This document shows, piece by piece, positions 1-38,490 of a DNA stretch of 38,490 nt. Source of the DNA: Planctomycetaceae bacterium. Lineage in GTDB: Bacteria > Planctomycetota > Planctomycetia > Pirellulales > UBA1268. The DNA lies in assembly GCA_947449135.1 (NCBI GenBank), contig CANFQO010000025.1, forward strand, positions 1 to 38,490, written 5' to 3'. The translations under genes were made by a program, and so were the position numbers. Every line of letters begins with the position of its first letter. Position 1 is the stretch's first letter. The notes below the pieces were generated by a model. That model ran no database searches and was not told where the DNA came from. It worked only from the letters and a program-made list of their open reading frames with translations.

Positions 1-825
1 CACCGCGAACTCCAGTCCACCGTCAACCGCTACGGTGAACGCAACATCGACCTCGTCTCCGGATTCGCCGAAAACGTCGAAATCCCGGAGACATTCGTCG
101 ACTACTCCGCCACCCCTCGCGAATACTCCCTCTCTGCCGTCCAGACCGTCGTCCGCGTCCACACACGCGTCTCCGACCTCTACAACGGTCCCTACGATCA
201 GCTCGAAGAGCAGATGCGGCTCACCATCGAGGGCATCAAGGAACGGCAGGAGTGGGAACTCGTCAACAACACCAAGTTCGGACTCATCCACTCCGTCGAT
301 CCCGCCATGAGGATCAGCACCCGATACGGTGCTCCCACTCCTGACGACCTCGACGAACTCCTCGCGCTCGTCTGGAAAAAGCCCGCCTTCTTCCTCGCCC
401 ACCCAAAGGCAATCGCCGCCTTCGAGCGCGAGTGCACCTGGCGCGGAGTGCCACCAGTCACCGTCGACCTCTTCGGAACCCCCGTCATCATGTGGCGGGG
501 CGTCCCGATCGTTCCCTGCGACAAGCTCGAGATCAAAGGCCGCTACCAGTCCAACCAGTGGCTCGGCACCACCAGCATCCTCCTCGTCCGCACCGGTGAG
601 GCTGATCAGGGAGTCGTCGGCCTCCATCAAACCGGCATCCCAGGCGAGATCATGCCCAGCCTCTCCGCTCGGCTCATGGGACTCGACAGCCTCGGCGTCG
701 CCTCCTACCTCCTCACCCTCTACTTCTCGCTCGCCGTCCTCACCGACGACGCACTCGGCGTCCTCGAAAATGTCGAGGTCGGCTACTACCACGACTACGA
801 CCACCGCAAGACGACACCGAAGTAA
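1..825 (+). CDS. Family 2A encapsulin shell protein (SrpI-like), 5' end off window
   Basis: The open frame runs in from base 1 and stops at TAA 823-825, giving 274 residues; roughly the first 50 residues of a family member are missing. The protein follows Synechococcus SrpI and mycobacterial MMP-I closely: [87 protein letters not shown] and a C-terminal [15 protein letters not shown]. Family 2A encapsulins have the HK97 phage-capsid fold and self-assemble into cytosolic protein shells. Published work links them to cysteine desulfurase cargo, sulfur starvation and storage of elemental sulfur. The downstream desulfurase with a disordered N-terminus fits that cargo pairing. No insertion (CBD-type) domain is visible, which argues for 2A over 2B. 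The gene lies 102 bases upstream of the desulfurase with no terminator between them, so co-transcription is likely. Confidence 0.93.
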
Positions 826-927
826 TCCGGTCGACAGTAATTAGGTCAACGCAGACACCAAACACACACGCACTCGCCACGCACACAGCCGCTCGCCTTT
901 ATCCACCGACCGGGAGCCCCCTGGGCC

Positions 928-2679
928 ATGGACTCCATTCCTTCTTTCGCAGCCTCCGAACCGTCGCCTGAGCAACTCTCGCGGATCGCCGCACAGTTGG
1001 TCGCCGAGGCCACTGCCTCGCCTCAAGCCGCCGGTCCGCACGCCCCCGCGGCTCTGCACAGCATCCCGCAGCCGCATGCCATCCTGCAGCCGCATGCCAT
1101 CCTGCAGCCGCATGCCATCCCGGCTCCGCATGCCATCCCGGCTTCGCACACGATCCCGGCTTCCCTTCCCCCCACGACGGCCCACGCCCTTCCGGCCGCT
1201 TCCACGGTATCTGCAGGCTCAGCCGGTGCGATGCCCATCGCACCGGCCTCCGCATCAACGCAACCCTTCGCCCTGCCCACGCAACCGTTCACCCCGTCGA
1301 TGCAGCCGTTCGCCACGCCGACTGCGGCACCCGTGCGGACTGCTTCCGCGCCGCTGGAAGACTTCAGCGGCCTGAAATCCTTCGTGGCCCGCATTCGCGG
1401 CAGCGATGCCTTCGCGACCCAGTCGCCACGGTTCGATGCTCCCGCCCCTTCCGGTGTCGCCGGCTTCGGGTTCTTCGACGTTGACGCGGTGCGTCGTGAT
1501 TTTCCGGTCCTCCACCAGAAGGTTCACGGCAAGCCGCTCGCCTGGTTCGACAACGCGGCCACGACGCAGAAGCCGCAACACGTCATCGACGCGATCTCAC
1601 ACTTCTACGCACACGACAACTCCAATATCCACCGTGGTGCCCATACGCTCGCGGCGCGGTCGACCGATGCCTACGAGCACGCCCGGCGGACCGTGCAGAC
1701 GTTTCTGGGGGCGTCGAGCCCTGACGACATCATCTTCGTCCGGGGCACGACCGAGGGGATCAACCTCGTGGCCCACACCTGTGGCTCGCTCCTCTCGGCG
1801 GGTGATGAGATCGTGCTCACGGAACTCGAGCACCATGCCAACATCGTGCCCTGGCAGATGGTGGCCAAGCAGACCGGCGCCATCATTCGCGTGGCACCGA
1901 TCGACGACCGAGGCGAGGTGATCCTCAGTGCCTACGCCGCCCTGCTCGGCCCGCGGACGAAATTCGTCTCGCTCTCGCACGCCTCCAACAGCCTCGGCAC
2001 GATCCTCCCGGTGGAACTCATGACCGGCATGGCAAAGGCCCGCGGGGCCCGCGTGCTCGTGGACGGAGCCCAGACTGTGTCGCACTTCCCGGTCGACGTC
2101 AAACGAATCGGCTGCGACTTCTTCGTCTTCTCGGGACATAAGATCTTCGGCCCGACGGGCATCGGCGCGGTCTACGCCACGTCGGAGGCTCAAAGCTCGA
2201 TGCCGCCGTGGCAAGGCGGCGGCAACATGATCCGCGATGTGACGTTTGAAAAGACGATCTATGCCGACCCGCCGGCGAAGTTTGAGGCTGGCACGCCCAA
2301 CATCGCCGACGCGATCGGCCTCGGTGCCGCGCTCGACTATGTGACGCGGCTTGGCCGCGAGCGGATCGCGGCCTATGAGCATGAACTGCTCGAATACGCG
2401 ACCCGTCGCCTCACCGCGATCAACGGTCTGCGGTTGATCGGCACGGCGGCTGAGAAGGTGGGTGTGCTGTCATTCGTGCTGCCGGGCCGCGACGTGATCG
2501 AGATCGGCAAGGCACTCGACCGCGAGGGTTTTGCAGTCCGTGCGGGCCATCACTGCGCCCAGCCGTCGCTGCGGCACTTTGGTCTTGAGGCCACCGTCCG
2601 TCCGTCGCTGGCCTTCTACAACACCCGTGACGAAATCGACCGCCTCGCTGACGCGGTCGCCCGCATCGCCCGGATGTGA
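928..2679 (+). CDS. Cysteine desulfurase with disordered N-terminal domain, encapsulin 2A cargo
   Basis: This 583-residue protein has two parts. From about residue 183 it is a SufS/CsdA-type class V aminotransferase: FDNAATTQKP, HRGAHTLA, the ELEHHANIVPW histidine region, VDGAQ, the PLP lysine K405 in SGHKIFGPTG, and the persulfide cysteine C543 in RAGHHCAQP. It should release sulfur from cysteine as an enzyme persulfide. Residues 1-182 are low complexity (Ala, Pro, His, Thr), with a possible amphipathic helix at 12-30, six-residue PHAI repeats at 48-78, three QPF repeats at 112-129 and a more ordered patch at 143-162. Normal SufS lacks such an extension. In family 2A encapsulin systems a long disordered N-terminal domain targets the desulfurase into the shell, so the extension is inferred to be the cargo-loading region. 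The ATG has a purine-rich GGGAG about 14 bases upstream. Confidence 0.94.
   Translation: MDSIPSFAASEPSPEQLSRIAAQLVAEATASPQAAGPHAPAALHSIPQPHAILQPHAILQPHAIPAPHAIPASHTIPASLPPTTAHALPAASTVSAGSAGAMPIAPASASTQPFALPTQPFTPSMQPFATPTAAPVRTASAPLEDFSGLKSFVARIRGSDAFATQSPRFDAPAPSGVAGFGFFDVDAVRRDFPVLHQKVHGKPLAWFDNAATTQKPQHVIDAISHFYAHDNSNIHRGAHTLAARSTDAYEHARRTVQTFLGASSPDDIIFVRGTTEGINLVAHTCGSLLSAGDEIVLTELEHHANIVPWQMVAKQTGAIIRVAPIDDRGEVILSAYAALLGPRTKFVSLSHASNSLGTILPVELMTGMAKARGARVLVDGAQTVSHFPVDVKRIGCDFFVFSGHKIFGPTGIGAVYATSEAQSSMPPWQGGGNMIRDVTFEKTIYADPPAKFEAGTPNIADAIGLGAALDYVTRLGRERIAAYEHELLEYATRRLTAINGLRLIGTAAEKVGVLSFVLPGRDVIEIGKALDREGFAVRAGHHCAQPSLRHFGLEATVRPSLAFYNTRDEIDRLADAVARIARM
1071..1160 (+). repeat. 18-bp in-frame tandem repeat, about 5 copies
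   Basis: Five consecutive 18-base units lie inside the desulfurase N-terminal extension. The first two are identical (GCCGCATGCCATCCTGCA), and the next three diverge progressively while keeping the CGCA..ATCC framework. Each unit encodes six residues of the PHAI type. Near-identity of neighbouring copies suggests recent slippage expansion of a linker that tolerates length change. Confidence 0.9.
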
Positions 2680-2765
2680 ATGGCGGCGCTGCCGTGCCGT
2701 CGGTGCCGCTGCGTTCCGATGCGTTCAGCTAACGACTCTTTCGCGGTCGTGAGAAGACGCCGTCG

Positions 2766-3662
2766 TCAGCGCGAGGCCGCCAGCAGCATGGTCGCGGCGT
2801 GAATGTCGACGATCGCCTCCAGATCCTGGCAATAGCCGCCGCCGCAGACGATGGCTACTGGCGTGGCAGCGGCCGTGGCTGCTGCCAGCACCATTCGGTC
2901 GCGCTCGAGGAGTCCGGCCTTTGACAGCCCGAGCCGGCCGAGCCGATCGCCTTCATAGGGATCGGCGCCGGCAATGTAGAGCACGAGATCGGCCTGTGCC
3001 CGAGTGAACGACTCGGTCAGGGCCGGCTGCAAGGCCCTCAGATACTCGTCATCCCCCGTGCCGTCCTCGAGGCCGATGTCGAGCGAACTGGGATATTTCC
3101 GGAGCGGGAAGTTGCGGGCGCCGTGGATCGACATCGTGAACACGGTCGGGTCGTCGGTGAAGATTTCTGCGGTGCCATTCCCCTGATGCACGTCGCAGTC
3201 GAGGATTAGCACCCGCTTGACGATGCCGCGGGCCTGCATCTCCCTCGCCGCCACGGCCGTGTCGTTGAACACGCAGTAGCCCTCGCCCCAGCTTGTGCCA
3301 GCATGGTGCGTGCCTCCGGCGAGGCTGGCGGCGACGCCGTCCTCGAGGGCCGCAGCTGCCGCATCGACGGCGGCACCAGTGCTCCGGAGCGATCGCTCAA
3401 CCAGTTCGCGGCTCCAAGGAAACCCGATCCGCCGGACCTCGTCCCGCGAGAGCGTGCCCGCCAGCACGCGGCCGAGATAGTCCCGCGTGTGCACTCGGAG
3501 CAGTTCGTCATCGGTCGCGGCATGCGGCTCGATGAATTCAAGCGGTGCGCCGGTCAACGCATGCTCCTCCAGCCGCCGCCGCAGGAGCGTGTACTTATCG
3601 ATCGGAAACCGGTGCCCGTCAGGAAGTGGCAGACGATACCGGTCACAGGGGAAGAGTCGCAT
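2766..3662 (-). CDS. Histone deacetylase superfamily hydrolase (AcuC/HDAC-like)
   Basis: The 298-residue protein has the arginase/deacetylase-fold signature of zinc deacetylases: GGTHHAG (tandem histidines H119-H120), DCDVHQGNGT with zinc ligands D157 and H159, GADPYEGDRLG with the third ligand D234, and GGGY with the catalytic tyrosine Y277. The length matches single-domain bacterial members. The substrate is unknown; family members act on acetyl-lysine, acetylpolyamines or other N-acyl amides. The start chosen is the ATG giving MRLFPCDRYRLP, where the family homology begins; the open frame continues upstream to 4208 but that part is compositionally unlike the family. It converges on the desulfurase gene, with 86 bases between the two stop codons, so it belongs to a separate transcription unit. 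Confidence 0.9.
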   Translation of the reverse strand: MRLFPCDRYRLPLPDGHRFPIDKYTLLRRRLEEHALTGAPLEFIEPHAATDDELLRVHTRDYLGRVLAGTLSRDEVRRIGFPWSRELVERSLRSTGAAVDAAAAALEDGVAASLAGGTHHAGTSWGEGYCVFNDTAVAAREMQARGIVKRVLILDCDVHQGNGTAEIFTDDPTVFTMSIHGARNFPLRKYPSSLDIGLEDGTGDDEYLRALQPALTESFTRAQADLVLYIAGADPYEGDRLGRLGLSKAGLLERDRMVLAAATAAATPVAIVCGGGYCQDLEAIVDIHAATMLLAASR

Positions 3663-3990
3663 GGAAGCCGATTCTAGGCCGGTTGCAGCCAGACATGCCC
3701 CGGGCCCTCCCGGACAGCGGCCGGTGCGCCAGCTCGCGGCATCTCCTGCCCTGTTTCTGTGCAGCCAGACCGGCTCTGCCCGCACGGTGAAACAGACGGA
3801 CTTGATGTTTCTACCGGGAAAACGCGGAAGTCCGCCCCGGCAGGGGATGCCGTCACTGGAATGGCACGCAACGTGCATACCTCTTTCGACGTTGGGCAGA
3901 CGCTGAACAACCAGCCGAGCCTGGCCGCATGCGTGGAGCACACCGCCGATGCATCGCCTTCCCAATCCGCCGAAGCTGCCGGTGATCGGC
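3663..3990. other. Divergent intergenic region with no recognised element
   Basis: These 328 bases separate the divergent deacetylase and metalloprotease-like genes and should hold both promoters. Open frames cross it on both strands, but none has a start signal or recognisable protein content. The only structure seen is a weak GCACG/CGTGC inverted repeat near 3868. No convincing -35/-10 pair was found. Confidence 0.4.
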
Positions 3991-4875
3991 ATGGCTGAGA
4001 CCAGATCACGCGGTGGCGCCAAGACCGTGAAGGGCCGCGCGTGGATGATGGTCCTCGCACTCCTGGCTGCCTGCGGCTCAAGTGGTGATTTCATTCTGGC
4101 CAATGAACGTGCGACCTCGGTCGCTCTCGAAACGACCGCCGAACCGGACGCTGCTGGCAACATTGTCGTCCATGGAACCAGCCAGTCGCGGGGCGAGATC
4201 ATCCGCAATCATGCTGAGAAGATTCGACGCGAGGCCTTCTCCACTCTCCTCGGGGAGACTCATCCGAAACCCTGGCTGGTCCGCTGCGAGATCCATGTGC
4301 ATGCCTCCTCGGAGGCTTTTGCGGATGCCGTGGGCGGCCCGCCCGCTGAAGCCCGCGGGGCGACGTCGCTGGAATTTTCCGGAGACCGTGTGGTCACCCG
4401 CAGAATCGACGTGATGGGAGATGGCCCCGCGACGGTGCCCGATTCAATCGATCACGAACTGGTTCACGTCGTGCTTGCCGATCATTTCGTCCACGCAGCC
4501 CCGCCACGCTGGGCCGACGAAGGCCTCGCGCTGCTGTTCGACACTCCTGAGAAACAGCATTTCCATGAGGCCGATTTCAAAGAGGCGCAGCGTCGTGGCC
4601 TCATCTGGACAGCCTCAGAACTCATGGCGATGGAAGAATATCCCGCAGACACAGCCCGGCAAAGGGTCTTCTACGGCCAGAGCGCATCCCTCGTCCGCTG
4701 GCTGATCGCCCGCCGCGACGCGGCCACGTTCATTCGTTTCCTGGACGATTCGGCGAGTGTCGGCATGGAGGCCGCGCTCAGTCGTCACTACGGCATCGAT
4801 TCGTTGGCTTCCGTCTCATCCGCGTGGAAGGAGGTGGCTCCCATTAACACCCTTGGTCTCTCAGAACGTCGGTGA
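3991..4875 (+). CDS. Lipoprotein with gluzincin HExxH motif (peptidase MA-like)
   Basis: The product is 294 residues if begun at the ATG giving MAETRSRGG. The N-terminus has a basic stretch, a hydrophobic core and a lipobox LAAC with C28 as the lipidation site, so it is predicted to be exported and lipid-anchored. HELVH at 155-159 is the zinc-binding motif of gluzincin metallopeptidases, and PPRWADEGLA about 20 residues later supplies the usual third ligand, glutamate E177. This arrangement is typical of the peptidase MA-like proteins common in planctomycetes. Substrate specificity cannot be read from the sequence. An upstream ATG at 3949 is in frame but would bury the signal peptide; an internal ATG at 4045 would leave too short an n-region. 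The gene is followed by a strong hairpin at 4946. Confidence 0.72.
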   Translation: MAETRSRGGAKTVKGRAWMMVLALLAACGSSGDFILANERATSVALETTAEPDAAGNIVVHGTSQSRGEIIRNHAEKIRREAFSTLLGETHPKPWLVRCEIHVHASSEAFADAVGGPPAEARGATSLEFSGDRVVTRRIDVMGDGPATVPDSIDHELVHVVLADHFVHAAPPRWADEGLALLFDTPEKQHFHEADFKEAQRRGLIWTASELMAMEEYPADTARQRVFYGQSASLVRWLIARRDAATFIRFLDDSASVGMEAALSRHYGIDSLASVSSAWKEVAPINTLGLSERR

Positions 4876-4945
4876 TGAACTGAAGGTCATAGTCCTCCAG
4901 ATCGTCGCCTCATCTCTCCAGGTATTACCGTTTCAGAAACACCGA

Positions 4946-4975
4946 GGGCCCGGTGCGATTCGTCGCACCGGGCCC
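4946..4975. terminator. 13-bp perfect stem with TTCG loop
   Basis: GGGCCCGGTGCGA pairs perfectly with TCGCACCGGGCCC around a TTCG tetraloop, a very stable hairpin. It lies between two convergent genes (stops at 4875 and 5021). There is no strong T-run on either side, only short mixed T stretches on the minus-strand reading, so its assignment as a bidirectional terminator is inferred from position and stability. Confidence 0.65.
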
Positions 4976-5020
4976 CTCAACGTTGATGGGTCCGTTGGCG
5001 TGGCGTGGCTTACCCGTAGC

Positions 5021-5299
5021 TCAGCGGCCGCTGCCGTAATGCCCCACAGGCTTGGCTCCCGCATGCCGCCAGGTGGCCTCGCCATTGTGGGGACCATTGC
5101 GGCGGACGTCACCGCGGGCAGGGTTCACCGAGAAGCTGCGATACGACCGCGTGGGCTGCACCGTCCGCACCTGAGCGGGTGCCGAACTGACGACACCCTG
5201 TGATGGTTGTGATGTCACCTGCTGGGCCATCACCTGCTGCGTAAAGAATCCGCCGGCCAGCAGGGCCAGCGTCACAATGAACTGTGTAGAGCGAGTCAT
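5021..5299 (-). CDS. Small secreted protein, function unknown
   Basis: This 92-residue protein starts with MTRSTQFIVTLALLAGGFF and has a likely signal peptidase I site after VMA, leaving a mature peptide of about 65 residues rich in Gln, Ser, Arg and Gly. The start is supported by GGGGAGAA about 6 bases upstream. The open frame extends 52 codons further upstream, but without a signal or ribosome site. The mature part (TRSYRSFSVNPARGD..., GEATWRHAGAKPVGHYG) matches no family I know. It resembles the many short secreted basic proteins of planctomycetes, such as the one at 37513, in layout rather than in sequence. It converges on the lipoprotein gene. Confidence 0.65.
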   Translation of the reverse strand: MTRSTQFIVTLALLAGGFFTQQVMAQQVTSQPSQGVVSSAPAQVRTVQPTRSYRSFSVNPARGDVRRNGPHNGEATWRHAGAKPVGHYGSGR

Positions 5300-5427
5300 G
5301 AGCGTTTCTCCCCGTACGATCCGTAGTTTGATGTTTATCCCTCTAGAGATCCTACGGTCGTCGTCGACCACCGGGCCAATCGGGCACCAGCGAATCGCTA
5401 CCCCTTGCAGCTTTGCAAGCCAATCCC

Positions 5428-6051
5428 TCAGGCCCGCCGAATGACGGCAAACCACGCCCTGGCCCCGCCTGGACCGAATTCCGCCCCTGGAATTCCCGGA
5501 ACGACCTCGAAAGAGGCCGGTTTGATTGTCTCGACCTCCCAGCCGGTGGCGAATGCCTCCCGGAGTTCCCGTTCGCTCACCCGCCGCGGGCCATGCTCCC
5601 CAGGCTCCGCATCAGAGAAGCAGAGCAGAAATAGGCGTGCCCCAGGTTCGAGCAGTCGGGTGAGCGCCCCTACGTAGGCCGCCCGCCCGGCATCGTCGAA
5701 CACGTGAAACAGACCACAGTCGGTCACAGCGTCGAACCGCTCCGGGATCTCGCCGACGGCGACTGCATCCATCTGGAGAAAGTTCACCGCCGACCCCTGC
5801 TCGGCGGCCTTCCGCCGGGCCGCCTCCAGCGGCTTCTGGAGAAAATCGACGCCCGTGACAGTGCGGCCCTGTTCGGCCAGCCAGAGGGCGAGGTCGCCTG
5901 TGCCGCAGCCAATGTCGATCACCCTGCGTCCGATCGCTTTGCCCGCCTCGACGAACGCCCGCTGTGGCCGCCCGATATCCCAAGGGGCTCGCGGCGTGGC
6001 GTAGTAGCCCTTGAAGCGGTCGCGCGGCGGCAAGCGGGAATCGTGGGTCAT
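5428..6051 (-). CDS. Class I SAM-dependent methyltransferase
   Basis: The protein is 207 residues. It has motif I, DIGCGTG, at 46-52, the acidic residue ending strand 2 in TGVDF (D69), a motif II-like region around NFLQMDA, and post-motif FDAVTDCGLFHVF. This is the Rossmann-type methyltransferase fold of the Methyltransf_11/25 groups. The N-terminus (GYYATPRAPWDIGRPQ) resembles the thiopurine/tellurite-resistance-like branch, in which small thiol or metalloid substrates are common, but the substrate cannot be assigned. It is transcribed in the same direction as the carbonic anhydrase upstream, 66 bases away, so the two may form an operon. Confidence 0.85.
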   Translation of the reverse strand: MTHDSRLPPRDRFKGYYATPRAPWDIGRPQRAFVEAGKAIGRRVIDIGCGTGDLALWLAEQGRTVTGVDFLQKPLEAARRKAAEQGSAVNFLQMDAVAVGEIPERFDAVTDCGLFHVFDDAGRAAYVGALTRLLEPGARLFLLCFSDAEPGEHGPRRVSERELREAFATGWEVETIKPASFEVVPGIPGAEFGPGGARAWFAVIRRA

Positions 6052-6117
6052 GATCGTCGTCTTTTTGAATGAAGGCCGACCGAAACACCTCGTGCCCGAC
6101 AGGCTGCGTCACACAGT

Positions 6118-6723
6118 CTAGGCCTTCGCTTCGTCCTTCCGGCCATCGACCAGCACGTCGATCGTGCCCGACTCAACCCGATAGAGCCAGCCATGGATGC
6201 GGGGAATTTTCCCCTTGGCGTGCTGGTTCTTGATGAGCGCGAGATTCTTGAGGTGCTTGATCTGCAGCTTCACATTTTCAGCCGTGAGCACCTCGAGTTT
6301 CTCCTCCCGTGACAGGTTGCGTTCGGCCGCGATGCGATCGGTCACGACCTTGGCGCCCGAGGCGATGCAGAGCCAGTCAGCGATGTAGTTTTCGTGCACG
6401 CCGTCCTCGATCGCGGCGATGCCGCCACACCGAGTATGGCCGCAGACGATGATGTCCTCGATCTTCAGATGCACCACGCCATATTCGAGGATCGACGAGA
6501 TGTTGACGTCGTTGAAGGCGACGATATTGGCGACGTTGCGGTGCACGAACATGGTGCCCGGCTTCGAACCGGTCATCTGATGCTCGCTGACGCGGGAGTC
6601 TGAGCAGCCGATCCAGAGCACCTTGGGCGTCTGCTTGGCGGCAATGGTCTGGTAATAGTCGGCGTTGGGCCGGTATTCCTTCTCGACGAACTCCAGGTTG
6701 CCTTCGAGTAATTGATCGATCAT
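6118..6723 (-). CDS. Beta-carbonic anhydrase
   Basis: The enzyme interconverts CO2 and bicarbonate in the cytoplasm. The 201-residue protein carries the beta-class zinc site: C40, H96 and C99 in CSDSRV and CGHTRCGG, and the D42-R44 dyad. EYGVVHL and the C-terminal IHGWLYRVESG (residues that pack the dimer) are also typical. The start at MIDQLLEGN is favoured over the ATG 22 codons upstream because family homology begins there and an AGGAG lies about 9 bases before it. The gene is divergent from the SLC13 permease, sharing a 182-base upstream region. Confidence 0.93.
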   Translation of the reverse strand: MIDQLLEGNLEFVEKEYRPNADYYQTIAAKQTPKVLWIGCSDSRVSEHQMTGSKPGTMFVHRNVANIVAFNDVNISSILEYGVVHLKIEDIIVCGHTRCGGIAAIEDGVHENYIADWLCIASGAKVVTDRIAAERNLSREEKLEVLTAENVKLQIKHLKNLALIKNQHAKGKIPRIHGWLYRVESGTIDVLVDGRKDEAKA

Positions 6724-6905
6724 GAAACGCAACTCCTGGGGGGATGATGGGGCCGCTAAGACTACCGCGCCGCCCGTCCTTGCCGCCACGGCCGCCTCCC
6801 GGCGGCTTTTCCCCTTGCAGACCGGTCACAATCCAACGACATTTTCACCTCGAACACGGTCTCTCTCTCGAGAGCCCTTCAGAACCATCAGGACACCCCT
6901 GCCAC

Positions 6906-8693
6906 ATGAGCCCCGAGACATTGCTCCAGAATTGGCAGGCGGTCCTGACGGCATGCGTCGTGTTCTGCACTCTTGCCGCGTTGCTCTTTGGCCAACGCGG
7001 CCCCGACATGGCGATGATCGGCGGGGTCGTGGTCTTGCTGGCGGCGGGCGTGCTCGCTCCCGATGAGGCACTCAAGGGGATGAGCAACGAGGGCATGATC
7101 ACGGTGGCGGCACTCTTCGTGGTGGCCGCTGCCGTGGAACGGACAGGCGCTCTGGCCGCTCTCGTTGACCGGGCACTCGGACGGCCTGAGTCCCTGGCCT
7201 CGGCCCAGATGCGGACGATGGTCGGCCCGGCGACCCTCTCCGCCTTCATGAACAACACACCCGTGGTGGCCCTGATGGTGCCGGCAATCCGCGACTGGGC
7301 CAAGAAGCACCGGCTGAGCGTGTCGAAACTGCTCATGCCAATGAACGCCGCCGTGGTGCTGGGCGGCCTCTGCACCCTGATCGGCACCAGCACCAACGTC
7401 GTCGTGAGCGGCCTGTTGGCTGCGAAGACAGGCCACCCCCTTGGCATGTTTGAAATCTCGTGGCTCGGTGTGCCGCTCTTGCTGGCCGGCCTTGTGTATC
7501 TCGTCTTCGCCAGCAAATACCTGCTCAAGGATCGGCGGCCTGCGGTCAGCCCGAGCGACGACCCGCGGCAGTATTCGCTCGAGATGCTCGTCGAACAGGG
7601 CAGTCCGCTTGTCGGCCGCTCCATCGAGGAGGCGGGACTGCGCGGCCTCGACGGTCTGTTTCTGATGGAAATCGAACGTGGCGGGCATGTGTTTGCGGCT
7701 GTGTCTCCGACCGAGCGGTTGGAAGCGAACGATCGGCTCGTTTTCGTGGGCGTCGTCGATTCCGTCGTCGAATTGCAGAAGATTCGTGGCCTCCGTCCCG
7801 CCACCGATCAGGTCTTCAAACTCGACGATCCCCGCTCGGAGCGGACGCTGATCGAGGCGGTGGTGTCGAACACGTGCCCGCTGATCGGTCGGACGATTCG
7901 CGAAGGCCGCTTCCGATCGACCTACGACGCGGTGGTGATTGCCGTCGCCCGCAACGGCGATCGGTTGCAGATGAAAATTGGCGACATCACGCTCGAGCCC
8001 GGCGACACGCTCCTGCTGGAGGCGAGCCGGGATTTCGCGGAGCATCAGCGGAGCAACCGCGATTTTTATCTCGTCAGCGCCGTGAGCAACTTCACCCCGC
8101 CTCGGCACGATCACGCCTGGATCGCCTGCACCGTGCTTGCAGCCATGGTGCTCGGGGCGACGCTCGAGCTGGTGCCGATGGTGGCGGCCGCCCTCGTCGC
8201 TGCCGCGATCGTCGTCGCCATGAAATGCATCTCGTCTGACGAGGCGAGGCAATCGATCGAGTGGGAGTCGCTGCTGTTGATCGCGGCGAGCTTCGGCCTG
8301 GCCCGTGCCATGGAGAAGACGGGGCTGGCAGAGGCGATCGCGCAATCGACGATCGCCGCAGCGGGCGACCATCCGCATGTCGTGCTGGCGGCAATCTACT
8401 TCGTGACGATGCTGTTCACCGAATTGATGAGCAACAACGCCGCCGCCGTGCTGACCTTTCCGATTGCCTGGCAGACGGCCACCGATCTGGGCGTCAGCCC
8501 GCTGCCGTTCGTGATGGCGGTGACGGTGGCCGCAAGTTGCGGCTTCGCCACGCCGATGGGCTATCAGACGAACCTGATGATCTACGGCCCTGGCGGCTAT
8601 AAATTCAGCGACTACGTCCGCTTCGGCGGGCCGCTGAATCTGCTGGTGATGGCGATCACGGTGGCGCTGGCGCCGCTGATCTGGCCTTTCTGA
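6906..8693 (+). CDS. SLC13/DASS family permease with two RCK_C (TrkA-C) domains
   Basis: This 595-residue membrane protein has two transmembrane halves flanking a cytosolic insert. The first half carries MNNTPVVALMVP and LCTLIGTSTNVVVSG, and the second MSNNAAAVLTFPIA and GFATPMGYQTNLM. These are the paired hairpin signatures of the divalent anion:sodium symporter family. The insert (about 222-392) contains two RCK_C modules, each opening with a VGRSI/IGRTI motif and ending in an LEANDRL/LEPGDTL turn. DASS proteins of this architecture include sulfate transporters and the algal SAC1/SLT group. A sulfate role is plausible given the cys operon 620 bases downstream but is inferred. The start MSPETLLQNW is chosen because hydrophobic segments follow at once; upstream in-frame codons are Pro/Arg-rich. 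No clear ribosome site is seen. Confidence 0.9.
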   Translation: MSPETLLQNWQAVLTACVVFCTLAALLFGQRGPDMAMIGGVVVLLAAGVLAPDEALKGMSNEGMITVAALFVVAAAVERTGALAALVDRALGRPESLASAQMRTMVGPATLSAFMNNTPVVALMVPAIRDWAKKHRLSVSKLLMPMNAAVVLGGLCTLIGTSTNVVVSGLLAAKTGHPLGMFEISWLGVPLLLAGLVYLVFASKYLLKDRRPAVSPSDDPRQYSLEMLVEQGSPLVGRSIEEAGLRGLDGLFLMEIERGGHVFAAVSPTERLEANDRLVFVGVVDSVVELQKIRGLRPATDQVFKLDDPRSERTLIEAVVSNTCPLIGRTIREGRFRSTYDAVVIAVARNGDRLQMKIGDITLEPGDTLLLEASRDFAEHQRSNRDFYLVSAVSNFTPPRHDHAWIACTVLAAMVLGATLELVPMVAAALVAAAIVVAMKCISSDEARQSIEWESLLLIAASFGLARAMEKTGLAEAIAQSTIAAAGDHPHVVLAAIYFVTMLFTELMSNNAAAVLTFPIAWQTATDLGVSPLPFVMAVTVAASCGFATPMGYQTNLMIYGPGGYKFSDYVRFGGPLNLLVMAITVALAPLIWPF

Positions 8694-8700
8694 CTTCACG

Positions 8701-8727
8701 AAAAACACGACTTCGTGTCGTTTTTTC
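8701..8727 (+). terminator. Rho-independent terminator after the SLC13 gene
   Basis: An ACGAC/GTCGT stem around TTCGT is flanked by AAAAA on the left and TTTTTT on the right, eight bases after the permease stop. The flanking A and T runs extend the pairing after one mismatch, and the T-run gives a canonical intrinsic terminator. Confidence 0.75.
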
Positions 8728-8730
8728 TTT

Positions 8731-8856
8731 GCAAACACTGTTTGCTGGTACTGCGCATGGCATCCTGCCATGCAGATCGAAGACAACGCTCACCATCCTG
8801 CCGCCATGACAGGCGGATGCCTGTCTGTAGCTAGTGCTTGGGCGACCTCCGGTCGC
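8731..8856. repeat. Cluster of four short perfect inverted repeats
   Basis: Directly after the terminator come GCAAAC-act-GTTTGC (8731-8745), GCATGGC-atcct-GCCATGC (8755-8773), ACAGGC-ggat-GCCTGT (8809-8824) and GCGACC-tcc-GGTCGC (8842-8856). Each has a 6-7 bp perfect stem and a 3-5 base loop. They lead into the dispersed repeat at 8899. No credible coding sequence spans the region. Confidence 0.7.
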
Positions 8857-8898
8857 TGGTGTTGGAGCGCATCTGAGTTCGCTGTACGACTCGTGAAC

Positions 8899-8991
8899 GG
8901 AGCCGGGGGTCGGGGGAAGCCGAAGCGAGTAGGGCTATCCTGCCCCCGAGTCGGAGGCTTTCACCGCCCCCGGCGGTTTGGGCCGCCAGAC
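8899..8991. repeat. Dispersed intergenic repeat, copy 1
   Basis: This 93-base stretch aligns without gaps to 29039-29131, with 85 identical positions by hand count. It contains TATCCTGCCCCCGAG followed by CGGAGGCTTTCACCGCC, and ends in overlapping GC-rich inverted repeats (ACCGCC/GGCGGT and GGCGG/CCGCC). Identity is lost immediately on both sides. It has no open frame with protein-like content. Confidence 0.85.
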
Positions 8992-9233
8992 AACTCTAAG
9001 GCCGCCATCCAGGCAACCAACGCAAGGCACGCGCAGGAGCCGGTGAATTCTGCGACTCACGAGCGATGTCCGATTCGTCCAAGAGCCTCCCGTAGCAGAA
9101 TCCGCCGGCGACGAGCATGCCGCAGCCGGCGAACCAGTGCGGCCTGTCAGCACCTCTTAAAGACCGTAACGAATAAACACAAATACATATACAGCAAAGA
9201 CTTAAGACACGTACTAAAGAATACATTACTACG

Positions 9234-9262
9234 TTGACGATCATTGTGCTGTCGGATATAAA
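9234..9262 (+). promoter_or_regulatory. Sigma70-type promoter of the sulfate transporter operon
   Basis: TTGACG at 9234-9239 and TATAAA at 9257-9262 are separated by exactly 17 bases, one or two mismatches from consensus. They lie 50 bases upstream of the cysP start and within an A/T-rich stretch (about 9155-9265) that stands out in this GC-rich sequence. Transcription should begin near 9269. No operator palindrome was identified. Confidence 0.7.
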
Positions 9263-9312
9263 CGCTTTTTCCCCAGAACCAGAAACAGTTCGCTCCTGAC
9301 GCGAGGCCAACC

Positions 9313-10383
9313 GTGAACCGCTCCTTCCTGACGCCCGGTCCTTCTTTCCAGCCATTGGCCCAGGCCGTGGTAGTCCTGCTCGCAGCCGCCACCGTCGGCT
9401 GCTCCGGCTCCTCGTCCACCCCCGGGGCGGCAAACCGGCCCGCGGCAATCGAACTGCTCAATGTGTCGTATGACCCGACCCGCGAACTCTACCGCGACAT
9501 CAACGCGGCGTTCGCAAAGCACTACGAGCAGGAACACGGCACACCCGTCACGATCAAGCAGTCACACGCCGCATCGGGCAGCCAGTCACGCGCCGTCATC
9601 GACGGCCTCGATGCCGACGTCGTCACGCTGGCCACCTGGCCCGACGTCGAAGCGGTCGCCAAGTCAGGCCTGCTTCGTCCCGACTGGCAGAACCGTTACG
9701 AGAACGGCTCGATTCCCTACCACTCGGTCGTCGTCTTTGTGGTCCGCAAGGGCAACCCCAAGCAGATCCGCGACTGGGCCGATCTCGACCGCGACGACAT
9801 CTCGATCATCACGCCCAACCCCAAGACGTCGGGCAATGGGAAGTACAGCTTCCTCGCGGCCTGGGGCGCGGCACTCGCGGCGGGCGGCAGCGAGGATGAC
9901 GCGCAGAAGTTTGTCTCGGCGATCTATCGCCGCACCCCCGTGCTCGATACCGGCGCCCGGGCCGCCACCGCCACCTTCTCGCAGAAGGGGATCGGCGACG
10001 TGCACCTGACCTTCGAGCAGGAGGCCCACCTCGAGGTCGACGAATCGAAGGGCGGTCTCGAGATCGTCTATCCAAAGTGTTCGATCCGTGTCGATCCGCC
10101 TGTGGCCGTCGTGGACCAAAACGTCGACCGCAAGGCCTCCCGGCATGCGGCTGAGGCCTACCTCGGTTTCCTCTACTCCCCCGAGGGTCGAGCGATCATT
10201 GCCAAACATCATCTGCGGCCCTGGGGCGACACTCCGCCGCCGCCCGCCGCCGGCGAAACCTGGCCCGCTATTGAGACCTTCGACATCGCATTCGTCGCTG
10301 GCGACTGGAACAACGCCATGAAGAAGTTCTTCGGCGAAGGCGGCGTGTTCGAAGCCATCTACCAGCCCCACACCGGAAACTAG
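9313..10383 (+). CDS. cysP: Sulfate ABC transporter substrate-binding lipoprotein
   Basis: This 356-residue protein is the sulfate/thiosulfate-binding component of the importer encoded by the next three genes. It has the family signatures LLNVSYDPTRELY, ASGSQSRAVIDGLDADVVTLA, NPKTSGNGKYSFLAAWG and DVHLTFEQEA. A hydrophobic signal segment precedes TVGC (C30), a near-lipobox, so the mature protein is probably tethered to the cytoplasmic membrane. The start is GTG; no ATG lies between the promoter and the signal sequence in this frame. It is the first gene of the operon, behind the promoter at 9234. Sbp and CysP cannot be told apart by inspection, so thiosulfate specificity is open. Confidence 0.93.
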   Translation: MNRSFLTPGPSFQPLAQAVVVLLAAATVGCSGSSSTPGAANRPAAIELLNVSYDPTRELYRDINAAFAKHYEQEHGTPVTIKQSHAASGSQSRAVIDGLDADVVTLATWPDVEAVAKSGLLRPDWQNRYENGSIPYHSVVVFVVRKGNPKQIRDWADLDRDDISIITPNPKTSGNGKYSFLAAWGAALAAGGSEDDAQKFVSAIYRRTPVLDTGARAATATFSQKGIGDVHLTFEQEAHLEVDESKGGLEIVYPKCSIRVDPPVAVVDQNVDRKASRHAAEAYLGFLYSPEGRAIIAKHHLRPWGDTPPPPAAGETWPAIETFDIAFVAGDWNNAMKKFFGEGGVFEAIYQPHTGN

Positions 10384-10390
10384 GTAGCCC

Positions 10391-11239
10391 ATGACCGCAC
10401 ACGACGCTGTCCTCCGATCCCCACGCCGACGCTCCGTGCTGCCCGGATTTGGCATCAGCGCCGCCATCACGTCGGTGATGATCACGGCGCTCGTGATCAT
10501 CCCACTGGCGGTGCTGGCCCTGCGGGCGGCCTCGCTCGGACCGGCTGAGTTTCTCGCGGCAGCCTGGACGCCCCGGGCCCGCGCGGCCTACGCGGTGTCG
10601 CTGGGGGCGTCGCTGACTGCGGCGATCATCAGTTCCCTCTGCGGACTGCTGGTCGCTTGGGTGCTCGTGCGGATCGACTTTCCCGGACGGCGGTTGCTCG
10701 ATGCGCTGGTGGATGTGCCGCTGGCACTGCCCACCGCGGTTGCCGGGCTCGTTTACTCGACGCTCTATGTGGAGCGCGGCTGGCTGGGTCGGTTCCTCGT
10801 GCCGCTGGGCATTCACGGCGCGTACTCGTGGCTGGGCATCGTGCTCGTGCTCGTGTTCGTGAGCCTGCCCTTCGCGATTCGCGTCGTGCAACCGGTGCTA
10901 GAGAGCCTTGACCACGACACTGAGGAGGCGGCGAGGATGCTCGGCGCCTCCCGCGTGCAGACCTTTCTCCAGGTGATCTTCCCGGCCATCTTCCCGGCGG
11001 TGCTCACGGGGTTTGCATTGGCGTTGGCCCGGGCGCTCGGTGAATACGGTTCGGTCGTCTTCATTTCGGGCAACATGCCCTTCAAGACCGAAATTGCCCC
11101 GGTGCTGATCGTGTCGCGGCTGGAGGAATTTGCCTATGCGGAGGCGACCGCCATCGCCGTCGTGTTGCTGGCGATGTCGATCAGCCTCCTGATCGTCGTC
11201 AATTGGCTGCAGCAGCGGGTTGCCCGTAACGCCCAGTAA
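10391..11239 (+). CDS. cysT: Sulfate ABC transporter permease CysT (CysU)
   Basis: The 282-residue inner-membrane protein starts 8 bases after the cysP stop. It has about six transmembrane segments and the binding-protein-dependent permease fold: VDVPLALPTAVAGLVY near 110-125, and the EAA loop EEAARMLGASRVQTFLQVIFP that contacts the ATPase. GEYGSVVFISGNMP is typical of the CysT/ModB branch. It forms the translocation channel with CysW. Confidence 0.94.
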   Translation: MTAHDAVLRSPRRRSVLPGFGISAAITSVMITALVIIPLAVLALRAASLGPAEFLAAAWTPRARAAYAVSLGASLTAAIISSLCGLLVAWVLVRIDFPGRRLLDALVDVPLALPTAVAGLVYSTLYVERGWLGRFLVPLGIHGAYSWLGIVLVLVFVSLPFAIRVVQPVLESLDHDTEEAARMLGASRVQTFLQVIFPAIFPAVLTGFALALARALGEYGSVVFISGNMPFKTEIAPVLIVSRLEEFAYAEATAIAVVLLAMSISLLIVVNWLQQRVARNAQ

Positions 11240-11287
11240 CCACGACCCGCACCTGCACTGAATCCTCACCACACATCACGGACGATC

Positions 11288-12211
11288 ATGTCAAAGCCAA
11301 CCATCACCTCCGCTCATCCTCTCACGCACGGCCTACTTGTCGCCGCGGCGACTGGCATCGTCGGTCTGCTGATCGTCGTGCCACTGGCGAGCGTCTTTGC
11401 CGAGGCCTTTGCCGAGGGGCCGGCCGCATGGTGGCGGGCGCTTGCCCATGATCCCGACACCCGGCACGCCATCTGGCTCTCACTGACTGTGGCCCCACTC
11501 GCCGTAGCGATCAACACCGTCTTCGGCGTCGCTACGGCCTGGCTCGTGTCACGATTCCGGTTCCCTGGGCGTTCGCTGTTGATCACGCTCTGCGATGTGC
11601 CCTTCTCGGTCTCACCCGTTGTGGCGGGTCTGGCGCTGGTCCTGATTTTTGGCCGGCAGGGGCTCCTCGGGCCGACGCTCGAATCGCTCGGTTGGAAGGT
11701 GATCTTCTCCTGGCCCGGTCTGGTGCTGGCTACCACGTTCGTGACACTGCCGCTGGTCGTCCGGGAACTCATCCCGGTGATGGAGGCAATTGGCCCGGAA
11801 GAGGAACTGGCAGCCGTCAGCCTGGGGGCCAGCGGCTGGCAGGTGTTCACCAGGGTCACGTTGCCCAACATCCGCTGGGCACTGCTGCACGGCATTGTGC
11901 TGGCCAACGCGCGTGCCATGGGTGAATTCGGCGCGGTCTACGTCGTCAGCGGCCACATCGCCGGCGCGACCGACACCATGCCGCTCCGCGTCGAAAAGCT
12001 GTTCCAGGAATACCGCACACCCGCCTCGATGGCGGTGGCGAGCGTGCTGGCCGGACTGGCCCTCATCACGCTTGTGGCCAAGGTCGTGATCGAACGCCGG
12101 CTGGAGGCTGAGGCCCGCGAACTCGAGGCCGCCCGCTCCCTCCCCGACACACTCGATACCACGCCGCTCGACACCGGCTTCAGCACTGCCACGAAAGGCC
12201 TGACCTCATGA
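11288..12211 (+). CDS. cysW: Sulfate ABC transporter permease CysW
   Basis: This second channel subunit has 307 residues and multiple membrane segments. [21 protein letters not shown] and the EAA-type loop [17 protein letters not shown] are diagnostic of CysW, as is [17 protein letters not shown]. The C-terminus carries a short charged tail of about 35 residues after the last helix. The stop codon overlaps the cysA start in ATGA, so the two are translationally coupled. Confidence 0.94.
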
Positions 12212-13308
12212 GCATTCATATTCGCGGCGTTTCGAAATCATTCGGCACCTTCAAGGCACTCGATAACGTCTCGCTCGACGTGCCGCAGGGCACGCTGTTG
12301 GCACTCCTGGGCCCCTCCGGCTCCGGCAAGACAACGCTCCTGAGGATCATCGCGGGCCTCGAATGGCCCGATTCCGGTCGCATCGAGGAGGACGGCGAGG
12401 ACATCACCGACCGCCACGCCCGGCAGCGGGAGGTGGGCTTCGTGTTTCAGCACTACGCCCTGTTTCGCCACATGAGCGTGTTCGAGAACATCGCCTTCGG
12501 GCTTCGCGTTCGGAAGGCGCCGAAACAGGAAGTCGAGGCAAAGGTCAACGAATTGCTGCATCTCGTGCGGCTCGATGGCCTCGGTGCCCGCAAGCCTGCC
12601 CAACTCTCGGGTGGCCAGCGGCAGCGAGTGGCGCTGGCGCGGGCGTTGGCCATCCGGCCGAAGATACTTCTGCTCGACGAGCCCTTCGGTGCCCTCGATG
12701 CCAAGGTTCGCGTGGAGCTGCGGCAATGGCTACGCCGGCTGCACGACGAGATCGGTATGACGAGCGTGTTCGTCACGCACGACCAGGAAGAGGCGTTTGA
12801 ACTGGCCGACGAGGTGGTCGTGATGAATCACGGCAGGATCGAGCAGCGGGGCACGCCCGAAGAAGTGTTTGAGCATCCGGCCACGCCGTTCGTGATGGAC
12901 TTCCTCGGCAACGTGAACGTCTTCCACGGCCGTGTCGAGAAGGGACAGGCGTTCTGGCACGGCATCCCGATCGACTACCCCGACTATCCGCATTCGCAGG
13001 CCCGACCAGCACGCGTCTACCTCCGCCCGCACGAACTCGACATCGCCCGCGCGGCCGCTGAGCAACCGGGCGGAAACGCTGCGACTGCCGCGGCCGTCAC
13101 GGGCAGCCTGCCGGCCAGCGTGCTGCGAATCGCCCGCAGCGGCGCGATCTCGCGGGTGTCGTGCCGACCCGATGGATCCGACACCGAACTCCACGTCGAC
13201 CTGCCAACTGATACGGCCCGCGATCTGTCTCTACAGCCTGGAGAGCGGGTCACGATCACGCCCCGCAAGGTCCGCGTCTTTCTCCCCGATCCTGAATACG
13301 TCATCTGA
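12208..13308 (+). CDS. cysA: Sulfate ABC transporter ATP-binding protein CysA
   Basis: The 366-residue ATPase energises sulfate import. It shows Walker A GPSGSGKT (35-42), Q-loop FVFQHYALF, signature LSGGQRQR (133-140), Walker B LLLDEP (154-159), D-loop GALD and switch histidine H191. The C-terminal ~120 residues form a TOBE-like regulatory domain containing [10 protein letters not shown], typical of CysA. The start overlaps the cysW stop by four bases. Confidence 0.96.
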
Positions 13309-13346
13309 TCTCCCCTTCCTCCTGAGGCCCAAGCCCCGAGCGCGAC

Positions 13347-13562
13347 ATGAGCCATAAACCCAACGACTCCCAGCACCACGAAACCGCCCCTCCAGCCACG
13401 CCTGAGCCCCAGTCCGCACATAACGATGCAGCCTTGAACCGGATTGGGGATGCCCTGCGGGGTCTTCGATACGGGACGGTGCTGGCCATCGTGCAGGACG
13501 GGGTCGTGGTGCAGATCGAGCGGACAGAAAAGACCCGACTCGTCAAAGCAGACCGCTCGTAA
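13347..13562 (+). CDS. YezD family small protein (DUF2292)
   Basis: The 71-residue product has a flexible Pro/Gln/His N-terminus (1-27) followed by the conserved YezD core: IGDALRGLRYGTVLAIVQDG, then VVQIERTEKTRL. YezD/DUF2292 proteins recur next to sulfate uptake and assimilation genes in many bacteria; their molecular role is not established. Here it lies 38 bases after cysA in the same orientation, ahead of the first terminator-like hairpin at 13574, so it is the last gene of the cys operon. Confidence 0.88.
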   Translation: MSHKPNDSQHHETAPPATPEPQSAHNDAALNRIGDALRGLRYGTVLAIVQDGVVVQIERTEKTRLVKADRS

Positions 13563-13573
13563 TTGCTGCCTGC

Positions 13574-13604
13574 ATAAATGATCACCTTTTAAGTAATCAT
13601 TTAT
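13574..13604 (+). terminator. Inverted repeat closing the cys operon
   Basis: ATAAATGAT and ATCATTTAT form a perfect 9-bp A/T-rich stem with a 13-base loop, 12 bases after the yezD stop. The following CGTTTC is only weakly T-rich, so termination is likely but may be inefficient. Confidence 0.5.
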
Positions 13605-13645
13605 CGTTTCTAGTCTTCAGAGACAGCCCAGAATCGCTCAATAAT

Positions 13646-13666
13646 CTTTTTTTGGCCTAAAAAAAG
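13646..13666. terminator. CTTTTTTT / AAAAAAAG hairpin
   Basis: Seven T bases plus C pair with seven A bases plus G around GGCCT. The structure is A/T only and weak as RNA, but it marks an unusually A/T-rich tract (13563-13735) between the cys operon and the prepilin-like gene. It could be a secondary terminator or simply part of a bent promoter-upstream tract. Confidence 0.3.
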
Positions 13667-13692
13667 ACAGAAACAAAATTTAAATCAATTAT

Positions 13693-13720
13693 TTGACCAA
13701 CGTGATCGATTTGATAATAT
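13693..13720 (+). promoter_or_regulatory. Candidate promoter for the DUF1559 gene
   Basis: TTGACC (13693-13698) and TAATAT (13715-13720) are separated by 16 bases and lie within A/T-rich DNA. This would give a leader of about 220 bases before the preferred start at 13948. Within that leader an ATG at 13870 is preceded by GGAGG, so a longer protein or a short upstream translation start is possible. Confidence 0.5.
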
Positions 13721-13947
13721 ATCGACATTGAAGTGCTGAGGCGGCCGGATCGACACAAGAGACTCGTCGCCTCTGCATTCCAAACCGCTGACCCGACCAG
13801 ACGGACAGCAGATCCCGCAAGAGTTGATCGCACCAACGCGACACCGACCGGAATGACCGGAGGAACGCGATGACTCCCCAGAGTCGTTGTTTCCCCTTGA
13901 GCGTCTTTCTTTATCCGGTTGATTCACTTTCCTTCGAGGAGGTTGCC

Positions 13948-15141
13948 ATGTCGATTCTCTCGTTCTCGTCCCTGCGTTCTGCCGCCAAGCGGCAGGGCTT
14001 CACCCTGGTGGAACTCCTGGTGGTGATCGCCATCATCGGCACGCTCGTTGGACTGCTGCTGCCGGCCGTCCAATCGGCCCGCGAGGCTGCCCGCCGGATG
14101 TCGTGCTCAAACAACCTGAAGCAGAACGGCCTGATGATCCATAACTTTGCCAGCGCCAACAGGGAGTCGCTGCCGCATAGCACACGGCAAGCGGATGCAA
14201 CTTCCCCCAAGCGTGTCTCGTGGGTGACGCGCTGCCTGCCCTTCGCGGAAGAGAAGAACCTCTACGACCTTTACGACCAAAGCTCCAGCAGCAACTGGAG
14301 CAGCAGTGTGAACAACTCCGGTGGCACGATTCCGAACATGGTGCTCGCCTTAACCAGGATCCCCGCCCTGGAATGCGCGTCGGATCCAACCTCTGGTACC
14401 GCCTACGACGCTGACCCCGCAACGACGACACAGCCCTTTGCGTACCCCACGGACGGCAGTATCGCCGTGGCGAATGCCGGCAAGACAGGCTTCTCAACCA
14501 ACGGCCTGTTCGTCGCCACGACCGACTATTCTCCGGTCGTGTTCGTTGATCCGAGAACTCCCGGTGCCACCGTGCAGAAGTATGTGCCGAGCACTGGTGC
14601 CGCTCTGCCGAAGACACGGTCAACCACCGACAAGGGTGTTGGTTCTGCGAAAGGCGACGGTGCCATGCCCAAGGACTACACCGGCACGACGAACCACAGG
14701 CTCTCGCAGATCACAGATGGTCTTGCCAACACGTTGCTGCTCATCGAGTCGACAGGCCGGCCGTTCCACTACACCCGCAAGGGAAAAACGGCACCGGGCA
14801 GCGACACCAACGCCCGCGTCAATGGTGGCGGCCATTTCCGCCCGGCGAGCGATATTATCTTCGGCGGGCAATTGGCCACGGGATTGGACGTGGCGTCGGC
14901 TGACGGCGACCCCGCCATCAACATTTCGAACGGCGTTCTTGTCACGTCCCCCAACGACTACAACGGCACCAACTACGGCACGGAAGGCACCTCTGCTCCC
15001 TTTTCGTTCCATGCCGGCGGCGTCGTGAATTCGGTGTTTGCCGACGGATCGGTTCGACCGATCAGCGATGGCGTCTCGATTCGGGTTTTTGCGGCGATCG
15101 TAACCCGGTCCGGTGCCGAGCAAGACAAGCTCGATAATTGA
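13948..15141 (+). CDS. DUF1559 prepilin-type N-terminal methylation protein
   Basis: The 397-residue protein has a 17-residue leader ending KRQG, cleaved before [14 protein letters not shown], with the glutamate at position +5 required for prepilin processing and methylation. It continues into [16 protein letters not shown] and CSNNLKQ and ends in [16 protein letters not shown], the hallmark of DUF1559 (SBP_bac_10). This pseudopilin-like family is hugely expanded in planctomycetes; its function is unknown and it is presumed extracellular or periplasmic. GAGGAGG lies 7 bases before this ATG. An in-frame ATG at 13870, also with GGAGG, would add 26 residues before the leader and is less typical. 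No pilus genes adjoin it. Confidence 0.92.
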
Positions 15142-15172
15142 CCAGTTGGATCCGTGTGGTGGGCTCACATTG

Positions 15173-15208
15173 AAAGCCCCGGCCAGGATGGCCGGGGCTT
15201 TCTTTTTT
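15173..15208 (+). terminator. Strong intrinsic terminator
   Basis: AAAGCCCCGGCC pairs with GGCCGGGGCTTT over 12 bp around AGGAT and is followed by CTTTTTT. It sits 31 bases after the DUF1559 stop and is the clearest terminator in the window. Confidence 0.92.
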
Positions 15209-15351
15209 CCCACACGTTTTTCACACGTCCCGCTGGAAAAACCCGCCGATCGGCGGCTGTCGCGATTTTCCCCTATACTCCTGCCAGACCCGTTCCCCGC
15301 GGATGCCCCGCATCCGGCACCTCGTCCTCGAGGTCGGGCAGGATCGTAGGC

Positions 15352-16719
15352 ATGAGCGACATCCTCTTCCACTACTACCGCGTCAATCCCACGACGTGGT
15401 TCTATCTCTCGTCGCTCCTCTCGATCGCGGTGTTTTTCAAGTTCAACCGCGTCTGGAGCATGCGGAATCTCGACCTGGTCGGGCTCATCCTGCTCGCACC
15501 GGGGCTGCTCGCGGTCGAGTATGGGGGCTACAAGGCGAGCGCCGCCGCCCAGCAACTCGGCTATATCTGGATTTTTACCGTCTCGGGCATCTTCCTCGTC
15601 CGCATGCTCTTTGACTCGTTAATGGTCCGGCGGCCCATGCTCGACCCAAACCTCACGGTCGGCGGGCTCGTCTTTCTGGGCATCTCGCTGCTCGTCTTCC
15701 TGCTGGCCAACGTGATCACGACCCGGCCGCAGCGGGACGATCTCGCCGGGGCGGCGGCCGCAGCCAGACTCAATGCCCAGGATGCAGAAGTCGACGCCGA
15801 CCAGCTCTCCCGGCTGGGCCCCGGCTATCCGCTCCTCTTTCTGCTGCCGCAGATTTCCACGCAACGGCTCTTCTCTGCCGATCCCGACGCCGTGGATACG
15901 GGCGAGAGCCGAGAGGCCAACAACCGCATCGTCTACGAGACAACCGCACGGGTGATGGCCATCCTGTCCCAGTTGGCGATCGTGGCGGGCATGGTCGTGA
16001 TCGGCTGGCGACACTTTGGCGCCGTCCGGCTTGGGATCGCCGCAGCCGTGCTCTACCTGCTGCTCCCCTACACCGCCATCATGACCGGCCGGGTTGACCA
16101 CGCCTTGCCCGGAGCGTTGATCGTGTGGGCAATCGCCTCCTACCGCCGGCCATTCATCTCGGGCGCACTCATCGGTCTGGCGACCGGCACGATCTACTAC
16201 CCGTTCTTCCTCCTGCCGCTCTGGTGCGGTTTCTACTGGCAGCGGGGCATCCGGCGATTCGGCCTCGGAGTCGCCGCGGCGATCGTGAGCCTGATCTTCG
16301 GCCTCTGGTTCACGTCGCCGGATTCCGCCGTCTTTGTGGGACAGCTCCGGCAGATGTTCGGCTGGATCTTCCCCAATGAAGTGTCGCAGGAAGGCTTCTG
16401 GGCGCTGCCATTCAACGACCCGGTCTTCCGACTGCCCGTGCTCGCTGCATTCGTCGCCATGATCTCGACGCTGGCCATCTGGCCGGCTCCCAAGAACCTC
16501 GGCACGCTGATGAGTTGCACTGCGGCCGTCCTGCTGGGCAGCCAGTTCTGGAAGGCTCACAACGGTGGCCTCTTCATGGCCTGGTTCCTGCCGGTGCTCT
16601 TGCTCGTGATCTTCCGCCCCAACCTCGAGAACCGCGTGGCGACGCTCGTGCTCGACGCCGAATGGTTCCCCAAACGCCGCCGTCCGTCGGCTGCGCCGGC
16701 GGCCGATCGCGCCGCCTGA
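15352..16719 (+). CDS. Polytopic membrane protein, function unknown
   Basis: The 455-residue protein has about ten hydrophobic segments beginning at residue 18, a cytosolic or periplasmic loop around 130-185 (Ala/Asp-rich), and a basic C-terminal tail. TGRVDHALPGALIVWA and GLATGTIYYPFFLLPLWCGFYW recall the membrane-embedded repeats of GT-C glycosyltransferase-like proteins, but no catalytic acidic loop could be identified, so no activity is claimed. The start MSDILFHYY is the first ATG before the first hydrophobic helix; a GTAGG lies just upstream. It is convergent with the HEAT-repeat gene, and the two stops are only 9 bases apart. Confidence 0.7.
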   Translation: MSDILFHYYRVNPTTWFYLSSLLSIAVFFKFNRVWSMRNLDLVGLILLAPGLLAVEYGGYKASAAAQQLGYIWIFTVSGIFLVRMLFDSLMVRRPMLDPNLTVGGLVFLGISLLVFLLANVITTRPQRDDLAGAAAAARLNAQDAEVDADQLSRLGPGYPLLFLLPQISTQRLFSADPDAVDTGESREANNRIVYETTARVMAILSQLAIVAGMVVIGWRHFGAVRLGIAAAVLYLLLPYTAIMTGRVDHALPGALIVWAIASYRRPFISGALIGLATGTIYYPFFLLPLWCGFYWQRGIRRFGLGVAAAIVSLIFGLWFTSPDSAVFVGQLRQMFGWIFPNEVSQEGFWALPFNDPVFRLPVLAAFVAMISTLAIWPAPKNLGTLMSCTAAVLLGSQFWKAHNGGLFMAWFLPVLLLVIFRPNLENRVATLVLDAEWFPKRRRPSAAPAADRAA

Positions 16720-16727
16720 CAGTCGGC

Positions 16728-16749
16728 TTCACCCGCGACGCGGGTCGAA
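16728..16749. terminator. Hairpin shared by convergent genes, includes a stop codon
   Basis: ACCCGC-gac-GCGGGT with flanking TTC/GAA pairing forms a 9-bp stem with one bulge. It begins 9 bases after the membrane-protein stop and overlaps the last codons and TGA of the minus-strand HEAT-repeat gene. No T-run is present. Bidirectional termination is inferred from position. Confidence 0.4.
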
Positions 16750-17661
16750 CTCGGGGGGCGTCTGGCGATGGGCCAGCCACGCCTGCCAGGCCGAAATATT
16801 CCACTCGAAGTTCTCGCCGGTGAGTCTGACGAGAGCCTCGAGCACCCGCTGGTTCTGCACGCGAGTCTTTTGTCGTTTTGGTCCCGATCCCATGGAGAGT
16901 CCGCCGCCGGAGGGTGTGAACGTGGCGGTCGTCGATCCCTCGGCAGCCCCCCCGCCGACCACCAGGATGTGCTCCGTCTGGAGCGCCCCGATCAGTGGCG
17001 CGATGGCCGCGGTCGAGCCGAGCCCGCCGAGGGCTTCGGCGGCCCGATTGATGCGGTCGTTGTCGGCGCCACCGAGGGCCGCCACGATCGCCTGCGCGGC
17101 CATCTCGGGGCCACTCTCCCGCAGGTGCTCGACGGCCAGGATCCGGGTTTCAGGATCGGCGTGATCCACGGCGACGGATATCAGTGTCGACACGGCCTCT
17201 CCGCTGCGAATGTGCGTCAGGGCCTCGACATAGCAGGCCCGCACGCGGGGCATTCGCTCCTTGCCAAGCGCCGCGGCGAGCGCCGGCACGGCGAACGGGT
17301 CGGCGATCTCGCGAATCTCCTCGGCGGCGGTTTCGGCCTGCTTCGGGTCGTCGAGCCGCTTTCGCAACCGTTCGAGACGGATCACCCATTCCTTCTGCGC
17401 GAGGTTCACCCGGTCCGCCCGCTCGATCAACTCGATCTCCTGCACGGTCCGCCACATGCTGCGATACCGCACGAGGCCACGCGCACTCATCAACTCCTGA
17501 GGGCTTGGCGGTTTTTCAGCCGCCGAGCCCTCAGAGGGCTCGGCCAGCGACGCCGGCTCATCCCCTCTGACAGCCGCTGGCACCAGTGTCATCAGTGCGA
17601 CGAGCGCCGCGGCAATCCGCGGGAGCCGACTGAGAAGTGGAGGCATGGGATGGACTCGCAT
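16729..17661 (-). CDS. Secreted HEAT-repeat protein
   Basis: The 310-residue protein has an N-terminal signal sequence (MRVHPMPPLLSRLPRIAAAL..., likely cut near VRG-DE). Residues about 110-235 contain helical HEAT-like repeats recognisable as DPFAVPALAAALG, SGEAVSTLISVAVDHADPETRILAVEHL and AAIAPLIGALQTE. HEAT repeats form protein-binding solenoids. A glycine/serine-rich stretch (about 245-265) separates the repeats from a C-terminal EWNISAWQAWLAHRQ segment found in planctomycete HEAT proteins. The partner is unknown. An ATG five codons downstream is an equally possible start. It is transcribed in the same direction as the GspF-like gene, with 109 bases between them. Confidence 0.75.
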   Translation of the reverse strand: MRVHPMPPLLSRLPRIAAALVALMTLVPAAVRGDEPASLAEPSEGSAAEKPPSPQELMSARGLVRYRSMWRTVQEIELIERADRVNLAQKEWVIRLERLRKRLDDPKQAETAAEEIREIADPFAVPALAAALGKERMPRVRACYVEALTHIRSGEAVSTLISVAVDHADPETRILAVEHLRESGPEMAAQAIVAALGGADNDRINRAAEALGGLGSTAAIAPLIGALQTEHILVVGGGAAEGSTTATFTPSGGGLSMGSGPKRQKTRVQNQRVLEALVRLTGENFEWNISAWQAWLAHRQTPPEFDPRRG

Positions 17662-17770
17662 GGCACGCCCTACTGAATGATGCTTCCTCTGAACTCTACC
17701 GGCACGACGGGCCGGGCACAGCATCAATCGGCCCCCCAAGCCCCCGCCACGCACCCTCTTCATGCCCCCC

Positions 17771-18787
17771 TCACAGCGGTTTGCCGGCATCCTGAATCGC
17801 CAGGATATAGGAAGAAAAGATGCGAAAGACGATCATGACGATCAGGCCCGCCACGGCAGCCCAGACCAGGAAGCCGGCCCCGCGGGCCGCGGCCTCGAAG
17901 CCCTCCCGAGCCTCTTCATCGAGTTGGCCGGCAAGACGGTCGAGCACCTCCGAAGTGTTGCCGGTGGCCTCGCCGACAGCGATCACCTCGAGCACACGCA
18001 GCGGAAACCGCCGCGTGCGGTCGAGCGATTCCGCCAGCGATGCGCCGGACCGCAGTCGCTCCTCGACCGCACCGGTATCGACCGCAAGCCCGGGGGCCAC
18101 GCTCGACGCGAGTTGCAGCAGTCGACCGACGTCGAGCCCTGTGCCGCTGGCCAGCGAGGCGGCTCGGCACCAGGCCGCCGCCTCGGCTGCACGTGAGGCG
18201 GCCCCGATCACGGGAATGCGATCGACGACCAGTCGCACGATGCCATGCCGTCGCCAGTTGGCCAGCGCCCACCCTCCGAGAAGTCGGGCGGCCACGGCAA
18301 CTCCGGCGACGGATGCAAGGTAGATGACCAGTCCCCGGACTCCGCGAAGTCCGATCTGCAGGATGTCATGGGACATCATGCCCGCCATGAAGATGAGAAA
18401 CCCCACCACGGCGACCGCGACAGCCAACTGGAAGGCCGGGCCGACCAAGCTGCGACGCAGTTCCTTCGTCGTGCGGACACCGCGGTGTAGGACGCGCGAC
18501 AGTTCGCTGAGTGTTTCCGCCTCGTGCCCGGTCCGGTCGCCCACGGCCACCATGCCAAGCACCAGAGGTGAAAAGGTCGCGCCGGCGCTCCCGAGCGCCT
18601 CGGCCAATGGGCTCCCCTGTGCGAGCGATCTGGCCACCTGCTCCATCGGCGGCCGCCAGGCGGCGGGCACCCGGGGGATCTCCATCTGCCAGGCCCGCCG
18701 CAGGTCGATCCCCGCGGCGAGCGCAACAGCCAGACGACCGAGCATGTCGGCCACCATCGCTCGTGGCATCTCCCGGCGGATGAGCAT
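17771..18787 (-). CDS. Type II secretion system F family protein (GspF/PilC-like)
   Basis: The protein is 338 residues with two T2SF domains. The first (about 12-135) has LAVALAAGIDLRRAW, GSPLAEAL and GMVAVGDRTGHEAETL, and the second (about 205-330) has ASLASGTGLDVGRLL, GASLAESL and EVIAVGEATGNTSEVLDRLA. Hydrophobic helices follow at about 125-170 and at the C-terminus. GspF/PilC proteins are inner-membrane platform proteins for pseudopilus or type IV pilus assembly. It is shorter than typical GspF (~400), and no secretion ATPase, secretin or pseudopilin neighbours it apart from the DUF1559 prepilin 3 kb away, so its system is unknown. Confidence 0.85.
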   Translation of the reverse strand: MLIRREMPRAMVADMLGRLAVALAAGIDLRRAWQMEIPRVPAAWRPPMEQVARSLAQGSPLAEALGSAGATFSPLVLGMVAVGDRTGHEAETLSELSRVLHRGVRTTKELRRSLVGPAFQLAVAVAVVGFLIFMAGMMSHDILQIGLRGVRGLVIYLASVAGVAVAARLLGGWALANWRRHGIVRLVVDRIPVIGAASRAAEAAAWCRAASLASGTGLDVGRLLQLASSVAPGLAVDTGAVEERLRSGASLAESLDRTRRFPLRVLEVIAVGEATGNTSEVLDRLAGQLDEEAREGFEAAARGAGFLVWAAVAGLIVMIVFRIFSSYILAIQDAGKPL

Positions 18788-18937
18788 GGTGTGGAGTGTA
18801 CGGATTCATTCGCCCCCAGTGGCGACAAGATTCCATTGTGTCGGGATTCATGCCTGGTGTCTGGCCCCGTCTGCCGCATCTGCTAAAAAGTCGCTTGGCG
18901 TCTGCCCCCACTCCGTCCCCCGCCACCCCCGTTCCCC

Positions 18938-19852
18938 ATGAAAGCTCCAAAAGCTCACTGGTCGACCGTTGTGATCGTGGGCGTGGGCATGATCGGGGGT
19001 TCGATCGGGCTGGCCCTCAAGGCGAGGAAACTCGCCGGAAGGGTGATCGGCGTGGGCCGTTCGGCGGCCTCGCTGGCCGAAGCGAAGCGACTCCATGCCA
19101 TCGATGACGCTGCCACGGATCTGGCCGCCGCCGTCGCCACGGCTGATCTCGTCGTGGTGGCGACAGGAGTGGGATCGATCTCGGGAATCCTGGATGACGT
19201 CGATGCGGTAGCGCGGCCGGGCATGCTGCTCACGGACGCCGGCAGCACGAAGGCACGCATCGTCGCTGCCTGGGAGAAGGGCCGCCGCTCGCGCGGGCCA
19301 TCCAAGACCGAAGCTTCCAGAAAGACCGATGCTTCCAAGGGAGGACGGCATGCCCGCTTTGTCGGCGCCCATCCGGTGGCGGGTAGCCACCGCCGCGGGC
19401 CCGCCGCCGCCGATCCAAATTTATTCAACGGGCGGGTGACGATTGTCACGCCGGCCACCGCCACGCCGGCCGCCGATGTCGAGGAGATCAGCGGCTTCTG
19501 GTCGGCGCTCGGCTCGACCGTGTATACGATGACGCCCCGCGATCACGACCGCATCCTCGCCATGACCAGCCACGCGCCGCATGTCGTCGCTGCCGCGGTG
19601 GCCGCCGCCACGCCGGCCGAGGCGCGACCATTCACGGCGGGCGGTTGGCGCGACACGACGCGCATCGCCGCCGGAGACCCCGAACTCTGGGCCGACATCC
19701 TGCTCGACAACGCGCCGGCCGTCGCGCGGGCGTTGTCGCGGATCGCCGGTGTGACCGAAAAGATCCTCGACGCGCTCGAAGCGAGCGACCGTCGCCGACT
19801 CGTATCATTGCTCACGCGTGCCAAGGAAGACCGCGATGCTCTGGGAAGTTGA
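18938..19852 (+). CDS. tyrA: Prephenate/arogenate dehydrogenase
   Basis: This enzyme catalyses the NAD(P)-dependent oxidative decarboxylation step of tyrosine biosynthesis. The 304-residue protein has the dinucleotide motif GVGMIGGSIGLAL (15-27), TDAGSTKARI and the catalytic histidine region GAHPVAGSH, followed by the helical dimerisation domain (MTSHAPHVVAAAVA, GGWRDTTRIAAGDPELWADIL). An insertion just before GAHPVAGSH (about 116-137) is low complexity and includes two six-residue repeats, KTEASR and KTDASK, encoded by an 18-base duplication at 19304-19339. No ACT or chorismate mutase domain is fused. The 3' end overlaps purL by 17 bases. Confidence 0.92.
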   Translation: MKAPKAHWSTVVIVGVGMIGGSIGLALKARKLAGRVIGVGRSAASLAEAKRLHAIDDAATDLAAAVATADLVVVATGVGSISGILDDVDAVARPGMLLTDAGSTKARIVAAWEKGRRSRGPSKTEASRKTDASKGGRHARFVGAHPVAGSHRRGPAAADPNLFNGRVTIVTPATATPAADVEEISGFWSALGSTVYTMTPRDHDRILAMTSHAPHVVAAAVAAATPAEARPFTAGGWRDTTRIAAGDPELWADILLDNAPAVARALSRIAGVTEKILDALEASDRRRLVSLLTRAKEDRDALGS

Positions 19853-22820
19853 CGTCCACCTCCGTGATGCCGCCGGCGACCACGCCGCGCGGGCGCTCGT
19901 CGCCGGCGCCGCCGAACTGGGCCTTGCCGGCTGCACACGCGCCAAGGTCGCGACCGGTTGGCTGATCGAGGGCGATCTGTCGCGGGCCGACGTGGAACGC
20001 CTCGCAGCCGCCGTGCTCACCGATCCGGTCACCGAAATCTCGGTCGTGGCGGAGGCTGGCGACGCGGCACTGTTGGCTCCGGCCACGACCAGCGCGAAGC
20101 AAGGGGACGCAGCGAGCCTGCCTACCGTCCTCCATGTGCTGCCGCGAGCAGGCGTGACCGACCCCGCCGCCGAGACCGCGCAGGAAGCCTGCGGGCTGCT
20201 GGGCCTGCGACCCACAGCCGTCCGCAGCGTCCGTAAATACTGGCTGCCCGCTCTCGACAAAGACCAGACCGATCGGCTCGCCTGGAAACTGTTGGCCAGC
20301 GAGGCGATCCACGACGTCGTGATCGGTCCGCTCCCACTCCGCACGCTCGCTGGCGGCAGGCCATGGACCTTCGCTCAGGAGACGGTCCGCCTTGCCGGCC
20401 TCGACGATGCGGCCCTCGACAGACTCAGCCGGGACCGCTGCCTCGCGCTCTCGGCTACCGAACTCCACGCTGTCCGCGACCACTTCCAGAGCCTCGGCCG
20501 CGAGCCCCTCGAGATCGAGTTGGAGACGATCGCGCAGACCTGGAGTGAGCACTGTTGCCACAAGACGCTCGGCAGCCCGATCGACCACGTCGGCCCTGCG
20601 GGCGCCGTGCGGTATGACAATCTCCTCAAGGAGACGGTGTTTGCGGCCACGCGCGAGGTGCGGGCACAGCTCGGCGCCCGTGACTGGTGCGTGAGCGTAT
20701 TTCGCGACAACTCAGGCGTCGTGCGGTTCGACGGCGACCACGACATCTGCGTCAAGGTGGAGACGCACAATCATCCCTCGGCGATCGAGCCCTACGGCGG
20801 CGCTGCCACCGGGCTCGGTGGCGTGATCCGTGACGTGCTCGGTACGGGACTGGGTGCCAAGCCGATCGCCAACCTCGACGTCTTCTGCGTGGGGCGGCCC
20901 GACACTCCCGTCGCCGACCTGCCGCCGGGCGTGATCCACCCTCGTCGGCTGCTCGCGGGCGTGGTGGCGGGAGTTCGCGACTACGGCAATCGCATGGGCA
21001 TCCCCACGATTGCCGGCGCCGTCGCCTTTGATCCCGGCTACATCGGCAACCCGCTGGTCTTCTGCGGCACTGTGGGAATCATGCCCCGGAACTCGGCCGA
21101 GGCGAGCGTGCAGGCGGGCGACCTCGTCGTGGTGGCGGGGGGCCGCACCGGCCGGGATGGCATCCACGGCGCCACCTTTTCGAGCGTCGAACTCTCGAGC
21201 GACAGCGAAAGCCAATCGGGTGGCTCGGTGCAGATCGGCCATGCGATCCACGAGAAGATGCTTGCGGACTTCGTGCTGGAGGCATCGCGACAGCGACTCT
21301 TCCATGCCATCACCGACTGCGGTGCCGGCGGTCTCTCCAGCGCCGTGGGTGAGATGGCCGCCACGCTCGGAGCGGAGGTCGATCTCGATTGCGTGCCGCT
21401 CAAGTACGACGGTCTTTCCGCCACGGAAGCCTGGATCTCAGAAGCGCAGGAGCGAATGGTGCTCGCCGTGGCTCCCGGCGACTGGGACAAACTCGCCCGC
21501 GTCGCGGCCGACGAAGGGGTGGAAGCCACGGCCATCGGCACCTTCACCGGCCAGGGAAAGCTCGTGCTCCGCTGGGAAGGCCGGACAGCCGGCGAACTCG
21601 ACTGCCACTTCCTCCATGAAGGGCGACCGCGGCGTCGGCTGGCATCGCGGTATGTGCCACCGGCCGTGGCACCGATGGCTTGGACCGGCACGACCGACGA
21701 CTCGCTCTCCGCCTGTCTGCTCGACCTGCTCGGGGCGCCCGACATCGCCAGCAAGGAATGGATCATCCGGCAGTATGACCATGAGGTGCAGGGCTGCAGC
21801 GTCGTGAAGCCGCTGCTCGGGCCGGGCGAGGGCCCCGCCGATGGCACCGTGGTGCGGGGCGTTCTTGGAAGAGACCGCGGCATCGTGCTCGGCGTCGGCC
21901 TCCGGCACCGCTTGGGCACGCTCGACCCCTATCAGATGGCGGCCGGCGGCATCGTCGAGGCCATTGCCAACGCGGTCGCTACGGGCGCCGATCCCGCCCG
22001 GATTGCGCTCCTCGACAATTTCTGTTGGGGCGACTGCCGCCGCGAAGAGTCGCTCGGCACGCTCGTCGAAGCCTGCCGCGCGTGCTACGACATGGCCATC
22101 GCGTTTGCCGCTCCCTTCGTGAGTGGGAAGGACAGCCTCAACAACGTGTTCGCCTGGACCGACGCCGAGGGCACGCACCACGAGCGGTCGATCCCGCCCA
22201 CGCTCCTCGCGACGGCCATGGGGCAGGTCGAGGATATTCACCGTGTGGTCACACCTGACCTCAAGCACGCCGGCAATCGGCTGGCGATCGTGGGCCTCTC
22301 ACGGGGCGACCTCGCCGGCAGCCAATTGGAACTGGTGGGCCGCGTCCGCGGTGGCCGGGTGCCGGAGGTTGATGCAGCGGCCTGCCGTCAGGTTTTCGAG
22401 TCTGTGGCGGCTGCGCAGCGGGCGGGGCTCGTGGCGGCGTGCCATGACTGCTCCGACGGTGGGCTCGCAGTCGCGGTCGCCGAAATGGCGATCGCCGGCG
22501 GTTCGGCCGCGCGGATCGAACTTGCCAACGTGCCGCTGCACTCCACCGGCTCGGCAGCGAATGGTTCGGCACACCACAGCGATCTGACCATCTCCTTCAC
22601 GGAGACACCGGGCCGCTTCGTCTGCGAGGTTCCGGCCGCCGCTGCTGACCAGTTTGCGGCACACATGAATCAGGTGCCGCAGTCGGACGCGGAGCATGTG
22701 CCGTGGGCCTGGATCGGAGAAGTCATCGCCGGCGATGAGATGGAGATCGTCTCCACGACCGGCACGATCGCAGCCGTGCCGGTGGCGAGCCTCGCCCGGG
22801 CCTGGCGGGGAGGAGCATGA
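19836..22820 (+). CDS. purL: Phosphoribosylformylglycinamidine synthase, PurS-PurL fusion
   Basis: This 994-residue protein is the ATP-dependent synthase of the fourth step of purine synthesis (FGAR to FGAM). The small-type PurL body begins about residue 200 and includes TWSEHCCHKT, FRDNSGVVRFDGDHDICVKV, ETHNHPSAIEPYGGAATGLGG and later GGLAVAVAEMAIAGG. It exceeds a ~740-residue small PurL by an N-terminal extension of about 200 residues with two PurS-like segments: 1-70 (ends DPVTEISVV) and about 92-168 (VLPRAGVTDP, VRSVRKYWL). The glutaminase domain is absent and is supplied by the next gene. ATG at 19836 with AAGGAAG is preferred over an in-frame GTG at 19818. It overlaps tyrA at its start and purQ at its end. 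Confidence 0.95.
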   Translation: MLWEVDVHLRDAAGDHAARALVAGAAELGLAGCTRAKVATGWLIEGDLSRADVERLAAAVLTDPVTEISVVAEAGDAALLAPATTSAKQGDAASLPTVLHVLPRAGVTDPAAETAQEACGLLGLRPTAVRSVRKYWLPALDKDQTDRLAWKLLASEAIHDVVIGPLPLRTLAGGRPWTFAQETVRLAGLDDAALDRLSRDRCLALSATELHAVRDHFQSLGREPLEIELETIAQTWSEHCCHKTLGSPIDHVGPAGAVRYDNLLKETVFAATREVRAQLGARDWCVSVFRDNSGVVRFDGDHDICVKVETHNHPSAIEPYGGAATGLGGVIRDVLGTGLGAKPIANLDVFCVGRPDTPVADLPPGVIHPRRLLAGVVAGVRDYGNRMGIPTIAGAVAFDPGYIGNPLVFCGTVGIMPRNSAEASVQAGDLVVVAGGRTGRDGIHGATFSSVELSSDSESQSGGSVQIGHAIHEKMLADFVLEASRQRLFHAITDCGAGGLSSAVGEMAATLGAEVDLDCVPLKYDGLSATEAWISEAQERMVLAVAPGDWDKLARVAADEGVEATAIGTFTGQGKLVLRWEGRTAGELDCHFLHEGRPRRRLASRYVPPAVAPMAWTGTTDDSLSACLLDLLGAPDIASKEWIIRQYDHEVQGCSVVKPLLGPGEGPADGTVVRGVLGRDRGIVLGVGLRHRLGTLDPYQMAAGGIVEAIANAVATGADPARIALLDNFCWGDCRREESLGTLVEACRACYDMAIAFAAPFVSGKDSLNNVFAWTDAEGTHHERSIPPTLLATAMGQVEDIHRVVTPDLKHAGNRLAIVGLSRGDLAGSQLELVGRVRGGRVPEVDAAACRQVFESVAAAQRAGLVAACHDCSDGGLAVAVAEMAIAGGSAARIELANVPLHSTGSAANGSAHHSDLTISFTETPGRFVCEVPAAAADQFAAHMNQVPQSDAEHVPWAWIGEVIAGDEMEIVSTTGTIAAVPVASLARAWRGGA

Positions 22821-23590
22821 GCATGCTGTCACCACGAGCACTGATTCTGCGGGCACCGGGCACCAACTGCGACCACGAGACGGCTCACGCGTTTGAGCGG
22901 GCCGGAGCGATCGCCCGCCGCGTGCACGTGCGGGCATTGACCAAGAAGCCGGCACTGGCCGATGACTTCCAGATTCTCTGCATCCCAGGTGGGTTTTCCT
23001 ACGGCGATGACATCGCCAGCGGCAGGATCTTCGCTTTGGAACTGAAGTCACGCCTTTCCGACGCTCTGACGAAGTTCCGCGACCGAGGTGGCCTCATCCT
23101 CGGTATCTGCAACGGCTTCCAGGTCCTCCTGCAGACGGGCCTGCTGCTCGCCGATCCTGTCACGGGCGCATCCCGTGCAAGCCTTGCCCACAACACCTCG
23201 GGGATGTTCATCGATCGCTGGGTGCAACTGCGAGCGGTGCCGGGCCGCTGCGTCTTTTTGCAGGGCATGGATCGGTTCGAGCTGCCGGTCGCGCACGGTG
23301 AAGGCCGGTTCGTCACGCGTTCGCCGGAGGACTTTGCGGCATTCGACGCCGCGGGCCAACTCGTGTTGCGGTATGGGATTGATGCCACTGGCAGTTCGTG
23401 CAACCCCAACGGGGCATTGGGGGATGTGGCGGGTGCTTGTGACGAGACTGGCCGCATTCTCGGGCTGATGCCCCACCCCGAGCGGTTCATCGATGCCGTT
23501 CAGTATCCGGCTTGGAACGGCCGGATCGCTCCCGCGGCCGCCGGCGCCGGCCTGCCCATCTTTGCAAACGCCGTCAAAGCAGTCTCGTAA
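22817..23590 (+). CDS. purQ: Phosphoribosylformylglycinamidine synthase glutaminase subunit
   Basis: The 257-residue class I glutamine amidotransferase supplies ammonia to PurL. It has the oxyanion region CIPGGFSYGDDIASG, the nucleophile cysteine in GICNGFQVLLQ and the His-Glu pair in LMPHPERF. The start overlaps the purL stop in ATGA; a second in-frame ATG two codons later has better spacing to the GGAGGAG, so the exact start is ambiguous by two residues. Confidence 0.95.
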   Translation: MSMLSPRALILRAPGTNCDHETAHAFERAGAIARRVHVRALTKKPALADDFQILCIPGGFSYGDDIASGRIFALELKSRLSDALTKFRDRGGLILGICNGFQVLLQTGLLLADPVTGASRASLAHNTSGMFIDRWVQLRAVPGRCVFLQGMDRFELPVAHGEGRFVTRSPEDFAAFDAAGQLVLRYGIDATGSSCNPNGALGDVAGACDETGRILGLMPHPERFIDAVQYPAWNGRIAPAAAGAGLPIFANAVKAVS

Positions 23591-23613
23591 CGCTGGCTCG
23601 TAAGGCTGGCTCA

Positions 23614-23638
23614 CCGCGAGCTTAAAAGCTCACTGCGG
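23614..23638 (+). terminator. Hairpin after purQ
   Basis: CCGC-GAGCTT-aa-AAGCTC-(act)-GCGG forms a 10-bp stem with a three-base bulge, 24 bases after the purQ stop. There is no T-run, so this is a tentative terminator for the tyrA-purL-purQ unit. Confidence 0.35.
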
Positions 23639-23746
23639 TCCGTATGGCCAACGAATTCCACGGCCAGCGGCCGCCGTTGACGCACTGGGGCGCCCTCCCT
23701 ACCTTCTCCGCCCTCCCCAGACCTCTCTTCGCGGACCCTCGGCGCC

Positions 23747-24631
23747 ATGCTCAACCGCGCACGACACCATGCCGCCGCAGCCGTCTGTCTCGCCCTGCTG
23801 GCCGCGGGCGGGTGCCGCGGTGTGGCGCCATCCGGATCCACGGAAACACCGGCAGCCGTCTCGGCCCAACCTCCGCGCGCCGCGCCGCAGACAATACAGG
23901 TCGAACTTGTGTTCGTGCGCCATGAGGATCACGATCCAGTCCTCCGCGACGAACTCTGGGGTCTGGCCGACGAACAGATCTACGACGAGCCGCTGCGACG
24001 GCGACTGCACTCCAATGGTCTGCGAGCCGGCGTCGTGACAGCGCACCTGCCACCCCATCTCGCCGAACGTTTTCTACCGGCCGCTGTCACCCCGGGGGAA
24101 ACCCTGCCAGCGGCACTCCCCGACAATCCTGCACTCATGCGGCATACGCTCCGCCTGTTGCCTGGTCGCTCCAGCGACGTCATGTCGGCGACAGGCATCA
24201 CGGAACTGGTGCTGCTCGAACACACCGGCGAAAGCCTCCGGGGCACGACCTATCGCGATGCAAGCGCGCTGTTTTCACTGCGGTGCTGGCCCGCCGCTGA
24301 TGGCAGAGTGCGGCTGCAGTTGTCGCCCACGATTAAGCATGGACCGGTGGAACGTTCCTGGGTCGGTGAAGAGGGCATGTTTCGGCTGGAGGCGGGCCAA
24401 CGACGCGATGCGCTCGAGGGGCTTGAGTTCGAAGCCACCGTGCCCATCGGCTCGATGATCGTCGTGGGCTGCGTGGGCGAGCCAGCCTCGACTGCAGGCG
24501 ATGCATTTTTCCGTGATCGTGCCAGCAGCAGGTCTGGCCAGCGGTTACTGGCAATCCGGCCTCTGCCGCAGGCCCAGAGCATCGATCCGATGTTCGCGCC
24601 AACCGACGCGACTCCCTCCGCTGAGCAGTAG
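23747..24631 (+). CDS. Lipoprotein of unknown function
   Basis: The 294-residue protein has a signal peptide with lipobox AGGC (C23), predicting a membrane-anchored exported protein, followed by a Pro/Ala/Thr-rich linker to about residue 47. The folded part opens with QVELVFVRHEDHDPVLRDELWGLADEQ and continues through LRLLPGRSSDVM, GTTYRDASALFSLRCWP and RVRLQLSPTIKHG to ATVPIGSMIVVGC. The alternating hydrophobic pattern suggests a beta-rich domain. I do not recognise a family with a known role; the overall form fits planctomycete-specific lipoproteins. The ribosome site is poor (no clear AGGAG). It stands alone between purQ and the SAF-domain gene. Confidence 0.65.
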   Translation: MLNRARHHAAAAVCLALLAAGGCRGVAPSGSTETPAAVSAQPPRAAPQTIQVELVFVRHEDHDPVLRDELWGLADEQIYDEPLRRRLHSNGLRAGVVTAHLPPHLAERFLPAAVTPGETLPAALPDNPALMRHTLRLLPGRSSDVMSATGITELVLLEHTGESLRGTTYRDASALFSLRCWPAADGRVRLQLSPTIKHGPVERSWVGEEGMFRLEAGQRRDALEGLEFEATVPIGSMIVVGCVGEPASTAGDAFFRDRASSRSGQRLLAIRPLPQAQSIDPMFAPTDATPSAEQ

Positions 24632-24854
24632 AGGCGGTAGGGAAATGCGGTCAGGGCCTGTGAAGACAGGCAGCATGCAGAACCTCGAGAACCGGCGGTG
24701 GGCTCTCCACGTCGCGGGTCTGCGGCATTTTGGTAAGCAGCGATCCCTGCACGCCGCAGGCTTTACGCACCCTGCCAGCGGTGTCGATGCCTCTTGTTGA
24801 AGAGCGTCACCATCCGGACGCCGCCTCCTGTCGGCATCGACGAAAGACACGATC

Positions 24855-26291
24855 ATGCGCACCGCCCTGCCCACGAATGCTCCTCAGTCACGGTCACACA
24901 GGCCGCGTGCCCTCACTGTCTTCGCAGCAGCGTTCGTTGCCGGCGCGGCAGCGGCGGTGGGGGTCAATCGCACGCTCGACGTCCGTCTGGCGCAGTCGAA
25001 ACCACGTGTCGAGAGCGAGGCGATTTTCGTCGCGCTGCGGTCGTTGCCGCAGGGCTCACCCGTGACGGTATGGGATGTGGCACTGCGGGACTGGCCGAAG
25101 GCCATGCTGCCCTCTACGGCCCTGCGGGCAAGCGACACGTTCAGCGGTCATGTGCTAAAGCACCCACTCCGCGAGGGACAGCCGCTGTTGTCGATCCAAC
25201 TCACGCCGTCAGGACAGGGCACACAACCCACGACGGAACCGACGCCCTTTCCGCCGCCAGCGGCCTACACGCAGTCATCCGTACCATCCACCGATGTTGA
25301 TCTCTGGTCGACGCCGGTCGCCATTCCGCCGCAGCAGGTGGCCGGTCCCACCCACGCCACCCCACAGGAACCGGTGACGGTGAAGGAAACCGTGACGCAG
25401 ACGGAAACGGTGACTCAGACGGAAACCGTGCCCGTATCGGAGCCCGTCGCCGTCCAAGAAATCGTACCGGCAACGGAACCGGTCGCGATGCCGCCGGCAG
25501 CGAGTGTCGCCGCCACTGTCGATCACCCGATCCCAGGCGACACCGCGGTCACGGACAGCGACGTCAACGGCATTCCGGAGGCTGCACTTGAGAATGTGTC
25601 CGCACCTGAGAATGTCGCGGCCACCACTACGACGGCGGTGGTGGAAACCAGTCCCGAACTGACACCAGCGACCGAGCCGCAGGTTCCGGCACCGGCCATC
25701 AGCGACGTCTCCACTGGGATGCAAACTCCCACTCTCGCCGCCCTTACCGACGTCGCCCCGCCGGTCGTCAATCCGGAGACCGCCCCAATCGTTGCTCCAC
25801 TGCCAATCGTCTCGTCGCTGCCGGCACCAGCGTCGCTGCCTGCACCGGCAGAACGGCCGCGGCCCGCACAGGCACGGTTTCTCGTCGTTCCTGAACGCAT
25901 TGCGGTACAAGCCGATGCCTCATTTACGGCACGGGCGGCTGTCCAGTCGCCGGAGACTACCGCCCAGTCCACTGCCGGGCGGCCAGCCGAACGACCGGCA
26001 TCCAACGCAGTCCAACCGCTCCCGTCGACCACGACCGCCGAACGCCGTCCGCAGGGCAGGCCGGCGGGGAGCAGTCCGCAGGGCAGGCAGCCACAGAGGC
26101 AAGGACGTCAGTCCGCTCCCGCCACCACCGGAGCGGCCACTGAAACGATGCCGCAGCCCCGCCTTGGAATGACGATGTTTCCAAATGTCTCTGCCGGGAT
26201 CGAAGCCCTTGAGAGCAAAATGCGGGGAGATCAGCCCGGACAGGCCGCTTCCCCGACTGCGGAGCAGGCCAGACCGGTCACGGCTCGCTAA
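24855..26291 (+). CDS. SAF-domain (CpaB/RcpC-like) protein with long disordered tail
   Basis: The 478-residue protein has a basic N-terminus, one membrane helix (about 20-38) and then a SAF-like domain at about 55-116 (AIFVALRSLPQGSPVTVWDVAL through LREGQPLLS). This is the arrangement seen in CpaB/RcpC and flagellar P-ring assembly proteins, which stabilise the secretin or ring in the periplasm. The remaining 360 residues are low complexity, rich in Thr, Pro, Ala, Val and Gln, with TVTQTE repeats and a basic QGRQPQRQGRQ segment, then a short ordered C-terminal patch (PRLGMTMFPNVSAGIEALESKM). No tad or cpa genes are nearby. The domain call is from pattern only. Confidence 0.65.
   Translation: MRTALPTNAPQSRSHRPRALTVFAAAFVAGAAAAVGVNRTLDVRLAQSKPRVESEAIFVALRSLPQGSPVTVWDVALRDWPKAMLPSTALRASDTFSGHVLKHPLREGQPLLSIQLTPSGQGTQPTTEPTPFPPPAAYTQSSVPSTDVDLWSTPVAIPPQQVAGPTHATPQEPVTVKETVTQTETVTQTETVPVSEPVAVQEIVPATEPVAMPPAASVAATVDHPIPGDTAVTDSDVNGIPEAALENVSAPENVAATTTTAVVETSPELTPATEPQVPAPAISDVSTGMQTPTLAALTDVAPPVVNPETAPIVAPLPIVSSLPAPASLPAPAERPRPAQARFLVVPERIAVQADASFTARAAVQSPETTAQSTAGRPAERPASNAVQPLPSTTTAERRPQGRPAGSSPQGRQPQRQGRQSAPATTGAATETMPQPRLGMTMFPNVSAGIEALESKMRGDQPGQAASPTAEQARPVTAR
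25391..25426 (+). repeat. 18-bp direct repeat in the SAF-domain gene
   Basis: Two adjacent 18-base units differing at two positions (16 of 18 identical, core GACGGAAAC) encode TVTQTE twice within the disordered tail. A third, degenerate unit follows. Confidence 0.75.
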
Positions 26292-26357
26292 CAACCACGC
26301 CAGCCCGACAAGCTTGGAATCAGCTGGTTGGGCTACGCGGAGGGAGCTGGGACATCG

Positions 26358-26885
26358 TCACCGGGCTTTCTGCGGCACGAGCATCGTGAGGCCGGCAATC
26401 ACGGCCGCCAGCGCCCCCACGCCGCCCAGGGCGTACAGCACGCTGTTGATACCGTTGAGAAATATCGCCCGCTTTTGCACCCACGCCTCCTGAGGAGCGC
26501 TGGTTCGAGCAACGTCGGCGGTGGCGTAATACTCCAAGGCTTTGTAGAGCGAAGCGTCGTCGTTGCTCTGAATGTTCTCTCGGATGGCTTCGTGGTTAAA
26601 CGCCGCCTTAGGCGGTGATCCCAGGACCGCGGCCGTTCCCCAGGCCAGCACGGCACAGGCGATTCCCGCCAGAGCCACAGCCTGGGGCAGTCCCCAACTC
26701 CGCTTCTGGTGGGACACCGTCGGGGTTTTGCAGTGGAGCCGGTTCAATTCCCGGAATGTCGGCACATCGTTCAACCTGTGGCAGGAGGAGCATTCCACGC
26801 GGCCACCAGCCTGTCCCGACACGATTTCGATCTCGTGGGCACAGCCTGAGCAGGGCAGGACAAAGGTTTTTTTTGCGTCGCTCAT
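26358..26885 (-). CDS. Zinc-ribbon membrane protein, function unknown
   Basis: The 175-residue protein begins with a zinc ribbon: C12-x2-C15 and C32-x2-C35 in LPCSGCAHEI and VECSSCHRLN. A membrane helix follows at about 66-90, then a soluble stretch (FNHEAIRENIQSNDDASLYKALEYYATA) and a second helix near the C-terminus (about 145-170). The zinc ribbon with GGRVECSSC is common at the N-terminus of planctomycete hypothetical membrane proteins. The start MSDAKKTF is chosen over an ATG 12 codons upstream because of GGGAT just before it and because the ribbon starts there. It is divergent from rpoD. Confidence 0.7.
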   Translation of the reverse strand: MSDAKKTFVLPCSGCAHEIEIVSGQAGGRVECSSCHRLNDVPTFRELNRLHCKTPTVSHQKRSWGLPQAVALAGIACAVLAWGTAAVLGSPPKAAFNHEAIRENIQSNDDASLYKALEYYATADVARTSAPQEAWVQKRAIFLNGINSVLYALGGVGALAAVIAGLTMLVPQKAR

Positions 26886-27412
26886 GATCCCGATTCCGCC
26901 AAGGCCATTCGGCCAGTGCACGCAGAGCTTCTCCGGCCGATTTCTTTTACCATTTCAGGGCATCCAACTCGAATACCCGGCTGTTTTTCACGAAAAATTT
27001 GCTGGCTTTTCTCATGGATCAGGGGCATAATCTTGAGCCCTTCGGACGACCCCGCCCATGCGACAGCCCCTGTCACAGGATCCGAAATCTCCACCCACTT
27101 CACCCAACCTCCGAGGGCAGCGTTCCGGATGGATACGTCCATCCTTCCCGCGAGGGGATCCACGACGGTGGGTTGGGTGGGGTATGCGGACCACGGTGGT
27201 TTGAGGAGGGTGTCAAAAATAGGCTGTTGTCTCTGGAATTCGGGCCGCTGGATTTCCGTGGCCCTTGAATCACACTCACGACACTCCGAATGATGCACCG
27301 GATGATGACGCCTTGAGTGACGAAGCCACAGGATGCTTTGTCACAACGTTTGGTTCTGCTGTTGGCCTGCTTGATTGAAGACTGAAGATCGATCCACGAA
27401 GGGAGCTTTGCC
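26886..27412. other. Divergent intergenic region upstream of rpoD
   Basis: This 527-base stretch has short open frames on both strands but nothing protein-like. It should contain the rpoD promoter(s). A TAATCT near 27031 resembles a -10 element but lacks a well-spaced -35. Two CCACGACGGTGG-like elements lie near 27160 and 27190. No structured RNA was recognised. Confidence 0.4.
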
Positions 27413-29008
27413 TTGTACGACTCGCTGCTGGATGAACTCGAGGACGATGTTGTCTCCACTCCCCAGGAGGTCGAGGAACTGGCCGACAAGGTCGTCGATG
27501 CCGAGGAGGCCGATGCCGACCTGCTCGTCGACGACGCCGATGCAACGGTGATCCCCGATGCCGAAATTGAAGCAGAGGCAGAGTCGGAGATCGAGGCGAC
27601 CGGCGAGGGGGAAGATGTCCTCATCGAGCAAGTCGAGAACTGGTCGGATGACCCCGTCCGAATGTATCTGACTCAGATGGGTGAAATCCCCCTGCTGACC
27701 CGGGCGCAGGAGATCTACCTCGCCCGCCAGATCGAAACCACGCGGGCACAGTTCCGCGGCAAACTGCTGGAATGTGAATACGTCTGCCAGCAGGCTTTCA
27801 AGGTGCTTTCACGCGTGCATCGTGGCGAACTGCCCTTTGACCGCACGGTGCAGGTGTCGGTCACTGACCGGCTGGAGAAGGATCAGATCCTCGGCCGCCT
27901 GCCGCACAACCTGCGGACACTTGAGGTGTTGCTGCGTCAAAACCGTGCCGACTACCGGATCTCGCTGTCGAAGAAACGGAAGATGGCAGAGCGTCGTGAA
28001 GCGTGGGGCAGGCTGGGCCACCGCCGTCGCCGCTGCGTGCGATTGATCGAGGAGTTGGGCCTGCGGACCCAGCGGATCGAGACCATGATCCCGACGCTCG
28101 ACAACTTCGTCGTGAGGCTCAAGGAACTGCGCAGCAAGATCGAAGCCCACCGTCGCACCAAGCAACCGCCGGTTGGCCGGCAGAAGCTGATCGAGGAATA
28201 CCGGGCAATCCTCAAGGCCTGCCAGGAGACGCCTCGTAGCCTCAAGCGGCGAATGGACGAGATTCGTGAGATCTATGCCCGTTACCAAAAGGCGAAGCGC
28301 GGCCTCTCGGAGGGAAATCTCCGGCTCGTCGTGTCGATCGCGAAGAAATACCGCAACCGCGGCCTATCCTTCCTCGACCTGATTCAGGAGGGCAATGCCG
28401 GCCTGATGCGGGCGGTGGACAAGTTCGAGTACCGCCGCGGCTTCAAGTTCTGCACGTATGCCACGTGGTGGATTCGGCAGGCGATCACCCGTGCGGTGGC
28501 CGACCAAAGCCGCACGATCCGCATCCCGGTGCACATGGTGGAGACGATGTCCCGCGTGCGGAACGTCGCCCGGCAGTTGCTCCAGGAATATGGCCGCGAG
28601 CCGTCGATCGAGGAAATCGCCGCCCGGGCGGGCACACCAGTGGACGAGACGCGTCGTGTCACGGCGATGAGCCGCTACCCGATCAGCCTCGACCGCCCTG
28701 TGGGCAACAGCGAAGACAGCCACTTTGGCGATCTGCTGCCCGACACCGGCGCCGAGAATCCTGCCGTGGGTGCCGCACAGGAGATGCTCCGCAACCGGAT
28801 CGCGAAGGTGCTGAAGTCACTGAGCTACCGGGAGCGGGAGATCATCAAACTGCGGTATGGGTTGGGCGACGGCTACAGCTACACGCTGGAGGAAGTGGGC
28901 CACATCTTCAAGGTGACCCGCGAGCGTATTCGCCAGATCGAGGCCAAGGCAGTCCGCAAGCTGCAGGCTCCGGCCCGCAGCGAGGAACTCTCCGGGTTTC
29001 TTGATTAA
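27413..29008 (+). CDS. rpoD: RNA polymerase sigma factor, RpoD/SigA type
   Basis: The 531-residue sigma70 factor has an acidic N-terminus (1-75), region 1.2 ([19 protein letters not shown], 79-97), a ~190-residue basic helical non-conserved region, and region 2 from about 300 ([48 protein letters not shown]). Region 3 ([22 protein letters not shown]) and region 4 ([35 protein letters not shown]) follow, as in a principal sigma. The start appears to be TTG, giving (f)[14 protein letters not shown] sits 8 bases upstream, an in-frame stop lies at 27383, and no ATG or GTG occurs between. The acidic leader does not resemble the classical region 1.1 closely. Whether it is the sole housekeeping sigma cannot be decided here. 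Confidence 0.93.
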
Positions 29009-29038
29009 CCGAACTGCGGCAGTCGCCTAGACATTCGA

Positions 29039-29131
29039 GGAGCCGGGGGTCGGTGGAAGCCGGAGCGAGTTGGGCTATCCTGCCCCCGAGTCGGAGGCTT
29101 TCACCGCCCACGGCGGCTTGAGCCGCTTGAC
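29039..29131. repeat. Dispersed intergenic repeat, copy 2
   Basis: Ungapped partner of 8899-8991 in the same orientation (85 of 93 bases identical). It lies between the convergent rpoD and cysC genes. Its right end contains GCGGCT-tg-AGCCGC, a perfect 6-bp hairpin in which two of the eight differences between the copies fall. No T-run follows. Confidence 0.85.
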
Positions 29132-29181
29132 GACGGTCGGCTGCGTCCGAGCGCACGGCTAGCCCACTGACGCAGTCGTCG

Positions 29182-29877
29182 TCACGACCGTGACGGGATC
29201 TTGCCAGCCTTCTCCAGCCACGCGATCACCTGGTCGGCCAACTGGTCGGCTGGAGTGGCGGCCGAGTCTACGGCCAGCTCAGGGCTCAGCGGCTCCTCGT
29301 AGGGATCATCGATGCCTGTGAAGCCCTTGATCTCGCCCGCCCGTGCCTTCTTGTAGAGCCCCTTGGGGTCTCGGCTCTCGCAGACCTCCAGTGGTGCCCG
29401 CACGTGGACCTCCACGAAATCGCCCGGTGGAAGCATGGCGCGGACGGCATCGCGATCGCTGCGATAGGGGCTGATGAAGGCTGTCAGCGCAATGATGCCC
29501 GCCTGAGCAAAGAGTTCGGCCACGGCCCCGATCCGGCGGATATTCTCTTCGCGATCTTGGGCTGCGAATCCCAGGCCAAACCGCTGGGCAAACTCGTCGC
29601 CATGCCGCTCCCGCAGGAGTGCCGGGGCTGCGTTCAATCCCAGCCGCACGTTGTCGCCATCGAGCACGAAACTTCGCACACCACGGCTGTGGAGCCGGTG
29701 GTCAACGAGGTTGGCGAGCGTGCTCTTACCGCAGCCCGAGAGCCCCGTGAACCAGAGCACGCACCCCCGGTGACCGGCGGCCCGCTCGCGCTCGTCGCGG
29801 CTGACCGCATGGGCGTGCCAGCGGACATCGATCGTTTCGCTCGTTCCCGGACCGTTCATTGCCTGGCTCTTCGTCAT
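29182..29877 (-). CDS. cysC: Adenylylsulfate kinase (APS kinase)
   Basis: The enzyme phosphorylates APS to PAPS in sulfate activation. The 231-residue protein has Walker [10 protein letters not shown] (45-53), [12 protein letters not shown], the [20 protein letters not shown] stretch, [10 protein letters not shown] and the lid region [27 protein letters not shown], all characteristic of CysC. It is a stand-alone kinase with no fused sulfurylase or GTPase domain. The first ATG is preceded by AAGGAG at 12 bases; a second, six codons later, is possible. No cysD/cysN or sat is in the window. The downstream side holds a dispersed repeat. Confidence 0.95.
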
Positions 29878-29947
29878 CGGACCACCATTCTCCTTCGGAA
29901 CCCCGTATCTGGCACCACCCCGCTACGAACCTGCCACCGGCTGCAGG

Positions 29948-30982
29948 TCACTCCCAGCCGCCCAGTTCCACCGTACGCTTAAACCGCTGCGGCTCGGCCC
30001 CGGGGTTGGCTCCAACCCGTTCAACATCGAGCTCGATTTTTTCACCCGGTCCGCGACGGCCCACGAGGTCGGTGAGTGCCTCGAAGTTGGCCACCGGTTG
30101 TCCGTCGATCTGGAGCACGATGTCACCCATCTGGATGCCCGCCTGCGCTGCGGCCGATTCATCCTGCACATGCGTGATCAGGCATGGACCGACCAACCCC
30201 TGACCTGCCACGCCCAGCTTCCCCCCCTTCCGCACGTCGATCTTGGTGTTGGGGAGCTTCTCGGCAAGCGCCGCCAGGGCCTCGTCACCGGCCCTCGTCC
30301 CATACAGTTGCAATTGCTGGACACCCCGCAGCCGCCCCAGTACGGCCAGGCTCGCATCATCGAGCCGCACGCCATGCAGCCCCACGTGCAGCACGTGGCG
30401 GAGCCTGACGATCAGCCGCAGATCATCGGTCGTACCCGTCCACGTGGCGTTGAAGAGGGCGTGCAGGCCTCGCTGACCGTTGGGCAGAAATCCCTCGGTG
30501 ATGATTGCGCCCAATGATTCGAGCCGGGCACGGGCTGCGTCAGCCAAGCCCCTCGTGTGGAAGTCGAGGGTGGCCTCCGCCATGCCAGCCACAGCGGCAT
30601 CCGATCCCTCTGCGAGTGCTTCGAGCGTGTGCTCTGCGGTGGCGGCCAGATCAGACTCCTCGCCCGCGAGCATCTCCCGCAGGATCTCGATGGCCCGACT
30701 ACTCACCTCCAGATCGCCGCGGCCAATGGCCTCACGGAGGGGCTCGATCGCGGGCAGTCCGACCGCAGCGAGGCTGCGGGTCGCCGCCTCACGCTGGGCA
30801 AACTGCTCCGCTGCCAACTGGTCGATCCACCCCCTGATCTGCGTCGCGTCGGCCGGGGTGGCCGGTTCCTCGCCCAGCGCCGCCGGCCCCGTGACTGCGA
30901 CCGTCTGCAGGACGATGACTGCCACGGCCAGCAGCCGGCAATGCCATGCGCGTGAAAGAAGGGGGGTTCTGACAGCCATCAT
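29948..30982 (-). CDS. Exported HEAT/LRR-like protein with C-terminal PDZ domain
   Basis: The 344-residue protein starts with a signal sequence ([20 protein letters not shown], likely cut near ALG-EE). The next part (about 45-150) is helical with a HEAT-like unit ([26 protein letters not shown]). A leucine-rich-repeat-like section follows (about 200-250: [33 protein letters not shown]). The C-terminus is a PDZ domain (about 265-335) with [36 protein letters not shown] and [10 protein letters not shown]. No protease triad is present, so it is probably a binding or scaffold protein outside the cytoplasm. Two adjacent ATGs make the start uncertain by one residue. It is divergent from ygiQ. Confidence 0.78.
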
Positions 30983-31125
30983 GCCGAAAATATACCCGTT
31001 TTTCACGAAGCCCGACCGCTCCAGAATCGGCGCCGAGGTTTCGGCCCGGGACCGGATTCCCGGGGGTACACTTCGAAAAGCACCGCCGACACCCGCGGCG
31101 CTGCCCCCCGACCGCTGCCCGCCCC

Positions 31126-33192
31126 ATGTCACTCTCCCTCACCACCGATCGCCAGCCACGCCCGCCGTTGCCGACCACCCGCGCCGAGATGCTCGCGCGG
31201 GGCTGGGAGTCGGTCGACATCGTGTTCGTCAGCGGCGATGCCTACGTCGACCACCCGAGCTTTGCCAATGGCCTGCTCGCCCGGCTCCTGGAGGCGGCAG
31301 GCTTCCGTGTCGCCATGCTGGCTCAGCCCGACTGGAGCAACTGCGAGCCGTGGCGGCAGTTCGGTCGGCCCCGGCTGTTTTTCGGCATCTCGGCGGGCAA
31401 CATGGACTCGATGATCAACCACTACACCGCCAACCGGAAGGTTCGCAACGACGACGCCTATTCACCCGACGGCGTCATTGGCCGGCGGCCTGACCGGGCC
31501 ACGCTGGCCTACTGCCAGCGGTCGCGAGAAGCGTTTCCGGGCGTGCCGGTGGTGGCCGGCGGCGTCGAGGCCAGTCTCCGGCGGATCGCCCACTACGACT
31601 ACTGGAGCGACACGGTGCGCCGGTCGATCCTGCTCGACTCGAAGGCCGACATGGTCGTCTTCGGCATGGGCGAGCGAACCGTGCTCGACGTCGCCAGAGG
31701 CCTCGCCGCTCTGGCTGATCAGGCTGCTGGTGGCCTCGCCACCAGCCAGATGATGAAAGAACTCCGTGACCGTCGCGGCGTGGCCTACCGGCTGGGGGCG
31801 AGCGAACCGCCCCCGGCGGGCGCGGACACCATCGAGCTGCCCGACTACGACGCGGTGGTCAGCGACAAACTCGCGTTCTGCGAGATGACGCGGATCTCGC
31901 ATCTGGAAACCAATCCGCACAACGCCAAGCGGCTCGTACAGCGCTACGGCCGCGAGGCAGTGGTCGTGAATCCCCCTGCCCTGCCGCTGGAGCAGGACGA
32001 GATGGACGAGGTCTACGGGCTGCCCTTCACCCGCCGGCCACATCCCGCCTATGGCACGGCACGGATCCCCGCCTACGAGGTCGTGGAAACCAGCGTGCAG
32101 ATCATGCGGGGCTGTTTCGGCGGCTGCACGTTCTGCTCGATCACGGCCCACGAGGGGCGGATCATCCAGAGCCGATCGCAGGAATCGATCATCACCGAGA
32201 TCAAGCTCCTCGCCGCGCAGCCCGGCTTCAAGGGCACGGTCTCCGACATCGGCGGACCGACGGCCAACATGTATCAGATGCGGTGCACGCGGCCCGAGGT
32301 GGAGGCGAAGTGCCGCCGGCTCTCCTGCGTGCACCCCACCGTCTGCAAACTGCTGGGCACCGACCACGGCCCGCTCAAGGCGGTGATGAAGGAGGCGCGG
32401 AGCGTGGCGGGGGTGAAACGCGTGCTCGTGGCATCGGGCGTCCGCATGGATCTGGCCCGCAAGGATCCCGAATATCTGCGGGAATTGGCCGAGCATCATG
32501 TGGGCGGCCACTTGAAAGTGGCGCCCGAGCATACGGATCCCGAGGTCTTGAGCCTGATGAAGAAGCCGGCGGCCGACGACTTCGTCGAGTTCGACAAGGC
32601 TTTCAAGGCGGCCAGCCGACGCGTGGGCAAGAAGCAGTACACGGTGCCCTATTTCATCGCCAGCCATCCCGGCAGCGGTGTCGAGGAGATGATCGAACTG
32701 GCGCTCTTCCTCAAGCGCAACAGCTACCAGCCCGATCAGGTGCAGGACTTCATACCGAGCCCCTTCGACATCGCTGCCTGCATGTACCACACCGGGCTCG
32801 ACCCGATGACGCGGCAGCCTGTGAAGGTGACGAAGGGGCTCCGCGATCGACGGATGCAGCGGGCCCTCTTGCAGTTCTTCAAGCCGGAAAACTATTTCGA
32901 GGTGCGGAGGGCGCTCGAGCAGGCGGGCCGGCACGACCTGATCGGCTCGGGCTGCGACTGCCTGATCCCGGAACGCGCGCCGAAGGAGGCGCTCGACCGG
33001 AAGCGGAACGAGGCGACGCGGGCGTTCACGGAGTCGACCTCCGGTGACCACATCCGGGGCGGCCCCGCCGCGGGCCGCCAATCCGGCGGCCCCGCCGCGG
33101 GCCGCGGGGGGAGCAGCCCTCGCACGGGACCGCGCAAGGAGGCCCGTCAGCGAAAGAGCGTGGGCTACCGACCCAAGCGCGGCAAGCGGTAG
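31126..33192 (+). CDS. ygiQ: YgiQ family radical SAM protein
   Basis: The 688-residue protein has the YgiQ N-terminal domain ([34 protein letters not shown]) and the radical SAM core with the 4Fe-4S cysteines C330, C334 and C337 in [24 protein letters not shown] and [14 protein letters not shown] follow, as does the DUF3362-type C-terminal part ([34 protein letters not shown]). The reaction catalysed by YgiQ is not established. The last ~50 residues are a basic Gly/Pro/Arg tail in which a 21-base GC-rich segment occurs twice at a 27-base period (33058 and 33085), encoding GGPAAGR twice. Confidence 0.93.
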
Positions 33193-33261
33193 GAGCGCGC
33201 TCCCGTGGCCCTGCCAGAATCGCTCCGGCGAACGAGTGCATGAGGTTGTTGGAGAGGATCG

Positions 33262-34575
33262 TCAGCCGGCGACGAGTTCCCGCACGACGCCCGTGCTGTC
33301 GCCGAACCGTTCCACCTCGATCCCGGAGCCTTTGAGAAGCGTCAGCCAGACGTTGCACAGCGGCGTGTCCTTCGGCTGCACGATGTGCTGGCCGAGTCTG
33401 ATGCCGGCGCCACGGCCCGCAATCAGGGTGGGGCAGTTGTCGAGATAGTGGATCGAGCGGATGTTGCTACCGAAGACCACCGTCGTGTGGTCGAAGAGGC
33501 TCGAGCCGTCCGGGGCCTTCGTGGCTTTCAGCGTGTCGAGGAGCGTGGCCAGCATGTCGCTCTGCACCGTGTCACGGCGCTGCGAGGCCTCCATCCGTCC
33601 GCCAGGCTGGTAGTGGCTCATGTCGTGCGGGGCGACCTTGATCGCGAGGCTCGTGAGCAGGTGCTGAATTGGTTGGCGGTAGGTCACGACTCTGGTGCTG
33701 TCGGTCCGCAGGGCGGCCACGATCAGGTCGTACATGAGCCGGATCTCATCGCGACCGACGAGCCCCTCGCCGGGTTGCGGGAGCGACGGCTTGGGCTTCG
33801 GACTGCCCAGCCAGCGTTCCTCCTTGGCCAACCGTGTCTCAATAGCCCGCAGGCTTTCGAAATATTCTTCCAGCTTTTCACCATCGGCCTTGTTGAGCCC
33901 GCGTTTCAGGCTGCGAGCATCCTCGAGCATGTCGTCCAGCACGCTCCTCTCGTCGGCCAGCATCTTCTGTCGCTGTTCGAGCGGGACGTCCTCCGCCGAG
34001 AACAGCCGATGAAAGGCGATCACCGGGCTGTTGTAGCCGGCCACCGGCTTGCCGCCGGCATCCCAGGCCAGCGAGAGGCCGCGGCCGTGACCCGGCCCGT
34101 CAAGGTTCGGCTCGCTGCCGTTGAGTTGAATCGAGTTGAACCGGGTTGCTTTGCCGAACTCTGCCGCCGCGACCTGATCGACCGAGATCGAGTTATGAAA
34201 GCTCTTGCCAGCCGAGCCGAAGGGATTGGCGCCGGTGAGCCAAAACGTGCTGCCGCCGTGCGGATCGTTGGCAAACCGGTGGGAGCAACCCTGCACCAGC
34301 GTGAAGTCGTCCTGGTGGCGGGCCAGCGGGGCGAGACCCTCTGGAAGCGGATAGCCCGAGCCGACGACGTCGAGTTTCGGGAGCCATGTTTCCTGGGTCA
34401 CGCCGTAGCCGATGCCCAGGAATACCATCCGCTTTGGCGGCGGTGATGGGTCGGCCGCGCGGACAGAGCGACGGAATCCGAGCGACTCGAGCGCCGGGAG
34501 CGCGACCAGTGACGTGGCTGACCTCAGAAACCGGCGACGAGATTCGGGAGTCGGTCTCTGGCGACGCGATGCCAT
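33262..34575 (-). CDS. DUF1552 protein with TAT signal
   Basis: The 437-residue protein starts with a twin-arginine motif (SRRRFL at 12-17) and a weakly hydrophobic segment, so it is predicted to be exported folded. The body matches DUF1552: RMVFLGIGYGVTQETW, LVQGCSHRFANDPHGGSTFWLTG, SISVDQVAAAEFG, MSHYQPG and HTTVVFGSNIRSIHYLDNCPTLIAG. This fold is related to the sulfatase-like DUF1501 group; the function is unknown. It begins 21 bases after the DUF1592 gene stops, with AGGAGA 8 bases ahead of the ATG, so the two form an operon, a pairing repeated many times in planctomycete genomes. Confidence 0.92.
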   Translation of the reverse strand: MASRRQRPTPESRRRFLRSATSLVALPALESLGFRRSVRAADPSPPPKRMVFLGIGYGVTQETWLPKLDVVGSGYPLPEGLAPLARHQDDFTLVQGCSHRFANDPHGGSTFWLTGANPFGSAGKSFHNSISVDQVAAAEFGKATRFNSIQLNGSEPNLDGPGHGRGLSLAWDAGGKPVAGYNSPVIAFHRLFSAEDVPLEQRQKMLADERSVLDDMLEDARSLKRGLNKADGEKLEEYFESLRAIETRLAKEERWLGSPKPKPSLPQPGEGLVGRDEIRLMYDLIVAALRTDSTRVVTYRQPIQHLLTSLAIKVAPHDMSHYQPGGRMEASQRRDTVQSDMLATLLDTLKATKAPDGSSLFDHTTVVFGSNIRSIHYLDNCPTLIAGRGAGIRLGQHIVQPKDTPLCNVWLTLLKGSGIEVERFGDSTGVVRELVAG

Positions 34576-34596
34576 GGTGCAAATCTCCTGATGGTG

Positions 34597-37284
34597 TCAC
34601 TTTGACCGAAACGCATCGCTCTGGACAACGGCATGGATGAACTCCCGGATCGACAAGTCCTTTCCGGCGGCGCGTCGAACGATCGCCTGAACGAGTTCGT
34701 CGTCAGAAAATCCGCATGGGCGGCCCAGGGCGTATTCGATGAGGCACTCGGTGAACCCCGTCGCGAAGTCCTCCTGTCGTGCCGCCACGATCGCGCGAAA
34801 CCCGAAAAAATCGGCGAAGGGCGGACCGCCGTGCAAGGCACCGGCCGGATCGATCGGCCACGTCTTTCGGCCGACGCCCGGCTTCTCGTAGGAGTCTTCC
34901 GTCCGCCAGCGTCCAACGGCGTCAAAGTTTTCCAACGCGAAGCCGATGGGGTCGATCCTCCGGTGGCAGGAGCCGCACTGCGGCTCTTCCTGGTGCATCC
35001 GCAGCCGTTCTCGCGTCGTGAGGAGTTCGCCTTCCAGCCGGGTGAGCTGCGGCACGTTCGGCGGAGCCGGCGGAGGCGGATCGTGCAGGAGCTTTCGCAG
35101 CACCCACGCGCCGCGTTCGACCGGACTCGTCTGCTCGCCGTTGCTCCCCATGGCGAGGATCGCAGCCATGCCGAGCAGGCCGCCGCGAGGACTCTCGGGA
35201 GGTACCTTGACCGGACGGAACTCGTCACCCGCAACACCGTCAATCCCGTAATAGTCGGCAAGTAGGCCGTTGATCACGACGGTGTCGGAGTGCAGCAACT
35301 GCGACAGGCTGCCGTCGTGCCGCACAAGGTGCGCGACCGTCTCGAACACCTCCTGCCGGGCCGCCTCCTTCACGCCGCCATTGAAATCGGGATAGAGCTT
35401 CGCATTGAACTGAAAGAAGTCGAGCCGCGACATCTGCAGCCACTGCGACACAAATGCCTCCACGAACGCCCGGGACCGTTCGTCGGCGAGCATCCCATCG
35501 ACCTGCCGAGCGAGGCCTTCCGGGCTCCGCAGGTCGCCTCGGGCCGCGGCGGCAAGCACGACGTCATCGGGGGCACCGCTCCACAGGAAGTAGGAGAGCC
35601 GTGACGCCAGTTCCACATCGGTCAGTCGGCGTCGGCCACCGTCGGCCACCGGCTCGGCCACATAGAGGAAGCTCGACGACGCAAGCACCATCGACAGGCA
35701 GTCGACCAGCGCCTGTCGCGGTTGCATCCCGCCCTTCACGAGCGTTTCGTATCGGCCCGCCAGCCGATCGAGAAAATCGGCTGCCGGTTCCCGCCCCCGC
35801 AGCGCCTCCGCCGCAAACGTCGCGATGAAGCGACGGGCGTCCAGCCGGCTCGTGTCGAACTGGGCGAGCAACGACGTCAGCGTGGCGCGCCGTGACTGCG
35901 ACCGCTCGGAATGAAACGGCCCTTCGATCTCGATCCAATCGACCCAGAGGGCCGGATTGATCCCGAAGTCTGGCCCCAGTCCCGACCGCTGCGCCAGGAT
36001 CGCCGGCCGCTGCTCCTCGTCGCCCCGCTCGCGGAGCTGGAAGTGGCGGCCGCCGCTCGTATCGATCTGCATGGTCCAGGTGAATTCATCCGGGGTCTCC
36101 ATCGTGCCCGTGACCTGATGGACCGCCAGCACCTTGTCTGGAGCCGCGCCCCAGCTAAGCACGTCGAGAAAACAGCGGCTCGGATCGGGCGGGTCGGCCA
36201 CGAACGGCTCGGTGTCAGTGCGGGAGGGCACGAGCGTCTGCGGACCGGCCCGCGCGACTCGGATGCGGACCCTGTAGTCGCCAGCCGGCCAATCGCCGGG
36301 CACCTGCGACATGATCCGTGTATTGATCCCCAGAAACACGCCCTCTTGGGAGGCTGGTCGCGTCAGGTAATCGATATTGGCGGGGACAAAGATATTCCAC
36401 TGGCCATCATGGTGAAACGCATCGTCGGCATCGGGAAAGCCGAACGTCGCGGGTGCCGGAGCCCCGACGAGCTTTTCCCAGTCGAGATAGAGCCCTCGTG
36501 GATCGTTCTTCTGTCGGGCACGGATTTCGGCCGTGTTCGCCTGATTCTCCGGCCGAGCAGCGGCGGCGTCGATCGCCTGCTTCCAGAGCCGAAAGCGTTT
36601 CTGGATGCTGACCTGCCGTTCGAGCTCAGCCAGTCGGGTTCTGTTTTCAACCTCCTCCGGCTCCACCCGATGCTTCCTCACAGGGCTCGAATCCTCGGCC
36701 TGGGCGAATGCGGCCGCGATCGCACTCTTGCCCAGTTCGCGATAGGCCTGGAACTGGTCGGACGACATGAAGAGCGAGTCCCCGGCGGTGTCGAACGAGG
36801 TGTCGCTCGCATCGGAGGGCAGGCTCTGTACGTCGACTTCGATGCCGAGTAGTTCGCGGAGCGTGTTTGCGTATTCTCGACGATTGAGCCGCCGCATGGT
36901 CACTGCGCCGCCCGTGTCGGCGAGCGTCTTGCGGGCGGTCACGAGCGCGTGGGCCAGGTCGTCAAGCAGATCCGCCTTGGCAGCCACTTCGATCTGCTTC
37001 TCGTCGTCGGGCGGCATCTCGCCCGAATTCATCACGTTGAGCACCTTCTGCCATCGGTCGGCGGCCTCGACCGAATCGATCGTGGCTGACAGCGTATCGA
37101 TCCGGAACCCGCCACTGGCCTCGTCAGGCCCGTGGCACTTCAGGCAGTGCGCGGCCAGCAGTGGCCGGGTGGAATCCTGCGGCGCGAGTCTGCCGGGCTC
37201 GCCTGCCGCCAACGAGCGGCCGGTGAACAGGACCACCATCGCGATGATGGCAGCCGCCGTATGCCTGCGATGTCCGTTCGACAT
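34597..37284 (-). CDS. DUF1592-type c-haem protein (DUF1587/1595/1592/1588/1585)
   Basis: The product is 895 residues when started at MSNGHRRHTAAAIIAMVVLF, which gives a signal peptide ending SLAA-GE. The open frame continues 218 codons upstream but without family similarity. Residues 47-51 (CLKCH) form a c-type haem site in a planctomycete cytochrome-like module. Domains in order: DUF1587 (MRRLNRREYANTLRELLG), a carbohydrate-binding-like middle region, DUF1595 (GMQPRQALVDCLSMVLASSSFLY), DUF1592 (LTDVELASRLSYFLWSGAPD), DUF1588 (a second CxxCH, CGSCHRRIDPIGFALENFD) and DUF1585 (ECLIEYALGRPCGFSDDELV). It is probably a periplasmic redox protein working with the DUF1552 partner on an unknown, possibly polysaccharide-linked, substrate. 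Confidence 0.9.
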   Translation of the reverse strand: MSNGHRRHTAAAIIAMVVLFTGRSLAAGEPGRLAPQDSTRPLLAAHCLKCHGPDEASGGFRIDTLSATIDSVEAADRWQKVLNVMNSGEMPPDDEKQIEVAAKADLLDDLAHALVTARKTLADTGGAVTMRRLNRREYANTLRELLGIEVDVQSLPSDASDTSFDTAGDSLFMSSDQFQAYRELGKSAIAAAFAQAEDSSPVRKHRVEPEEVENRTRLAELERQVSIQKRFRLWKQAIDAAAARPENQANTAEIRARQKNDPRGLYLDWEKLVGAPAPATFGFPDADDAFHHDGQWNIFVPANIDYLTRPASQEGVFLGINTRIMSQVPGDWPAGDYRVRIRVARAGPQTLVPSRTDTEPFVADPPDPSRCFLDVLSWGAAPDKVLAVHQVTGTMETPDEFTWTMQIDTSGGRHFQLRERGDEEQRPAILAQRSGLGPDFGINPALWVDWIEIEGPFHSERSQSRRATLTSLLAQFDTSRLDARRFIATFAAEALRGREPAADFLDRLAGRYETLVKGGMQPRQALVDCLSMVLASSSFLYVAEPVADGGRRRLTDVELASRLSYFLWSGAPDDVVLAAAARGDLRSPEGLARQVDGMLADERSRAFVEAFVSQWLQMSRLDFFQFNAKLYPDFNGGVKEAARQEVFETVAHLVRHDGSLSQLLHSDTVVINGLLADYYGIDGVAGDEFRPVKVPPESPRGGLLGMAAILAMGSNGEQTSPVERGAWVLRKLLHDPPPPAPPNVPQLTRLEGELLTTRERLRMHQEEPQCGSCHRRIDPIGFALENFDAVGRWRTEDSYEKPGVGRKTWPIDPAGALHGGPPFADFFGFRAIVAARQEDFATGFTECLIEYALGRPCGFSDDELVQAIVRRAAGKDLSIREFIHAVVQSDAFRSK

Positions 37285-37512
37285 GGCTCGCCACTCCGTG
37301 AGAGCGTACGGAGACAGTTCGCCGCACGCGTCGACCAGTATCGTCTGGCCACCGGGCAGAGGAAAGGACTTCCCCTGCAGAGAATGGCTCTGGCTTGGGA
37401 AACACCCTTCCCCGGAAGACCGCGTGTGTGCGGTCGCTGAAGCGAACCCGGGGGAATGCTGGCACGTAGAATTCCCAGGTCCTCCACCTCTGATCTCGAA
37501 AGGCCGCTCCCG

Positions 37513-37836
37513 ATGCACCGCACCCGTCTCGTCGTTGTTCTCTCCCTTGCTCTTGTTGGCGGAGCCGGTCTCGCGGCCCCCGCCTCCGCGGCCCAGCCAC
37601 GGAACCCCTACTCGAGCTTCAACCTCTCCGGGATCAACTACGGAGCCCAGCAGTGGGATCGGGACCAGCGGGCAGGCCGCTCGGTCTGGCCCTACTACAA
37701 CACGCCTTCGCGGAGCTACTCCCGCGGCTCCAATGTCAGCGTCGGCGGCGTTGCGGGTGGCGGCATGGGCGGCGCGGTCATCCAGGGCGGCAGCTATCGA
37801 TCCAGCCCGCGCACCGTCCGCCGCTGGCGGCGGTGA
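37513..37836 (+). CDS. Small secreted Gly/Ser/Tyr-rich protein
   Basis: The 107-residue protein has a signal peptide (MHRTRLVVVLSLALVGGAGL..., likely cut after ASA-AQ). The mature part is PYSSFNLSGINYGAQQWD, then RSVWPYYNTPSRSYSRGSN, a glycine-rich VGGVAGGGMGGAV and a basic RTVRRWRR end. It resembles no characterised family but matches the layout of small secreted planctomycete proteins. The ATG at 37513 is preferred over one 19 codons upstream because the signal peptide starts there. It is divergent from the DUF1592 gene, and a terminator follows at 37896. Confidence 0.7.
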   Translation: MHRTRLVVVLSLALVGGAGLAAPASAAQPRNPYSSFNLSGINYGAQQWDRDQRAGRSVWPYYNTPSRSYSRGSNVSVGGVAGGGMGGAVIQGGSYRSSPRTVRRWRR

Positions 37837-37895
37837 TGCCCGGATGACGGCACACGGATCGCTTGGCATGGAATGCGGTATCTGATTCGACCCGG

Positions 37896-37925
37896 AGTCC
37901 CCCGGCTTCCGCAGGGGGCTTTTTG
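37896..37925 (+). terminator. Intrinsic terminator after the small secreted protein gene
   Basis: AG(T)CCCCC and GGGGGCT pair around a nine-base GC-rich loop and run straight into TTTTT, about 60 bases after the stop codon. Confidence 0.75.
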
Positions 37926-37987
37926 TCGCACAGTGCACCGCGGCCGGCAGGATGCCAGGCGCAGCACCAGAAACCGGAGGTTTCCAA

Positions 37988-38015
37988 GCGAAAACGACAC
38001 GATGTCGTGTTTCGC
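37988..38015. repeat. 12-bp inverted repeat, ACGACA/TGTCGT type
   Basis: GCGAAA-ACGACA-cga-TGTCGT-(g)-TTTCGC forms a 12-bp stem with one bulged base. Its ACACGA/TCGTGT core is also present in the terminator at 8701, suggesting a recurrent element in this genome. Confidence 0.6.
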
Positions 38016-38022
38016 GTGAAGC

Positions 38023-38154
38023 CGGAGGCGTTTCACCCGCCTGACTTGGGCGGGTCGTCTTGCACGCGGAGGCGTTTCACCCGCCCGGCTTCGGCGGGTC
38101 ATCCTGCACGCGGAGGCGTTTCACCCGCCCGGCTTCGGCGGGTCATCCTGATAG
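38023..38154. repeat. 44-bp tandem repeat, three copies
   Basis: Units start at 38023, 38067 and 38111. Units 2 and 3 are identical over their first 40 bases; unit 1 differs from unit 2 at five of 44. Every unit keeps an ACCCGCC/GGCGGGT stem, while the changes between units fall in the loop and spacer. The last unit overlaps the 3' end and stop codon of the acetyltransferase gene on the minus strand. The unit shares ATCCTGC and GGAGGC(G)TTTCAC(C)CGCC with the dispersed repeats at 8899 and 29039. Confidence 0.92.
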
Positions 38155-38490
38155 ATCCGATACTTCTTGGTGACGAGCGCACCGCCGCGTTCGAGCGATC
38201 GCTTCGAGAGGTGGTTGCTCTCCAGCACCCAGGAGAATTCAACCTCCTTCATGCCCCAGTCCTGGAGCGGTTTCACCAGTGCCCCCATCAACACCAGCCC
38301 CACGCCCCACGCCTGGTACTCTGGCACCACGTTCGTGCTGATGGCCCGCATTCGCTTGATGCCCTTCTTGTTCCAGAGCAGCCGCAGGAAGCCGAAGGGA
38401 AACAGCCGGCCGTTGATCGCCTTGATCCGTGGGTTGTAGTCGAGCAGGCAGAAGACGGTGCCGATCGGTTTGCCGTTCACTTCGGCCACG
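38121..38490 (-). CDS. GNAT family acetyltransferase (YghO-like), N-terminus off window
   Basis: The open frame enters from the right edge and gives the C-terminal 122 residues. LLDYNPRIKAINGRLFPFGF, ISTNVVPEYQAWGVGLVLM (a QxxGxG acetyl-CoA loop) and VEFSWVLESNHLSKRSLERGGA are typical of the GNAT branch that includes YghO. The substrate is unknown. The GTG at 38489 is internal by homology and is probably not the true start. The last residues (DDPPKPGG) and the TGA lie inside the third copy of the 44-bp repeat, so the repeat has supplied or replaced the native end of the protein. Confidence 0.8.
   Translation of the reverse strand, partial: VAEVNGKPIGTVFCLLDYNPRIKAINGRLFPFGFLRLLWNKKGIKRMRAISTNVVPEYQAWGVGLVLMGALVKPLQDWGMKEVEFSWVLESNHLSKRSLERGGALVTKKYRIYQDDPPKPGG

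Follow-up and report, generated by a model that had tools for sequence, protein, structure and literature searches.

The window, which is the whole 38,490-nt stretch of DNA analysed here and belongs to a 3.69-Mb draft genome (G000), contains two copies of a short intergenic repeat. Copy 1 follows a citrate/sodium-type transporter gene (6906-8693, +) and precedes a solute-binding-protein gene (9313-10383, +). Copy 2 separates the tail of a sigma-70-type gene (27413-29008, +), whose stop codon TAA occupies 29006-29008, from that of a convergent APS-kinase gene (29182-29877, -), all of these genes being named from Pfam. In the related genome G004, the orthologous place of copy 2 is also occupied by a copy (L184). 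The following features were recognised.

8744..8775, + strand: piece of a second, multi-hairpin repeat (97% match)
8863..8900, + strand: left arm of copy 1 (pattern match with two mismatches, sequence)
8901..8974, + strand: copy 1, 74-nt hairpin core with loop TATCCT (BLAST and covariance-model matches)
8975..8998, + strand: right arm of copy 1, shortened (sequence)
29041..29114, + strand: copy 2, 74-nt hairpin core (BLAST and covariance-model matches)
29115..29150, + strand: right arm of copy 2, assigned by position, being too degenerate for recognition by sequence

The left terminal repeat of copy 1, TGGAGCGCATCTGA at 8863-8876, stands about 8 nt closer to the core than usual, and the TA at 8997-8998 probably marks the end of its right arm. 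In the right arm of copy 2, the best arm match is 8/14, a value reached by 0.6 of shuffles.

The first-pass annotation of this DNA had described 8899-8991 and 29039-29131 as a dispersed, non-coding, mobile or REP-type repeat of 91% gapless identity with sharp edges and internal palindromes. The pair does align without gaps, with 85 of 93 positions identical (91.4%) and mismatches at repeat positions 16, 25, 33, 72, 79, 83, 89 and 90. Five of the eight fall in the right part, four of them in the decaying arm beyond the 3′ end of the hairpin core, and the right-hand stem in which compensatory changes had been anticipated is where the two window copies mostly differ. Sharp edges are seen for the conserved core, whereas the complete element runs out into decaying arms of about 46 nt on the left and 36 nt on the right.

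Family size and the hairpin core

With copy 1 as the BLAST query, 46 places were found in G000, 40 of which extend over most of the repeat or at least over the first 58 of its bases; the best non-self match (E = 7.5e-39) is far above chance. The covariance model R1, for which 26 copies were used, located at least 51 places in this genome at E <= 1e-4, a lower bound since only 68 of 3,761 first-look candidates were scored. The family is therefore not limited to the two window copies. A hidden protein-coding segment was likewise rejected as the source of the similarity, because 49 of the 50 examined copies fall between predicted genes. The remaining one (L030:3003-3076) lies in frame within a predicted glycosyltransferase-like gene, where it separates the hydrophobic N-terminal part from the catalytic domain.

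In the family-level group of G000, R1 matches 24 of 72 genomes, which represent 8 of the 12 genera. The counts are 51 in G000, 39 in G004 (a genome only 72% complete), 20 in G012, 18 in G007 and 12 in G021; within the genus of G000, G003 has six and G001 five, and G002 has no match at E <= 1e-4. A wider sample of the order gave matches in 14 of 246 genomes, all 14 from the window's taxonomic family, and in a sample of the phylum G000 alone matched (1/294, with none in the 293 other genomes); both searches scored few candidates per genome (19 and 16, respectively), so that weak copies would be missed. The exact core pattern was found at 27 loci in records titled Planctomycetaceae and Planctomycetia metagenome genomes and in one titled Candidatus Kuenenia stuttgartiensis. 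In this last record (L070, CAMCQY010000157.1), the contig number, coordinates and score of the core are identical to those in G001, and the name on the record may be a labelling error. The core pattern gave no match in viral contigs, and Rfam gave none in the window at the curated score, in either the gathering- or the permissive-threshold run.

The conserved unit is a 74-nt hairpin with a GC content of about 73% (8901-8974 and 29041-29114 in the window), and the presence of internal palindromes, noted at first reading, is supported. The 93-base stretch folds well (z = -3.2; 0/200 shuffles as good). For covariation, 106 matches (99 distinct) from 99 chosen sources were fitted to the model. In this alignment 94.6% of cells pair, double changes occur in 18 of the 22 core pairs, and the core covariation score is 0.260 compared with 0.098 for shuffles, all of which score lower, and at most 0.061 for slid controls. 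The pairing of the core is thus supported by covariation. Compensatory changes, which had been looked for in the right-hand stem, are present in the stems of the main hairpin instead and above all at its tip, where GGGC/GCCC, GGCC/GGCC, GGCG/CGCC and AGCG/CGCT alternate below a TATCCT loop that is nearly invariant, other genera included. Two orthologous pairs (L013/L064 and L033/L087) have different but compensated tips, which may reflect compensatory change or exchange between copies.

The strand as written has 110 G.T pairs and only 18 A.C pairs, or 49 and 18 when one conserved wobble is left out, p-values for this comparison being only a guide as the sequences are related. This excess of G.T therefore suggests that one single strand, RNA or DNA, is selected or recognised rather than a symmetrical double-stranded site. 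For the opposite strand, whose loop reads AGGAT, a CsrA-like interpretation was also considered.

Arms, insertion sites and gene tails

Better-kept copies reach TAGAGCGCATCTGG at the left and the inverse CCAGATGCGCTCTA at the right, at a near-fixed distance from the core, and the arm ends form a terminal inverted repeat, GAGCGCATCTGG...CCAGATGCGCTC. Such terminal inverted repeats are a feature of MITEs; here they are found in the better-kept copies, many copies being degenerate and many lacking recognisable arms. A typical right arm is about 36 nt long with TA at +35/+36. Of 36 ordinary copies, 13 have the dinucleotide at one of these two positions, compared with nine occurrences in total over 33 further offsets, and no clear TA excess was seen at the left end. 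Identity across eight orthologous pairs is 93% for the core (551/591) and 73% for the arms (387/527). An extra hairpin adds about 30 nt in L038, L039, L042-L044 and L155-L162.

Other repeated modules occur in the same places. At L192:978-1137 (G000:C26:4777-4936), a second core type with the common base stem, another tip and no TATCCT loop stands between the same arms. The multi-hairpin repeat (82-nt unit, loops such as ATCCT), seen at 8744-8775 in the window and at L028:2105-2186, L043:3079-3158 and L020:2902-2983, abounds in the genus and frequently stands upstream of the core, attached to it; it is often joined to a 24-nt piece from the first half of the core, and in G007 its units are arranged in tandem about 98 nt apart. 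Directly 3′ of copy 1, another repeat (9025-9155; about 107-131 bp) recurs at about 40 places in G000, mostly at 90-98% identity. All four sister genomes carry many more copies, with identities of about 92-98%, although for many of the orthologous flanks there the figure is only about 75-92%. This repeat has no clear Pfam match, and folding of its minus strand, to which the fold analysis was confined, gave an unremarkable energy.

For placement relative to genes, genes were called with a home-made dicodon gene caller and background gaps were taken from loci chosen around copies. Convergent gaps account for 21 of the 47 gaps holding a copy and for 22 of 171 copy-free gaps in these loci (p = 6e-6). 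The excess persists against background gaps of at least 60 nt (21/47 versus 11/95, p = 3e-5), and divergent gaps are avoided (1/47 with a copy versus 22/95, p = 0.001). Convergent gaps are again the largest class among 40 copies from relatives (16/40, with three divergent). The right arm ends no more than 2 nt from a convergent stop codon in 18 of the 35 copies that have a gene tail on that side, and the left arm is near a stop in 9 of 35. Among the stops within 130 nt, TAG accounts for 17/34 on the right side and 13/30 on the left, compared with 64 of 225 genes in the loci.

The tetranucleotide CTAG is depleted about 13-fold in the own-genome loci (269 kb outside elements), with 65 sites compared with about 870 expected from composition; 11 of these are at stop codons, 21 are intergenic and 33 are in genes. 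Targeting of CTAG together with loss of harmful insertions would suffice to place the element at stop codons. A supply of the stop codon by the element itself was considered and dropped for L038, where TAG is present in the empty orthologues as well.

Filled and empty sites between relatives, another MITE feature, were found when G001-G004 were searched with the joined flanks of 18 copies. For 11 copies, 18 orthologous loci could be aligned over the junction or near to it, and none has the core at E <= 10. The family, dispersed and non-coding as the first-pass annotation had it, thus differs in presence and absence between sister genomes. The sole clean TA duplication is that of L018 versus L179, in which T-TA-AGCGAC becomes T-TA-[element]-TA-GGCGAC; in the empty orthologues of L018, two stop codons overlap as TTAA (read by eye). 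Also by eye, the stop codons are 1-2 nt apart in four empty orthologues of L016 and 6 nt apart in those of L026; the L016 and L026 junctions have no TA. Most other filled/empty junctions are too diverged for a TA duplication to be read. At one junction of two gene tails, copies in G000 (L024:3003-3076) and G004 (L082:106-179) have opposite orientations. Site-specific inversion was not retained for this pair, as independent insertion explains it equally well, and a second apparent flip (L031/L076) was set aside as a composite place at a contig end.

A cis-acting structured RNA or terminator, selected at each gene tail and spread only secondarily, would account for the covariation, the tolerance of G.U on one strand, the persistence of the core while the arms decay and the placement behind genes. 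Orientation to transcription is, however, random in tandem gaps (13 sense, 12 antisense). The core is also absent from orthologous tails in sister species and, at the model threshold, from G002 of the same genus, and no T run accompanies the hairpin in the aligned copies. We regard a primary role of this kind as quite improbable. Spread by recombination, template switching or palindrome slippage with no dedicated enzyme would fit the tandem copies that relatives have at spacings of about 98, 101, 253 and 295 nt, and the 24-nt pieces common to the starts of composite arrays. It fits poorly with terminal inverted repeats and with single copies scattered over unrelated gene tails, orthologous sites being empty, and is very improbable as the main route.

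Candidate movers and comparable repeats

As the first-pass annotation had stated, no visible transposase is tied to the repeat, the families searched being Y1, PF13358 and PF01609. Its suggestion of a REP-type family, in the strict sense, was not supported. Movement by a Y1 transposase (HUH, RAYT/TnpA-REP) recognising the single-stranded DNA form of the hairpin would agree with the strand-specific pairing, with the extragenic placement at gene tails and with the several Y1 genes found in the taxonomic family. Yet the one Y1 gene of G000, a RAYT-like gene at L093:1195-1878, is flanked on both sides by an inverted repeat of a different family (GCGGAAATTCA/TGAATTTCCGC). None of the 14 Y1 loci fetched from this genome and its relatives holds the core (best E 1.1), and no Y1 gene was found in the 72%-complete G004, with its 39 copies. 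The rare class 3 TnpA-REP, found mainly in Planctomycetes, is described in the excerpted text of PMC6006769 as having atypical flanking structures and a CnGA foot; no constant CnGA foot precedes the stem in the aligned copies, and TA-bearing arms are not expected of such an element. A Y1-driven origin is thus unlikely, and a RAYT-driven REP is not supported.

IS630 and DDE_Tnp_1-type transposases were also considered as mobilisers and rejected for the own genome, where no PF13358 or PF01609 gene was found; L208 of G003, checked as an autonomous partner, has no arm-like ends. Draft metagenome assemblies often lose insertion sequences. The absence of an autonomous partner bars membership of the IS630 family and not of the MITE kind, because most bacterial repeats of the MITE kind have no known partner, RUP having a proposed one (PMC2229807, in excerpt).

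Among known systems, as represented in the excerpts of the cited papers, RUP, BOX and Correia/NEMIS are closest in build and placement (PMC2229807, PMC3049150). RUP of Streptococcus pneumoniae is a 107-bp intergenic repeat with terminal inverted repeats and a TA target, over-represented between convergent genes (PMC2229807, PMC3049150), and the planctomycete element is likewise short and intergenic, with terminal inverted repeats, a probable TA target and an excess between convergent genes. RUP ends match IS630-Spn1 and RUP is AT-rich, whereas no matching transposase was found for the present element, which has a GC-rich core and a conserved loop. BOX, also of S. pneumoniae, is similarly modular, with variable internal modules, structured when transcribed and enriched between convergent genes (PMC3049150); the planctomycete modules, in contrast, consist of exchangeable tips carried by one constant base stem, with a further, optional hairpin, and the sequence is unrelated. 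Correia/NEMIS elements of Neisseria (about 107 and 155 bp) are likewise folded, have terminal repeats and carry TA at their ends (PMC2229807). By their descriptions they are set apart by longer terminal repeats (24 bp), whereas the constant part of the planctomycete element is its centre and not its ends. REP/RAYT systems resemble it as many-copy extragenic palindromes with a hairpin that favours one strand, but REPs are 20-40 bp long, most with a GTAG or CGTC tag (PMC3733652, in excerpt). No such tag by a 20-40 bp palindrome was seen when the aligned copies were read by eye, the hairpin being 74 nt long and having no linked RAYT. In the open-access literature searched, as far as its accessible text goes, no planctomycete repeat of the same kind is described, class 3 TnpA-REP being the nearest (PMC6006769).

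Taken together, the repeat is probably a non-autonomous, MITE-like mobile element of about 160 bp that inserts at TA/CTAG, often inside stop codons, and retains its hairpin core as the arms decay. Its putative layout is TA, a left arm of about 46 nt, the 74-nt core (about 30 nt more with the extra hairpin), a right arm of about 36 nt and TA. We infer that a transposase acting in trans, not seen in G000, would insert the element at TA, preferably in CTAG. IS630 itself reportedly prefers TA in CTAG (ascribed to Tenzen and Ohtsubo, 1991), and ISY100, an IS630 relative, duplicates TA (PMC2170065, in excerpt). As the element starts with G, insertion into a TAG stop would restore TAG, and tail-to-tail gene junctions would tolerate the element because of this restoration; insertions elsewhere in genes or in promoters would be lost. 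After insertion, the arms would drift, and the core would be kept by selection on the folded single strand or by exchange between copies. Against this reading, strong interior covariation is not required for a plain MITE, and there is one clean TA duplication only, no left-end TA excess and no matching PF13358 or PF01609 gene in the genome. The element likely works like a MITE, a likeness that stops short of placing it in a named MITE or IS family.

A more tentative proposal is that the core, with its fixed TATCCT loop and exchangeable tips, could be a domesticated, strand-specific single-stranded structure (RNA or ssDNA), spread by the MITE and then kept at gene tails. If so, convergent genes would gain a shared structured tail while the transposition arms decay.

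Small structured repeats such as the BOX, RUP and Correia elements have been described in a few bacterial groups, and their movers are mostly unproven. The planctomycete family adds unusually strong covariation and many pairs of filled and empty sites, by which end structure, the choice of stop codons as targets and the fate of the hairpin after insertion become measurable. In addition, a working covariance model has been obtained for the annotation of planctomycete genomes.
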